Source: Bacteroides sp.
Lineage (GTDB): Bacteria; Bacteroidota; Bacteroidia; Bacteroidales; Muribaculaceae
DNA: 57,615 bases
Assembly: GCA_014802015.1 (NCBI GenBank)
Contig: JAAVDB010000022.1
Location: forward strand, 1 to 57,615
Direction of reading: 5' to 3'
Made by a program: the position numbers and the translations under genes. Positions within the stretch are counted from its first letter, which is position 1. Each line of letters starts with the position of its first letter. The notes beneath the pieces are model-generated. The model did not search any database. It was not told the origin of the DNA and saw only the letters and a program-made list of their open reading frames with translations. Positions 1 through 57,615 of this stretch are shown piece after piece.

Positions 1-43
1 TGCTGAGGCGGTCAAGCGTTATGCAGCTGTGTTCGCGCAGTGA
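1..43 (+). CDS. C-terminal end of a truncated gene
   Basis: A reading frame open from the window edge ends at a TGA at 41-43 and would encode the last 13 residues of a protein (ending AVFAQ). The codons fit the GC-rich usage of neighbouring genes. There is too little sequence to name a product, and the frame could be chance. It would converge on the toxin gene that ends at 220. Confidence 0.35.
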   Translation, partial: AEAVKRYAAVFAQ

Positions 44-44
44 G

Positions 45-201
45 GGAGCGATGGAGTCCCATCGTGACCGAAACAAGCGGACGCAGATGCGTGACGATTG
101 GCCGAGGCGATGGTAATTTATACCACGGATATTACCTTACAGGCGCATATCTCCGGTGCTTTTTGTGCTGTCACTCGGTCACGATGAAGCCCCATCGCTC
201 C
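45..201. repeat. Inverted repeat, 27-bp arms
   Basis: Arms 45-71 and 175-201 are inverted copies: a 10-bp block and a 12-bp block match exactly, separated by about five divergent bases. Each arm also folds on itself through CGATG/CATCG, so each arm is a small hairpin. The layout resembles a pair of inverted REP-like units lying between the upstream gene end and the toxin gene. The inner part also contains a GGTAAT/ATTACC dyad (112-117 with 131-136). Confidence 0.55.
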
Positions 202-240
202 TTCGTTCCATCACAAAAATCACTCGGAGATATGCGACCT
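141..240. repeat. Long imperfect palindrome overlapping toxin 3' end
   Basis: Bases 141-167 and 212-240 are inverted copies over about 27 bp, with bulges and a couple of mismatches; the innermost 8 bp (TTTTTGTG / CACAAAAA) are exact. The right arm runs over the stop codon (220-222) and last codons of the minus-strand toxin gene. It may end transcription of the toxin-antitoxin operon, or be a small palindromic element that landed there. No clear U-tract follows on either strand. Confidence 0.5.
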
Positions 241-594
241 CAGCGTTAACAAATATTGGGGAACGGGGTCTAAATCCATTTCAGCCACCAGCTCTCTTAT
301 CACCTTCATCTCTACACTGTCATGATCGGATTTGTCGTACGCATATATCAGATAGAGATTGCCGTTGCTCTCGACCATATCGAACGTGATAACCCTGCAT
401 CCGCCTGACTTACCCTTTCCTTTCGAGGAAATCGACATTCTCACCTTTCGGAAACCACCTCCAAGATCAACCCCCATCTCAGGATTATCCGACAGTTCTT
501 TTATGAACTTTTGATAATCCTGATTAAAACTACGGTATCTCTTGGCAATTACTTTCGCACTTTTTATAAAAGTGCGTGTTGCAACAATATTCAT
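220..594 (-). CDS. RelE/HigB-type toxin (TA module 1)
   Basis: A 124-residue protein of the RelE/ParE toxin superfamily, whose members usually cut mRNA on the ribosome. The recognisable core is a basic block, RKVRMSISSKGKGKSGG, followed by the strand CRVITF, as in the RelE-like family that includes HigB proteins. Its start codon shares one base with the antitoxin stop (TGATG at 596-592), so translation is coupled and the antitoxin is made first. Compared with the paralogous toxin at 4279-4614 it carries about 17 extra C-terminal residues, encoded partly by the palindrome at 141-240; that tail may have been gained by loss of an earlier stop. Functional activity is inferred. Confidence 0.85.
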   Translation of the reverse strand: MNIVATRTFIKSAKVIAKRYRSFNQDYQKFIKELSDNPEMGVDLGGGFRKVRMSISSKGKGKSGGCRVITFDMVESNGNLYLIYAYDKSDHDSVEMKVIRELVAEMDLDPVPQYLLTLRSHISE

Positions 595-824
595 CAGAAT
601 ACCAAATCTTTAGCTAACGGCAGCTCTATATCTCCATTTATATGGGACTTAGCCTCGGCATACGCGGCACGTATGTCTCTTGCCACGATTTCGTCCTCAT
701 CCGCTATCGGAGTGATCTTAAAATTTCCATATCGTGAAATCAACAATACCGACTCTCCGGCCCTTGCGGCCGTGAGAAACTTGCCCTGATTGCTTCTAAA
801 CTCTCTTGCTGTTACTATTTCCAT
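594..824 (-). CDS. Phd/YefM-type antitoxin (TA module 1)
   Basis: A 76-residue protein starting MEIVTAREFRSNQ, the N-terminal pattern of Phd/YefM-family antitoxins, which bind DNA through the N-terminal half and neutralise the toxin with the C-terminal tail. It precedes its toxin gene with a one-base stop/start overlap. The family represses its own promoter, so autoregulation is expected; a -7 box lies at 849-856. It is clearly paralogous to the antitoxin at 4056-4289: both share the ME-I-x-A-R-x-F-R-x-NQ start, GES-x-LL and FKITP. Confidence 0.85.
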   Translation of the reverse strand: MEIVTAREFRSNQGKFLTAARAGESVLLISRYGNFKITPIADEDEIVARDIRAAYAEAKSHINGDIELPLAKDLVF

Positions 825-848
825 AATTATATCTTATTACTCATTGTA

Positions 849-856
849 CAAAGATA
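849..856 (-). promoter_or_regulatory. -7 box of TA module 1 promoter
   Basis: Read on the minus strand this is TATCTTTG, a match to the Bacteroidales -7 consensus TAnnTTTG. It lies 24 bp upstream of the antitoxin start. No convincing -33 element was found. GCATCC occurs twice just upstream (864-869 and 876-881) and could be part of an operator. Confidence 0.5.
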
Positions 857-969
857 ACAAACTGCATCCATAATGGCATCCAATTTGATCGTTTTTAACA
901 TTACATCTCCACCCCTCGTTAAAGTCTGTTAAATTAGGGGGGGTAGAACCTTTTAGTCCCCAAATAATG

Positions 970-977
970 TATATTTG
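970..977 (+). promoter_or_regulatory. -7 box for the outer-membrane barrel gene
   Basis: TATATTTG matches TAnnTTTG and lies 42 bp before the ATG at 1020, giving a predicted leader of about 35 nt. The -33 region is not clear. Confidence 0.5.
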
Positions 978-1019
978 TAGTCAAAACAATGATTTATATA
1001 TCAATCCCTCACGTTAACC

Positions 1020-3971
1020 ATGAAAAACTCTATCATTTTCCTAATTATCCTGCTGTCGGCCTTACTCCCGGGTGAGGTTACAGGACAGCGTAAGGCCGAC
1101 AGGACCGACAGAATACTGGGCATAATCGGCACGGTCAAGGATAAAGTCACCGGACGACAGCTGACCGACGCGAGGGTAATACTATTCAACCATAAAGGGG
1201 AACCTGTCGACACAATATCGTGCCGGCACATTTTTACGACCAAGGACAACGAGAAAGGTGAGTTCTCGGAATTTTACGTCGCCGTGCCACGCTCGGAAGG
1301 GACGATCACTCTGGACGTGGAGTGCGATGGCTACAACACATATACCGTGGTCAAGGATCTGTCCGCAGTGCATCCACGCGAGACGTACATATCTCTGCCT
1401 CCCATAATGCTCGAACGCGCTCCGCGCAAGCTCAAGGAGGTGACGGTAACAGCCTCGAAAGTAAAGTTTTATAACCGGGGTGACACGATCGTGTATAACG
1501 CCGATGCCTTCCAGCTGGCCGAGGGTTCGATGCTCGACGAACTCATCACGCAGCTCCCCGGTGTGGAGATCAAGGATGGTGGCGCGATATACGTCAACGG
1601 CGAGTATGTGGAGAGTCTGCTGCTCAACGGCCGTGACTTCTTCAACGGCCGCAACGAACTGATGCTCGAAAACATAGGCGCATACACGGTGAAGAATATC
1701 GAGGTGTATCGCGGACAGACCAAGGAGGAGAAATGGCGCAACGATTCCACCGAGCTACGCCACCTCACCATGGATGTGAAGCTCAAGAAGGAGTACACGA
1801 TGGGCTACATGGCCAATCTGCAGGCCGGTGCGGGCACGGATTCACGCTATCTCGGGCGAATGTTCACCCAGTGGTTTTCGCCGACACTTATCCTCCAGCT
1901 GATCGGATCCATCAACAATGTCAGCGACTCACGCAAACCCGGCAAAAACGATTCGTGGACACCGGAATCAATGCCCAAAGGCACGATGCGCCGCAAGACG
2001 TTAGGTCTGAACTATGACTATCAGAACAAGAGCGAGACTCTCATGTTCAACGGTTACGTCACTTACGAGGAGGATCGGACATATACGGGATCGTCAAATT
2101 ACCGCACCAACTTCCTGACCGGCGGAGACACGTATGAATACAGTTTCGCCGACGCACGTACACGTAATCTCAAGTTTGACTCGCGTCAGTACCTGAGACA
2201 TTTCTCGCAGAAATGGATGTCATTCGGCATGCTCTCGGCCCGCTGGAGCCGCCGCAATACGAGCAGTGACCAAGCCGGGGCCTCATTCCGCGAAGAGCAG
2301 GAGGACATGACGCGTCAGACCATCGAGGCCCTCTACAGCGACGGATCGCCCGAACGGCTCGATGCCGTCATCAACCGATCGCTGTCACGCACCGATGGCG
2401 TGCGCACATCGGCTGAAGTACAAGGCTTTGCCGGACTTGAGCGTAAGCTTACGCAACCCGGCGCACGCCTGTATGACGAACTCGGATTCAAATACCGTAC
2501 CGACAGCGACCGAAGCTGGAAGGACTATCTGGTGGATTACGGCGCCGATCAGTCATCTTCAACCCGACGGCGCAATTTCACCAAGGTGCGCCCCAACCAC
2601 ACGCTGACCCTCATCAATAACCTCACCTACAACCTGCGACTGGGGCGCAAGTTCAGACTGGAGCTCAATTATGAATACCGATTCGTTGACACGCGCAAGA
2701 ACTCATCGATGTATGCCCTTGACCGGCTGGCCGATATGGGTGTTTACGGCGTGCTCCCCGAGAGTTGGGCCGAAGCGTTCGACCCATCCAACAGTTTCAT
2801 GTCGCACACGCTTGAGAACAAGAATACCTTATCGCCCAAATTAAGCTCATTCATGGAGCATGAAAATTGGGGATTATATATCAATATCTCGCCCGAATTA
2901 GGTATTCATCACCGGCATCTCAACTACTGGAGCGATTCACGTGACTACCGCATAAGCCGTAATTCGGCCATCGTAAATCTCAAGAGCGGACGCACCAGTA
3001 TCGGCATCCCCTGGGGACCGCAGGATCGTAAAAAGTCTCTGTATAACAATTCACTTAACTTCATCGAATATACCATTGGGGTCGAATCCATGTTACCCGA
3101 TCTCCTGCACATGGTCGATGTCATCAACGATGCCAATCCTCTCTACATCGACCTCGGCAATCCTGATCTGAAGACGGCTTATGTGACCAATCAGAGCCTG
3201 TCATGGAAATGGTGTCCCGCCCGACTGTATGCCAACAACACCCTGGCACTCAGATATGCGACCACAGCCAACGCACTGGTGCGCGGATACACCTACGACA
3301 CGTCGACCGGCGTGCGCACCAACCGCACTTACAACGTGGACGGCAACAACTCGCTGTCGGCAAGCAACCATTTCAACCGACAGTTCGGTAGCACACAGCA
3401 GTTTACCGTCTCATCAATCACGCAGGCTTCCACACATCGCAGCGCCGACATGATCGGAGTGGATCAGGAGACACCAACGCGCTCGACGGTGCGTAACAGG
3501 ACGTTATCGCAGGAACTGAACCTGTCATGGCAGATCGGTAAGCAATCACTGTCGGCCCGAGGCAGCATCAGCAACCAGCATACGACCTCGACACGTACAG
3601 ACTTCCGCACCATCAACGCCAACCACTTCAAATATGGTCTCGCAGGACAGTTCCGGCTCCCCGGCGGTGTGGGCATCTCGACCAACTTCACCGTCTACGG
3701 GCGACGCGGATATGGCGTGAGCCAGCTCGACACCACTGACAAGATATGGGATATGCGTGTATCCTACACCCTCGGCAAGGGGCGCTGGGTCATCATGGCC
3801 GATGCCTTCGACCTGCTGCACCAGCTGTCAAACGTGAACTATGCCGTCACTGCCACAGGCCGCTCGGTGGTCTACACCAACACCATCCCCCGCTACATGA
3901 TGCTGTCGGTACAGTACCGCTTCAACCACAACCCCAAGAAAATAAGTGACACCCACATCAGAAGGAGGTAA
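1020..3971 (+). CDS. Outer-membrane beta-barrel protein, TonB-receptor-like
   Basis: A 983-residue exported protein. Residues 1-22 form a signal peptide (a hydrophobic run ending near VTGQ). Residues of about 35-130 look like a carboxypeptidase-regulatory-like beta-sandwich (GTVKDKVTGRQLTDARV), followed by a plug-like region beginning LKEVTVTASKVKFYNRGDT (about 138-235) with LPGVEIKDGG. The rest is aromatic-rich barrel sequence, with a YRF strand near the C-terminus followed by a short basic tail. No SusD partner gene is adjacent, so glycan import cannot be claimed; the substrate is unknown. It could instead be an outer-membrane biogenesis protein of the same fold. It lies between two paralogous toxin-antitoxin modules. 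Confidence 0.85.
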   Translation: MKNSIIFLIILLSALLPGEVTGQRKADRTDRILGIIGTVKDKVTGRQLTDARVILFNHKGEPVDTISCRHIFTTKDNEKGEFSEFYVAVPRSEGTITLDVECDGYNTYTVVKDLSAVHPRETYISLPPIMLERAPRKLKEVTVTASKVKFYNRGDTIVYNADAFQLAEGSMLDELITQLPGVEIKDGGAIYVNGEYVESLLLNGRDFFNGRNELMLENIGAYTVKNIEVYRGQTKEEKWRNDSTELRHLTMDVKLKKEYTMGYMANLQAGAGTDSRYLGRMFTQWFSPTLILQLIGSINNVSDSRKPGKNDSWTPESMPKGTMRRKTLGLNYDYQNKSETLMFNGYVTYEEDRTYTGSSNYRTNFLTGGDTYEYSFADARTRNLKFDSRQYLRHFSQKWMSFGMLSARWSRRNTSSDQAGASFREEQEDMTRQTIEALYSDGSPERLDAVINRSLSRTDGVRTSAEVQGFAGLERKLTQPGARLYDELGFKYRTDSDRSWKDYLVDYGADQSSSTRRRNFTKVRPNHTLTLINNLTYNLRLGRKFRLELNYEYRFVDTRKNSSMYALDRLADMGVYGVLPESWAEAFDPSNSFMSHTLENKNTLSPKLSSFMEHENWGLYINISPELGIHHRHLNYWSDSRDYRISRNSAIVNLKSGRTSIGIPWGPQDRKKSLYNNSLNFIEYTIGVESMLPDLLHMVDVINDANPLYIDLGNPDLKTAYVTNQSLSWKWCPARLYANNTLALRYATTANALVRGYTYDTSTGVRTNRTYNVDGNNSLSASNHFNRQFGSTQQFTVSSITQASTHRSADMIGVDQETPTRSTVRNRTLSQELNLSWQIGKQSLSARGSISNQHTTSTRTDFRTINANHFKYGLAGQFRLPGGVGISTNFTVYGRRGYGVSQLDTTDKIWDMRVSYTLGKGRWVIMADAFDLLHQLSNVNYAVTATGRSVVYTNTIPRYMMLSVQYRFNHNPKKISDTHIRRR

Positions 3972-4001
3972 GGGAGGGAATGTTAAATATACCCAAAAAG
4001 T

Positions 4002-4016
4002 ATACCAAATTGGTAT
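4002..4016. promoter_or_regulatory. Perfect palindrome, likely TA operator
   Basis: ATACCAA-A-TTGGTAT, with 7-bp arms around one central base, lies 8 bp upstream of the -7 box of TA module 2. Antitoxins of the Phd/YefM type bind such short palindromes to repress their own operon. The role is inferred from position and symmetry. Confidence 0.55.
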
Positions 4017-4024
4017 CCGATTGT

Positions 4025-4032
4025 TATATTTG
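4025..4032 (+). promoter_or_regulatory. -7 box of TA module 2 promoter
   Basis: TATATTTG matches TAnnTTTG, 23 bp before the antitoxin ATG at 4056. The palindrome at 4002-4016 occupies the space between the -7 box and where the -33 element would lie. Confidence 0.5.
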
Positions 4033-4055
4033 CAGATATTAAAATATAATCTATC

Positions 4056-4289
4056 ATGGAAATCATAAGCGCACGAGATTTCAGGGCTAATCAGACTGTG
4101 ATTCTTAACAAAGTTCTTGAAGGAGAGTCAATACTTCTTTCTTCACGTGTCGGCATGTTCAAGATAACACCTGTCACCAAGGAAGATACTCTCACTACAC
4201 GTATATGCAAAGGATTGAAGCAAGCCAAAATGATTGAAGAGGGGAAACTCCCCCGCAGGACTATTCAGGACATGCTCGATGAACTTTGA
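4056..4289 (+). CDS. Phd/YefM-type antitoxin (TA module 2)
   Basis: A 77-residue protein starting MEIISARDFRANQ, a Phd/YefM-family DNA-binding N-terminus, followed by GESILL and FKITP shared with the antitoxin at 594-824. The C-terminal half is charged and divergent, as expected if it determines partner specificity. It overlaps the toxin gene by 11 bp (4279-4289), which couples translation. The palindrome at 4002-4016 is the likely operator. Confidence 0.85.
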   Translation: MEIISARDFRANQTVILNKVLEGESILLSSRVGMFKITPVTKEDTLTTRICKGLKQAKMIEEGKLPRRTIQDMLDEL

Positions 4290-4614
4290 TATTATACCTA
4301 CACCTGTTTTTGAAAAGGCATTCAAGATCCTTGCCAAGAAACATCGGTCATTAAAGCAGGACATACTTGAACTCACGGATTCATTACAGGATAATCCGTG
4401 GCAAGGGGTGGAATTATGTCCGGGCATACGTAAAATCCGTATGGCAATAACCTCCAAAGGGCGTGGGAAGTCGGGAGGAGCAAGGGTTATTACGTATACC
4501 GTCGTAGTACACGAAAATGAAGGCCATGTCTATCTGATAGACATATACGACAAGGCTGACTATTCCACAGTTGATGTGGCGGTAATTCAAAGAGTAGTGG
4601 ATGAGTTACTATAG
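4279..4614 (+). CDS. RelE/HigB-type toxin (TA module 2)
   Basis: A 111-residue RelE/ParE-superfamily toxin with the basic block RKIRMAITSKGRGKSGG and the strand ARVITY, closely matching the toxin at 220-594. The frame is open from an upstream ATG at 4234, but the start at 4279 (MNFDIIPTP) is preferred because it gives the usual toxin length and the typical short overlap with the antitoxin gene. The family usually acts as a ribosome-dependent mRNA endonuclease; activity here is inferred. Confidence 0.85.
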   Translation: MNFDIIPTPVFEKAFKILAKKHRSLKQDILELTDSLQDNPWQGVELCPGIRKIRMAITSKGRGKSGGARVITYTVVVHENEGHVYLIDIYDKADYSTVDVAVIQRVVDELL

Positions 4615-4631
4615 GTGGCTTTTGAGAAATT

Positions 4632-6158
4632 ATGGTACTGAATAGGATAGCCCTGTTATGCGCAGCTGTCTGTGCAGTAATTGTGAAATGTTACGGACAT
4701 GATATTTTCGTCAACGACACCACTTTCTGCGACACGACTAACGTTTCACTTTTCCAAAGCAATTGGTTTGTAATCCGTGGCGAGATGTCGCGCGCATGGA
4801 ACGGAACCGTGCGTCTTGCCGTCACAGACCCTGTCAGAAACCATTCCTATGACCTAAGCGCTACAGATGGCAAGCATTTCCAAAAGACTATCCCCATGCG
4901 CGGAGCTGTCCAGGACATTTACCTCTACGTGCCCGGCACGATGATAATACCGGTATGCGCGGGCGACACCATAGACCTGAAGCTCGGCGATGACGATTTA
5001 GAACTGTCTTCCGATAATCCTGGCGCCAACCTTGACCTCCAGCTCGCAATTGCCTTGTACCGCAAAACGCGAAAACAGGAGTATCAGATGAGTGACATTA
5101 TGGGTAAATACTTTAAGGAATCAAAGTTTTTTACCGAGACCAATAGCCGCACAGACTCATTACAGCGGGCCATGACAGAGGCAGGTAAGAATTATCAGAC
5201 TCGCCACACGACAGTAATTGACACCTTTATTGCCAACCATGGTAAGCCGAGGCTGGAGAAATTTTACAGACTCTCCGGTTTCTATCAGATGTTGGACAAA
5301 TATGTTATGATCGACCTCCCTCTGACGCAACTTGCACCGACATGGCACTTAGACTCGACACATAACAATCTGTCTTATAACGACTATTGCGACGCTCTCC
5401 TCAATATCCCGTCCTATCGGAAATTCTCTACGGAATATCTTAAAAAAGTCCTCCTGAACAGACTGGAAGTGAAACTCAGTGACATATCCAAGACCAAGGA
5501 GTCGGCATTCATGCTTAACGGCATACGCGGCTTGTCACCCACCCCGCTGTTTGCCGACCGGGCTATCCTCGACTACTGGGATGATATATACAGATACTCA
5601 GGGCCGGAGATGGCGGCACTGTTTGTCAAACAAGTTTATGACGCATGCGTCACCCCCGAGATAGCAGCGGAATATCACAAAGTCATGCACGATGTATTGC
5701 GACTCAGCAAAGGAGAACCTGCCCCGCAACTGATCCTTACCGACGGCGACGGACACAGTTACACACTTGACGATTTCAAGGGCAAATATCTTTATATCGA
5801 CTTTTGGGACTTGGGATGTAAACCATGCCTGGAGGAATTTGCAGTCATCCCGCAGCTGAAAAATCTTTTTGGTGACAAGATAGATAATGTCACGTTCGTA
5901 ACAGTCTGCATATCCCGGCTATCAAAACGTAAACTTGAAAAATTTGCACAGAGACATGGAATGTCGGAGCTTAACCTTATACTTGACAGCGCGAAATCCG
6001 ACCCCTGTTATGATGTCACCGTCCTTCCGACCTATATGTTGATTGACCCTGAAGGCCGGATAGTGCAATTCAACACCGCACGACCCTCGGAAATCATCCG
6101 AAAGTTCCGATCACACACCCCGACGGCATTTGAAAAAGCCATAAATAGTGTTTTATAG
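4632..6158 (+). CDS. Exported TlpA-like thioredoxin-fold protein
   Basis: A 508-residue protein with a signal peptide (residues about 1-22), a long N-terminal region resembling the beta-rich domains found in front of Bacteroidetes TlpA/ResA proteins, and a C-terminal thioredoxin fold (about 365-508). The redox motif is C396-K-P-C399 within FWDLGCKPC, and the cis-proline loop is VLPTY. The Trp normally just before the first Cys is replaced by Gly. Proteins of this family reduce or exchange disulfides in the periplasm. It follows the TA module by 17 bp but is not an obvious part of it. Confidence 0.8.
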   Translation: MVLNRIALLCAAVCAVIVKCYGHDIFVNDTTFCDTTNVSLFQSNWFVIRGEMSRAWNGTVRLAVTDPVRNHSYDLSATDGKHFQKTIPMRGAVQDIYLYVPGTMIIPVCAGDTIDLKLGDDDLELSSDNPGANLDLQLAIALYRKTRKQEYQMSDIMGKYFKESKFFTETNSRTDSLQRAMTEAGKNYQTRHTTVIDTFIANHGKPRLEKFYRLSGFYQMLDKYVMIDLPLTQLAPTWHLDSTHNNLSYNDYCDALLNIPSYRKFSTEYLKKVLLNRLEVKLSDISKTKESAFMLNGIRGLSPTPLFADRAILDYWDDIYRYSGPEMAALFVKQVYDACVTPEIAAEYHKVMHDVLRLSKGEPAPQLILTDGDGHSYTLDDFKGKYLYIDFWDLGCKPCLEEFAVIPQLKNLFGDKIDNVTFVTVCISRLSKRKLEKFAQRHGMSELNLILDSAKSDPCYDVTVLPTYMLIDPEGRIVQFNTARPSEIIRKFRSHTPTAFEKAINSVL

Positions 6159-6180
6159 GGGATTTTTGCTGATTTTTGTG

Positions 6181-6188
6181 TACTTTTG
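6181..6188 (+). promoter_or_regulatory. -7 box directly before dapB
   Basis: TACTTTTG matches TAnnTTTG and ends 7 bp before the dapB ATG, so the predicted transcript would have almost no leader. A TTTTTG-like motif recurs every 10 bp just upstream (6163-6188). No clean -33 TTG at 19-21 bp was found. Confidence 0.45.
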
Positions 6189-6195
6189 CAGTGTC

Positions 6196-6987
6196 ATGAA
6201 AATAGCAATCGTAGGATACGGAAAAATGGGCCGTGCCATCGAGCGTATAGCTCTGGAACGCGGCCATCAGATTGTGTCGGTGATCGATGCCGACAACACC
6301 GCCGAGTTTGACTCGGATGCATTCGCGTCGGCCGACGCGGCGATCGAGTTCACAACCCCCGCCACCGCACCCGAGAATGTGATGCGTGCCGCATCGCGCG
6401 GTGTGGCCGTAGTGTGCGGCTCGACCGGATGGTATGCCCGCATGGCCGAGGTCGAGGAGGCCGTACTCGCGGCCGGAACCGCCCTTATGGCATCGACCAA
6501 TTTCAGTATAGGAGTACACGTATTCAACAACATCTCGCGCCGTCTGGCCTCGATCATGGGCAAGCTCGAACAGTATGAGCCATCAATGACCGAGACGCAT
6601 CATATCCACAAACTCGACCACCCCTCGGGCACCGCCATCACCATCGCAGAGGGCATCATCGAGGAGTGTCCCCGCATCCACGGATGGGAGGAGACCGGCG
6701 TAGTGTGGGAGAATGCTCCCGCCGACGAGCGTGCCGCCATGGCCTCGCAGGCCGAGGAGCACCGCAGCGCTGTGGCTGACGACCGTCTGCCCATACTCAC
6801 CTATCGTGACGGCGAGGTGCCGGGCATACATGCCGTGAAGTGGGAGTCGGCTGTCGACTCCATCACCATCGAGCACTCGGCCAAGTCACGTGACGGATTT
6901 GCCCTCGGCGCCGTAATCGCCGCTGAGTGGCTGGCCCACCGCAAGGGCATCTTCACCATCGACCGGATGATGCAGGATATTTTATAA
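6196..6987 (+). CDS. dapB: 4-hydroxy-tetrahydrodipicolinate reductase
   Basis: A 263-residue enzyme that reduces hydroxy-tetrahydrodipicolinate with NAD(P)H in the cytosolic lysine/diaminopimelate pathway. The N-terminal nucleotide-binding loop is GYGKMGR (residues 8-14) and the catalytic/substrate motif is HHIHKLDHPSGTA. The open frame extends 48 bp upstream, but the start at 6196 puts MKIAIVGYG at the N-terminus as in the family and follows the -7 box. It is the first gene of a row with lepB, WbqC and a glycosyltransferase, a common Bacteroidales order. Confidence 0.95.
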   Translation: MKIAIVGYGKMGRAIERIALERGHQIVSVIDADNTAEFDSDAFASADAAIEFTTPATAPENVMRAASRGVAVVCGSTGWYARMAEVEEAVLAAGTALMASTNFSIGVHVFNNISRRLASIMGKLEQYEPSMTETHHIHKLDHPSGTAITIAEGIIEECPRIHGWEETGVVWENAPADERAAMASQAEEHRSAVADDRLPILTYRDGEVPGIHAVKWESAVDSITIEHSAKSRDGFALGAVIAAEWLAHRKGIFTIDRMMQDIL

Positions 6988-7019
6988 GACATTTCTCCAA
7001 GTAACCAAACTCTCCAAAT

Positions 7020-8459
7020 ATGGATAAAAACGCATTTATCGCCGACCTGCATCAGCGTGTGCGCGACACCCGCCCCTCACGCTGGGTGCGTTTCGGCATC
7101 GTATCGCTCATATTCTTCCTATGGGTTGCGTGGCTCGGCAACTGGTGGGTGGCACTGCTGTGGATACTGCTGTTTGACATCTACATCACCGGATATATCC
7201 CCTTCACGTGGTGGAAGAAGTCAAAGAGCGCGGCCGTGCGCACCGTCATGAGCTGGGTCGACGCGATCGTCTACGCTCTGGTACTCGTATACTTCGTGTT
7301 CACATTCATCGGACAGAACTATCAGATACCCTCATCGTCACTCGAAAAGTCTCTGTTGGTGGGCGATTACCTGTGGGTCAACAAGATGGCCTACGGCCCG
7401 CGCGTGCCGTTCACACCGGTGCACTTCCCGCTGGTCCAGAACACGTTCCCGATCATCAACACCAAGAGCTATCTCGACTCGCCTCAGTGGAAATATCATC
7501 GTCTCAAGGGACTCGGCTCGGTGCAGCGCGGCGACATCGTGGTGTTCAACTTCCCGGCCGGCGACACCGTCGCGGTCAAGATTCAGAACCCCGATTACTA
7601 CACCCTCAGCAAGATGTACGGCCGCGAGAATATTCTGGCTAACCCGCAGACGTTCGGCGAGGTGATATATCGCCCCGTGGACCGTCGCGAGAATTACGTG
7701 AAGCGTGCTGTCGGCCTGCCCGGCGAACGCCTGAAGATAGTCGACGGCGTGATATATATCAACGGCGAACCGATCGAGCAACCCGAGAACGTACAGTTCA
7801 ACTACTATTATCAGCTCAAGGAGGGTGTCTTCACCCCCGAGCGCTGGGACGAGCTGGGCATCTCGGCCGACGACCGTCATCAGGTGCCTGTGACCGAGGA
7901 GGATGTCCCCGCCCTGCGCCAGTTAGGATTTACCGTCCGTCCCGACGGCACGGTGCCTACGGTCTATGCCTCGCCTCTGACCGGCGAGATGGTGAGCCGG
8001 CTCGAAGCGTCGCCCGATGTGGCCAAGGTGATGAAGGTGCCCGCATCGCAGGATGAATACCTCTTCCCCGACGGCGTGTCAGACTCCTGGACCAGAGCCG
8101 ATTACGGCGAGATCTGGATTCCGGCCAAGGGCGCGACTCTGCGTCTGACACCCAAAGCGTGGGAGATCTACGGACGTGCCATACGCGACTACGAAGGCAA
8201 TCCGTCAGCCACTCTGCGTGACGGCAAGGTGTATATCGACGGTGAGCCGGTGGACAATTACACCTTCAAGATGGATTATTACTTCATGATGGGTGACAAC
8301 CGCGACAATTCGCTCGACTCACGCTACTGGGGTTTCGTGCCCGAGGATCATATCGTAGGACGTCCCGAGCGCGTACTCATATCGTTTGACAAAGACAAGT
8401 CACTATTCAACGGCGGCATACGCTGGGACCGAATCCTGCGCGACGCCAACAGCGACTAA
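7020..8459 (+). CDS. lepB: Signal peptidase I
   Basis: A 479-residue inner-membrane protease that removes signal peptides from exported proteins. Hydrophobic segments lie at about 25-40, 42-60 and 80-98. The catalytic serine is S107 in IPSSSLEK, the general-base lysine is about K228 in YVKRAVGLPGE, and the C-terminal box GDNRDNSLDSRYWG starts near residue 425. It is longer than the E. coli enzyme because of inserts between the boxes, as usual in Bacteroidetes. It lies 32 bp after dapB and is probably cotranscribed with it. Confidence 0.95.
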   Translation: MDKNAFIADLHQRVRDTRPSRWVRFGIVSLIFFLWVAWLGNWWVALLWILLFDIYITGYIPFTWWKKSKSAAVRTVMSWVDAIVYALVLVYFVFTFIGQNYQIPSSSLEKSLLVGDYLWVNKMAYGPRVPFTPVHFPLVQNTFPIINTKSYLDSPQWKYHRLKGLGSVQRGDIVVFNFPAGDTVAVKIQNPDYYTLSKMYGRENILANPQTFGEVIYRPVDRRENYVKRAVGLPGERLKIVDGVIYINGEPIEQPENVQFNYYYQLKEGVFTPERWDELGISADDRHQVPVTEEDVPALRQLGFTVRPDGTVPTVYASPLTGEMVSRLEASPDVAKVMKVPASQDEYLFPDGVSDSWTRADYGEIWIPAKGATLRLTPKAWEIYGRAIRDYEGNPSATLRDGKVYIDGEPVDNYTFKMDYYFMMGDNRDNSLDSRYWGFVPEDHIVGRPERVLISFDKDKSLFNGGIRWDRILRDANSD

Positions 8460-8482
8460 GAGTTATTTTTAATCATAGACAG

Positions 8483-9133
8483 ATGCGCCCGATAATCTAT
8501 CCTTCGGCTCATGCGGTGCTGCCTCCGCGGCTGTGCGGCGACGTAGGCCTGTATGTGCGTGCCTGGGCCGCAGGTAGTTATTCGATGGATTGGGGGCGAC
8601 GTTTCGACAAGCGCGAGAAGGGAACCCACCGATTTACCATCGCCGACACGCGCGGACGTCTCGACCTGACCGTCCCTATAGCCAAACCCGCCTCAAGCCG
8701 GTGCGGATGGGATGAAGTGACAGTCTCGACCCACGGCGCGTGGTGGGACGTGCACCGTGTAGCGCTTGAGAGCGCTTACGGACGCACACCCTACTTCGAG
8801 TTTTACGCCGACCGTTTCCTCCCCATGCTCACCTCAGGCGTCACCGACCGTTATCCGCGGCTGGCCGACCTCGCCGGCGCATGGGACGCCGAGATAGCCG
8901 ACATCCTCGGGCTCACCGCCCTGCGCGTGCCGCAGTCACCGAGCGTGCCGCACGACACACTGCCCCCCGACACACCGGTCGTCATCAAGCCTTACCGTCA
9001 GGTGCGTGCCGACAGGCTCGGATTTATCGACGGACTGTCGGTGCTCGACCTCATCTTCAATCTCGGACCCGAGTCGCAGCTCTACCTCCACAGGCTCGCC
9101 TCGGCCACCTATCCTCCTCACACTCAGATATGA
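8483..9133 (+). CDS. WbqC family protein
   Basis: A 216-residue protein matching the WbqC family by overall pattern: an early aromatic-rich region (residues of about 35-65), LDLTVPIAK, and SAYGRTPYFEFYADRF. Family members occur in surface-polysaccharide clusters and beside lepB in Bacteroidetes, but their reaction is not established. The stop overlaps the start of the next gene by 4 bp (ATGA), so the two are translationally coupled. Confidence 0.8.
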   Translation: MRPIIYPSAHAVLPPRLCGDVGLYVRAWAAGSYSMDWGRRFDKREKGTHRFTIADTRGRLDLTVPIAKPASSRCGWDEVTVSTHGAWWDVHRVALESAYGRTPYFEFYADRFLPMLTSGVTDRYPRLADLAGAWDAEIADILGLTALRVPQSPSVPHDTLPPDTPVVIKPYRQVRADRLGFIDGLSVLDLIFNLGPESQLYLHRLASATYPPHTQI

Positions 9134-9906
9134 TACCCAAGATCATCCACTACACATGGTTCAGCAACGAGCCTATGCCGCCCGAGATACAGGCATGCGT
9201 CGACTCATGGCGCCGGTATATGCCCGACTATACCCTCGTGAAGTGGGATATGGACAGTATCGCCGGCATAGACAACATATTCATGCGCGAGGCCATAGCC
9301 AAACGCAAATGGGCATTTGCCTCCGATCTGGTGCGCCTCCATGCCGTCTACAATCAGGGGGGCATCTATCTCGACACCGACATGGAGCTGACGCGTCCGC
9401 TCGACCCGCTGCTCACTCACCGCGCCTTCATAGGTCGCGAACACACATTTCATTTCAACGATCACCGCACGGAGCACTATCTGACCTCGCACTGCTTCGG
9501 GGCCGAACCGCGCCACCCGTTCATCAAGCGATGTCTTGACTATTACGAAGGGCGCCGCTTCGTCACCGGCACATGCCCCGACATCCCGGCGTCACTGCGG
9601 CTCGACATGACCATGCTGCCGTACATACAGAGCGAGATAGCCAAACAATGGGGATATAATCCGTCGACTCAGCGCAATAAACTCCAGGCCCTGCCCGACG
9701 GCCTCACCGTCTATCCCGACTCATACTTCGACCCCGACCGTCTCACTCCCGACAGCTACGGCCGCCACCTCGCTCTCGGGTCATGGCGCGAGACACGTCA
9801 GGGGCGCCCACGCACTGACTGGCGCTACCGCCTGGAACGCATCGTCGTAGCCATCCTCAGTCCCATGCTGCGACGGCTGGGATATGCTGTCATCAAGAAA
9901 AATTAA
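9130..9906 (+). CDS. Glycosyltransferase with DxD motif (GT32-like)
   Basis: A 258-residue glycosyltransferase starting MIPKIIHYTWF, typical of the Gly_transf_sug/GT32 group. The nucleotide-sugar motif is YLDTDMEL, preceded by ASDLVRLHAVYNQGGIY. The frame is open further upstream, but the start at 9130 gives the family N-terminus and an ATGA overlap with the WbqC gene. It probably adds a sugar to a surface glycan; donor and acceptor are unknown. The C-terminus ends with a hydrophobic/basic stretch that could associate with the membrane. Confidence 0.85.
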   Translation: MIPKIIHYTWFSNEPMPPEIQACVDSWRRYMPDYTLVKWDMDSIAGIDNIFMREAIAKRKWAFASDLVRLHAVYNQGGIYLDTDMELTRPLDPLLTHRAFIGREHTFHFNDHRTEHYLTSHCFGAEPRHPFIKRCLDYYEGRRFVTGTCPDIPASLRLDMTMLPYIQSEIAKQWGYNPSTQRNKLQALPDGLTVYPDSYFDPDRLTPDSYGRHLALGSWRETRQGRPRTDWRYRLERIVVAILSPMLRRLGYAVIKKN

Positions 9907-9962
9907 ACGGCTGTTTTTCAGAATACAATATTACTCCACATTATCACATTCACACTATCATC

Positions 9963-10916
9963 ATGCGTGTAATCGACCATCTCACCTCCGACAGCGGACG
10001 CACGGCGTTCTCATTCGAGCTGCTCCCTCCGCTCAAAGGCAACAATATAACCCGAGTATTCGACATCATCGACCGTCTGCGCGAGTTCGACCCCAAATAC
10101 ATCAACATCACCTCACACCGCAGCACCATCGAATATCAGGAGCGCCCCGACGGTACCATCATCAAGAAAAAAATGCGCAAGCGCCCCGGATCCGTAGCCA
10201 TCGCTTCGGCCATACAGAACAAATACGGCATCATAGCCGTGCCCCACATCATCTGCAAGGGTTTCACACGCGATGAGACGGAATATGCGCTGATTGACCT
10301 CAACTTTCTCGGCGTGCACGACGTGCTGCTGCTGCAGGGCGACGCCAAAGGGCCTGATAAGTCCAGCGACCCGACGGTGGTCAACATGCACGCCACCGAC
10401 CTGCAACAGCAGGTCAACGACTTCAACCGCGGCATCTATGCCGACGGAGAGCTGTTCGAGGCCAACGAGACACCGTTCAGCTACGGCATGGCCTGCTATC
10501 CCGAGAAGCACGAGTCAGCCCCCAATATGGAGTCAGACATCCGATACGCCAAGATGAAGGTCGACAACGGCGCATCCTATCTGGTGACGCAGATGTTCTT
10601 TGACAATCAGAAATACTACGATTTCGTAGCGCGCTGCCGGGCCGAAGGTATCAACGTACCTATCATCCCCGGCATCAAGCCTATAGGCAAATGCAGCCAG
10701 CTCAACGTGTTGCCGCGAGTGTTCCGCAGCGATATCCCCGAACCGCTCGCCGGCGAACTCGCACGCTGCAAGTCAGACAGCGAAGCCAGGGAAATCGGAG
10801 TGAGATGGTGCATCGACCAGTGCCGCGACCTCATCGCCCACGGTGTCCCCTCGATCCACTTCTACACCCACATGGCCACAGAATCCGTAGCCCGCGTAGC
10901 AAAGGAAATCTACTGA
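9963..10916 (+). CDS. metF: Methylenetetrahydrofolate reductase
   Basis: A 317-residue FAD-dependent TIM-barrel enzyme that makes 5-methyl-tetrahydrofolate, the methyl donor for methionine synthase. The sequence shows FSFELLPPLKG near the N-terminus, the substrate-binding LLLQGDAKGPD, and a C-terminal TQMFFDNQKYYDF, all typical of MetF. The matching B12-dependent methionine synthase gene lies at 41381-45028. It converges with the glycosyltransferase gene at 10935, with only 18 bp between stops and no obvious terminator there. Confidence 0.95.
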   Translation: MRVIDHLTSDSGRTAFSFELLPPLKGNNITRVFDIIDRLREFDPKYINITSHRSTIEYQERPDGTIIKKKMRKRPGSVAIASAIQNKYGIIAVPHIICKGFTRDETEYALIDLNFLGVHDVLLLQGDAKGPDKSSDPTVVNMHATDLQQQVNDFNRGIYADGELFEANETPFSYGMACYPEKHESAPNMESDIRYAKMKVDNGASYLVTQMFFDNQKYYDFVARCRAEGINVPIIPGIKPIGKCSQLNVLPRVFRSDIPEPLAGELARCKSDSEAREIGVRWCIDQCRDLIAHGVPSIHFYTHMATESVARVAKEIY

Positions 10917-10934
10917 TCCCCCACCCGTCCGCAG

Positions 10935-11951
10935 TCACCCCCGGCGGCGGTGGAGGAGGCGGTGGAGGTTGGAGAGGAGTTTTATCAACCGTGGCCAGCG
11001 GGTGTGGGTGGCGATCTTGAGTCGGCGACTCAGGGGCTGGCGACGGTAGTAGGGATTGTCACTGTAGCCGGGGATGAATCGCTTCACTCCGTCACGTACC
11101 TGACGGATCTCGGCCATCTGTACCGTGTCAAAGCTGTATATGGCTCCGAACACGGTGTTGACGTAGTATAGGTTGATGAACTGATAGTCGATCTCATCCC
11201 TGAACCGCCTGTAGAGTCCGAGCCGCCTGAGATGCCCTAACAGCGTGACGGCCGTGCCGATGCGGTCAAAGAAGCGGTAATTGTTGGCCGATCGGGTTAT
11301 AGACTGGTTGTCGACCCGGTATTCATACAGCGTAGCATTGATTTTCACGGGATTGCTCGCTATGGTCTGGATGGCCATGCCGACGGCGTTATCCTCGTAG
11401 AATACTCCTTCGGGAAAGTACAGGTCATTGTCCTCGATGACCCGGCGCGCATACATGGCTGACCATATCGAGGTGGTGCGTTGCAGGATGCGCCTGCGCA
11501 GGTCATCCCCCTCAAGTGCCGATGCGTCGTCACCGAGCGGACTCACTGCGGACGTCCTGCCGGTGCCGGACTCAAACCGCCGGTAGTCGAAAAACACGAC
11601 CTCGGCATCCGCCTGACAGGCTGCGTCGACGCACTGCCGGAGAGCCTCGGGGGTAAGACGGTCGTCAGCGTCAAGAAACATCAGGTATTCTCCCGACGAG
11701 GCCTTAATGGCGCGGTTGCGGGCGCCTCCGGGCCCGACATTGACGTCGGAATCAATGACCTTCACGCGAGGATCGCATGAGGCGTATCCACACAATATTT
11801 CGAGCGAATTGTCGGTCGAGGCGTCGTTAAAGCACACCAGTTCAAGGTTGCCGTAAGTCTGAGCGAGGGCTGACCCGACCGACTCGCCGAGATATGCTCC
11901 GGCATTATGCACGGGCATTATGACCGATACAAGCGGATGATCGTGTGACAT
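10935..11951 (-). CDS. Family 2 glycosyltransferase
   Basis: A 338-residue GT-A fold glycosyltransferase. The N-terminus VSVIMPVHNAGAYLGESV is the nucleotide-sugar binding start of GT2 enzymes, NDASTDNS follows, and the metal-binding DxD is FLDADDRL (around residue 93). The C-terminal third is basic. It starts 9 bp after the stop of the phospholipase gene and is probably cotranscribed with it. The acceptor is unknown; a surface glycan is likely. Confidence 0.88.
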   Translation of the reverse strand: MSHDHPLVSVIMPVHNAGAYLGESVGSALAQTYGNLELVCFNDASTDNSLEILCGYASCDPRVKVIDSDVNVGPGGARNRAIKASSGEYLMFLDADDRLTPEALRQCVDAACQADAEVVFFDYRRFESGTGRTSAVSPLGDDASALEGDDLRRRILQRTTSIWSAMYARRVIEDNDLYFPEGVFYEDNAVGMAIQTIASNPVKINATLYEYRVDNQSITRSANNYRFFDRIGTAVTLLGHLRRLGLYRRFRDEIDYQFINLYYVNTVFGAIYSFDTVQMAEIRQVRDGVKRFIPGYSDNPYYRRQPLSRRLKIATHTRWPRLIKLLSNLHRLLHRRRG

Positions 11952-11960
11952 ACGGCAATA

Positions 11961-12800
11961 TCAATAGTCGCTGAACAGACGAGGTTTGAAGACGATACCC
12001 ACACGCACGGTCGAGTGAAATTCCTTGAACGCAAGCAATCCCTCGCCGTATCCGTTGTAATACTGCAGGAACAGGTATTGGTTGTCGCCCTTGAAGATGC
12101 GATAGTTCAGCTCAACGATGGTGTTGTAATTGAGCCTCCATCCTTTGCGCTTGACCAGAGTCACGGCTGCGCCAAACCGCTCGTTGAGCGTAGTGAACGA
12201 TGTGCCGATCTGGTAGATGCCGCAGTAATCGAGTATATCCTTATTCTCCACTCCGTCGATGATCGGTATCCAGAACTTGCCATGCACCGTGAGCTGAGGG
12301 TCGATCATGATGTTGCCGCCGAGCGACACGCGGTTCCACGAGCGCGAGGCGGTGCCGTCGCGGCCGTTTGATTCATGCTCAAGGATCAGATTGATCTTGC
12401 CCACGAAACGATTGCGCACAAACAGCGGTTTGGTCAGACCGATACCGGGATTGAAGTTGAGATCGGTCATCGGCATGGAGTTCTGAAGCACGTTCCAGAA
12501 ACACTTCTGCGTGTAGAACAGAAACAGATACGTGCCAAGCGGCAACGTACTGTTGGTGAGTCGCTGGGCGATGGAGATCTGAAACTTGATGTTGGTGTTG
12601 TCCTTGCCTATATGCTGGCCCACAGGGCATCCGAATATGAAGTAATTGTCCTTATATAGTCCGAAATACGGGCCTGAGTCGAAGGCTCGGCGGATACTGT
12701 CGGTGTTGACCGACTGCTCGGGGTCGAGGTTCACGATCTGGGCACGCAGTGAGGGGATGCAGAGCATCAGGGCCATCAATAGTGTCGTGAGGATGCGCAT
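11961..12800 (-). CDS. pldA: Outer-membrane phospholipase A
   Basis: A 279-residue outer-membrane barrel lipase (OMPLA family) that hydrolyses phospholipids which reach the outer leaflet. Residues 1-20 are a signal peptide. The active-site motif is EHESNGRDG followed by SRSWNR, giving H142, S144 and N156, the His-Ser-Asn triad of the family. The length matches the 280-290 residues usual for OMPLA. It is transcribed divergently from the lipoprotein gene at 12926 and is followed closely by a GT2 gene, suggesting a role in envelope upkeep. Confidence 0.9.
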   Translation of the reverse strand: MRILTTLLMALMLCIPSLRAQIVNLDPEQSVNTDSIRRAFDSGPYFGLYKDNYFIFGCPVGQHIGKDNTNIKFQISIAQRLTNSTLPLGTYLFLFYTQKCFWNVLQNSMPMTDLNFNPGIGLTKPLFVRNRFVGKINLILEHESNGRDGTASRSWNRVSLGGNIMIDPQLTVHGKFWIPIIDGVENKDILDYCGIYQIGTSFTTLNERFGAAVTLVKRKGWRLNYNTIVELNYRIFKGDNQYLFLQYYNGYGEGLLAFKEFHSTVRVGIVFKPRLFSDY

Positions 12801-12844
12801 AGCTTTTTTATAACGTGGCGGATTGATGATGACGGTTTATGGTG

Positions 12845-12852
12845 CAAAATTA
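12845..12852 (-). promoter_or_regulatory. -7 box for pldA
   Basis: On the minus strand this reads TAATTTTG (TAnnTTTG), 44 bp upstream of the pldA start. It lies in a divergent intergenic region that also holds the promoter of the lipoprotein at 12926. Confidence 0.5.
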
Positions 12853-12871
12853 CGTAAATCCTGCAAATATG

Positions 12872-12903
12872 TTGGTAATTAGTTGAATTTTTGCCTAATT
12901 TTG
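12872..12903 (+). promoter_or_regulatory. Promoter of the DUF4369 lipoprotein gene
   Basis: The -33 TTG at 12872-12874 and the -7 TAATTTTG at 12896-12903 are separated by 21 bp, close to the Bacteroidales consensus. The predicted leader is about 16 nt. Confidence 0.6.
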
Positions 12904-12925
12904 TCAGTGAAAATGCCAAAAGATT

Positions 12926-13978
12926 ATGAAAAAAATCTTCGCCATATTAGCCCTGCTCGTGTCACTGCTCATGTCGATGCAGTCGTGTGACAACCGTGAG
13001 GGCTTTGAGATAAACTGTGAGATAGAAGGGCTGGAGATGCGCGGCCTTGAAATGATCTATATGACCCGCGGAGGGGTATCGCGCCAGTCGTTTCACCCGG
13101 TCGACGGCAAGGTCAGGCTGACCGGCACCTCGGCCCAGCCGACACTGGTCGAGGTCTTCACCATCGACGGCACTCCGCTCTTTGCATGCGTAGCGGCCGA
13201 CGGCGACCGTATGAAACTGCGCATGAAGATTGACGACCCTACCTCGCTCACTATCAGCGGACAGGATGCGTCGCGCGACTATGCCGCCTTTGTGACGGCC
13301 AATGACTCGCTGCTCAGGCATGGCACGGACGAGGAGGTCAACCGTCTCATAGCCGGCTCCGTGCGGGCCAATCCCGGGAGCATGGCATCGGCACTGCTGA
13401 TGGTGACGCGCTTTCGCACGGCCGGACACGAACTGCTGGCCGACTCACTGCTGGGCGAACTGTCACCCGAGGCACGCCCGGCGTTGCTGGCCGGCTCATA
13501 CGCTTCGACCGTAGGCGAACAGGTGTCGACCACCGCCCGCGGTGAGCTGCGCTCGTTCACACTGCATCACGGCGTCGACACCATAGTGCGCTACACGCCG
13601 AGCATGCAGAGCTATGTGCTGATGGTATTCAATGATGACACCAAACCCGACAGCGTGCTTAAACGTCTGCGCTCGCTGCATGCCGACCTGCCCCGCCGCC
13701 GTCTTCAGGTCATCGAGGTGTCGCTGACAGGCGACTCGGCCCGCTGGCGCTCGCAGGTGAAGGGGGACAGCGCCAAGTGGATGCAGGGATGGGTGCCCGG
13801 CGGAGTCTCGGCTCAGGCGGTAAGGCGCATGTCAGTGCCCCGCACCCCGTTCTACATCGTGGCCGACAGCACCGGCGCACAGCAGTATCGCGGCACATCG
13901 CTCTACGCCGCCGACACGCTGCTGCGCTCGCGTCTGCACATCTGGCTACCGTCCGACTCGACCGCCACTGTCAGGTAA
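12926..13978 (+). CDS. DUF4369-type lipoprotein
   Basis: A 350-residue protein with a lipoprotein signal peptide ending at C21 (MSMQSC). Residues of about 28-120 resemble the DUF4369 beta-domain that precedes thioredoxin domains in Bacteroidetes. The C-terminal part (about 190-345) has a weak thioredoxin-like layout (RLQVIEVSL, RTPFYIVADSTG) but no CxxC, so a redox role is not supported. It is probably exported and anchored to a membrane. The beta-helix lipoprotein gene follows after 37 bp, so the two may form an operon. Confidence 0.65.
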   Translation: MKKIFAILALLVSLLMSMQSCDNREGFEINCEIEGLEMRGLEMIYMTRGGVSRQSFHPVDGKVRLTGTSAQPTLVEVFTIDGTPLFACVAADGDRMKLRMKIDDPTSLTISGQDASRDYAAFVTANDSLLRHGTDEEVNRLIAGSVRANPGSMASALLMVTRFRTAGHELLADSLLGELSPEARPALLAGSYASTVGEQVSTTARGELRSFTLHHGVDTIVRYTPSMQSYVLMVFNDDTKPDSVLKRLRSLHADLPRRRLQVIEVSLTGDSARWRSQVKGDSAKWMQGWVPGGVSAQAVRRMSVPRTPFYIVADSTGAQQYRGTSLYAADTLLRSRLHIWLPSDSTATVR

Positions 13979-14015
13979 CACTACAATAAACGGCGTGATT
14001 TCACGTTGTTAGGGT

Positions 14016-15422
14016 ATGATTAAGAAATTATCTGCGGTCATACCCGCGCTACTGATACTGCTTGCCCTCACCGCCTCATGTATCGAGGACGGTTACGTGA
14101 CCTCGCCGTCGGCCACCCCGGTCTTTTCGGTCGAGGAGCTTGACATGGGCACATATTTCACCGGCCAGCCCACTCCGACAGCACGGTTTGTGGTGCATAA
14201 CCGTTACGATAAAGTGCTGAACATCTCGTCTGTAACTCTCCGCGAGGGGGATACGGGAGTGTTTCGCGTCAATGTCGACGGATTTGCCGGCTCGTCGTTC
14301 AGCAACGTCGAGATACGTCCCAACGATTCCATCTACGTCTTTGTCGAGGCCACGCTGCCCGTCAACTCATCGCCCGGACTCACCGTGACCGAGGGTCACC
14401 TTGACTTCGTCACCAACGGCGTCACATCGACCGTATTGCTGCGCGCGTCGGGTCAGGATGTGGTGCGCCGCACGGCCGTGACCGTCACGGCTGACGAGAC
14501 GTGGACGGCCGAGTATCCCTATCAGGTCTTTGACTCGCTCGTCGTGGCCGAAGGGGCCACCCTGCGGCTCGATGCCGGCGTGAAGTTACACTTTCACGAC
14601 GGTGCCTACATGCGTGTCTACGGCTCGCTTGTGACTGACGGCACGCCTGACGACATCGTCGAGATGACGGGTGACCGTACCGACAACGTGGTGGGCGACA
14701 TATCGTTTGACCTCATGGCCTCGCAGTGGGTCGGGCTGCATTTTGCCCCGGAGAGCCGAGGCAACCGCCTGAGTCACACCGTAGTGCGCAACACCGTGAG
14801 CGGTGTGGCAGCCGACTCGCTGTCGGCCGTCACGATGGTCAACTGCCGTCTGCGCAACTCGGCCGGCTATGCGCTCACCACACGTCATGCCGATGTGACA
14901 CTGGCAGGATGTGAGGTGGCCGATGCATCGCTGGGCGCGATGATGATGCACGGCGGCAAGGTCACGGCCAATCACTGCACGTTTGCCAACTACTATCTGT
15001 TCACTGCCCCGCGTGGCGCCATCGTGCAGTTTGACCACTATGACAGCGACACGGATGACGGATCGGGAGCACCCTACCTCAGCGCCGACATCACCAACAG
15101 CATCGTCTATGGTCTCGGCACCGACCTCTCGGTGGCCGACTTCAGCGGCACGGACGTGACCATTCGGTCGTGCGTGCTCAAGAGTGCCGGATCGGATGAT
15201 GATAATTTCATCCGTTGCGTGTGGGACACTGATCCGGTGTTTGCCACCGTCCGGTCAGATTACTTCTTCGACTACCGCCTGAAGCCGGAGTCGCCCGTGC
15301 TGTTCAGCGCCGACCCGCAACTGACGCTCCCTGAGACCGCTATGGATTTCTACGGCACACCTCGTCTCCCCTCTCCCCGCCCCGGAGCATATCAGACCGC
15401 CCCCGAAGAGCCTGAAGAGTGA
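14016..15422 (+). CDS. Beta-helix surface lipoprotein
   Basis: A 468-residue lipoprotein with the lipid cysteine at C22 (LTASC). Residues of about 35-150 look like an Ig-like beta-sandwich. From about 180 onward there are repeated short strands typical of a right-handed parallel beta-helix (GLHFAPESRGNRLSHTVV, AVTMVNCRLRNS, DVTLAGCEV). Such proteins are often surface-located and bind or cleave polysaccharides, but no catalytic set is visible here. Probably cotranscribed with the upstream lipoprotein gene. Confidence 0.75.
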   Translation: MIKKLSAVIPALLILLALTASCIEDGYVTSPSATPVFSVEELDMGTYFTGQPTPTARFVVHNRYDKVLNISSVTLREGDTGVFRVNVDGFAGSSFSNVEIRPNDSIYVFVEATLPVNSSPGLTVTEGHLDFVTNGVTSTVLLRASGQDVVRRTAVTVTADETWTAEYPYQVFDSLVVAEGATLRLDAGVKLHFHDGAYMRVYGSLVTDGTPDDIVEMTGDRTDNVVGDISFDLMASQWVGLHFAPESRGNRLSHTVVRNTVSGVAADSLSAVTMVNCRLRNSAGYALTTRHADVTLAGCEVADASLGAMMMHGGKVTANHCTFANYYLFTAPRGAIVQFDHYDSDTDDGSGAPYLSADITNSIVYGLGTDLSVADFSGTDVTIRSCVLKSAGSDDDNFIRCVWDTDPVFATVRSDYFFDYRLKPESPVLFSADPQLTLPETAMDFYGTPRLPSPRPGAYQTAPEEPEE

Positions 15423-15464
15423 CACAAAGCGCACGGATATGGCATGATTAGGTAGGGAGAAGGG

Positions 15465-15495
15465 TTGCGGAATCTGTGGGAAATTTGTAATTTTG
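15465..15495 (+). promoter_or_regulatory. Promoter of purC
   Basis: The -33 TTG (15465-15467) and the -7 TAATTTTG (15488-15495) are separated by 20 bp, a good Bacteroidales sigma-factor match. The predicted purC leader is about 24 nt. Confidence 0.7.
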
Positions 15496-15525
15496 CCCTA
15501 AAATCAATTATTACGGCAAAATATT

Positions 15526-16476
15526 ATGGCAACAACACTGGTTAACACCGATTTTAATTTCCCCGGCCAGACGGCCGTCTATCATGGTAAAGTGCGCGAT
15601 GTGTACACCATCGGCGACGATCTGCTCGTAATGGTCGCTACCGACCGCATCTCGGCCTTTGACGTGATTCTCCCCAAAGGCATCCCCTACAAGGGTCAGG
15701 CACTCAATCAGATCGCGGCCTCGATGCTCGACGCAACCGCCGACCTCGTACCCAACTGGAAGATAGCCGTCCCCGATCCGATGGTCACCGTAGGCTACCG
15801 CTGCGAGGGTCTGAAACTCGAAATGATCATCCGCGGCTATCTCGCCGGCAGCGCATGGCGCGAATACAAGGCCGGTATGCGTGAGCTGTGCGGCGTGAAA
15901 CTCCCCGAGGGAATGGTCGAGAACCAGCGTTTCCCCGAACCGATCATAACCCCCACCACCAAGGCTGATGCCGGACATGACGAGAACATCTCGCGTGAGG
16001 AGGCTATCGCTCAGGGTATCGTGACCGCCGAGCAGTTTGACACCATGGCCGCCTACACCCGCGCCCTCTTCAAGAAGGGTACTGAGATGGCTGCCGAGAA
16101 GGGCCTCATACTCGTTGACACCAAGTACGAGTTCGGTCTGCGCGACGGCAAGGTGATACTCATCGACGAGATCCACACCCCCGACTCGTCACGCTACTTC
16201 TACGCCGACGGCTACGAGGAGCGTCTGGCCAAGGGCGAGCCCCAGAAGCAGCTCTCGAAGGAGTTTGTACGCGAGTGGCTCATGGCCAACGGATTCATGG
16301 GCAAGGAGGGTCAGACCGTACCCGAGATGACCGATAAGTTCTGCGAAGAGGTGTCGGAACGCTACATCGAACTCTACGAGCACATCACCGGCAAGACCTT
16401 CGAGAAGGCTCCCGAGGAGCATCTCGACCAGCGTATCGCCACCAACGTACTCGATTGTCTCAATCAGCTGGCCTGA
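15526..16476 (+). CDS. purC: SAICAR synthase
   Basis: A 316-residue ATP-dependent ligase joining aspartate to CAIR in de novo purine synthesis. The sequence shows GKVRDVYTI near the N-terminus, [19 protein letters not shown] and LVDTKYEFG, all family signatures. The length fits the longer form of PurC found in Bacteroidetes and yeast-like enzymes rather than the ~240-residue short form. It has its own promoter and is followed after 7 bp by menG. Confidence 0.95.
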
Positions 16477-16483
16477 TCACAGC

Positions 16484-17227
16484 ATGGACGTAGAGAATAT
16501 CACCCCCTACGGCGGTGCGCCCGGCGACAAGTCACAGCAGGTGCGTGACATGTTTGACAACATCGCACCGGCCTACGACTTCATGAACCGCGCCATGACG
16601 CTCGGCATCGACCGCCTGTGGCGGCGCCGGGCCGTCAGAATGCTTCGTGACTGCCCGCATGATGATATTCTCGACATCGCGACCGGCACGGGCGATCTGG
16701 CCATACGCATGGCCCGAGAGCTCGACCCTATCGCCGTCACCGGCGTCGATCTGTCAGAAAAGATGATCGAGATAGGACGTGAGAAGGTCGAGAAGGAGAA
16801 CCTGTCGGAGATCGTGGCGCTCGGCATCGGCGACTGTATGCTGCTGCCGTTCACGGATGAGTCGTTTGACGCGGTGACGTGTGCCTACGGCGTGCGCAAT
16901 TTCGCCGACCTGGCAGCCGGCTACCGCGAGATGTACAGAGTGCTCCGCCCGGGCGGACGCGTCATCATCCTTGAGCTGTCCACCCCTGTGTCGGGCATAG
17001 TGAAGCCGTTCTACAACCTCTACACCCGCCACGTCATCCCCACGGTGGGACGCATGGTGTCAAAGGATGTACGCGCCTACAGCTATCTGCCCGAGTCGAT
17101 AGCGGCTGTGCCACAAGGGAGCGCGATGACCGACATTATGATCGGGGCAGGATTTGACTCAGCTCGCGCCATACCCCTCACATTAGGTGTATGCACCATC
17201 TACGAGGGGATCAAGGCCGACAGATAA
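16484..17227 (+). CDS. menG: Demethylmenaquinone methyltransferase
   Basis: A 247-residue SAM-dependent methyltransferase of the UbiE/MenG family that carries out the last step of menaquinone synthesis. The SAM motif I is DILDIATGTGDLA (about 63-75), followed by GVDLSEKM and the family motif TCAYGVRNFAD; the N-terminal FDNIAPAYDFMNR is also characteristic. As the organism is probably an anaerobe, menaquinone rather than ubiquinone is the expected substrate. It is tightly spaced after purC. Confidence 0.93.
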   Translation: MDVENITPYGGAPGDKSQQVRDMFDNIAPAYDFMNRAMTLGIDRLWRRRAVRMLRDCPHDDILDIATGTGDLAIRMARELDPIAVTGVDLSEKMIEIGREKVEKENLSEIVALGIGDCMLLPFTDESFDAVTCAYGVRNFADLAAGYREMYRVLRPGGRVIILELSTPVSGIVKPFYNLYTRHVIPTVGRMVSKDVRAYSYLPESIAAVPQGSAMTDIMIGAGFDSARAIPLTLGVCTIYEGIKADR

Positions 17228-17270
17228 TTAACAGTATCAACAATAATTTTTTAACTCTACCATCAGAATT

Positions 17271-17594
17271 ATGGAAAACAAACAGCAGGAAATCAAGATC
17301 GAGCTCACCCCCGAGGTGGCTAAAGGCATATACTCAAACCTCGCCGTCATCACTCACGGCCCCAACGAGTTCTTCGTTGACTTCATCACCATGGCACCCA
17401 ACATGCCCGGCGCCAAGGTGCAGAGCCGTATCATCATGAGCCCCGAGAATGCCAAGAATCTGCTTGCCGCACTCGCCGACAACGTCAAGAAGTATGAGCA
17501 GACATTCGGCGCCATCGTACCCAAGCGCCCCGTAGGCGGACAGCAGGGTGGCGGCGAGATCCCCAACCCCTTCATAATGGGAGGCAAGGCTTAA
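17271..17594 (+). CDS. DUF3467 protein
   Basis: A 107-residue protein whose core (residues of about 8-85) matches the DUF3467 family, with SNLAVITHGPNEFFVDF followed by an SRIIMSPENAKNLL helix. The C-terminus is Gly/Pro-rich. The function of the family is unknown. It lies between menG and cysS with short gaps (43 and 21 bp) and is probably part of the same transcript. Confidence 0.85.
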   Translation: MENKQQEIKIELTPEVAKGIYSNLAVITHGPNEFFVDFITMAPNMPGAKVQSRIIMSPENAKNLLAALADNVKKYEQTFGAIVPKRPVGGQQGGGEIPNPFIMGGKA

Positions 17595-17615
17595 ACGACA
17601 CACACCGTCACCGTC

Positions 17616-19088
17616 ATGCTTAATATCTATAACACCCTGACACGTACCAAACAGCCCTTCAAGCCTATCCACGAAGGGCGTGTAGGTATGTACGTGTGCG
17701 GCCCCACCGTCTACGGCGACGGCCATCTGGGTCATGCGCGCCCGGCCATCACGTTTGACATCCTCTTCCGCTATCTGCGCCATCTGGGCTACAAGGTGCG
17801 CTATGTGCGCAACATCACCGATGTGGGCCATCTTGAGCACGATGCCGACGAGGGCGAGGACAAGATCGCCAAGAAAGCCCGCCTCGAACAGCTTGAGCCG
17901 ATGGAGGTAGTGCAGCATTACCTCACACGCTATCACAAGGCTATGGAGGCCCTGAATGTGCTGCCCCCTTCGATCGAGCCTCATGCGTCAGGTCACATCA
18001 TCGAGCAGATAGAGTATATCAAGAAGATTCTCGACAGCGGATATGCTTACGTGTCGGACGGCTCGGTCTATTTCGACGTACCCAAGTATAACCGCGACCA
18101 CCGTTACGGCAAGCTGTCGGGACGCAACATCGACGAGCTGTTGGCCACTACACGCGTCCTCGACGGACAGGATCAGAAGCATAATCCGGCCGACTTCGCA
18201 CTGTGGAAGAAGGCCGCTCCCGAGCATATCATGCACTGGCCTTCGCCATGGAGCGAGGGATTTCCCGGATGGCACCTCGAATGCTCGACGATGGGCGAGA
18301 AATATCTGGGCGAGACGTTTGACATACACGGCGGCGGCATGGACCTGATGTTCCCGCATCACGAGTGCGAGATAGCTCAGTCGATGGCCCACAACGGACA
18401 CGAGACCGTGCGCTACTGGATGCACAACAACATGATCACCATCAACGGCAAGAAGATGGGCAAGTCACTGGGTAATTTCATTACGCTCGACGAGTTCTTC
18501 AACGGCACTCATCCGCTGCTGACTCAGCCCTACAGCCCGATGACGATACGTTTCTTCATCCTCCAGGCACACTATCGCGGCACTGTGGATTTCTCCAACG
18601 AGGCTCTGCAAGCCTCGGAGAAGGCTCTGGGACGTATGCTCGAAGGCTATCGCCGTCTACAGGAACTGACCCCGTCAGATGAGTCGACAATCGATGTCAG
18701 CGGCCTGCGTCAGAAGTGTTACGACGCTATGGACGATGACCTCAACACGCCTGTGCTCATAGCCCACCTCTATGACGCCCTGCGCCTTGTCAACTCGGTC
18801 AAGGACGGCAAGGCGACAGCCACTCAGGGTGATATAGACGAGCTGAAGGGCATTTTTGACACGTTCCTCGTCGATATTCTCGGCATACGCCCCGAGATAG
18901 GCGGAGGGTCGGACAACGCCGAGACTCTGCGTCCGTTCGAGAAGGCGATGGATCTCATACTTGAGATACGCGCCAACGCCAAGAACGCAAAGGACTGGGC
19001 CACGAGCGACCTCATCCGCGATCGTCTCGGCGAAGCCGGGTTTGCAATCAAAGATACGAAGGATGGGGCGGAATGGTCAATTAAATAA
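17616..19088 (+). CDS. cysS: Cysteinyl-tRNA synthetase
   Basis: A 490-residue class I aminoacyl-tRNA synthetase charging tRNA-Cys. The HIGH motif is HLGH (about 37-40) after the zinc-binding CGPTVYGDG, and the KMSKS motif is KMGKS (about 279-283) in KKMGKSLGN. Further zinc ligands lie in HLECSTMG and PHHECEIAQ. The length fits the usual 460-500 residues. It ends the purC-menG-DUF3467-cysS row; about 40 bp later a separate promoter starts a candidate small RNA. Confidence 0.96.
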
Positions 19089-19127
19089 AAAACTTTAATT
19101 ATTTTGACAAAATTATTACTAAAAAGT

Positions 19128-19158
19128 TTTGAAATATGATAAATGCGTATTAATTTTG
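19128..19158 (+). promoter_or_regulatory. Strong promoter without downstream ORF
   Basis: TTTG at 19128-19131, exactly 19 bp of spacer, then TAATTTTG at 19151-19158: one of the closest matches in the window to the Bacteroidales promoter. No gene starts downstream on this strand; a terminator follows about 80 bp later, so it should drive a small RNA. Confidence 0.7.
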
Positions 19159-19165
19159 CCAATAT

Positions 19166-19272
19166 AATTAATATTTCATAATTACAGCTTAACATTGATG
19201 ATTGGATATTAGACCTATCCACCCACTCTTTTCACAACTCCTGCCGGGCGTGAGCCATGCGGGAGTTTTTTT
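19166..19272 (+). ncRNA. Candidate small RNA, about 107 nt
   Basis: The interval runs from the predicted start of the promoter at 19128-19158 to the end of an intrinsic terminator. It contains no usable ORF. The first 38 nt are AT-rich; a small hairpin GGATA/TATCC (19204-19208 with 19216-19220) precedes an unpaired pyrimidine-rich stretch (CCACCCACTC) that could be a target-binding seed. It then ends in the terminator stem. The family is not recognised; a known Bacteroidales RNA family is possible. Confidence 0.55.
19236..19272 (+). terminator. Intrinsic terminator after candidate small RNA
   Basis: Nine-base-pair stem, 19236-19244 with 19259-19267, one G-U pair, then a run of T to 19272. 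Confidence 0.75.
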
Positions 19273-19296
19273 ATACACCTATAATTATCAAAACCA

Positions 19297-19336
19297 ACCG
19301 GGCTGTACGGGGCGATGATGCCGCGTACAGCCCGGT
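19297..19336 (-). terminator. Probable terminator after cbiK-like gene
   Basis: A perfect 13-bp stem (19297-19309 with 19324-19336) with a 14-nt loop, 32 bp beyond the stop of the minus-strand chelatase gene. On the minus strand it is followed by the T-rich TGGTTTTGAT. It would end the receptor/chelatase transcript. Confidence 0.6.
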
Positions 19337-19367
19337 CGAGAGGGTGTGTATGGGGGATTGTGATGTG

Positions 19368-20207
19368 TTATTTTGCGGGTGTCAGCATCTGACGGATGCG
19401 GTCGATGTAGAGGGCCCGGATGGCGGGATTCTCGCCCAGACCTCGCATTACGACTTCGGGTGTGTAACCCGCCGCACGGATGGCGTCGGAGTATTCTCCG
19501 GCTATGTCATTTTTGGTATGGTTGCCGCAGACGAGCAACAGCGGTATCAGTCTGATATGTTTGATGGAGCGGTCAGCGCGCAACTGCGAGATGGTCGATG
19601 CTGCGGTCGGATAACCTTCGATGGTGCTGACATGATAGGTGCCGGTGCTCTGTGTGGAGACTCCAAGCATGTTGTCAAGCTGCGAATATGTGGCCGTGCT
19701 CGGGAGCATATTGCCGTGTCCGACATAGATTACGGCTTCACCTTTAGCGCACGGTTCGCGCAGCAGTATGGAGGCCACAGTCTCGCAGTCAGACGGGCTA
19801 TACATCAGTGATTGGCCGACTGATATATGACTGAAGAAGGGGGCGACACGTGCCACGGCATCACGCACCTCGGCCATCTCGCTGCCGTCGATGAGCGTGG
19901 TGCTCTGCACGTACACGCTGTCATAGCCGTCGGCCCGCAGCCGCAGCAGCGCGTCGACAGGTGATGCGGTGTCGACTCCGCGACGGGCGAGATTGCGTCG
20001 CACCACGGGCGATATATATGCCTCGCGCACTTCGTATGCGGGGAATGCCTGCCGTACTTCCTCAGTGATAAGACTGATGGTCTTGGCTCGCGTATCGTCG
20101 TCAGAGCTGCCGTAATGGGCCACGAGGATGGCACTCTTGGCCGAGAGTGCGGGGGCGACGGTCAAGACTGTGAGGAGGGCGGAGAATATTGCTATGAGAC
20201 GTGTCAT
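19368..20207 (-). CDS. Exported CbiK-like tetrapyrrole chelatase/binding protein
   Basis: A 279-residue protein homologous to anaerobic sirohydrochlorin cobaltochelatase CbiK. Residues 1-23 form a signal peptide, so it acts outside the cytoplasm. The two-domain chelatase signatures are present: ILVAHYGSSDDDTR near the N-terminus, E110 in LIDGSEM, H164 in YVGHGN, and H230 in GNHTKND, corresponding to the Glu and two His metal ligands of CbiK. Its gene starts 11 bp after a TonB-dependent receptor gene. Exported CbiK relatives beside such receptors (IhtB of Porphyromonas) bind haem, so haem or cobalt-corrinoid handling is the likely role. No other cob/cbi genes are nearby. Confidence 0.85.
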   Translation of the reverse strand: MTRLIAIFSALLTVLTVAPALSAKSAILVAHYGSSDDDTRAKTISLITEEVRQAFPAYEVREAYISPVVRRNLARRGVDTASPVDALLRLRADGYDSVYVQSTTLIDGSEMAEVRDAVARVAPFFSHISVGQSLMYSPSDCETVASILLREPCAKGEAVIYVGHGNMLPSTATYSQLDNMLGVSTQSTGTYHVSTIEGYPTAASTISQLRADRSIKHIRLIPLLLVCGNHTKNDIAGEYSDAIRAAGYTPEVVMRGLGENPAIRALYIDRIRQMLTPAK

Positions 20208-20218
20208 GGGTGTGCGGA

Positions 20219-22276
20219 TTATCGGAAGTTAACGGCAAGGCTTACGACAACTGCGCGTCCGGGCGAATAGAGTGCGAAATTGCTGTTGAGCGGGCGGTTG
20301 TCACGACGGTTGAAGATATTGTCGATGCCGATGCCGGGGGTGAGCGTGTAGGTGCGGAAACAGCTGAATGTGTGGCGTGTGGTCAGGTTCCAGACTCCGT
20401 AGCCGGGGGCGTTGCCGTCGGCATCGCCGGGATAGTAGGTCTTGGACTGAATACGGCCGTTGAGGTTGACATTGAGTTTGTAGAAGCCCCATGTACGGAA
20501 ATAGTTGGCCGTGACGGTGGCCGAGTGCTGTACGCTGCGGTTGAGACGCTGCCACGAGCCGTCGTCATTGAGGCCGCGGCCATAGGCGAGCGAATAGTTG
20601 GCGCTGAGTTGCAGACCATTACAGGGTGTGCCGGAGAGGTTGAGTTCGAGTCCCTTGACAGTGGCTTTGTTGAAGTTATAGTATTCCTTGACCGTGAGTG
20701 TGGAGGTCTTGATGTCGTTAATCTCGGGGAACTCCTCGATGAGCGCGTCCTGCTGTTCGGTGGTCATGGCTGTAAATTTCGTCGAGCTGGAGGTAACCAT
20801 GTTCTTGACAAAATTGAGATAACCTGTGAGTGATGCGGAGAAGCGTGAGGTGCGGTATTCGGCATTTACCGATACATAATTGCTGGTCTCGGCACTTAGA
20901 TCACGGTTGCCGAAAGTGATGGTGTGGCGGCTGCCCATAGGTTTGAGCATGTGATAATAGAGTTCGTCGATGCCGGGGGCACGGTAGCCCATGGCGTAAG
21001 TGGCGCGCAGGTTGAAGTCAGAGACGTTGTACATGAGCGAGACCTTGGGGGTGACGCGTGCGCCGATGGACTGATGGTTGTCATAACGCACACCGGCTAT
21101 GCCTGTGAAATGGTCCCACAGACGGTGCTCGTGCTGACCATAGACCGAGAAGGTGGAGAGGCCTTTGTCAAGGTCGGAATCGGGACGTTCGAGACGATCA
21201 TGACGGTAATCCATACCGAAAATAGTGTTACTGTTGTCGGTAAAGTTGAAGAGTCCGCGCAGCTCGGCCTCGTGATAGTCCTGGCGCTTGGTGCGCTGAT
21301 AGGTGCCGGGCAGATAGTGACCTGATTCGACAAGATACTTGTACCACTGGCCGTATGTGCGGCCTGAGTAGTCAAACTTGATGTTGCCCAGCGCACCGAG
21401 GCGATAGGTGGCTCCGGCACCCCATGTGAAGCTCTCGTAGAAGTTGTTATACTTAGAGCCTCCTGTAATGTAGTCGCGCACCACGGGGCGGTCAAGACAT
21501 TTGTTATAATATGTGCCCTCGGCGTATGCTGACAGGCGCTCGGTGGGATCGTATGTGAAGCGCTGGGTCAGATTGTTGGACGTGTAGCCGAGCGAGAGCT
21601 GCGAGAGGGTCTCGACAAGCTCGCCGTCATCATCGGTGTAGTGTGAGTTCTGCCAGCCGTCAGAGTGTGAATAATTATAGCCTGTGAACGAGCCGACCTT
21701 GCCCGCACGCAGGGCGAGTGAGAGGCTCTGGTCAAAGCGGTTCTTGCTGGTGTAACGGCTGTCGGTGGTAAACTGCGACTCGTCGGTGTCCTCATCAAGG
21801 ATGATGTTTATCACACCGCCTATGGCATCCGATCCGTAGAGGGTCGAGGCGGCACCGTTGAGCACTTCGATACGCTTGATGAGATTTATGTCGATCTGAC
21901 TCAGGTCGATGTTGCCGCTGATGTCTCCGACCATTTTACGGCCGTTGACGAGCACGAGCACATGACTGTTGGTGAGTCCGTTGAGGCGCAGATATGACCC
22001 CATGGCGTTGGGCGAGAACGAGAGTGAAGGCACCATCATGGTCAGGGCTTCCTGAAGGCCGTTGAGGCCTGCGGCCTGAAGTTCGTGGCCGGTAATAACC
22101 TCGACAGGTACAGCTGTGCTTTTGAGACGCTGATGCATGCCGGTACCGGTCACCACCACGGGATTGAGATCATAGCCGAGAGTATCGAGATATTCGACAG
22201 GAGCACCGTCAGGCGCGGCTGCGGCTGTCAGAGCCATGGCGCCGCACAGAAGCGACAGGATGGATTTGTTATTCAT
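20219..22276 (-). CDS. TonB-dependent outer-membrane receptor
   Basis: A 685-residue receptor starting at the MNNKSILSLL signal peptide (the open frame extends 90 bp further upstream, but the promoter lies inside that stretch). The plug domain spans about residues 40-160 (NPVVVTGTG, LNGLTNSHVLVLVNGR, GSDAIGGVINIIL); the rest is a 22-strand-type barrel ending VSLAVNFR. With the exported CbiK-like protein encoded immediately downstream it probably imports a tetrapyrrole (haem or corrinoid). There is no room for a cobalamin riboswitch in the predicted 55-nt leader, so simple B12 repression of that type is not supported. Confidence 0.92.
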   Translation of the reverse strand: MNNKSILSLLCGAMALTAAAAPDGAPVEYLDTLGYDLNPVVVTGTGMHQRLKSTAVPVEVITGHELQAAGLNGLQEALTMMVPSLSFSPNAMGSYLRLNGLTNSHVLVLVNGRKMVGDISGNIDLSQIDINLIKRIEVLNGAASTLYGSDAIGGVINIILDEDTDESQFTTDSRYTSKNRFDQSLSLALRAGKVGSFTGYNYSHSDGWQNSHYTDDDGELVETLSQLSLGYTSNNLTQRFTYDPTERLSAYAEGTYYNKCLDRPVVRDYITGGSKYNNFYESFTWGAGATYRLGALGNIKFDYSGRTYGQWYKYLVESGHYLPGTYQRTKRQDYHEAELRGLFNFTDNSNTIFGMDYRHDRLERPDSDLDKGLSTFSVYGQHEHRLWDHFTGIAGVRYDNHQSIGARVTPKVSLMYNVSDFNLRATYAMGYRAPGIDELYYHMLKPMGSRHTITFGNRDLSAETSNYVSVNAEYRTSRFSASLTGYLNFVKNMVTSSSTKFTAMTTEQQDALIEEFPEINDIKTSTLTVKEYYNFNKATVKGLELNLSGTPCNGLQLSANYSLAYGRGLNDDGSWQRLNRSVQHSATVTANYFRTWGFYKLNVNLNGRIQSKTYYPGDADGNAPGYGVWNLTTRHTFSCFRTYTLTPGIGIDNIFNRRDNRPLNSNFALYSPGRAVVVSLAVNFR

Positions 22277-22335
22277 ATATATACGATTTTTTTGATGATT
22301 ACGGATAATGTGATGATCAGTTACTTTCACGAGTG

Positions 22336-22366
22336 CAAAATTACCGTCACTTACCGTGCCTGACAA
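22336..22366 (-). promoter_or_regulatory. Promoter of the receptor/chelatase operon
   Basis: On the minus strand, -33 TTG at 22366-22364 and -7 TAATTTTG at 22343-22336 are separated by 20 bp. The predicted leader to the start at 22276 is about 55 nt. Confidence 0.65.
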
Positions 22367-22533
22367 TCGTCAAAAATAGGTACATTTCGGTGCCGTAGTC
22401 AGCCGGTGTCTAACTAAATTCGGGTATAGGACGAAAAAAATGCCTTGTTTAGGACAAGAGATATATCATAGTTTCTCATCAAAAATTTAGCACATTTTAA
22501 CAACCGGGGAGGGTAATTTTAATAAGTTCTAAG

Positions 22534-22541
22534 TAATTTTG
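22534..22541 (+). promoter_or_regulatory. -7 box for the DUF4595-like lipoprotein gene
   Basis: TAATTTTG matches TAnnTTTG. No clear -33 element. It implies a 5' leader of about 150 nt, the longest in the window. The rest of the 420-bp gap 22277-22697 holds the divergent receptor promoter and AT-rich sequence; no further gene is seen. Confidence 0.5.
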
Positions 22542-22577
22542 TACCTAAAAATTATCTCTGCACGAAGATTATTATAG

Positions 22578-22642
22578 AGGAAAACGATATTACCGCGTCA
22601 GGTTATACGCCTGAGCTGCAGATACCGGCCTTGCGTTTTCCT
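22578..22642 (+). promoter_or_regulatory. Structured 5' leader, possible cis-regulatory RNA
   Basis: The outer stem pairs AGGAAAACG (22578-22586) exactly with CGTTTTCCT (22634-22642). Inside, TCAGG and CCTGA form a second stem around ttatacg. A purine-rich GGAGG-containing stretch and a TGCC/GGCA pairing follow before the ATG at 22698. The layout resembles a leader RNA element, but no known riboswitch class was recognised. Confidence 0.4.
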
Positions 22643-22697
22643 GTCGATCCATAATTCTAACCGTGCCGACGAGGAGGTCCGGAGGCAAACAACGAAA

Positions 22698-23513
22698 ATG
22701 AAACTTTTAAAATTAACATCACTTGGTTTTGCTGCTCTGTGTTTTGTTATGACATCATGCAGCGATGACAATGATGGGCCCGAAGTATCGACTTCGGCCG
22801 AACCCACAGTCGACAACGTGTTCACAGAGGGTCTTCCTGCGTCAGTTGACGGTGCGACATTTACTACGAATGAAAAAGGTCAGGTCACAAAGATCGTTGA
22901 CGGCGATGAGGTGATTACCTTTGAATACGGCACATTCAGCAGCCGTGCTGCAGAGTATAATGTTGCAATGAGATATAGCGATAATAATTATCCCGACGAA
23001 GGATGGACGATTTATATGCAGCTCAATTCACAAGGTTTTGTGAGCCACGCCCTGCAGGTATATAAAGATGATGAGTATGAAAATGATACTTGGGATTTTG
23101 GATATAATGCCGACGGTCAGCTCACCAGCCTGAAACGCAGCGAAGGTGAGGATGATTATGAAATTACTTACGCTAATGGCAATATTGTCAAGGTTACCGA
23201 GATAGATGAAGATGACGATCCGTATGTCTACACATTCAACTATACCAATGACAAGTACACTACACCGGTGGAAAATACGTATAATCTGATGCTCTTCGAT
23301 GACATGTTCGAAATCGATATGGACGAAATGGGTATCGCTTACTATGCCGGTCTGCTCGGTAAATCGACTAAGAACCTGCCCATGGGATGCAACTATGGCG
23401 ATGGTGATGCCGACAATTATAACTGGTCATTCGATTCAAATAACAATAACAGACCGACCAAATTTTGGTGCGGAGGTTATGAGTGGAATGCTGTATCGTT
23501 CTCTTGGAAATAA
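22698..23513 (+). CDS. DUF4595-like lipoprotein
   Basis: A 271-residue lipoprotein with the lipid cysteine at C21 (FVMTSC) followed by an Asp-rich linker (SDDNDGPE). The body has repeated short beta segments such as YNADGQLTSLKRS and YANGNIVKV, a pattern seen in DUF4595 proteins of Bacteroidales. Probably at the cell surface; the function is unknown. The gene is more AT-rich than its neighbours and has a long structured leader. Confidence 0.7.
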   Translation: MKLLKLTSLGFAALCFVMTSCSDDNDGPEVSTSAEPTVDNVFTEGLPASVDGATFTTNEKGQVTKIVDGDEVITFEYGTFSSRAAEYNVAMRYSDNNYPDEGWTIYMQLNSQGFVSHALQVYKDDEYENDTWDFGYNADGQLTSLKRSEGEDDYEITYANGNIVKVTEIDEDDDPYVYTFNYTNDKYTTPVENTYNLMLFDDMFEIDMDEMGIAYYAGLLGKSTKNLPMGCNYGDGDADNYNWSFDSNNNNRPTKFWCGGYEWNAVSFSWK

Positions 23514-23521
23514 AACGTTAG

Positions 23522-23553
23522 TAGAACCTGTTACAAATAGAACCTGATACAAA
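23522..23553 (+). repeat. 16-bp tandem duplication
   Basis: TAGAACCTGTTACAAA (23522-23537) is followed directly by TAGAACCTGATACAAA (23538-23553), one mismatch. It lies between a stop codon and the terminator palindrome and looks like a recent local duplication. Confidence 0.8.
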
Positions 23554-23597
23554 TATAGGAGGCTGTCTAACACGTGTTAGACAGCCTCCTATATTTT
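23551..23597. terminator. Bidirectional terminator, 46-bp perfect palindrome
   Basis: Bases 23551-23573 are the exact reverse complement of 23574-23596, with A-rich and T-rich ends, between convergent genes (stops at 23513 and 23630). It should terminate both transcripts. Confidence 0.85.
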
Positions 23598-23629
23598 CAA
23601 GCAGTCCTGCCGGATGACAGACAGGGTGG

Positions 23630-25015
23630 TTATTTCAATATTTCACGCATCTTGGCGGGAAGCTGGGTATTATCGTTCATATTGCCGAACTTCTCGGCTC
23701 CGACACCTATAGCATAGACGGGCACGAAGCCGCCGGTGTGGGCGTTGGAGGTGAAGCCGAGGCCTGTGAAGCTGTCCTGAATTTTGTAGACCAGATCAGT
23801 AAAACTGTTGAACGAGTTGTAGAGCGTCTTGTGATCGGTGGGTGCGTCACCTTTGAAACAGCGGTCGAACTCTTTCTTTAGCTCCTCGGTCTGCTGTTCG
23901 GTCACGGGGACGCCACGCCAGAAGCCCATGTTCTCTTCGAGATATTCCTTCATGTCAGGCCAGTCAAAGATGCGGCGCGAACGACGGATGGCACGGCAGA
24001 AGTCGGCAAAGCTGTCCTTGGAGATCTTCTGATAATCGATGTAATTGAGATGGAGGTCATAGCCTACATTGTTATTGCCAAGAGCCATACCGCCGGTCTC
24101 GTGGTCAGCAGTCACGACGATAAGGGTCTCGTCGGGGTGAGCCAGATAGAAGTCGTAGGCGTGCTGAAGAGCCTGATTGAAGCTAATCACATCCTTGATG
24201 ATGGTACCGCCGTCGTTGCTGTGGGCGGCATGGTCGATGCTGCCACCCTCGACCATCATGAAGAAGCGGTCACGACCATTCTTATTGAGATGCTCAAGAC
24301 CTGCGGCGGTCATGTCGGCAAGAGTCATCGCTCCGGGTACGGAGTCGATAGTATAGCCTATCTCTTTGAGCGTGATCTCCTCGGGGTTGAGAAGGAGTAC
24401 ACGTGATGATTTCTTGTCCTTGAGCTGGTCGAGACCGTAGGCGATGTCAACACCGTTGGCCTCAAACGTAGTGATAAGGTCGTTAGGGTTGCCGTCCTTG
24501 TCCTTGGTGCCGCGCAACTGCGAGCCGGCGATGAAGTCATAGCCGCACTCGGCCATCTGCTTGCCTATCTCGTAAAACATCGAGCGTTTGGGTACATGTG
24601 CGTAGAATGCACCTGGAGTGGCGTCGTCGGGCTGAACGGTGGTGATGAGCGCCACGCCGTAACCGCGGTCAAACAGCTCTTTGGCTATCGATACGACTGC
24701 TGTAGTGTCGGGACCCATGCCGAGCATACCGTTCTTGGTCTTGTGGCCTGTAGAGAGGGCGGTTCCGGCGGCTGCCGAGTCAGTCACAGGCGATGATGCG
24801 GAGTGAGTGGTACACTGCGATGCTATGGGAAACTGCATCATGAGGATAGGATCAGTGTTGCCGAGCACGGTGCGGTTGTAGACCTGTGCGCCGAGCGCAT
24901 GTGCCATGCCCATGCCGTCTCCGATGAAATAAAATACGTACCTGGGAGCCTCGGAGGCCATTACTGCGACGGAGGCCGCAAGGCATAAGCAGAAGGACAG
25001 TAGTCGATTGAACAT
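23630..25015 (-). CDS. Alkaline phosphatase
   Basis: A 461-residue exported phosphomonoesterase of the PhoA superfamily. A signal peptide covers residues 1-20. The metal-binding motif is GDGMG (D33), the nucleophile is S80 in VTDSAAAGTALSTG, and the later metal ligands lie in VTADHETGG. Family members release phosphate from organic phosphoesters in the periplasm. It is the last gene of a minus-strand row, 29 bp after the GH3 gene. Confidence 0.93.
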   Translation of the reverse strand: MFNRLLSFCLCLAASVAVMASEAPRYVFYFIGDGMGMAHALGAQVYNRTVLGNTDPILMMQFPIASQCTTHSASSPVTDSAAAGTALSTGHKTKNGMLGMGPDTTAVVSIAKELFDRGYGVALITTVQPDDATPGAFYAHVPKRSMFYEIGKQMAECGYDFIAGSQLRGTKDKDGNPNDLITTFEANGVDIAYGLDQLKDKKSSRVLLLNPEEITLKEIGYTIDSVPGAMTLADMTAAGLEHLNKNGRDRFFMMVEGGSIDHAAHSNDGGTIIKDVISFNQALQHAYDFYLAHPDETLIVVTADHETGGMALGNNNVGYDLHLNYIDYQKISKDSFADFCRAIRRSRRIFDWPDMKEYLEENMGFWRGVPVTEQQTEELKKEFDRCFKGDAPTDHKTLYNSFNSFTDLVYKIQDSFTGLGFTSNAHTGGFVPVYAIGVGAEKFGNMNDNTQLPAKMREILK

Positions 25016-25044
25016 TTGAACTATGTATTTTGAATTGATTTATA

Positions 25045-26559
25045 TTATTCTTGGTTGAGCTTCAGGACTGCGTCAATGACCGAGCGGTCGTTGCAGAGGC
25101 GGGGCACTTTGCGCTGACCGCCGAGTTTGCCTGTGGATGCGAGCCAGTCGTCAAAGACACCGGGACGACCCTTAACCACGGTGAGCGGGTCGAGGAAGAT
25201 GCCGTGAGCGCGTTTGGCCTGATAATCGGAATTGACATCCTGGAGCGCACGGTCAAGCGATGAGGCAAATTCTGCGATCGAACGGGGTTCGACACCGAAC
25301 TCTACGACCCATTCATGGCGGCCACGTGTGGAGTCGGAGGCATATACGGGTGCGGCCGTATAGTTGACCACCGAGCACCCCATGTCACGGCACACGCGCG
25401 TCATAGCGGCCTCGGCATTACCGACCATCAGCTCCTCGCCGAAAGCATTGATGTAGCTCTTAGTGCGTCCAGCGATGGTGATGCGCAGCGGATCGACACT
25501 CTCGACACGCACGGTGTCGCCGGGTGTGTAACGCCACAGGCCGTTGCACGCCGTGATGACGAGCGAATAGACCTGTCCCTCCTCGACCTGCCATGCGGGC
25601 AGAGGTTCGGGGCGGTCGGTGTGGAGCTGTGACAGCGGTATAAATTCGTAAAAGACTCCGCAGTCGAGCAGCAGGAGCATTCCGGGTGAGTCAAGCGTGT
25701 CCTGAACGGCAAAGAAGCCTTCGGATGCGTTATAACTCTCAAGATAACGCATGGTGGGACGTGTGATGCGTGCATACTGGGCGCGGTAAGGGAGCATCGA
25801 GATGCCTCCGTGGAAGAAGACTTCAAGATTGGGCCATACGTCGTGTATGCACTCTACGCCGGCACGCTGCATCACGCCCTTGAGTACGGTGAGGAACCAT
25901 GACGGCACTCCTGAGATGTTGGTGATGTTCTGATGTAGCGAGGCCTCGATGAGTGCGGGCAGTTTCTGCTGCCAGTCGGCCATGAGCGCGATGCGCTTGG
26001 ACGGCACGCGAGCCAGATTGACGAGGGGATTGATGCAGTCGATGAGCGTGGCCGAGAGGTCGCCGACCTTTACGCCCGGTGACGGGGGGAGTTCGTTGGC
26101 ATAGCTGCCTCCGAGTATAAATCCCTTGCCTGAGAAGAGCCGGCTGTCGGGATAGAGATGCAGATAGTGAGCGACGACCTGTGCGCCTCCCTCATAGTGG
26201 TTGATGCGCAAGGAGTCATCGGTGATGGGGATGTATTTGCTTTTGCCGTCGGTAGTGCCTGAGCTCTGCGCATAACGGCGCGTGACACCGGGCCACAGTA
26301 CGTCCGGCTCGCCTCCGATCATGCGCATGACCCACTCTCGGATCTCGGGATAGGCCTGCGGCTGAGGGATGGCACGCCTGAAACCGTCGTATCCGCCTCG
26401 CGGATCAAGTCCGCGGGCCGCACCCCACTTGGTGCGACAGCCTCGTTCGAGCAGCAGGTCGAGCTGCCGGCGCTGCACTTCTTCGACACGACCGCGCCAC
26501 GAGAGCGTGCGTTCGCTCTTGTGAATGAACCAGGGCCGTGCAAGTGGTGTGAAATTCAT
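25045..26559 (-). CDS. GH3-family acyl-adenylating protein
   Basis: A 504-residue member of the GH3 family, named after plant auxin-amido synthetases and also found in Bacteroidetes. The adenylate-forming P-loop motif is SSGTTDGKSKYIP (about residues 104-116); YNASEGFFA and YTPGDTVRV match later ANL-fold motifs. It probably activates a carboxylic acid with ATP and joins it to an amine, but the bacterial substrate is unknown. It lies 45 bp after a DUF4919 gene and 29 bp before alkaline phosphatase. Confidence 0.88.
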   Translation of the reverse strand: MNFTPLARPWFIHKSERTLSWRGRVEEVQRRQLDLLLERGCRTKWGAARGLDPRGGYDGFRRAIPQPQAYPEIREWVMRMIGGEPDVLWPGVTRRYAQSSGTTDGKSKYIPITDDSLRINHYEGGAQVVAHYLHLYPDSRLFSGKGFILGGSYANELPPSPGVKVGDLSATLIDCINPLVNLARVPSKRIALMADWQQKLPALIEASLHQNITNISGVPSWFLTVLKGVMQRAGVECIHDVWPNLEVFFHGGISMLPYRAQYARITRPTMRYLESYNASEGFFAVQDTLDSPGMLLLLDCGVFYEFIPLSQLHTDRPEPLPAWQVEEGQVYSLVITACNGLWRYTPGDTVRVESVDPLRITIAGRTKSYINAFGEELMVGNAEAAMTRVCRDMGCSVVNYTAAPVYASDSTRGRHEWVVEFGVEPRSIAEFASSLDRALQDVNSDYQAKRAHGIFLDPLTVVKGRPGVFDDWLASTGKLGGQRKVPRLCNDRSVIDAVLKLNQE

Positions 26560-26604
26560 TATCTCAGGTAGATAGAAAATCCTTTAGTAAGAACGGTCAT
26601 TCAC

Positions 26605-27315
26605 CTACAGCTCGTCGGGATGCTTGCGGTAGTATTCCCTGAGCAGAGGGCCGATATTGAAGTAGTATCCGCCGGCATCCTTGCCCGAGGAGTTGCGGAC
26701 GGTCAGATATTCGTAGCTCGGATCATAAAATATATGATCGCTGACGCTGTAGTCCATCATGTTGAGCAGTACGTATTCGTGCTGCGGCTCGATGACATAC
26801 CATGCGTTCTCCTCGTCAAGGCCCGTACCGGTCGAGACGATGGCCATGAGCAGGTAATTGAGCTTATACTGCCAGATGTTAGCGAGATTGTGTTTGCCTT
26901 TGCCACGGAGTGCGTTGATGAGCATCACCATCTCGCCGAGGTTGAAGGGATTGTCGGCCAGCGCCCGCTCGGAATTGACGATCACCGAGTCGCACTCCTG
27001 GCGGGTCAGATTCTTGGACCGGTTGAGCGTGGCATCGTACGTGATGGTGCGCTCGCTGGAACGGTAGGGATTGTAGTCCTCCTGAAACATGTAGCCGAGA
27101 TAGAGGTGACGGAACTTGTCAATCTTCATCAGCGTGTCGTTACGCTGAAACTCCTTCATGAGACGGGGATAGTAGTATGGCGACGTGCGGTCAAGCGTGG
27201 CTGTGCGTATGGCCTCAAGGTCGGGCTTCTCGCGCTTGAGCTGGGGAAGTACCTGGGCCTGCACGCCTAACGAGGCTGCGACGGTTATGATAATTAGTGT
27301 CAGAAATCGGGTCAT
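26605..27315 (-). CDS. DUF4919 exported protein
   Basis: A 236-residue protein with a signal peptide (residues 1-20, ending GVQAQ) and a helical body including RNDTLMKIDKFRHLYLGYMFQ, as in DUF4919 proteins of Bacteroidales. The function is unknown. It begins a probable operon with GH3 and alkaline phosphatase. The start is fixed by the signal peptide, yet the -7 box ends only four bases upstream. Confidence 0.8.
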   Translation of the reverse strand: MTRFLTLIIITVAASLGVQAQVLPQLKREKPDLEAIRTATLDRTSPYYYPRLMKEFQRNDTLMKIDKFRHLYLGYMFQEDYNPYRSSERTITYDATLNRSKNLTRQECDSVIVNSERALADNPFNLGEMVMLINALRGKGKHNLANIWQYKLNYLLMAIVSTGTGLDEENAWYVIEPQHEYVLLNMMDYSVSDHIFYDPSYEYLTVRNSSGKDAGGYYFNIGPLLREYYRKHPDEL

Positions 27316-27319
27316 AGGG

Positions 27320-27327
27320 CAAAGATA
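27320..27327 (-). promoter_or_regulatory. -7 box adjacent to the DUF4919 start
   Basis: On the minus strand this reads TATCTTTG (TAnnTTTG) and ends four bases before the ATG. If used, the mRNA would be leaderless. No -33 TTG was found at the usual spacing. Confidence 0.4.
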
Positions 27328-27441
27328 GCAAAATAATTCTTTACCTCCGACCGAGTGACAGGTCGCTTAACAAAGTTTAAGAGCCGATCCTGACTATTTG
27401 TCAAGCCCGGCCCTGAGAATCTTAATATATGCGTGTCATAC

Positions 27442-27927
27442 TCAACGTGTGAGCCACTGCACGACAACGGGGATGGCGGTGCCTGTGATGGCGTAAGAGA
27501 TGACTACGGGAAATCCTTTGGCACAGAGATAGTTCCAGAAACGCGAAGAGGGAAAAGCGAGCGAACGACCTGCGGGTGTGCGTGCAAAGGCCACTCCGCC
27601 CAGCAATGCGCCCACTACGGATCCGATGATCATGGCCGCGTGTGACAGTGCGAGTCCGACAAGCATTCCGGCCAATGAGGCGAGTACGATATAAGGCACT
27701 CCGACCCTCGATGAGGTCACCGCCCGGGGCAATATGAAGCCGAGCGCAATGACGACGGCGACTGCCACACCCCAGAAGATAAAGACCGCCACGCCGGGCG
27801 CTACTCCGGGCAACATGGCGGCGACACATAGCCCGAGGAAGGCCACCAATGCACCGTAGGCTGCATAATAGAACGTCAGCACGGCGCTGATGACGAGGAG
27901 CAGAATACAGATAACTGCGGTAAGCAT
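27442..27927 (-). CDS. Multi-pass membrane protein, DUF456-like
   Basis: A 161-residue very hydrophobic protein with about four to five membrane segments (near 2-22, 26-45, 47-70, 78-98 and 100-115). Small-residue stretches such as GSVVGALLGGVAF recall the glycine-zipper loops of DUF456 proteins. The role is unknown. It follows sufE by 11 bp and is probably cotranscribed. Confidence 0.6.
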   Translation of the reverse strand: MLTAVICILLLVISAVLTFYYAAYGALVAFLGLCVAAMLPGVAPGVAVFIFWGVAVAVVIALGFILPRAVTSSRVGVPYIVLASLAGMLVGLALSHAAMIIGSVVGALLGGVAFARTPAGRSLAFPSSRFWNYLCAKGFPVVISYAITGTAIPVVVQWLTR

Positions 27928-27938
27928 AAGCTACTTTT

Positions 27939-28367
27939 TCAGGACTGTTGTGAGGCTTTGAATGCGAGAGCGTAGAGACGCATCTGCTTGAGCATGGCGA
28001 GGAGTCCGTTGGAACGTGTGGGTGACAGATGCTCGCTCAGGCCTATATCGTCGATAAAGTGAAGGTCGGCGTTGAGGATGTCGTCGGGAGTCTGGTTGTC
28101 GAGCACCTTGATGAGGAGCGAGATTATACCCTTGACAATTATAGCGTCCGAATCGGCCGTATAATGGACACGTCCTTCATCGGTCAGCTCGGCGTTGAGC
28201 CACACGCGGCTCTGACACCCTTCGATGATGTGGTCAGGATTGCGGTATTTCTCGTCAATGGGAGGGAGGGTGTTGCCCAGATCTATAATCATGCCGTAAC
28301 GATCCATCCAGTCATCGATCTCGGAGAACTCGGATACGATATCGTCTTGAATTTCGTTGATAGTCAT
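27939..28367 (-). CDS. sufE: SufE-type sulfur acceptor
   Basis: A 142-residue SufE protein, which accepts persulfide sulfur from the cysteine desulfurase SufS and passes it to the Fe-S scaffold. The acceptor cysteine is C51 in IIEGCQSRVWL; residues after about 110 (GLSEHLSPTRSNGL) match the C-terminal helix of the family. The sufBCDS genes are not adjacent in this window. Confidence 0.92.
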   Translation of the reverse strand: MTINEIQDDIVSEFSEIDDWMDRYGMIIDLGNTLPPIDEKYRNPDHIIEGCQSRVWLNAELTDEGRVHYTADSDAIIVKGIISLLIKVLDNQTPDDILNADLHFIDDIGLSEHLSPTRSNGLLAMLKQMRLYALAFKASQQS

Positions 28368-28396
28368 TTCAGGTATATTTGAGTATTGTGTTGTAC

Positions 28397-30415
28397 TTAT
28401 TTCTTGGGGCGCGGACGGGTGTTGGCATTCTCGGAGGGGCGCACCTTGGCAAGCGAGTTGACGAGGTCATGGAGCACTACGGAGCCACCTGAGACACCCT
28501 GACGCAGTTTGCGCGAGTTGCCACGCTCGCTTGGCGAGCCGATAGCGCGCCATGCCATGTCGGCGACCTGCTCGGCCTGACGGTTGGTGCATCGTCCGGC
28601 CACGGCAAAGTAATCGTTCTGAGCCAGGGCTTCGAGATTGCCGTCGGTGATGGCCTGTGCGAGCTGCTGACCCATGGGGCTGGTGAGTTTCGACAGATCC
28701 CAGGCGGCGTTGTTGTTGAGATAGTCCACATCGGCGGTCTCTTCGGGCGACATTGCCACCGGCACGGACTGAGCGTCGGCCGAGTCAGGAGCTGTCGTCT
28801 CTGACACGACAGATGCGTCGCCACCGATCTCCTCGCCGTCGGGAATGAAGAGCGTCGCGGCAACGACTCCGACGATTATGAGCACGGCGGCAACAACCCA
28901 GATGATGGTCCTGCGACGACGTGACGGACGCAGGTCATCGTCGTCATCATCGTCGTCGTAACTGTCATTGTCAGGGATGTCTCTGTCAACGGCCGTGTCA
29001 CGGCGGCGGGGAGCGACGGGGACTGCGGCATCGATGCGGGGACGGTCGTCATCAGAGGCCTCGTCGGAAATGTTCTCAAATACGGGAGCTTCGAGGCGCG
29101 ATTCGGTCTGAACGCTATCAGACGCGCCGGATTCATAGCCGAGCGTGGAGTGGCCGCTGCCCGCACGGACGTCGACGTTATAGATCTCGGAGTGGTCGGA
29201 TGTGACCTGACGGTTGGCGCGGAAGCCGTGAAAATTGCCGGCATGGAGACGATTGTACTCAGGGGTATTTTTCTCAATCGAGATCTCCTCTTCAAAGACG
29301 CGCCCGTCACCGAAATCAAGACGGAGCGTCACACCCTGCTCGACGGGACTAAGCTCCAGCTCCAGCTCGTCGGTGACAAGCATTTCGGACGTGGGGCGCT
29401 TGAGCTTGAGCGGGCGGAAATTATTGGAAGCGACCTGTATCTCGACATCCGAGTCGGGAGCAAGGTCACGTTCGGTAAATTCGATAAACGGATCGACGGT
29501 GCTGACCGAATGGCCGTTGACCGAGATGGTGTAACCCTTGATGGGTACCCCCTTGGTGGACACGACGCTGACGGGGATGCGGCGTACAAACCGTATGCCT
29601 GTCTGCACGGAGGTACGCACCATTATCGTCGAACCTTCATACTTGGTGTAAGGTGCGGGATTGCCCACAATGACCGTCTCGGTGTGTGAGTTGAATCCGT
29701 CCTTGGAATAAGTGAGCGAGAGTTTGTCGCCGTCATACACCACCGAGGCGGAGGCTGAAACCCCTTCGGGACACACGACGCCGTACTGCTTGCGGATGGG
29801 GACGGTGATGCGCGGCATCTTCACCCCGGGACGCAGAGATGTGGTGGCTGAGACGACAAGGATGCAACGATAGTCGTCATACTCGGGCTGGCCCGGGAAT
29901 GAGAAGATAGACTCAAGTTCCTGCACGGACATGTATGTGCGATAGGCGGCCTCGCTGCGTCCCTCCTCACGGTGCTCGGGTTCGCTGTATTTCCAAGCTT
30001 CGAGTTTCAGCGGTTCACGTGGCACCTCCGCCTCAAGGAGTGCGGTCACCACGGCCTCGTCGGTGAGGTTGTCATCCTCGATAAAGGCCTTTTTCAGCGC
30101 CGAGAATGTGTTGAGCACCTGACGGCCGGTGAGTGCGCAGCCATCGTCGATGAGCATTGATATCATCATGTAGCCACGCTCGGGCGCAGCCGAGTTGCGT
30201 GTGATCAGCGATATGTAATTGCCGAGCGGTGACTGCTGGAGCACGTAGCACTCGTTGGCATTGAGAAAGCGTTTGACGGCTGCGGCCGGTTCGACCATCG
30301 AATGATCCCAACGCGGGTCAATGCCGCTGTCGGCCGGATCGTAGGAATAAAGCGTGCGGGTGGCTCCCTGCATCTCGCCCCTGAAGGCTATGTGTATGTA
30401 GCTGAAATCTGACAT
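28397..30415 (-). CDS. Large single-pass protein with acidic linker, unknown
   Basis: A 672-residue protein; the start at 30415 (MSDFSYIHI) fits the promoter, although the frame is open 42 bp further. There is no signal peptide. Residues of about 1-160 look like a globular cytosolic domain, about 200-370 are beta-rich (VRTSVQTGIRFVRRIPVSVV), and about 410-500 are low-complexity with a run of nine aspartates before RPSRRRR. A single membrane segment follows (about 503-525), then a ~147-residue C-terminal domain outside the membrane with TDGNLEALAQNDYF. The family is not recognised. The topology resembles a transmembrane sensor or anchoring protein. Confidence 0.75.
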   Translation of the reverse strand: MSDFSYIHIAFRGEMQGATRTLYSYDPADSGIDPRWDHSMVEPAAAVKRFLNANECYVLQQSPLGNYISLITRNSAAPERGYMMISMLIDDGCALTGRQVLNTFSALKKAFIEDDNLTDEAVVTALLEAEVPREPLKLEAWKYSEPEHREEGRSEAAYRTYMSVQELESIFSFPGQPEYDDYRCILVVSATTSLRPGVKMPRITVPIRKQYGVVCPEGVSASASVVYDGDKLSLTYSKDGFNSHTETVIVGNPAPYTKYEGSTIMVRTSVQTGIRFVRRIPVSVVSTKGVPIKGYTISVNGHSVSTVDPFIEFTERDLAPDSDVEIQVASNNFRPLKLKRPTSEMLVTDELELELSPVEQGVTLRLDFGDGRVFEEEISIEKNTPEYNRLHAGNFHGFRANRQVTSDHSEIYNVDVRAGSGHSTLGYESGASDSVQTESRLEAPVFENISDEASDDDRPRIDAAVPVAPRRRDTAVDRDIPDNDSYDDDDDDDDLRPSRRRRTIIWVVAAVLIIVGVVAATLFIPDGEEIGGDASVVSETTAPDSADAQSVPVAMSPEETADVDYLNNNAAWDLSKLTSPMGQQLAQAITDGNLEALAQNDYFAVAGRCTNRQAEQVADMAWRAIGSPSERGNSRKLRQGVSGGSVVLHDLVNSLAKVRPSENANTRPRPKK

Positions 30416-30444
30416 CGGGGTAATTTGGATTATTATTTGACTTG

Positions 30445-30475
30445 CAAAAATAGTCAAAATCCGCGTGCGTTACAA
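30445..30475 (-). promoter_or_regulatory. Promoter of the 672-residue protein gene
   Basis: On the minus strand, -33 TTG at 30475-30473 and -7 TATTTTTG at 30452-30445 are separated by 20 bp. The predicted leader is about 23 nt. Confidence 0.65.
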
Positions 30476-30504
30476 CGATGCCGGATAAAGTTGTGCAAAA
30501 AATT

Positions 30505-30918
30505 TCAGACCGAGCGAGCGAGTGCCTTGCGAAGAAGCCCTGCGACGAGACGGAATGCCTTGAACAGATCGGTGCGGTGGGGTGAGTTCTCGGCGATGCT
30601 CTTCGTCTCGATCAGCGCGAGCGAGAGCGCGCCCAGCGTGGTCAGATAAGGGAATGCCGGGACGGTGGTGCGTCCCATCATGTCGAGCGCGATGACAGCC
30701 GTGACGGCGATCGCATCGACCACCGTGAGGCAGAACATGGAGAGATAGTAGGAGGATAGTTTGGCGACCGTGCGACGCAGTCCGCGCGAGGTGCATTCGC
30801 GGTGTTCGCGTCTGGCCCGGCACACGCCGCTGACGAGGTCGGCCATCACGGCCAGAAGAACACAGAAATACTGTACGGAAAGGATGATGAGAAGTGTGGT
30901 GAATGTGTGTAGTGTCAT
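30505..30918 (-). CDS. Phage-holin-family membrane protein, orphan
   Basis: A 137-residue protein with three or four membrane segments and features of the holin_4 family: ADLVSGVCRARREH after the first hydrophobic segment, and IETKSIAENSP near the C-terminus, where holins carry an E-x-x-S-I-x-E-N motif. The start at 30918 is chosen over an upstream ATG because it follows the -7 box at 30943-30950 and gives the family N-terminus. No other lysis or phage gene is adjacent, so it is either a prophage remnant or a cellular protein. Confidence 0.65.
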   Translation of the reverse strand: MTLHTFTTLLIILSVQYFCVLLAVMADLVSGVCRARREHRECTSRGLRRTVAKLSSYYLSMFCLTVVDAIAVTAVIALDMMGRTTVPAFPYLTTLGALSLALIETKSIAENSPHRTDLFKAFRLVAGLLRKALARSV

Positions 30919-30942
30919 AGTGCGGATGATTAAATTCGTCCG

Positions 30943-30950
30943 CAAAGTTA
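30943..30950 (-). promoter_or_regulatory. -7 box for the holin-like gene
   Basis: On the minus strand this reads TAACTTTG (TAnnTTTG), 24 bp upstream of the start at 30918. It sets the holin-like gene apart from the uvrC transcript. Confidence 0.45.
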
Positions 30951-31024
30951 GCACGCCACACACCGCCATATAGTGCGGTAATATCGCGATACCATAAGTT
31001 AACAAATGTTAATACACAACAGGA

Positions 31025-32851
31025 TTACTCCCCATCCTGCTCCTGACTGTCATGCAGGGCAGAGTAGACAACAGATGCTTTTGACGGTCCTATGACATCG
31101 GCGATGGCGTCGAGGTCGGCTTCACACAGACGCTTGACACTCTTGAAGTGCGTGAGCAAGGCTGTACGGGTCTTTTCACCGATGCCCTTGATGCCGTCAA
31201 GCTGTGACACGGTCTGCCCCTTGCTGCGACGGTTGCGGTGGTGGGTGATGCCGAATCGGTGAGCCTCGTCACGCAGCTGCTGGACTATGCGCAGACTCTC
31301 GCTGTTCTTGTCGATATATAGGGGGATGCTGTCACCGGGGAAGTATATTTCCTCAAGTCGCTTTGCGATGCCGACCACGGCGATAGTGCCTCGCAGTCCC
31401 ATATCGTCGAGAGCTTCGACGGCGGCCGAAAGCTGGCCTTTGCCTCCGTCGACCACTATGAGCTGAGGCAAGGATTGGCCTTCGTTCATCAGGCGCGTGT
31501 AGCGGCGCGTGAGCACCTCCTTCATCGAGGCAAAGTCATCGGGGCCGACAACGGTCTTGATGTTGAAGTGACGGTAGTCCTTGCGCGAAGGGCGGGCGTC
31601 CTTGAACACCACGCACGAGGCGACGGGATTAGTGCCCTGAATGTTTGAGTTGTCGAAACACTCGATGTGGCGCGGCAACTCCGAGAGGCGGAAATCGCTG
31701 CGCATACGTTCGAGGATACGGTCGGTGCGAGCCGAGGGGTCGCGCTTCTCGATGGTCTTGATTTTGTCAATCCGATGCTGGCGCGCATTCTTCTCCGACA
31801 CCTCAAGCAGCTTGGCCTTGTCACCGCGTCTGGGGATAGTGAATCTGACCTCGGGCATCTCGCAGTCGGGCAACTCGGCCACGATCACCTCGCCATACTT
31901 CACGCCGAGTGTTTCGGCGATCTCGGTCATGGCATAGCAGAGGAGTTCGGGGACCGTCTCGTCGAGACGCCTGCGGTATTCGAGCGTCACGGATTTGACC
32001 ACGGCTCCGTGACGGATGTGCATGTAATTGATGTAGACGTCCTCGTCCTCGTCGCACACTCCGAAGACGTCGATATTGTCGATGGTCTGCGAGACGATGA
32101 CGCTCTTGGCGCGGTAACGTGTGATGAGGTCATACTGCTCCTTCAGTTCCTGCGCTTCCTCGAAACGGAGTTCGAGCGACAGCCGTTCCATCTGTGCGCG
32201 CAGGTAGTCGAGCAGCTCGGATGTATCGCCTCGCAGGATGGCGCGGACGCGGTCGATGTCGGCACCGTACTCCTCGGTCGAGACGAGTCCGACGCAACAT
32301 CCTTTGCACCGTTTCAGATGATAGTCGAGACAGAGACGACCCTTGCCGGCACGTATATATTCGGGCGTTATTAGATGGCGGCATGACCGCAACTGATAGA
32401 GCCTGCGCAGCAGGTCGAGCGTGGCGCGTGCCGAGCCGACATCGGTGTAGGGTCCGTAATATTTCGAGCCGTCCTTGATGCGCTGACGGGTCATAAACAC
32501 GCGGGGATACGGCTCGTTGGTCACCACGATCCAGGGATAGGATTTATCATCCTTGAGGAGCACGTTGTAGCGGGGTTGATGCTCCTTGATCATCGAAGCC
32601 TCAAGGTTGAGCGCGTCCTGCTCGGTAGGCACGACTATGTAGGACATGTCAGCGATGGCCCTGACGAGGAGATTGGTGCGCAGGGAGTCGTGGGTGCGGT
32701 TGAAATACGAGCTGACGCGACGCTTGAGGTTCTTGGCCTTACCGACGTAAATCACCGTCCCCTCGGAGTCATAGTACATATACACTCCGGGGGTGGTGGG
32801 GAGAATGGAAATCTTCTCCTCAAGCGCGGCTGATTTACGATGCTTGGGCAT
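31025..32851 (-). CDS. uvrC: Excinuclease ABC subunit C
   Basis: A 608-residue nuclease that makes both incisions in UvrABC nucleotide excision repair. The GIY-YIG domain is at the N-terminus (TTPGVYMYYD to VYVGKAKNLKRR, about 18-45), a UVR UvrB-binding helix lies near 205-240, the RNase H-like endonuclease near 370-520 (HIECFDNSNIQGTNPVAS, IVVDGGKGQL), and helix-hairpin-helix motifs at the C-terminus (LDGIKGIGEKTRTALL). It follows apt by 18 bp. Confidence 0.96.
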   Translation of the reverse strand: MPKHRKSAALEEKISILPTTPGVYMYYDSEGTVIYVGKAKNLKRRVSSYFNRTHDSLRTNLLVRAIADMSYIVVPTEQDALNLEASMIKEHQPRYNVLLKDDKSYPWIVVTNEPYPRVFMTRQRIKDGSKYYGPYTDVGSARATLDLLRRLYQLRSCRHLITPEYIRAGKGRLCLDYHLKRCKGCCVGLVSTEEYGADIDRVRAILRGDTSELLDYLRAQMERLSLELRFEEAQELKEQYDLITRYRAKSVIVSQTIDNIDVFGVCDEDEDVYINYMHIRHGAVVKSVTLEYRRRLDETVPELLCYAMTEIAETLGVKYGEVIVAELPDCEMPEVRFTIPRRGDKAKLLEVSEKNARQHRIDKIKTIEKRDPSARTDRILERMRSDFRLSELPRHIECFDNSNIQGTNPVASCVVFKDARPSRKDYRHFNIKTVVGPDDFASMKEVLTRRYTRLMNEGQSLPQLIVVDGGKGQLSAAVEALDDMGLRGTIAVVGIAKRLEEIYFPGDSIPLYIDKNSESLRIVQQLRDEAHRFGITHHRNRRSKGQTVSQLDGIKGIGEKTRTALLTHFKSVKRLCEADLDAIADVIGPSKASVVYSALHDSQEQDGE

Positions 32852-32869
32852 GGATGGTGCGGGTAGTTA

Positions 32870-33388
32870 TCAGTATGTGATAAGGGATGAGACTTCAGCC
32901 TCGGCGGGGAGGTTGGCGCGGCCGTTGAGCGAGGAAAGTTCGATGATGAAGTTGATGTAAATTTTCTTAGGATTCATCTGCTTGACGAGGTTGTAGGCAG
33001 CCGCCATAGTGCCGCCGGTGGCGAGCACGTCGTCATGTATCACAACGATGTCGTCAGGGGTGATGGCGTCGCGGTGTATCTCGATAATGTCCTTGCCATA
33101 CTCCTTGTCGTATGAAGCCTGGATAGTGTCGGCAGGCAGTTTGCCGGGCTTGCGCACGGGCACGAAACCGGCACCGAGTTCAAAGGCCAGAATCGATCCG
33201 CCTATAAAGCCTCGCGACTCGATGCCGACCACCTTGGTGACACCCTTGTCACGATAGAGCTGAGAGAGATCCCAACCGATGATGTGCAGGCCGCGCGGGT
33301 CCTTGAACAGCGTGGTGAGGTCTTTGAACACGACTCCCTTCTGAGGGAAATCGATTACGTCACGGATGTGTGATTTGAGATATTCCAT
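32870..33388 (-). CDS. apt: Adenine phosphoribosyltransferase
   Basis: A 172-residue purine-salvage enzyme making AMP from adenine and PRPP. The PRPP-binding motif is VVIHDDVLATGGTM (about residues 117-130), and GIESRGFIGG is the second family signature. It is encoded between mnmG and uvrC, a common Bacteroidales arrangement; an exact parS site lies between it and mnmG. Confidence 0.96.
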   Translation of the reverse strand: MEYLKSHIRDVIDFPQKGVVFKDLTTLFKDPRGLHIIGWDLSQLYRDKGVTKVVGIESRGFIGGSILAFELGAGFVPVRKPGKLPADTIQASYDKEYGKDIIEIHRDAITPDDIVVIHDDVLATGGTMAAAYNLVKQMNPKKIYINFIIELSSLNGRANLPAEAEVSSLITY

Positions 33389-33488
33389 ACAGGTATGTTT
33401 TGAGATTGTTTTATGTCATAAACGGTGCGAACTTGTCGCGAAAACTGTGCGTGGAACGCGGAGAAAACCGCGCAAGAAAAACGCGAAT

Positions 33489-33504
33489 TGTTCCACGTGA
33501 AACA
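33489..33504. promoter_or_regulatory. parS site (ParB/Spo0J binding)
   Basis: TGTTCCACGTGAAACA matches the universal 16-bp parS consensus TGTTNCACGTGAAACA at every fixed position. It lies 8 bp past the mnmG stop, in the 124-bp gap before apt. In most bacteria such sites cluster around the chromosome origin and load ParB for origin segregation. No parA or parB gene is in the window. Confidence 0.85.
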
Positions 33505-33512
33505 ATTATTTT

Positions 33513-35393
33513 CTATCTCCCTAACAGCAACAGAAGTATGTTGACATCGGCCGGAGAGATACCGGGAATACGTGATGCCTGCGCCACTGTTTCAGGGTCG
33601 ATTTTGATAAGTTTCTGGCGGGCTTCGGTAGATAGAGCCTTGACAGAAGCGTAGTCAATCTTGCCACGGAGACGGAGGTTTTCCAGACGGTGAAGTTTGT
33701 CGGCATTGAGCTGTTCGCGCTTGATATAGCCCTGATACTTCATCAGGATTTCAGCGGCCTCCACTATCTCGGCACGACGCTCCTGCTCGACATTGTTATT
33801 GATATACTCATCGAGCGCGGGAAGTGCCTCGCGCAACAGTGCGAGATTGAGTCCCGGACGGAGCACGAGATCCTCAAGTTTGACACCCTGCTTGAGCGGC
33901 TGCTCGCCACGTGATTCGAGCCAGGGGTTGATGTGCGCCGACTTGACGGAGCAGGTGCGGCAGAAGTCGATCAGGCCGTCACGCTGACGCTGCTTGGACA
34001 ACATCGCATCATAGCGCTCGTCAGTGGCAAGACCGACCGCATGACCGCGCGGGGTGAGACGCATGTCGGCATCATCCTGACGCAGGAGTATACGATACTC
34101 GGCTCTGGATGTAAACATGCGGTAAGGCTCGTCGACCCCTTTGGTGACGAGGTCATCGATAAGTACGCCTATATAGGCTTCGTCGCGCGCGAGGGTGAAC
34201 GGCTCTCCCCCCTTGACACGCTGTGCAGCATTGATGCCGGCAATGAGTCCCTGACCTGCGGCCTCCTCATAGCCGGTGGTGCCGTTGACCTGGCCTGCGA
34301 AATACAGGCCGCCGACAAGTTTTGTCTCAAGCGTGTGATGCAGCTGAGTGGGGTCAAAAAAGTCATATTCGATGGCGTAGCCGGGACGGAACAGCATCAC
34401 ATCACGGAGCGCGGGGATGGTCTCAAGCGCTTCGATCTGTATGTTGATGGGGAGCGATGATGAGAAGCCGTTGAGATAGTATTCGGTGGTCGTCTCCCCT
34501 TCGGGCTCGAGAAACAGCTGGTGCTCGTCCTTGTCGGCAAACGTCACAATCTTCGTCTCGATACTCGGGCAATAGCGCGGGCCGATGCTCTGTATCTGCC
34601 CGTTGTAAAGGGGTGAATCAGGCAATCCGCGACGCAGTATCTCGTGCGTGGCGGGATTGGTATACACGGTGTGACATGCGCGCTGAGGCAACTCGCGCTC
34701 AACCCCGGCGAGATATGAGAATTTGTGGAAGTCATTATCACCCTCCTGAAGTGTGGTGAGCGACCAGTCGACCGAACGGCCGTCAATACGTACGGGGGTT
34801 CCGGTCTTCATACGGTCGGTCACAAAGCCGAGGTCGCGCAACTGCTCGGTGAGTCCGTAGGCCGCAGGCTCGGCTACGCGTCCGCCTTCGATCTTGACAG
34901 GACCTGTGTGCATAAGTCCGTTGAGGAATGTACCGGCCGTGACAACTACGGACTGAGCCGTAAACCTGACCCCGAGCGCAGTGACCACTCCCCTGACCTG
35001 ACCATCCTCGATGATGAGCGAACGCACCGAGTCCTGCCACATATTGAGGTTGGGAGTATGTTCAAGCGTCTCGCGCCACAGCAGCGAAAACTTCATGCGG
35101 TCACTCTGGGCGCGCGGGCTCCACATGGCCGGTCCTTTCGAGCGGTTGAGCATACGAAACTGTATGGCGGTGCGGTCGGTAATAATACCCATCATGCCGC
35201 CGAGCGCATCAATCTCGCGCACGATCTGCCCCTTGGCTATGCCGCCGACTGCGGGATTACAGCTCATCTGGGCGATCTTGTTCATATCCATAGTGATGAG
35301 CAGCACGGACACACCCATACGCGCGGCGGCGTGAGCAGCCTCGCATCCGGCATGACCGGCACCGATCACTATCACATCAAAAGTGAATTTCAA
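33513..35393 (-). CDS. mnmG: tRNA uridine-34 modification enzyme MnmG
   Basis: A 626-residue FAD enzyme (GidA) that, with MnmE, installs the carboxymethylaminomethyl group on wobble uridine of tRNAs. The FAD loop is VIVIGAGHAGCEAAHAA at the N-terminus, and TGYEEAAGQGLIAGINAA and FTSRAEYRILLRQDDAD are family signatures. The length is typical. The gene is often close to the replication origin, which fits the adjacent parS site. It is preceded by ybeY with a 22-bp gap. Confidence 0.97.
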   Translation of the reverse strand: MKFTFDVIVIGAGHAGCEAAHAAARMGVSVLLITMDMNKIAQMSCNPAVGGIAKGQIVREIDALGGMMGIITDRTAIQFRMLNRSKGPAMWSPRAQSDRMKFSLLWRETLEHTPNLNMWQDSVRSLIIEDGQVRGVVTALGVRFTAQSVVVTAGTFLNGLMHTGPVKIEGGRVAEPAAYGLTEQLRDLGFVTDRMKTGTPVRIDGRSVDWSLTTLQEGDNDFHKFSYLAGVERELPQRACHTVYTNPATHEILRRGLPDSPLYNGQIQSIGPRYCPSIETKIVTFADKDEHQLFLEPEGETTTEYYLNGFSSSLPINIQIEALETIPALRDVMLFRPGYAIEYDFFDPTQLHHTLETKLVGGLYFAGQVNGTTGYEEAAGQGLIAGINAAQRVKGGEPFTLARDEAYIGVLIDDLVTKGVDEPYRMFTSRAEYRILLRQDDADMRLTPRGHAVGLATDERYDAMLSKQRQRDGLIDFCRTCSVKSAHINPWLESRGEQPLKQGVKLEDLVLRPGLNLALLREALPALDEYINNNVEQERRAEIVEAAEILMKYQGYIKREQLNADKLHRLENLRLRGKIDYASVKALSTEARQKLIKIDPETVAQASRIPGISPADVNILLLLLGR

Positions 35394-35415
35394 TGTAAAT
35401 AAGTATCTTATGTAA

Positions 35416-35844
35416 TTAATGAGTAATTATCAGGGCAAGGGCGTCATTCTCATGCGCCTCCATAATCTCCCGTTCGCCGGGTCCCTTGTCATTGATGCCG
35501 CAGAGATGAAGGACTCCGTGGATAATGACACGTAACAATTCGGTCGAATAGGATGCGCCGACCTTCTCGGCGTTGGTAGCGACCGTGTCAAGCGATATGA
35601 ACATATCACCACTGATGCGGCGGCCACGCGTGTAGTCAAACGTTATGATGTCTGTGTAATAATCGTGCTGAAGAAACTGTCGGTTCACATCGATAATCTT
35701 TTCATCACCACAGAATATATATGTCAATGGGCCGACGATGCGGTCATGGCGACGTGCCACGTCGTCAATCCATTTCTGCAACCTGCCTGTGTCGATGTCG
35801 GGCATAGGCGTAGTGCCGTCGGTGAGCCATTGAATGTCATTCAT
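35416..35844 (-). CDS. ybeY: Endoribonuclease YbeY
   Basis: A 142-residue metal-dependent RNase of the UPF0054/YbeY family, involved in 16S rRNA maturation. The zinc motif reads H109-GVL-H113-LCGIN-D119, so the third ligand is Asp rather than the His found in E. coli, a form I associate with Bacteroidetes. DIITFDYT and SGDMFIS match the family. It precedes mnmG on the minus strand. The -7 box ends only five bases before the start codon. Confidence 0.92.
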   Translation of the reverse strand: MNDIQWLTDGTTPMPDIDTGRLQKWIDDVARRHDRIVGPLTYIFCGDEKIIDVNRQFLQHDYYTDIITFDYTRGRRISGDMFISLDTVATNAEKVGASYSTELLRVIIHGVLHLCGINDKGPGEREIMEAHENDALALIITH

Positions 35845-35849
35845 AGGAG

Positions 35850-35857
35850 CAAAGTTA
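35850..35857 (-). promoter_or_regulatory. -7 box adjacent to ybeY start
   Basis: On the minus strand this is TAACTTTG (TAnnTTTG), ending five bases before the ATG and predicting a leaderless message. There is no TTG at the usual -33 spacing. Confidence 0.4.
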
Positions 35858-35925
35858 ATGAAAATTCACTGAGCTTGGTCAGAATCGCCTCAAAAAAATT
35901 ATCTGAACGAAAGTCGGATACAAAT

Positions 35926-35970
35926 AAATTTGGCTTAACACATTATAGCACAATGTGTTAAGCCAAATTT
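35926..35970 (-). terminator. Terminator after the DUF4254 gene
   Basis: A perfect 19-bp stem (35926-35944 with 35952-35970), 7-nt loop, about 80 bp past the stop of the minus-strand DUF4254 gene. On the minus strand it is followed by TTATTTG. It also insulates the ybeY promoter. Confidence 0.75.
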
Positions 35971-36052
35971 TAGCGTCTGAGATTTAAAAATTCCGACGCA
36001 TTCGCACACGTGGGCGGGAATTTCGCGACGAAATTATTAAAATTTGTAAAAA

Positions 36053-36655
36053 TTATTTTTTGTACAGAATGGGGTTGGTGTCGGCATCGTTGTACATCTT
36101 CATCTGTCGGTAGACCTTCATGTATTTCGATCCGGCGGCGATGTCGTCAAGCAGAGTGTCGATGGCGGTGGTGAGGTCGACCTGCTGCTGAAGCAGGATG
36201 TTCAGCTTGGCCTCGCACTTAGCCTTATGTTCGGGCGAAGCATCGGGGCGTGCCACCTCGGCCGCCATGTGATAGATCTTGAGGGCAAGAATCGAAAGAC
36301 GGTCAATGGCCCACGCGGGTGACTCAGTGTTGATCGTCGCGGTGGGGAGCGGCTTGACATCGGCATACTTTTCGCGGAAGTATGTGTCTATCTCCTCGAC
36401 CATGTCGGTGCGGTCCTGATTGGAACGGTCGATGCGGCGTTTCAGCGCCAGAGCCTCGACGGGATCAATCTCGGGGTCACGGATTATATCTTCGAGATGC
36501 CACTGCACGGCATCGATCCAGTTTTTAGCAAACAGTGTATGCTCGATCGTGCCCTCGGCATAGGGATTCTCCACGATGGCGTCCACGTGGTCGGTCTCAT
36601 GATATTTCTTGGTTGTAGCAAAGAAAATATCGTAAAAGTTTTGGGCAAGTTTCAT
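36053..36655 (-). CDS. DUF4254 protein
   Basis: A 200-residue soluble, helical, charged protein; the start at 36655 (MKLAQNFYDIFF) is preferred to an upstream Met that would add a hydrophobic extension. It matches the DUF4254 family (NWIDAVQWHLEDIIRDPEIDP; WAIDRLSILALKIYHM). Members are widespread in Bacteroidetes, often beside LPS-related glycosyltransferases, but the function is unknown. No such neighbour is present here. Confidence 0.8.
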   Translation of the reverse strand: MKLAQNFYDIFFATTKKYHETDHVDAIVENPYAEGTIEHTLFAKNWIDAVQWHLEDIIRDPEIDPVEALALKRRIDRSNQDRTDMVEEIDTYFREKYADVKPLPTATINTESPAWAIDRLSILALKIYHMAAEVARPDASPEHKAKCEAKLNILLQQQVDLTTAIDTLLDDIAAGSKYMKVYRQMKMYNDADTNPILYKK

Positions 36656-36764
36656 ATCAATATGTGTTATATAATAGGTGTTACAAAATGACAGCCGTAA
36701 ACCGGACTGTCTCCTTAATGCAAATTTGAGAAAAAAAATTCCAATAAGCAAGAGAAAAATTGCT

Positions 36765-36772
36765 TACCTTTG
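36765..36772 (+). promoter_or_regulatory. -7 box for the radical SAM gene
   Basis: TACCTTTG matches TAnnTTTG, 16 bp before the ATG at 36789. No obvious -33 element. Confidence 0.5.
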
Positions 36773-36788
36773 TCTAAATAACGTAAAT

Positions 36789-37568
36789 ATGCAGACTGTA
36801 TTATTTCACTCAACGATATTCGGTCCGATTCACTCGCGACGCCTCGGGGTGTCACTCGGCGTGAACCTCACTCCTAATGACGGTAAGATATGTACATTCG
36901 ATTGTCTGTACTGCGAGGCCGGATTCAACGCTCAGGGCCAGGGCACGACAGGATTTCCATCACGCGAGAGTGTGGCTGAGAAACTGGAGAACAAACTCCG
37001 CGAGATGAAGGAGTCGGGTAGCCCGCTCGATGTCATCACATTCTCGGGCAACGGCGAACCGACCGTGCACCCGGAGTTTCCCGGCATCATAGACGATACT
37101 CTCCGCATCCGTGACAAGTATTATCCCGATGCTAAGGTGAGCGTCCTGAGCAATGCTACGCGCGCAGGACGGCCGGAAATATTTAAAGCTTTACTTAAAG
37201 TAGACAACAATATCCAGAAGCTCGATTCGGCTATCACGGAGACTATCCATCGGCTCGACCGCCCTACCCTACCCCACCTCACGGCCGAGAAAATTATCGG
37301 CGAGCTTCGGGAGTTCGGCGACCGTTGCATAGTCCAGACCATGTTGCTGCGCGGTGAATATGACGGCAAGGAGATAGACAATACCACACCCGAAGAGATC
37401 AACGCGCTCATTGAGGCCTACAGACGCATCGGCCCGCGCGAGGTGATGATATACTCGATCGACCGTCAGACCCCGGCCCGCAACCTCGTAAAGGTGCCGC
37501 GCGAGGAGCTTGACGCCATCGCTAAACGTATCACCGACGAAACAGGCATACCCGTTCAGACGGCCTGA
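36789..37568 (+). CDS. Radical SAM protein (COG0731-like)
   Basis: A 259-residue radical SAM enzyme. The [4Fe-4S] motif is C35-TFD-C39-LY-C42, close to the N-terminus, after FGPIHSRRLGVSLGVNL, typical of the COG0731 Fe-S oxidoreductases related to wybutosine-synthesis enzymes. FSGNGEPTVHPEF is the GGE-like SAM-binding strand. The start at 36789 is chosen because it places this signature correctly and follows the -7 box; the frame is open 111 bp further upstream. The substrate is unknown. Confidence 0.88.
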   Translation: MQTVLFHSTIFGPIHSRRLGVSLGVNLTPNDGKICTFDCLYCEAGFNAQGQGTTGFPSRESVAEKLENKLREMKESGSPLDVITFSGNGEPTVHPEFPGIIDDTLRIRDKYYPDAKVSVLSNATRAGRPEIFKALLKVDNNIQKLDSAITETIHRLDRPTLPHLTAEKIIGELREFGDRCIVQTMLLRGEYDGKEIDNTTPEEINALIEAYRRIGPREVMIYSIDRQTPARNLVKVPREELDAIAKRITDETGIPVQTA

Positions 37569-37597
37569 CAATTCCCATAATTCATGTTATAACTGAA

Positions 37598-38500
37598 ATG
37601 GAAATACTGACACCGCGCCCTCTCAAGAGAGGTGACCGAGTAGCCATACTCTCACCCTCGGGCATCATCAAGCCACAGACCGTCTACAATGCCATGCCTG
37701 TGCTGGCCGACCGCGGATGGGTGACGTATGTGGGCCAACATACATTTGACCGCTACAGCACTTACGCCGGCACTGACGACGCTCGATACGAGGATCTCGA
37801 AGCCGCGCTGCTCGATCCTGACACGCGTGCCATAATCTGCTCGCGCGGCGGATACGGTGCGGTGCATCTGCTCGACCGCCTCGACCGTCTGCCACTGCGC
37901 GACGATCCTAAATGGATAGTTGGTTACTCGGACATCTCGGCCCTTCACGCGCTCATGTCGAAACACGGCATTCAATCCATACACGCGCCGATGTGCAAGC
38001 ACATCGCGCAGCACAAGGGGATGGACGAGGACTCTCAGCGACTGTTCAGACTGCTCGAAGGGGAACGCCCGGAGATACGCGTGGCCGGCAACAGGCTCAA
38101 CCGTCCGGGCGAGGCGACCGGCATCCTGTACGGAGGCAATCTCGCCGTGACGGCCGGACTCATTTCCACTCCGTTTGATGTGCTGCGCGGTGATACGATA
38201 CTGTTTATCGAGGATATTGCCGAACCGGTCTACAAGGTAGAGCGCATACTCTATAACCTACGGCTCAACGGCACGCTGGCCTCACTGAGAGGATTGATTG
38301 TAGGCCGTTTCACGGACTATACGCCCGGAGTGGACAAGGAGACAATGGAACAGATGATAGCGCGTATGGTAGAGCCCTACGACTATCCTGTGGCATTCGG
38401 CGTACCTATCGGCCACGTCGACCACAATATCCCTATGGTCTGCTCATCGACCGTCACCCTCACCGTCACCCCCAATCAGGTAACGATAAAAGATGTATAA
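37598..38500 (+). CDS. LD-carboxypeptidase (peptidase S66)
   Basis: A 300-residue serine peptidase of family S66, which trims the terminal D-Ala from tetrapeptide stems during murein recycling. The nucleophile is S111 in VGYSDISALH; the catalytic Glu is in FIEDIAEPVYKVER and the His in IGHVDHNIP. CSRGGYGAVHLLDRLD is a further signature. There is no signal peptide, so it is cytosolic, as expected. It follows the radical SAM gene by 29 bp. Confidence 0.93.
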   Translation: MEILTPRPLKRGDRVAILSPSGIIKPQTVYNAMPVLADRGWVTYVGQHTFDRYSTYAGTDDARYEDLEAALLDPDTRAIICSRGGYGAVHLLDRLDRLPLRDDPKWIVGYSDISALHALMSKHGIQSIHAPMCKHIAQHKGMDEDSQRLFRLLEGERPEIRVAGNRLNRPGEATGILYGGNLAVTAGLISTPFDVLRGDTILFIEDIAEPVYKVERILYNLRLNGTLASLRGLIVGRFTDYTPGVDKETMEQMIARMVEPYDYPVAFGVPIGHVDHNIPMVCSSTVTLTVTPNQVTIKDV

Positions 38501-38504
38501 CAAT

Positions 38505-38541
38505 AGCGATGCCCGGCCATGAGATATGACCGGGCATCGCT
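38505..38541. terminator. Bidirectional terminator between S66 peptidase and frr
   Basis: A perfect 12-bp stem (38505-38516 with 38530-38541) lies between convergent stops at 38500 and 38560. The flanks are only moderately T-rich. Confidence 0.7.
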
Positions 38542-38559
38542 TATAGTATCTATGTTATA

Positions 38560-39117
38560 TCAGACGGTGAGGATCTCTTTCTCCTTAGCGGCAAAGAGGT
38601 CGTCGATCTTTTTCATATAACGATCGTGGATTTTCTGAGCCTGAGCCTCGGCATCCTTCTCCACATCCTCGGGCATGCCCTGCTTGATGGCTTTCTTGAG
38701 ACCGTCGATGGCGTCACGGCGGGCGTTGCGTACAGACACTTTAGCTGTCTCGGCCTCGGCCTTTGACTGCTTGACGAGATTCTTACGGCGCTCCTCGGTG
38801 AGCGGCGGAATGCTGAGACGTATCACCTCACCGTTGTTCTCGGGCGTGATGCCGAGCTCGGAGTTAATGATAGCCTTTTCGATTTCCTTGAACATAGCCT
38901 TCTCCCAGGGGGTGATGGTGATAGTGCGCGCATCGGGCACAGCCACGTTGGCTACCTGCGATACCGGCATTGCGGAGCCGTAATATTCTACGCGAATGCC
39001 GTCGAGAATTTTGGGATTGGCCTTGCCGGCACGGATGTGGGCGAGTGCCTCGTCGAGATAAGCCACGGCGAGTTCCATTTTCTCCTCGGCCGGGTTGAGA
39101 TAGTCAGAAGGTTCCAT
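38560..39117 (-). CDS. frr: Ribosome recycling factor
   Basis: A 185-residue RRF that splits the post-termination ribosome with EF-G. Signatures are [16 protein letters not shown] and [14 protein letters not shown] near the N-terminus, [17 protein letters not shown] in the middle and a helical C-terminus. The start at 39117 is preferred over an upstream ATG, since it gives the usual length. It lies 32 bp after pyrH, the usual pairing. Confidence 0.96.
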
Positions 39118-39149
39118 ATATATGAATAAAATTTTAATAGGTTGTCTTA

Positions 39150-39860
39150 TCAATACACTTTGGTACCGATATTCTCGCCTGAGATGACCTTGGCAAGATT
39201 ACCGGGTGTGTCCATGTCAAACACAATGATAGGCAGATGGTTCTCGCGACACATGGCGGTGGCGGTCACATCCATGACCTTGAGACCGCGGGCCAGCACT
39301 TCGTCATAAGTGATCTCGTCAAACTTGGTGGCTGTGGGATCCTTCTCGGGATCGGCCGTGTAGACACCGTCCACACGTGTACCCTTGAGCATCACGTCGG
39401 CATGAACCTCGATGCCTCGCAGAGCGCTGCCGGTGTCGGTGGTAAAGAACGGATTACCCGTGCCGGCGGCCATGATAGCCACCACTCCGCTCTCGATAGT
39501 CTCGATAGCGCGACGGCTGGAATAATGCTCTCCGATAGGGAACATGTTAATGGCAGTCAGAACACGTGCCGGCTGGCCGATGGCTTCAAGGGCGGATGAG
39601 AGAGCAAGCGAATTTATCACTGTGGCGAGCATGCCCATCTGGTCACCCTTGACACGGTCAAAACCCTTTGCCGCGCCCGAGACGCCGCGAAATATATTGC
39701 CGCCGCCGATGACAATAGCCACCTCAACGCCTTTGACCACGATGGCGGCGATCTGGCGTGCGTATTCCTCAAGTCGTACGGTGTCGATGCCGTAACCTTG
39801 TGAGCCCATCAGCGACTCTCCGCTGAGTTTGAGCAGTATGCGCTTATATTTAGTCTCCAT
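39150..39860 (-). CDS. pyrH: UMP kinase
   Basis: A 236-residue hexameric UMP kinase of the amino-acid-kinase fold, making [17 protein letters not shown] is the N-terminal nucleotide-binding region, [10 protein letters not shown] and [16 protein letters not shown] are family signatures. The start at 39860 ([11 protein letters not shown]) matches homologues. Its promoter at 39877-39908 lies back-to-back with the response regulator region. Confidence 0.96.
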
Positions 39861-39876
39861 ATTTAAAAGATAATTA

Positions 39877-39908
39877 CAAAGATAGACATAATTCCCCGAA
39901 AAAATCAA
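39877..39908 (-). promoter_or_regulatory. Promoter of pyrH-frr
   Basis: On the minus strand, -33 TTG (39908-39906) and -7 TATCTTTG (39884-39877), spacer 21 bp; leader about 10 nt. Confidence 0.6.
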
Positions 39909-39988
39909 GTTTCGGACCAATGAAAAGCACCAGCCTAACCGACTTAATTACAATTTTATTTCAATCCTTACACAATTCGGTTACAATC

Positions 39989-40019
39989 TTGTGTATAGTT
40001 TTCACATTTTGTAATTTTG
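39989..40019 (+). promoter_or_regulatory. Promoter of the response regulator gene
   Basis: The -33 TTG at 39989-39991 and the -7 TAATTTTG at 40012-40019 are separated by 20 bp. The predicted transcript starts near 40026, which overlaps the preferred GTG start codon at 40025 and argues against translation from the ATG at 39920. Confidence 0.65.
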
Positions 40020-40024
40020 TAGAC

Positions 40025-40738
40025 GTGAATACAGCCCAGAATACATCCTTACCCCAGATACTGATTGTGGATAATGATCCCACGATCAGCACACTCCTGT
40101 CAGAAAATCTTCAAAGCGAGGGTTATGTGGTAGAGACTGTAGCTGATGCCTGCGCAGCGCTCGTACTTCCGCTTGACCATTACGCACTCATTATTTCAGA
40201 GATCAATCTTCCCGGCGAGATCGACGGTTTTGAACTGTTGGAACGTGTCAAGGATGACCCGATGACATGCGGAGTACCCGTAATATTCTGTACGGTACGC
40301 GACGGTGAGAACGACATCATCCAGGGCCTCAACGCCGGTGCCGATGACTACATCGTCCGCCCCTTCTCGCTGCGCGAGATGCTGGCACGTGTACGCTCAG
40401 TGCTGCGTCGCCGCCGCAACATGGCGCCCGCCGCCAATCTGCGCACCATCGAGTATCGCACCCTCATACTCAACATCGATTCACACGGACTGCTTATCGA
40501 CGGCGAGTCGATATCGCTCTCCCCTACCGAATTTACCATTCTCACGCTGTTGCTTCGCTCGCGCAACAAGATGTTCAAGCGCGAAGAGATCTTTGCGGCC
40601 GCATGGCCCGGCGAAGAGCTGAACAATCCGCGTCTGGTGGATGTCAACATCTCGCGTCTGCGCAAGAAACTCTCAGGCTATGCCCGTAACCTCGTCAACA
40701 AATCAGGACTGGGATACGGATTTATGGACGAAGTCTGA
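40025..40738 (+). CDS. OmpR-type regulator with degenerate receiver
   Basis: A 237-residue two-domain transcription factor using a GTG start. The receiver domain spans about residues 10-125 and the winged-helix DNA-binding domain about 140-235 (LSPTEFTILTLLLRS; RLVDVNISRLRKKL). The phosphorylation chemistry is altered: the second acidic residue is Asn (VDNDP), the phospho-acceptor position is Glu59 (LIISEINLPG) and the conserved Lys is Arg (VRPFS). It therefore probably does not accept phosphate, and the Glu may mimic it. No histidine kinase gene is near. The frame is open back to an ATG at 39920, but the promoter favours 40025. It overlaps rnhB by one base (TGATG). Confidence 0.8.
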   Translation: MNTAQNTSLPQILIVDNDPTISTLLSENLQSEGYVVETVADACAALVLPLDHYALIISEINLPGEIDGFELLERVKDDPMTCGVPVIFCTVRDGENDIIQGLNAGADDYIVRPFSLREMLARVRSVLRRRRNMAPAANLRTIEYRTLILNIDSHGLLIDGESISLSPTEFTILTLLLRSRNKMFKREEIFAAAWPGEELNNPRLVDVNISRLRKKLSGYARNLVNKSGLGYGFMDEV

Positions 40739-41310
40739 TGCTCCCCGCCTCAACCACTTCATTTGTACTCGAAGCCGGCTGTGACGAAGCCGGCCGCGGC
40801 TGTCTTGCCGGTCCGGTATGTGCCGCCGCCGTTATCCTGCCCGACGGATATACCCATCCCCTGCTCAACGACTCGAAAAAACTCACCGAACGTGTGCGTG
40901 AACAGCTACGCCCCATCATCGAACGCGATGCCGTGGCGTGGGCTGTGGCATGGGCCACAAACGAGGAGATCGACTCAATCAACATCCTCAACGCCTCGAT
41001 TCTCGCCATGCACCGTGCTCTCGACGCTCTCGGCGTGACGCCGGGACAGATAGTGGTCGACGGCAACCGTTTCAAACCCTATCGCGACATCCCTTATCAG
41101 ACAATAGTAAAAGGTGACGGCAAGCTGGGCAATATCGCAGCCGCATCGATCCTCGCCAAGACCCATCGTGACGAGTGGATGTGCAGGGCGGCAGAGCAGT
41201 ATCCCGGTTACCGCTGGGAGATAAACAAAGGTTACCCCACACGCGACCATCGTGCCGCAATCGCCGAACTGGGCCTCACGCCGCTCCACCGACTCACATT
41301 CCGACGTTGA
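40738..41310 (+). CDS. rnhB: Ribonuclease HII
   Basis: A 190-residue RNase HII that nicks ribonucleotides embedded in DNA. The catalytic GCDEAGRG (D16, E17) lies at the N-terminus, followed by LAGPVCAAAV and NDSKKL; later carboxylates lie in VDGNRF and AKTHRDEW. The C-terminus GYPTRDHRAAI is conserved. It is translationally coupled to the regulator gene by a TGATG overlap and ends at a strong bidirectional terminator. Confidence 0.96.
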   Translation: MLPASTTSFVLEAGCDEAGRGCLAGPVCAAAVILPDGYTHPLLNDSKKLTERVREQLRPIIERDAVAWAVAWATNEEIDSINILNASILAMHRALDALGVTPGQIVVDGNRFKPYRDIPYQTIVKGDGKLGNIAAASILAKTHRDEWMCRAAEQYPGYRWEINKGYPTRDHRAAIAELGLTPLHRLTFRR

Positions 41311-41325
41311 CAACACACAATTATA

Positions 41326-41366
41326 AAAAATAAATCGGGAGATCATCGACCTCCCGATTTATTTTT
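41326..41366. terminator. Bidirectional terminator between rnhB and metH
   Basis: A perfect 16-bp stem (41326-41341 with 41351-41366) with A-rich 5' and T-rich 3' ends and a 9-nt loop, between convergent stops. Confidence 0.88.
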
Positions 41367-41380
41367 ATCTGTGATTCACA

Positions 41381-44300
41381 TTATCTGTTAAGCAATCTCT
41401 TCACCTCATCGACGGGCAGATTACGTCGCGAAGCGTAGTCGGCCAACTGATCCTGTCCGAGTGTGCCGAGCAGGAAATAACGCGACTCAGGATGCGATAT
41501 ATACAGTCCGCTCACGCTTGCCGAGGGATGCATCGCACCGTTCTCGGTCAGCGTGACACCAATCTCTTTCATATCAAGCAGAGAGTCGAGTGCGACATTG
41601 AGCGACTGGTCAGGCATCGACGGATAGCCCATAGCGGGCCGTATGCCCTGCGTACGCCCCTCATACAGCTCCTCAAGAGTCATATCAGGCTCGTCAGCGG
41701 CATATCCCCACAGCGTGCGGCGCACATAGCGGTGCAGCCACTCCGAGGCAGCCTCGGCCAGACGGTGCGACACCGTCTGCATCAACAGCGATCCATACGT
41801 GTCACCACCGGCATCGAGGGCGCGAATATCATCCTCCGTGTCAACCGTGACGGCAAACGCACCTACATAATCACTATCCGTGCCGATGAAATCAGCCACA
41901 GCGGGGTATAATCCCGACTCATCGGGCTGTTGACGGCGCAGAGTGGGGATGACGAGCTGGCCCGCTACAATATCGTCCCCCTCGGCATGCGCCTCGACGA
42001 GATTAACCACACCCTTGATTCTACTGCTGTCACTATGACATATCGTCTCAAGCACACGGCGGGCATCACGGGCGAGTTTAAGGGCCTCCTCGGCCTTGGC
42101 ACGTCCCTCGACGGACTCCTTTGACCGTAGCCATTCCTCAGTGCAGGCAGGGCAGTCGTGCACGCCGAAAGCATCAGCGAGCGAAGCGGGCATCTTCCAT
42201 GCGCTCATAAACGCACGGTGGTTGACAAGGGGTAACAGTTCTTCGCCCGGAATCTCGATAACCGTGCGGCCCGGATGTACGGGTCGGGGTGAAACGTAGT
42301 GCTGCAATGACGCACGCGCACCCTTTTCACGCGCCTCTCCGATCGGTGTGATGACCTCACCGGCGGCCTTGCGCTCATACTCCTCGCGCATGAGCCGTGC
42401 ATCCTCCTTGATCGAAGCGATGTACGCATCACGCACCTCAGGATTAAGCAGACGTGCGGCAAGCAGCGGATTCTGCGACGCGTCCCGGACATGTATTACT
42501 GCCCCCTCATAGCGCGGGTCGATCTTTAGCGCCGTATGCAGACGCGAAGTCGTGGCACCACCTACCATCAGCGGTATGTGCAGTCCGGCCTTACGCATTG
42601 CCTCGGCCACATGAGCCATCTCATCGAGCGACGGAGTGATGAGACCTGACAGACACACGATGTCAGGATGCTCTCTCAGAGCCGTCTCAACAATGGTCTC
42701 GGCCGGCACCATCACACCGAGGTCTATCACCTCGTAATTATTGCAGGCGAGCACGATCGACACTATATTCTTGCCTATGTCATGCACATCGCCCTTGACC
42801 GTTGCAAACAGTATCTTGCCGTTCTTGCGTCCGCCCGTGGCGCCACCGTTCATGCGGCGGTCAATCTCTGGCTGAAGTATAGCCACGGCACTCTTCATCG
42901 TACGTGCGGTCTTGACCACCTGAGGCAGGAACATCTTGCCCTCGCCAAACAGTGTGCCCACACGGTTCATACCCTCCATCAACGGGCCGTCGATGACAGC
43001 CACAGGCTCCATTCCTCCGGCCAGAATCTCCTCAAGATCCTCGGCAAGATGTGTGCCGATGCCATGCACCAGAGCATAACTGAGACGTTCACCGACGGGG
43101 AGAGTGCGCCACTCCTCTACCCTGCCCTCCTGAGCCGGAGCGCCCCCTTTGGCCTGCGCCGCATGAGCCGTAGCCCAGGCCGCGAGCTCCTCGGATGCGC
43201 CGGGACGGCGGCACAGCACCACATCCTCAAGCAGTTCGCGCAACTCAGGTTCTATCTCCGAATATGTCACCGACGTGGCCGGATTAACTATACCCATATC
43301 CATACCCTTGCTCACCGCATGATAGAGAAATACGGCATGCATGGCCTCGCGCAGACGGTTATTGCCGCGGAATGCAAACGACAGATTGCTCACACCTCCG
43401 CTCACCTTGGCTCCGGGCAGATTGGCCTTGATCCACTCGACGGCACGTATGAAGTCCAGACCGTATCGGTCATGCTCCTCTATGCCGGTAGCGATCGAAA
43501 GAATGTTAGGGTCAAAAATTATATCCTCAGGCGGGAATCCGGCCTCCTGCGTGAGCAGACGGTAAGCACGTCCGCACACCTCTATCTTACGTTCGAATGT
43601 GTCGGCCTGCCCCTCCTCGTCAAACGCCATCACCACGACGGCCGCGCCGAGACGCCTGATGCGTCGCGCGCGCTCAACGAATATCTCCTCGCCCTCCTTG
43701 AGCGAGATAGAATTGACGATACCCTTGCCCTGCACACACTTCAGACCGCGCTCTATGACATCCCATTTTGACGAGTCGATCATCACCGGCACACGTGCTA
43801 TCTCAGGCTCGGCGGCAAGGAGATTGAGGAAACGGCACATCTCGCGTCCCGCGTCGAGCAGACCGTCATCCATATTAATATCTATCACCTGAGCGCCATC
43901 CTCGACCTGCTTGCGCGCTATGGCTATGGCCTCGTCGTAATTTCCCTCGTTGATGAGGCGGAGAAACTTGCGCGAGCCGGCCACATTGCAACGCTCGCCG
44001 ACATTGATAAAATTCTTGTCGGGGGTCACTTCGAGCATCTCCAGTCCAGACAGACGCATCTCGGGCATTACGGATGCGGGGACATGCGGAGCCTTCCCGG
44101 CCACTATCGCGGGATACTTCGCTATATGTTCAGGAGTCGTTCCGCAGCATCCGCCTATGATATTCACAAGCCCCTCGTCGACCAGTTCGGCCATCACACG
44201 GGCCATACTCTCGGGTGTCTCGCTGTAATTGCCCGACGCATCCGGCAGTCCGGCATTGGGGTGACATGACACAGGCCACGGACTGATGCGGGCCAACTCG

Positions 44301-45028
44301 GCCACCCAGGGCTTGATGTCCCGTGGACCGAACGAACAGTTCAGGCCGAGCGATGCGATGGGTGCATGGCTCACCGATGCGATAAACGCCTCAAGCGTCT
44401 GTCCCGAGAATGTGCGTCCGTCCTTGCCGGCTATTGTCACCGACAGCATCACGGGCACCTCCCTACCCTGCCGCTCCATCACACTGACAGCGGCATCGAG
44501 TCCGGCCTTGAGATTGAGCGTATCAAACACTGTCTCGAACAGCAGCACATCCGCACCGCCTTCGAGCAGACCCTCTATCTGGTCGGTATAGGCATCATAC
44601 AGCTCGTCATACGTCACAGCCCTCATCCCGGGGTCATTGATGTCGGGACTCATCGAGGCCGTCTTGTTGGTCGGTCCGATCGATCCGGCCACGATAATCC
44701 TGCGTCCCGCCTCATCGGCAACCTTACGGGCTATGCGTGCCCCTTCGCGGCTGATCTCGCGCGCCAGATGAGCCATATCATAGTCAGCGAGTGACACGGC
44801 GTTGGCATTAAAAGTATTGGTGCTGATAATATCGCACCCTGCGCCGACATATTCACGGGCTATATCCTCGATGACATCGGGGCGCGTCAGGCACAGCAGG
44901 TCATTATTGCCGCGCAGATCTATATGCCAATCTGCAAACCGCTCGCCGCGAAAGTCCTTCTCAGTAAGGCCGCGGCGCTGTATCATGGTGCCCATCGCAC
45001 CGTCAAGTATAAGGATACGCTCTTTCAT
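41381..45028 (-). CDS. metH: Cobalamin-dependent methionine synthase
   Basis: A 1215-residue four-module enzyme moving the methyl group from methyl-tetrahydrofolate to homocysteine through methylcobalamin. Homocysteine module about 1-330 with zinc cysteines in LNCSFGP and GGCCGTT (near 232 and 295); folate module about 340-620 (NFINVGERCNVAGSRKFLRL); cobalamin module about 650-890 with the B12 motif KGDVHDIGKN near residue 746; SAM-reactivation module about 900-1215 (RPAMGYPSMPDQS). All modules are complete. metF at 9963 supplies its substrate. No metE is present in the window, so methionine synthesis probably depends on B12. Confidence 0.97.
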   Translation of the reverse strand: MKERILILDGAMGTMIQRRGLTEKDFRGERFADWHIDLRGNNDLLCLTRPDVIEDIAREYVGAGCDIISTNTFNANAVSLADYDMAHLAREISREGARIARKVADEAGRRIIVAGSIGPTNKTASMSPDINDPGMRAVTYDELYDAYTDQIEGLLEGGADVLLFETVFDTLNLKAGLDAAVSVMERQGREVPVMLSVTIAGKDGRTFSGQTLEAFIASVSHAPIASLGLNCSFGPRDIKPWVAELARISPWPVSCHPNAGLPDASGNYSETPESMARVMAELVDEGLVNIIGGCCGTTPEHIAKYPAIVAGKAPHVPASVMPEMRLSGLEMLEVTPDKNFINVGERCNVAGSRKFLRLINEGNYDEAIAIARKQVEDGAQVIDINMDDGLLDAGREMCRFLNLLAAEPEIARVPVMIDSSKWDVIERGLKCVQGKGIVNSISLKEGEEIFVERARRIRRLGAAVVVMAFDEEGQADTFERKIEVCGRAYRLLTQEAGFPPEDIIFDPNILSIATGIEEHDRYGLDFIRAVEWIKANLPGAKVSGGVSNLSFAFRGNNRLREAMHAVFLYHAVSKGMDMGIVNPATSVTYSEIEPELRELLEDVVLCRRPGASEELAAWATAHAAQAKGGAPAQEGRVEEWRTLPVGERLSYALVHGIGTHLAEDLEEILAGGMEPVAVIDGPLMEGMNRVGTLFGEGKMFLPQVVKTARTMKSAVAILQPEIDRRMNGGATGGRKNGKILFATVKGDVHDIGKNIVSIVLACNNYEVIDLGVMVPAETIVETALREHPDIVCLSGLITPSLDEMAHVAEAMRKAGLHIPLMVGGATTSRLHTALKIDPRYEGAVIHVRDASQNPLLAARLLNPEVRDAYIASIKEDARLMREEYERKAAGEVITPIGEAREKGARASLQHYVSPRPVHPGRTVIEIPGEELLPLVNHRAFMSAWKMPASLADAFGVHDCPACTEEWLRSKESVEGRAKAEEALKLARDARRVLETICHSDSSRIKGVVNLVEAHAEGDDIVAGQLVIPTLRRQQPDESGLYPAVADFIGTDSDYVGAFAVTVDTEDDIRALDAGGDTYGSLLMQTVSHRLAEAASEWLHRYVRRTLWGYAADEPDMTLEELYEGRTQGIRPAMGYPSMPDQSLNVALDSLLDMKEIGVTLTENGAMHPSASVSGLYISHPESRYFLLGTLGQDQLADYASRRNLPVDEVKRLLNR

Positions 45029-45040
45029 TATAAGTATTGT

Positions 45041-45103
45041 AAAAAATAGAGGTTATGAGGATGTGAATCGGGAGTTGCTTGACTCCGGCACATCCTCATA
45101 ACC
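45041..45103 (-). terminator. Terminator after the M48 protease gene
   Basis: The 15-bp outer stem (45051-45065 with 45089-45103) encloses a second GGAGT/ACTCC stem. On the minus strand it is followed by TCTATTTTTTAC. It separates the M48 gene from metH. Confidence 0.8.
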
Positions 45104-45142
45104 GTTTAGAGGTTGTTAGATCGTGTGTGGGAGAAATCAGTA

Positions 45143-45925
45143 TCAGGGGCGTGTGAAGCCGTCCTTCTCACAACGCTTTGTCATGTGTTCGATACGCTTC
45201 TTGGTCTCGGGATGTGACGAGAACATCTTGTCCACGTAGCCTGACTTTGCCGCGCTGCCTTCCATTTCGAGGAACTTCTCGAAGGCCTTGACCATACCCC
45301 AGGGATTGCGGCCGTTAGCCACGAGGAAATCGTAACCGCAGTCATCAGCCTCATTCTCCTGCTTCTGCGAGAATTTCGCACCGGCGAGCGATTCGCCAAG
45401 CGAACCGAGCTGTGAGTCGGTGAGAGCGGCTACCTTATCGTTGGTGGATGCGATCACATCCTTGGCTGCACCTGTCAGCAGTGACTGCTTGAAGGCATTC
45501 TTGCTGTGATGCTTCAACACGTGACCGATCTCATGACCGATGATGCCCATCAGCTCATCGTCATCCATGATGTCCATGAGCGACGAGAATACGCGCACAC
45601 TGCCGTCAGGACATGCGAACGCATTAACATCGATCACCTCGTATACCTTAAAGTTCAAGGGTATACCGTCGGCATCCTTAAGACCCTCGGTGAGTTTGTT
45701 GAGGCGTATGGTATAGGGACTGTCAGCATCCGACACCTTATTGTGAGTATCCATCCAGTCAACCGACTCCTTGACGTAAGCGGCCATCTGAGCGTCCGAC
45801 AGAGTGGCAGCCTTGGCAACCTTGGCGGCGGCTCCGGCCAGACGATTGAGTTTGAGCTGTGCATTGACAGGCATAGCCACCAACATAAATAACATGGCGG
45901 CAACAATTGCTTTAACTTTCTTCAT
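45143..45925 (-). CDS. M48-family metalloprotease, exported
   Basis: A 260-residue zinc protease with a signal peptide (residues 1-22, ending PVNAQ). The zinc motif is HEIGH in IIGHEIGHVLKHHSK, with the third ligand Glu in ENEADDCGYDFL. The family includes periplasmic quality-control proteases related to LoiP and BepA. There is no clear lipobox, so it is probably soluble in the periplasm. It is monocistronic, bounded by the terminator at 45041-45103. Confidence 0.9.
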   Translation of the reverse strand: MKKVKAIVAAMLFMLVAMPVNAQLKLNRLAGAAAKVAKAATLSDAQMAAYVKESVDWMDTHNKVSDADSPYTIRLNKLTEGLKDADGIPLNFKVYEVIDVNAFACPDGSVRVFSSLMDIMDDDELMGIIGHEIGHVLKHHSKNAFKQSLLTGAAKDVIASTNDKVAALTDSQLGSLGESLAGAKFSQKQENEADDCGYDFLVANGRNPWGMVKAFEKFLEMEGSAAKSGYVDKMFSSHPETKKRIEHMTKRCEKDGFTRP

Positions 45926-45969
45926 TGCTTTAATGTTTTTATAGTAATTATATTATAAGTTTCAACACT

Positions 45970-46755
45970 TTACTTCCACCATGCCTTGAACGGATGATGT
46001 GATTGACGTTTGTCCTCGGGTGGCAACTGCATGTAGTCGCCGTAAAGCTTGGTGAGATATGTATCATAGTCCGCTATGGCCATATACTCACGTCCCTCGA
46101 ACGGTAAGGTCACGTATGATCGGAATGTCGAGGCCGGCATGTGCTCCTTCTTACCGTAGGCTCCCGTAATGGCACCGGCATAGTCGGATGTCTCGAAATC
46201 GTATTTTGACAATAGTCGTTCGAGTTTCTTTATATTCTTGCTACGCGACGTACGGTAAATCTGTTTTAAGAAATGCTTCACTTCCTGCCAGGGCGTATAG
46301 CTGTATAGACGTGTGGCACGATAGATACGACGGTAAGTTCTGGCCATCCTTCTGTGATAGATGACAAGGTCCTCTTCGGACGGCAGACCGTCGACGGCAA
46401 ACACATCAATCGCCACTCCGTTTCTGAGCAGATCATCCTCCTCAAGCACTGTCCTGTTATCATAGACCTTGGTAAACATTATATAACAGTGAGGATCATT
46501 GCCATAATTCTGCATCGAGAGATTTTCCCTGTAACCATCAAACTCCCTGATGAAACGTTCGTAATCAGGTCGTGGCAACATAATGTCAATGTCATCATCC
46601 CAGGGTATATAACCCTTGTGACGCACTGCACCCAGCAGTGTCCCTCCGCCAAGCGAATAACGCAGGCCCCGCTCCTTACAGAACGCATGCACAGCATCAA
46701 GTATGCCGAGCTGTATGCTCCGCATTCCGTCAATATCGATAAGAGGGTGTTTCAT
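45970..46755 (-). CDS. LicD-family phosphotransferase
   Basis: A 261-residue LicD-type enzyme of the nucleotidyltransferase fold. The signature is GGTLLGAVRHKG then PWDDDIDIMLPRPDYERF (about residues 37-68), with the acidic triad that binds metal. Family members attach phosphocholine or related phospho-groups to surface glycans. It is encoded 10 bp after the SGNH esterase gene, probably in one transcript. Confidence 0.9.
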   Translation of the reverse strand: MKHPLIDIDGMRSIQLGILDAVHAFCKERGLRYSLGGGTLLGAVRHKGYIPWDDDIDIMLPRPDYERFIREFDGYRENLSMQNYGNDPHCYIMFTKVYDNRTVLEEDDLLRNGVAIDVFAVDGLPSEEDLVIYHRRMARTYRRIYRATRLYSYTPWQEVKHFLKQIYRTSRSKNIKKLERLLSKYDFETSDYAGAITGAYGKKEHMPASTFRSYVTLPFEGREYMAIADYDTYLTKLYGDYMQLPPEDKRQSHHPFKAWWK

Positions 46756-46765
46756 GCAACAGATG

Positions 46766-47836
46766 TCACTTAAGTATTTCTTTAAGAAATGCTGTCAGCT
46801 CTTCAGCCATCTTCCGGTGCTGACCGGGTGAAGGATGGTTGTTCACACCCATACCCAGATCGCCGGTCTGAGGTGACATGTCAAATCTGTATGTACCCTT
46901 ATGACGTGCTGACAGACTGTCAAGCGCCTCCTTCACATCATCAAGCTGACGTCCCTGCATCATCGAGCCTGTAAGCAGCACGATCTTGGCCGTAGGATAG
47001 TGGCCGCGCAGACGTGTGAGGAAACGGTCATACTCCGCTTCGAACAGTCTGATGTCATAATTGTCGGTCGACGTATCGTTGGTGCCGAGATTGATGCACA
47101 CTATGTCGGGACGGAAACGTGAGAAATCCCACGGATGCACGGTGTCATACAACATGGTATGGTCATACTCCATCGGCATAGTTCCCCATGTATCGCCGTC
47201 ACGCGGGCCATTGAAGTTGCGATAGATGCCGATACCCGAACGGGCCACCACATTGACATCCGCATCAAGAGCACGACCGGTCAGATAGGCGTAGGTGTTG
47301 CAGAAATTTTCAGTTTCATAACTGAAATCGCCTTCACCGTCCGACACCTCCGAGCCATAACCGCAGGTGATGGAGTTGCCGATAAACTCTATCTTCAGAT
47401 CGCTCTTCTCAGGTGCGGCGAGCATACGTCCACCCTCGGGAAGCACGAATCCGCGTATCACGGGATTCTTCTCATAGCCCTCGATGGCGTAAGTGATGCG
47501 CATCTCGTGCTCGCCGTCACCGAGATAATCAGCCACTGTCACGACTGAATCATCGTCGGCCACCAGCACCTTGCGGGGTTCGCCTCCATCGATCTCGACC
47601 ATGAAATATCCGCTGCCGGGACTGGTGAGCATATCCACACGTTCACCCTTGAAACGCATCATTGCCGTCACGCCGGGATAATTGAACGCCACGCCACCGT
47701 CATCGGTGACGTAAGTGCGTCCCATAAATGTTACATATTCCGAGTCGGCCTTGACCTCAAGCGGTCGGGTCGTACAAGCGTTCCAGCTGAGAAAAACGCC
47801 GAGCATAAGTGCGGGTACTATCGTCTTACGGTCCAT
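46766..47836 (-). CDS. SGNH/CE2-like esterase lipoprotein
   Basis: A 356-residue lipoprotein with the lipid cysteine at C21 (LSWNAC). Residues of about 30-140 form a beta-sandwich like that of CE2 acetyl-esterases, and the SGNH hydrolase domain follows: nucleophile in FIGNSITCGYG, block II in ARSGIGIYRN, block III in NLGTNDTS, and the catalytic His in NHPSPGQH. It probably removes acetyl groups from a polysaccharide at the cell surface. It is encoded with LicD; the promoter -7 box is at 47915-47922. Confidence 0.85.
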   Translation of the reverse strand: MDRKTIVPALMLGVFLSWNACTTRPLEVKADSEYVTFMGRTYVTDDGGVAFNYPGVTAMMRFKGERVDMLTSPGSGYFMVEIDGGEPRKVLVADDDSVVTVADYLGDGEHEMRITYAIEGYEKNPVIRGFVLPEGGRMLAAPEKSDLKIEFIGNSITCGYGSEVSDGEGDFSYETENFCNTYAYLTGRALDADVNVVARSGIGIYRNFNGPRDGDTWGTMPMEYDHTMLYDTVHPWDFSRFRPDIVCINLGTNDTSTDNYDIRLFEAEYDRFLTRLRGHYPTAKIVLLTGSMMQGRQLDDVKEALDSLSARHKGTYRFDMSPQTGDLGMGVNNHPSPGQHRKMAEELTAFLKEILK

Positions 47837-47914
47837 ACGGAAAGTGATATTTTTATGAAACGCGCACGCACATTGCGCGCACGCGATTTAATTAGTGTAA
47901 AAATTATCGGTCGA

Positions 47915-47922
47915 CAAAATTA
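47915..47922 (-). promoter_or_regulatory. -7 box for esterase-LicD genes
   Basis: On the minus strand this reads TAATTTTG (TAnnTTTG), 78 bp upstream of the esterase start. The leader contains a GC-rich, alternating CGCGC...GCGCG dyad (47862-47884) that could form a hairpin. Confidence 0.45.
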
Positions 47923-47990
47923 ATACATTTTTTTGAGCTTACCACCTATCGCCGCGACATTATCGCACTATTTACCCGTATTTTGCATAT

Positions 47991-47998
47991 TAACTTTG
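47991..47998 (+). promoter_or_regulatory. -7 box of the capsid-like operon
   Basis: TAACTTTG matches TAnnTTTG, 31 bp before the ATG at 48030. No clear -33 element. It gives the two-gene operon its own promoter, divergent from the esterase gene. Confidence 0.5.
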
Positions 47999-48029
47999 CA
48001 GAGTCAAACATAACCAACAGCTCTAAGAT

Positions 48030-48317
48030 ATGGAAAACATCACAACCGACACCACTCACCGTCCCGACACCGGGCACGAGCTCACAGACGCTCCCGCACC
48101 ATCTCCTACTCCTGCCGCTCCAGCACCTGTGCCTGCCACAACACCGGCAGAGGGACAGGACTCCCCTCACCCACCCATGCCCGGATCTGAGCGCGGACTC
48201 TCGCTGTGGGAACTCATGCGCAAGGATGCTGACACCCCGGGACCGTCCGATGACGACACCGACGACACCGACCGTGTCCTGCACTACGCCCGCCCCAGCA
48301 TCTGGGATCTGGACTGA
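48030..48317 (+). CDS. Small Pro/Asp-rich protein upstream of capsid-like gene
   Basis: A 95-residue protein without signal peptide or membrane segment. Residues of about 15-55 are rich in Pro, Ala and Thr and probably disordered. Two more ordered pieces stand out: an amphipathic segment GLSLWELMRKDAD (about 56-68) and the C-terminal RVLHYARPSIWDLD, separated by an Asp-rich stretch. No known family was recognised. Its position directly before a capsid-like gene is where phages encode scaffolding or protease proteins; it could equally be a cargo or anchoring protein with a short capsid-binding peptide. Both are inference. Confidence 0.65.
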   Translation: MENITTDTTHRPDTGHELTDAPAPSPTPAAPAPVPATTPAEGQDSPHPPMPGSERGLSLWELMRKDADTPGPSDDDTDDTDRVLHYARPSIWDLD

Positions 48318-48345
48318 CGCTGTCCGCACCCATGCGTCACATTTC

Positions 48346-48390
48346 ATTCATCATTCATCATTCATTATTTTTTTTTAATTCTTAATTCTT
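48346..48390 (+). repeat. Short tandem repeats around a T9 tract
   Basis: Three near-identical copies of ATTCATC (48346-48366), a run of nine T (48368-48376), then two copies of AATTCTT (48377-48390) fill the space before the capsid-like ATG at 48397. Such tracts change length easily by slippage and could alter spacing or expression of the downstream gene. Confidence 0.75.
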
Positions 48391-48396
48391 ATCACT

Positions 48397-49596
48397 ATGT
48401 CAGAAATCACAACTACCCGACTCACCGAGACCATGTCACCCAGCCTGCTCCGCAGCGAGATCGACAAACGAATCACCAAAATCCGTCCCTCCTCCACCCC
48501 TCTCGACCAGATCTCCCGTATGGCCGGAGCGCGTCAGGCCGGCTCGATGAAGGTGCAATATTACTCCGTCGATCTCAGGACAGGCACCTCCGAACTCAGT
48601 TCGACCGTCGGCAAACGCACTATTCCCAAGGATGAATCAGTGATGATCTCAGTCAAGGACAATTCTTTCCTGTCCGAGTCCGACACCATCATGTTTCCCA
48701 CCGTCAAGACCCCTGCGGGCCATCCTCTGGTGGGATACGTCACCAAGGCTGACAATCGCAATGTAAGCTTCACGCCCGTCAATCTCACGCCCAATGATGA
48801 TGACGAATACGATATGGACGCCTTGCCTTCGGGGGCACCTGTAGTCCGCATGGGTCGCGCGGCCGGCGAGCTTGACGTGCAGACTCCTCAGTTTGTCACC
48901 CTTCCCACCAAGAAGGAGAATTACTGTCAGATCTTCAAGGCCCAGATCGAGGAGTCACTGCTCCAGCGTCTGTCCGACAAGGAGGTAGGCTGGACATTCT
49001 CCGATCAGGAAGAGGCCGCGATTCTCGACATGCGTATGTGCATGGAGCGCTCATTCCTCTTCGGCGAGAAGAACAAGATTACCGTCGGCCCCGACAACAA
49101 GGACGTGATGCTCACCGGGGGTATATGGCATCAGGCCGAAAAGGATTACACCTACACGCCCGACTCGCTCAGTAACAGCGCCGTAGTCTCGATGATGCGT
49201 CAGGCATTCACCGACTCAAACGGATCCAAGCGCAAAGTCCTCATCGGTGGTTCGGGACTTATCGAGCAGATCAACCGTCTCGAACTCAGCCGCGTCCTCA
49301 CCGGTTCGCAGCATGTCACAAAGTGGGGAGTCGACTTTGATTGCATCGTGTCAAAATTCGGTTCGCTCTACGTGATACACAGCGAGGTGTTTGACCTCTG
49401 CGGCATGGAGAATCACGGTATGATCATCGACCCCGAGTACATCAGCAAATACTCGCACATACCCTTCTCGGCCGAGCGCATCAGCTTTCACAAGCAGGGC
49501 CTGCGCAACACCGAGGCCGTAGTGCTCACCGAGGCATCATGCCTCGTGCTCCGCTACCCGAAAGCCCACATGCGTATAGTCGCCACCGACAAATAG
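48397..49596 (+). CDS. HK97-fold phage-capsid-like protein, stand-alone
   Basis: A 399-residue cytosolic protein. Its layout resembles SU10-type major capsid proteins: an N-terminal arm (about 1-50), a beta-rich stretch (52-165), a long helix with paired acidic/basic residues ending MERSFLFGEKNK (about 175-227, where capsid proteins have a helix ending near a Gly-rich loop), TGGIW (240-244), the strand KVLIGGSGLIEQIN (280-293), KFGSLYVIHSE (320-330), a DPEYIS turn and a C-terminal TEASCLVLRYPKAHMRIV. The match is by pattern only. No portal, terminase, protease, tail or integrase gene is near, and the base composition is like the host. It may be a domesticated nanocompartment shell or a prophage remnant kept under selection. 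It has its own promoter, partner gene and terminator. Confidence 0.65.
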   Translation: MSEITTTRLTETMSPSLLRSEIDKRITKIRPSSTPLDQISRMAGARQAGSMKVQYYSVDLRTGTSELSSTVGKRTIPKDESVMISVKDNSFLSESDTIMFPTVKTPAGHPLVGYVTKADNRNVSFTPVNLTPNDDDEYDMDALPSGAPVVRMGRAAGELDVQTPQFVTLPTKKENYCQIFKAQIEESLLQRLSDKEVGWTFSDQEEAAILDMRMCMERSFLFGEKNKITVGPDNKDVMLTGGIWHQAEKDYTYTPDSLSNSAVVSMMRQAFTDSNGSKRKVLIGGSGLIEQINRLELSRVLTGSQHVTKWGVDFDCIVSKFGSLYVIHSEVFDLCGMENHGMIIDPEYISKYSHIPFSAERISFHKQGLRNTEAVVLTEASCLVLRYPKAHMRIVATDK

Positions 49597-49604
49597 ACTT
49601 GCAG

Positions 49605-49662
49605 GTGATAAAAAGACAGGAGCCGTCCACACTGGAGTGGACGGCTCCTGTCTTTTTATCAC
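49605..49662 (+). terminator. Terminator after the capsid-like gene
   Basis: A perfect 26-bp stem (49605-49630 with 49637-49662), 6-nt loop, with A5 and T5 runs inside the arms. It starts 8 bp past the stop. Confidence 0.88.
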
Positions 49663-49663
49663 A

Positions 49664-49694
49664 TTGCATCATTGGAGTTTTATTACTACCTTTG
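49664..49694 (+). promoter_or_regulatory. Promoter of the glycosyltransferase pair
   Basis: The -33 TTG at 49664-49666 and -7 TACCTTTG at 49687-49694 are separated by 20 bp; it begins two bases after the preceding terminator. Confidence 0.65.
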
Positions 49695-49724
49695 CGCATA
49701 CGTTATCACAAGCTTGTTTAAGAC

Positions 49725-50810
49725 ATGGATGTACTATATGATTATCAGACGTTTATCAATCAGAGATTCGGAGGTATCTCACGATATTTCGCCGAACTTA
49801 TGACACGTCTGCCTCAGGGTTATGAGGCTCATAATCCTGTCGTATTATCATCCAATATCTATCTCAAGTCGGTGCCGGGGATGGAATTTGCCACGATGTG
49901 GTGGCCCCGTTTCATGAAAAAGTATAAGAAAGCACATAAGATCAATAAGTTTATCTCACGACGTGTCCTTCGCGATGGCAACTATGACATCTTTCATCCC
50001 ACCTACTATGATCCGTATTTTCTTGACTCGGTCAGACGCCCCTATGTGATCACAGTCCACGATCTGATATATGAGAAATATCCCGAAATGTTTCCAATCA
50101 ATGATCGTACGGCGGAAAATATGAGGCTTACCATTAAAAACGCTTCACGCATTATTGCCATCAGTCATAACACCAAACGTGACCTTATGGAACTGTACGG
50201 ACTGTCAGGCGACAATATCGACATCGTTTATCAGGGTTATGGACTTGACAATTCACGTGTAGAGCAGATCCCCGGACTCCCCGAGCGCTTCATATTATAC
50301 GTCGGGGGCCGTTTCGGTTACAAGAACTTTACTAATTTCTGCGAAGCGTTTTCAATAATCCGAGCCAGGTATCCCGATGTCGAACTGGTGTGTACAGGAA
50401 CACCGTTCGACGCTGACGAACAGGCTCTGCTCAATCGCCTCGGCATAGCAGGATGCACACGCAGCATCTTTGTGACCGAACCTCAGCTCACCTGGCTCTA
50501 CCGCCACGCATTATGCTTCGTGTATCCATCGCTTTACGAAGGTTTCGGTATACCCATATTGGAGGCATACGCCTGTGGATGTCCGGTGGTGTTGAGCGAT
50601 GCCAGCTGTTTCCCCGAAGTAGCCGGGGATGGTGGTCATTATTTCGATCCGCAGCGGCCCGAAAGCATCGCTGCCTCGATCGGAGAGGTTCTGGACGATC
50701 CTGATCTGCGCAAACGTATGGTGACGCTTGGCAGCGAGATAGTCAAATCATTCTCCTGGAAAAGAGTAGCGGACGAGACCGCCGAAGTTTATGCCCGTAC
50801 ATTATCTTAA
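49725..50810 (+). CDS. Glycosyltransferase family 4 (GT-B)
   Basis: A 361-residue GT-B fold enzyme. The N-terminus MDVLYDYQTFINQRFGGISR is typical of family-4 members that use a nucleotide sugar, and the C-terminal half holds the nucleotide-binding YVGGRFGYKNF and the E-x7-E motif in SLYEGFGIPILEAYACG (about residues 268-284). It likely adds a sugar in surface-glycan synthesis. It is followed after 13 bp by a GT2 gene. Confidence 0.9.
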   Translation: MDVLYDYQTFINQRFGGISRYFAELMTRLPQGYEAHNPVVLSSNIYLKSVPGMEFATMWWPRFMKKYKKAHKINKFISRRVLRDGNYDIFHPTYYDPYFLDSVRRPYVITVHDLIYEKYPEMFPINDRTAENMRLTIKNASRIIAISHNTKRDLMELYGLSGDNIDIVYQGYGLDNSRVEQIPGLPERFILYVGGRFGYKNFTNFCEAFSIIRARYPDVELVCTGTPFDADEQALLNRLGIAGCTRSIFVTEPQLTWLYRHALCFVYPSLYEGFGIPILEAYACGCPVVLSDASCFPEVAGDGGHYFDPQRPESIAASIGEVLDDPDLRKRMVTLGSEIVKSFSWKRVADETAEVYARTLS

Positions 50811-50823
50811 TCACCCTCATATA

Positions 50824-51633
50824 ATGGCTGAAAAAAATCAAAAGATAACTGTCGTGACCGTGTGTTATAACGCGGTCAACGAGATTGAGAAAACCATACA
50901 GTCGGTAATAAACCAGACCTACCCCGACATGGAGTATATCATCATGGACGGCGGTTCGACTGACGGCACGGTCGATATAATACGCAAATATGCCGACCGG
51001 ATAGACTATTGGGTTTCGGAACGTGACGGCGGTATATACGAAGCTATGACCAAAGGTATAGAGCATGCTACGGGCGATTACATCAATTTCATGAACGCGG
51101 GCGATACGTTTTTTGACAATCGTGTACTCGAAGAGGTATTCGCCGGACGTCATTATGAAGAGGACGTGATATACGGCTCAAACCTCAACCGTTATAAGGG
51201 AGGATACAAGAGTTTTCACCCCTCCCCGATCGATGTTATGCCCGGGTCAATGCCGTTTTGTCATCAGAGCACCTTTACCAAAACCTCTGTGCTCAGAGAG
51301 CATCCGTTTGACAGGACATTCCGTCGCGTCGCCGATTATATATTTTTCCGCAACCTGTATGAAAACGGCGGCACATTCCGACGCGTACCACGATACATAT
51401 CCGTATATGACGAATACGGCTTCTCATCGACCATAAACAAGGATGCTTATGACGAGATGTGCAGGGCTTTCGGATGGAAACCATCGCTCAAAAGTTATCT
51501 TGGCAAGCGAATATCTGCAAGTATCAAAGGCATACTTTACAGCAGACTTAAATTTATGATCTATTCACGTCGCAAGCCGGGTAAATACGGTCTTGACCGC
51601 AAACATTTCAGCCAGCTCACCGAGAAATTCTGA
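50824..51633 (+). CDS. Family 2 glycosyltransferase
   Basis: A 269-residue GT-A enzyme starting at 50824 (MAEKNQKITVVTVCYN); an upstream ATG at 50791 would overlap the previous gene. IMDGGSTDGTVDII is the nucleotide-binding region and NAGDTFFD replaces the usual DxD at residue of about 97. Such GT2 proteins (WcaA/WfgS-like) are common in O-antigen or capsule clusters. The C-terminus is basic. Confidence 0.88.
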   Translation: MAEKNQKITVVTVCYNAVNEIEKTIQSVINQTYPDMEYIIMDGGSTDGTVDIIRKYADRIDYWVSERDGGIYEAMTKGIEHATGDYINFMNAGDTFFDNRVLEEVFAGRHYEEDVIYGSNLNRYKGGYKSFHPSPIDVMPGSMPFCHQSTFTKTSVLREHPFDRTFRRVADYIFFRNLYENGGTFRRVPRYISVYDEYGFSSTINKDAYDEMCRAFGWKPSLKSYLGKRISASIKGILYSRLKFMIYSRRKPGKYGLDRKHFSQLTEKF

Positions 51634-51718
51634 TAACAGTTCATATCGGGGTCTAAGTTCGAAATATCTACAGATTTCATCGCCTTGATGAAGCTGTCCA
51701 TCCGATAAAAACATTTTG

Positions 51719-51726
51719 TATTTTTG
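51719..51726 (+). promoter_or_regulatory. -7 box for manA
   Basis: TATTTTTG matches TAnnTTTG, 62 bp before the ATG. No clear -33 element. Confidence 0.4.
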
Positions 51727-51788
51727 TATTATTATAAGATTTTTCGCAATTTCGCGTATCCAATTCAAGTACAATTATTTTAATCATC

Positions 51789-52757
51789 ATGCTTAATCAA
51801 CCTCTTCACTTTGCCCCATACCTCAAATCGGTAATATGGGGCGGCGAGCGTATAGCTCCGTTCAAAGGTATTGTAACTGATCAACATCAGATTGGGGAAA
51901 GTTGGGAAATTTCTGCCGTCCCGGGTCATGTATCGGTCGTGGACCGCGGTCCGCTGGAAGGCAAATCACTCACCGAACTCATCGACACTTACGGTGCCGA
52001 ACTCGTAGGTGCTGACAACTACCGTCGCTATGGTTCAGCCTTCCCCCTGCTCATCAAGATTATCGACGCACAGGCCGACCTTTCCGTTCAGGTACACCCT
52101 GACGACACACTCGCTCAGGCTCGTCACAACTCACCCGGCAAGACCGAGATGTGGCACGTCATTGACGCTGACCCCAGCACCAAGATATATGCAGGTCTCA
52201 ACACCGCCATCACTCCTGACGAGTATGAGCGCCGCGTTGCCGACAATACCATCATGGATGTCATCGCCGCCTACGACTCAGCTCCCGGAGCCACATTCTT
52301 CCTCCCGGCAGGACGCATCCACGCCATCGGCGGAGGCAACCTTCTCGCCGAGATACAGCAGACCAGCGACATCACCTATCGTATCTATGACTACGACCGT
52401 CGCGACAAGGACGGCAATCCCCGCGAGCTTCACACCGAGCAGGCCAAGGATGCCATCGACTACACTGTCTATCCCGACTACGAGAGTCACCCCGAAGGTT
52501 CGCTGCTGGCCGAATGTCAGTATTTCGACGTGCGCCGCATCACACTCGACGGATCCGAGCCCGAGGCCACGCCGGTAGAACGTCCCCGCGACTCATTCAC
52601 CATCATCATGTGTCTTGACGGCGAGGCCGAGATTATCGACCTTGACAACGAGGGTGCATCGTTCAAAATCACACGTGGCGAATCACTCCTGTTTCCCGCA
52701 ACTATGACCCACCTTGCCACCCGTGGCAAGGGCACTCTGCTCACCGTCCAGAGCTGA
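51789..52757 (+). CDS. manA: Mannose-6-phosphate isomerase, class I
   Basis: A 322-residue zinc enzyme interconverting mannose-6-phosphate and fructose-6-phosphate, feeding GDP-mannose or using dietary mannose. The cupin signatures are VQVHPDDTLAQ (about 98-108), KTEMWHVIDADP, PAGRIHAIGGGNLLAEIQQ and YDYDRRD. The short length is typical of the Firmicutes/Bacteroidetes form. It may supply mannose to the adjacent glycosyltransferases. It ends at a branched terminator hairpin. Confidence 0.94.
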   Translation: MLNQPLHFAPYLKSVIWGGERIAPFKGIVTDQHQIGESWEISAVPGHVSVVDRGPLEGKSLTELIDTYGAELVGADNYRRYGSAFPLLIKIIDAQADLSVQVHPDDTLAQARHNSPGKTEMWHVIDADPSTKIYAGLNTAITPDEYERRVADNTIMDVIAAYDSAPGATFFLPAGRIHAIGGGNLLAEIQQTSDITYRIYDYDRRDKDGNPRELHTEQAKDAIDYTVYPDYESHPEGSLLAECQYFDVRRITLDGSEPEATPVERPRDSFTIIMCLDGEAEIIDLDNEGASFKITRGESLLFPATMTHLATRGKGTLLTVQS

Positions 52758-52808
52758 TAAATCACACACAGCATAACGCACGGTTCTCATAACCGCGTAT
52801 CAATAACA

Positions 52809-52874
52809 AGACCGACATCGGAGATGTCTTTCAGAGAATGTATCTGAAGACCCTCTCCGATGTCGGTCTCTTTT
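52809..52874 (+). terminator. Terminator after manA
   Basis: An exact 15-bp stem (52809-52823 with 52855-52869) enclosing an inner TTTCAGA/TCTGAAG stem, then CTTTT. Confidence 0.75.
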
Positions 52875-53311
52875 CATGGTGACTATCTCCGTCCGTATGT
52901 TATTTACACATGTTGAAAACTGTGTTAATAAGTGTACAAAACTTTTCAATACTTTTTAATAACTTACTATTGACAATAAGGGTACTACATCAGTATAACC
53001 GTCGGCCGGAGTTTTCCAAAATAGTTATTGATTTACTATGAAAGGGTTTTCAAGCCCCTTTTCAACATTTTACCGTTGGAAAAGTGGGAAAAACTTATTA
53101 ACTTTGCACATTATTAACACTATGTTAATAACTACGCCATAAGACTGAATATCAGTCCGTTAAGATGTCAATAACTTTGAAAATATTGTAAGTCTGCGTT
53201 AATAACTCATATATGCAAGCAAATGGCCATAAAGTTATTGTACATATTTACAACTCTTATTCTTCTTCTTATAAATTCTTTTTCAAAAAAATTTTTTTCA
53301 AACATAAATAA
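52875..53311. other. Candidate replication origin, AT-rich with TTWTYAACA motifs
   Basis: A 437-bp gene-free, AT-rich segment. A 9-mer of the form TTWTYAACA recurs on both strands: exact at 52911-52919 (minus), 52923-52931 (minus), 53059-53067, 53111-53119 and 53123-53131 (minus); one-mismatch copies at 53096-53104, 53166-53174 (minus) and 53197-53205 (minus). These differ from the DnaA box TTATNCACA by a base or two. The end (53261-53308) is nearly pure A+T with mirrored A7/T7 runs, like a DNA-unwinding element. Supporting context: an exact parS 20 kb away, and hand counts of a few lines suggesting C>G on the plus strand in manA but G>C in nadA, leuS and pyk. No dnaA gene is present. A plasmid-like or regulatory role is possible. 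Confidence 0.45.
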
Positions 53312-54277
53312 ATGAAAGTCGAAAACGGCTGTGTCGTGGCTCCGGTGCCGGATGGCATCGACCTCAAGGAGGAGATCCTCCGTCTGAAGAAAGAGAAAAA
53401 CGCCATCATCCTGGCCCATTATTATACGGTGGGCGAGATTCAGGACGTGGCCGATTTCGTGGGCGATTCGCTTGCGCTGGCTCAGATAGCCGAGCGTCTT
53501 GACAATGACATCATCGTGATGTGCGGCGTGCACTTCATGGGCGAGACTGTCAAGATCCTCTGCCCCGACAAGAAGGTGCTCGTGCCCGACCTCAACGCCG
53601 GATGTTCGCTCGCCGACAGCTGCCCTGCACCCGAGTTGGAAAAATTCATCAAGGAGCATCCCGGGCACACCGTGGTGTCATACGTCAACACTTCGGCGGC
53701 CGTCAAGGCTCTCACCGACATCGTGGTCACTTCGGGCAACGCCATGAAGGTGATCAACTCACTGCCCGAGGATGAGAAAATAATCTTCGGACCCGACCGC
53801 AATCTCGGAAATTATATCAATGCCGAGACAGGACGCGACATGGTGCTGTGGGACGGTGCGTGCCACGTGCATGAGAAATTCTCGCTTGAGAAGATTCTTG
53901 AACTGAAACGTCAGCATCCCGAAGCCAAGGTGCTGGTGCATCCCGAGTGTCCCGCTCCGGTGCGTCTGGTGGCCGACAAGGTCGGATCGACTGCCGTGCT
54001 TCTGAAATGGGCCACCGAGAGCGATGCCGACGAATTTATAGTGGCGACGGAGAGCGGCATCCTGCATGAGATGAAGCGCAAGTGTCCCGGCAAGACTTTC
54101 ATCCCCGCTCCCCCCGAGGACTCGACATGCGCGTGCAACGACTGTGCGTACATGAAGCTCAACACCATGCGCAAACTCTATCTCACGCTGTTGCATGAGG
54201 CTCCCGAGGTGCACGTGGACGAGTCGATCATCGACCGCGCACGCCGCCCCATCACACGTATGCTTTCACTTTCCTGA
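53312..54277 (+). CDS. nadA: Quinolinate synthase
   Basis: A 321-residue [4Fe-4S] enzyme condensing iminoaspartate with dihydroxyacetone phosphate in NAD synthesis. The three-repeat fold is visible: HYYTVGEIQDVADFVGDSL, MCGVHFMGETVKILCP (C71), YVNTSAAVKAL, WDGACHVHEKF (second cluster Cys) and STCACNDCAYMKLNTM (third). Length is normal for the family. No nadB or nadC is adjacent. It begins directly after the candidate origin. Confidence 0.95.
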   Translation: MKVENGCVVAPVPDGIDLKEEILRLKKEKNAIILAHYYTVGEIQDVADFVGDSLALAQIAERLDNDIIVMCGVHFMGETVKILCPDKKVLVPDLNAGCSLADSCPAPELEKFIKEHPGHTVVSYVNTSAAVKALTDIVVTSGNAMKVINSLPEDEKIIFGPDRNLGNYINAETGRDMVLWDGACHVHEKFSLEKILELKRQHPEAKVLVHPECPAPVRLVADKVGSTAVLLKWATESDADEFIVATESGILHEMKRKCPGKTFIPAPPEDSTCACNDCAYMKLNTMRKLYLTLLHEAPEVHVDESIIDRARRPITRMLSLS

Positions 54278-54301
54278 CAAAAATTAATTTCTATACTATA
54301 T

Positions 54302-57076
<2,775 letters not shown>

Positions 57077-57085
57077 ATTCCTAAG

Positions 57086-57615
57086 ATGCTTAAGAAAAGT
57101 ACAAAAATAATCACTACTGTCTCGGATCTGAGATGTGAGGTTGACTTCATCCGCGCTCTTTTCAACGCAGGTATGAACGTTGTGCGCATGAACTCGGCCC
57201 ATCTCGGAGCTGAAGGCATGAAAAAAATCGTTGAGAACTGTCGTGAAGTATCACCCCGTATCGGCATAATGATCGATACCAAGGGTCCTGAGATACGTAC
57301 GACGGTCAATGAGAATGCTAATGAGAAAATCCAGTTCCGCGAGGGTATGGAGGTGGTATTTGTCGGTGATACGACCGGAGTGACCACTGCCGAGAGAATC
57401 TGTCTCAACTATGCCCGTATCGCCGAGGATGTGCATAAGGGAATGCATTTTCTTATAGATGACGGTGAACTTGACTTCCTCATATTCGATATTGACCGTA
57501 ACACAGGCGAGCTGCGTGCCCGCTGTATGAATGACGGAGCGCTCGGCTCACGCAAGAGTGTCAATGTGCCCGGCAGCGATATACGTCTCCCGGCTCTTAC
57601 CGACCGTGACAAGGC
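57086..57615 (+). CDS. pyk: Pyruvate kinase, 5' part (cut by window end)
   Basis: A frame open from ATG 57086 to the window end encodes the first 176 residues of pyruvate kinase. MLKKSTKIITTVSD replaces the usual TKIVATxGP start, then FNAGMNVVRMNSAH and IMIDTKGPEIRT (the substrate-binding strand) follow, and the barrel is interrupted by the start of the B domain. Bacteroides enzymes show the same divergent N-terminus. It makes ATP and pyruvate from phosphoenolpyruvate and is probably cotranscribed with leuS. Confidence 0.92.
   Translation, partial: MLKKSTKIITTVSDLRCEVDFIRALFNAGMNVVRMNSAHLGAEGMKKIVENCREVSPRIGIMIDTKGPEIRTTVNENANEKIQFREGMEVVFVGDTTGVTTAERICLNYARIAEDVHKGMHFLIDDGELDFLIFDIDRNTGELRARCMNDGALGSRKSVNVPGSDIRLPALTDRDK

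Follow-up and report, generated by a model that had tools for sequence, protein, structure and literature searches.

Two open reading frames (ORFs) lie in tandem on the forward strand of the window, by which we mean the whole 57,615-nucleotide stretch of DNA that was analysed. The first, at 48030..48317, encodes a 95-residue protein that carries the peptide SLWELM and a C-terminal RPSIWD; the second, at 48397..49596, encodes a protein of 399 residues. The sequence TAACTTTG, which we take to be a Bacteroidetes -7 box (consensus TAnnTTTG), occupies positions 47991..47998 of the same strand, 39 nucleotides ahead of the small ORF. Behind the pair, at 49605..49662 and again on the forward strand, stands a terminator hairpin with a perfect stem and a run of T, whose folding energy of -55.6 kcal/mol (z = -13.4) was equalled in none of 200 shuffles. 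Both ORFs, the promoter box and the terminator had been proposed in a first-pass annotation of this DNA, and all of them hold. The box, moreover, is conserved: at 39 of the 45 related capsid loci where a script detected a small ORF (32 of 38 domesticated loci and 7 of 7 prophage loci), TAnnTTTG occurs at most 150 nucleotides upstream of that ORF, as compared with 4.8% of 5000 random 150-nucleotide stretches of the window.

The locus was said to sit between ordinary envelope genes, and this is indeed the case. The eight flanking proteins that were scanned (methionine synthase, an M48 peptidase, LicD, a GDSL esterase, two glycosyltransferases, mannose-6-phosphate isomerase and NadA) are ordinary metabolic or envelope proteins. 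When about 195 collected phage and packaging proteins were compared with the whole window by tblastn, the capsid gene was the sole match, and it alone matched when the ORFs from 50 kb of phage BS-TP4 were used in the same way. With ordinary flanks and the capsid as the only phage-type match in the window, a hidden prophage at this locus is rejected. Nor do we find the contiguous structural block with phage neighbours that marks an intact prophage, since the window has the capsid match alone, and the portal and large terminase (TerL) genes lie on another contig, about 19 kb apart. The annotated absence of terminase and portal is correct for the window (by tblastn) and incorrect for the genome, whose contig C38 carries both. 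Likewise, a host-like composition applies to the capsid gene (GC content of 56%, versus 54% for the window) and not to the small ORF (64%).

The 399-residue protein is an SU10-type HK97-fold major capsid protein, as family matches, a predicted model and a fold search agree. It matches SU10_MCP in Pfam (E = 2.2e-54), as well as phrog_26635 (3.5e-73) and phrog_1328, the latter a major head protein (4.3e-11). A scan of the two proteins against Pfam, to an E-value of 1, yielded SU10_MCP, one sub-threshold baseplate domain and no encapsulin family; SU10_MCP, which is a phage capsid family, was the only significant Pfam match, and the 95-residue partner had no Pfam hit. The predicted model is only moderately confident (pLDDT 72.9), and the fold search conducted with it returned the HK97 fold and not an unrelated one, in keeping with the fold named at first; structures of gene transfer agent (GTA) capsids were listed only as general HK97 folds. 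Six exact peptide patterns of the capsid had no match among viral contigs, which, for exact patterns only, says little.

The capsids of many relatives, prophage ones included, begin with some tens of additional residues that contain a single hydrophobic stretch resembling a signal or membrane segment (loci L034, L037, L038, L040, L041, L043, L044, L047, L065, L073, L075, L076, L051-L054 and L270-L272). This extension is missing from the window protein and, with few exceptions, from the rest of its genus. As to its role, assembly linked to a membrane is one guess.

Turning to the small protein, an upstream ORF with the terminal motif is detected by the script at 45 of 52 capsid loci, and at some of the seven loci that the script missed an upstream ORF is listed that does not have the exact motif. 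The lengths of these ORFs, which are counted from the first ATG and are thus upper bounds, are 245-269 residues in seven prophage loci, 251-331 in two loci of other families taken from the same script set, 68-200 in other Muribaculaceae genera, and 56-186 in the genus of the window, where 13 of 18 have at most 95. Many of the scaffolds from other Muribaculaceae genera carry GYLRGRNE and end in RPSVWD or similar, and the window protein's own relatives retain SLWELM and RPSIWD. In profile (HH) comparisons, whose clusters came from a crude longest-ORF caller that initially hid the small ORF at some loci, the small proteins reach 3.2e-6 against the family's mid-length scaffolds, with just 18 columns aligned (best shuffled value 0.25), and the mid-length scaffolds match those of phage length at 9.5e-9. 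The direct comparison of the genus-type small protein with phage-length scaffolds is not significant (E = 0.025), and so the homology to phage scaffolds runs via the mid-length forms. Judged from these profiles, the 95-residue partner is a shrunken phage scaffold that retains its C-terminal motif. Where the first-pass annotation had proposed a scaffold or cargo protein, it is the scaffold that is borne out, and the conserved motif at its C-terminus looks docking-like, as was also proposed. Across the loci, nature offers scaffolds in graded stages of shrinkage, from about 250 residues or more down to 56-95, along which the smallest working capsid scaffold could be tested for.

A search for the capsid in 101 genomes found a match in 59 of the 61 genomes from the host family, the other two being G027 and G051. 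The domesticated type of capsid is present in 58 of the 61, among them G024, whose copy is truncated at a contig end and preceded by a scaffold-type ORF; the remaining match, in G055, is of prophage type only, at 23% identity. Prophage-type copies, at 22-42% identity, occur in seven of the 61 genomes. The domesticated capsid is thus nearly family-wide and separate from the prophage copies, and it is neither confined to prophages nor peculiar to a single strain. Across the order more widely, 33 of 393 sampled genomes contain a match and 360 contain none; 31 of the matches, from seven families, are strong (E at most 2e-175), and the other two are weak. In a named sequence collection, 336 stretches encode relatives of the capsid; the best 80 of these are mostly titled Muribaculaceae, Duncaniella or Bacteroidales, with a few plainly wrong labels, such as Lachnoclostridium.

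All eight known genes of the set occur in the window's genome (G000) with open frames, at three places among host genes. The head locus in the window, on the forward strand, provides the mini-scaffold and the capsid. A second group, on the reverse strand at C38:25201-28175, comprises genes for a neck-like protein (175 aa), a portal (437 aa), a TerS-like protein (133 aa) and a connector-like protein, c10 (155 aa). The third, also on the reverse strand, at C38:46244-50619 and about 19 kb from the second, consists of the tail nozzle (824 aa) and the large terminase (634 aa). These arrangements recur within the genus: the neck-portal pair is found in 8 of 8 fetched loci (with the TerS-like gene listed in 7 and c10 in 8), and so is the nozzle-TerL pair (8 of 8). 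A -7 box precedes the second group in 7 of 8 genus loci, and the third in 10 of 12 loci. The -7 box is a general promoter element, and its presence therefore indicates a potential for expression, not co-regulation. Of 22 capsid loci fetched from other genera of the family, 13 have the portal gene shortly downstream of the capsid; a neck-like gene usually separates the two, and two genes of about 150 residues usually follow the portal. One such portal, of 485 residues, matches P22_portal (3.3e-13) and phrog_156 (1.8e-31); near another of these capsid loci, a 652-residue gene is a large terminase (phrog_2, 1.3e-16).

The names of the capsid, portal and terminase are assigned on family matches. 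Compared by profile with prophages and BS-TP4, the portal scores 3e-117 and the TerL 1e-173; the neck-like protein scores 6e-15 to its phage counterparts, the TerS-like protein 3.9e-14 to the phage gene next to TerL, and c10 1.1e-6 to gp22-24. The nozzle scores 5.9e-7 to gp26 of BS-TP4, which ranked top among the phage ORFs compared. The best values among column-shuffled controls, 30 for each, were 0.11 (c10) and 0.12 (nozzle). The nozzle owes its name to this comparison and to its predicted fold: its model has a pLDDT of 84.7, and the top eight Foldseek matches are all phage tail, portal-tail or virion chains (P22, SU10, VP1, GP4, Pa223 and others), at low TM values of 0.22-0.32, with unrelated beta-propellers from rank 9 onwards. 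The neck-like, TerS-like and connector-like c10 proteins are so called from their homology to phage genes of unknown function and from gene position, and the tail-fibre-like genes of other families from position and look only. In the 14 dispersed TerL genes that were aligned, the Walker A motif (KARQWG[GAC]ST), the Walker B acid and the C-motif are all kept where covered, as are the D/D, E and HDD residues of the nuclease. Near the three loci of the window's genome we found no tail-fibre, receptor-binding or lysis gene. A possible ejection protein was sought in that genome and not found; among 18 genomes searched, it matches in 6 of 6 from other families and in 2 of 12 from Muribaculaceae, where both matches sit inside giant frames of more than 5,000 residues beside prophage copies.

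Portal and TerL were each searched for in 62 genomes. The portal is present in 26 of 27 genomes of the genus (the window's included) and in 10 of 11 other genomes of the family; for TerL the corresponding counts are 26 of 27 and 9 of 11, and the 26 include G007, with a prophage-type copy only, and G003, with only a fragment. Among 30 chosen genomes, 30 have the portal and 29 have TerL.

The distances in the capsid, portal and TerL trees correlate with those of RpoB (r = 0.63, 0.71 and 0.78, respectively) and with one another (r = 0.73-0.84), and in neither case were values as high obtained in any of 2000 permutations. Within the genus, the correlations range from 0.51 to 0.89. The agreement in topology is only partial, given that 8-12 of 18 splits are shared among the gene trees, and 8-11 of 18 with RpoB. 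In a capsid tree whose root was chosen among the phage copies, 38 Muribaculaceae copies (support 97) and 14 copies from other families (support 94) form one clade with support 91, and all nine phage and prophage capsids fall outside this domesticated clade of 52 copies. For the closest pair (dS 0.13-0.21), dN/dS equals 0.107 for the capsid, 0.008 for the portal and 0.026 for TerL; wider pairs give 0.076-0.262, with dS near saturation in many of them, and a TerL fragment of 150 codons gives 0.314. The capsid has a single origin, and capsid, portal and TerL have descended broadly vertically, under purifying selection. The genes of the set evolve faster than RpoB, whose dN/dS for the same pairs is 0.006-0.042.

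Outside Muribaculaceae, all 14 genomes tested, from six other Bacteroidales families, have portal and TerL, either on a different contig from the main capsid gene or separated from it by 13 kb or more. For example, in the single-contig genome G349 the portal lies at 1.15 Mb, the capsid at 1.40 Mb and TerL at 1.43 Mb. The set is less reduced in these families than in Muribaculaceae: it includes a phage-length scaffold, a longer capsid and portal, an extra head gene and, near the capsid locus, an endolysin-type gene (phrog_894 in G316), for which neither the G316 copy nor a relative in G389 had a Pfam hit. A fumarase gene, assigned to its family by Pfam for one locus, adjoins the capsid locus at 12 of 14 loci viewed, and the two capsid loci of family f22 have another neighbour common to both. 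Portal and nozzle lie near the IF-2, NusA and RimP genes in two other-family genomes; in Muribaculaceae the same trio is near nozzle-TerL at three loci and near the capsid at two. Such shared host neighbours argue that the positions of the loci are old.

Two further observations concern these families. One genome carries, alongside the scattered set, a second and contiguous capsid-portal-TerL set of prophage type (G194:C32:34844-41439), which provides a natural contrast to it. Also, between the TerS-like and c10-like genes there is a lipoprotein-like gene of about 150 residues with a C-terminal hydrophobic stretch (L271:4713-5177, L274:2100-2585, L280:5312-5773 and L281:2853-3296), which had no family hit for the one copy scanned and is possibly a lysis accessory gene.

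We consider it likely that the capsid and mini-scaffold are the head locus of an old, dispersed, domesticated and mostly vertically inherited GTA of podovirus type. Its scattered head, DNA-packaging and tail-nozzle genes probably build particles carrying the bacterium's own DNA, and not an empty shell, since relatives keep the same scattered genes; the portal, intact terminase and nozzle elsewhere in the genome, together with the portal downstream of the capsid at 13 of 22 loci, point to DNA packaging. Under such a mechanism the three gene groups would be co-expressed from their -7-box promoters. With its SxWD end the mini-scaffold would dock on the inner face of the capsid protein, guiding the procapsid onto the portal, whereupon TerL (as ATPase and nuclease), perhaps with the TerS-like protein, would pack host chromosomal DNA. 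The neck and nozzle would close the head, giving a short-tailed particle that would be released, and the packed DNA would then reach kin cells.

The first-pass annotation had read the domesticated capsid as an encapsulin-like protein shell. Encapsulins are of viral origin and have a cargo enzyme encoded beside the shell gene. The window locus resembles them in being host-encoded and virus-derived, and in its HK97-fold shell protein, as found by the model and the fold searches. Unlike them, it has no visible cargo enzyme, its neighbours in the window being metabolic and envelope genes; by Pfam its protein falls outside the encapsulin sequence family; and its genome retains a portal, an intact terminase and a nozzle. 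With portal and TerL in the same genome, a lone encapsulin-like shell was dropped as the main reading. It could still be that in the window's genus the capsid forms a free shell of this kind, with the small protein as scaffold or cargo adaptor, and that the retention of portal, TerL and nozzle has some other cause. We think this improbable, because the same genomes retain portal and TerL, whose trees agree with the capsid tree at least as well as RpoB does, and because the only significant Pfam hit is to a phage capsid family and no cargo enzyme adjoins the capsid in the window.

We hold it to be just as doubtful that the genes are the functionless, scattered remains of an old prophage on its way out. 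The loss of the ejection gene and other phage genes speaks for such decay, as do the broken or missing parts in several relatives, some of whose genomes are drafts. Stops interrupt TerL in G019 and G037 and the portal in G021; TerL was not found in G004, G027 and G031, nor the portal in G037 and G024. The capsid was not found in G027 and G051, and in G012 it is in two pieces on two contigs (L048 and L059), the first piece near a contig end. In one subclade of the genus the portal occupies two frames (G025, at L091, and G008:C1:1054398-1055680), which may reflect decay, a real split gene or a sequencing error. Against decay, however, stand the presence of the domesticated capsid in 58 of 61 family genomes and of the scattered set in six more families, the dN/dS of 0.008-0.107 in the closest pair, and the preserved catalytic residues and promoter box. 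Finally, prophages with related head genes in 7 of the 61 family genomes could give an anti-phage role to capsid, scaffold or terminase proteins that spoil the assembly of related infecting phages, but eight head-to-nozzle genes under purifying selection exceed what that would need, and we give this idea very little credence.

Returning to the GTA reading, three of the six GTA features of Kogay et al. 2022 (PMC9662315) are found in this set: its particle proteins derive, by similarity, from tailed phages; it is fully endogenized, lying at three places amid host genes both in the window's genome and in relatives; and its inheritance is mostly vertical, or co-diversifying (r = 0.63-0.78 and only 8-11 of 18 splits against RpoB, with host neighbours in common). 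The remaining features are the encapsidation of mostly random host DNA, an inability to package all of the agent's own genes, and the delivery of DNA to other cells. The scattering of the genes would make their packaging as one unit unlikely. At odds only slightly better than even, we suggest a fuller history, in which the GTA lineage dates back at least to the divergence of Muribaculaceae from the six families, arose from a short-tailed phage of P22/SU10 type, and still works in most Muribaculaceae; the window's genus would have pared it to eight known genes at three loci, with a scaffold that is little more than a docking tail, and through it abundant gut bacteria would have a permanent channel for exchanging genes.

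GTAs have been recognised in few host groups, and no description of a Bacteroidales GTA was found in the literature searched, mainly by titles and mostly open-access. If the set is functional, a DNA-transfer particle is built into a large group of gut Bacteroidales. Prophage calling that proceeds locus by locus would tend to miss it, as no single locus looks like a prophage.

The GTA of Rhodobacter capsulatus (RcGTA) is siphovirus-like, whereas the Bacteroidales set has an SU10-type capsid and a P22-type portal and nozzle. What the two share are vertical inheritance and domesticated genes of tailed-phage origin that occupy several loci, of which RcGTA has five, as PMC9662315 describes for RcGTA. 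Closer in habitat is FpGTA of Faecalibacterium prausnitzii, for which particles, 8.4-8.9 kb of host DNA and proteomics are shown, and in one strain of which a distance of about 125 kb separates the two operons, according to PMC12946183; the same paper describes lateral transduction for Bacteroides. Both FpGTA, as described there, and the present set belong to gut anaerobes and spread their scaffold, capsid, portal, TerS/TerL and short-tailed-phage-type genes over more than one locus. FpGTA belongs, however, to another phylum, and the Bacteroidales set is split further and spans at least seven families.

The closest phages, BS-TP4 and related prophages, have a homologous capsid, portal, TerL, neck, nozzle, TerS-like protein and c10, and a scaffold in the same place. 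Unlike the dispersed set, theirs is a contiguous structural block accompanied by replication and other phage genes, and their capsids, 35-38% identical to that of the window, lie outside the domesticated clade. One BS-TP4 gene deposited as 'tail spike protein' (L101:20340-22436) aligns with large terminases and has their motifs, and a note in the deposited record mentions a terminase match as well.
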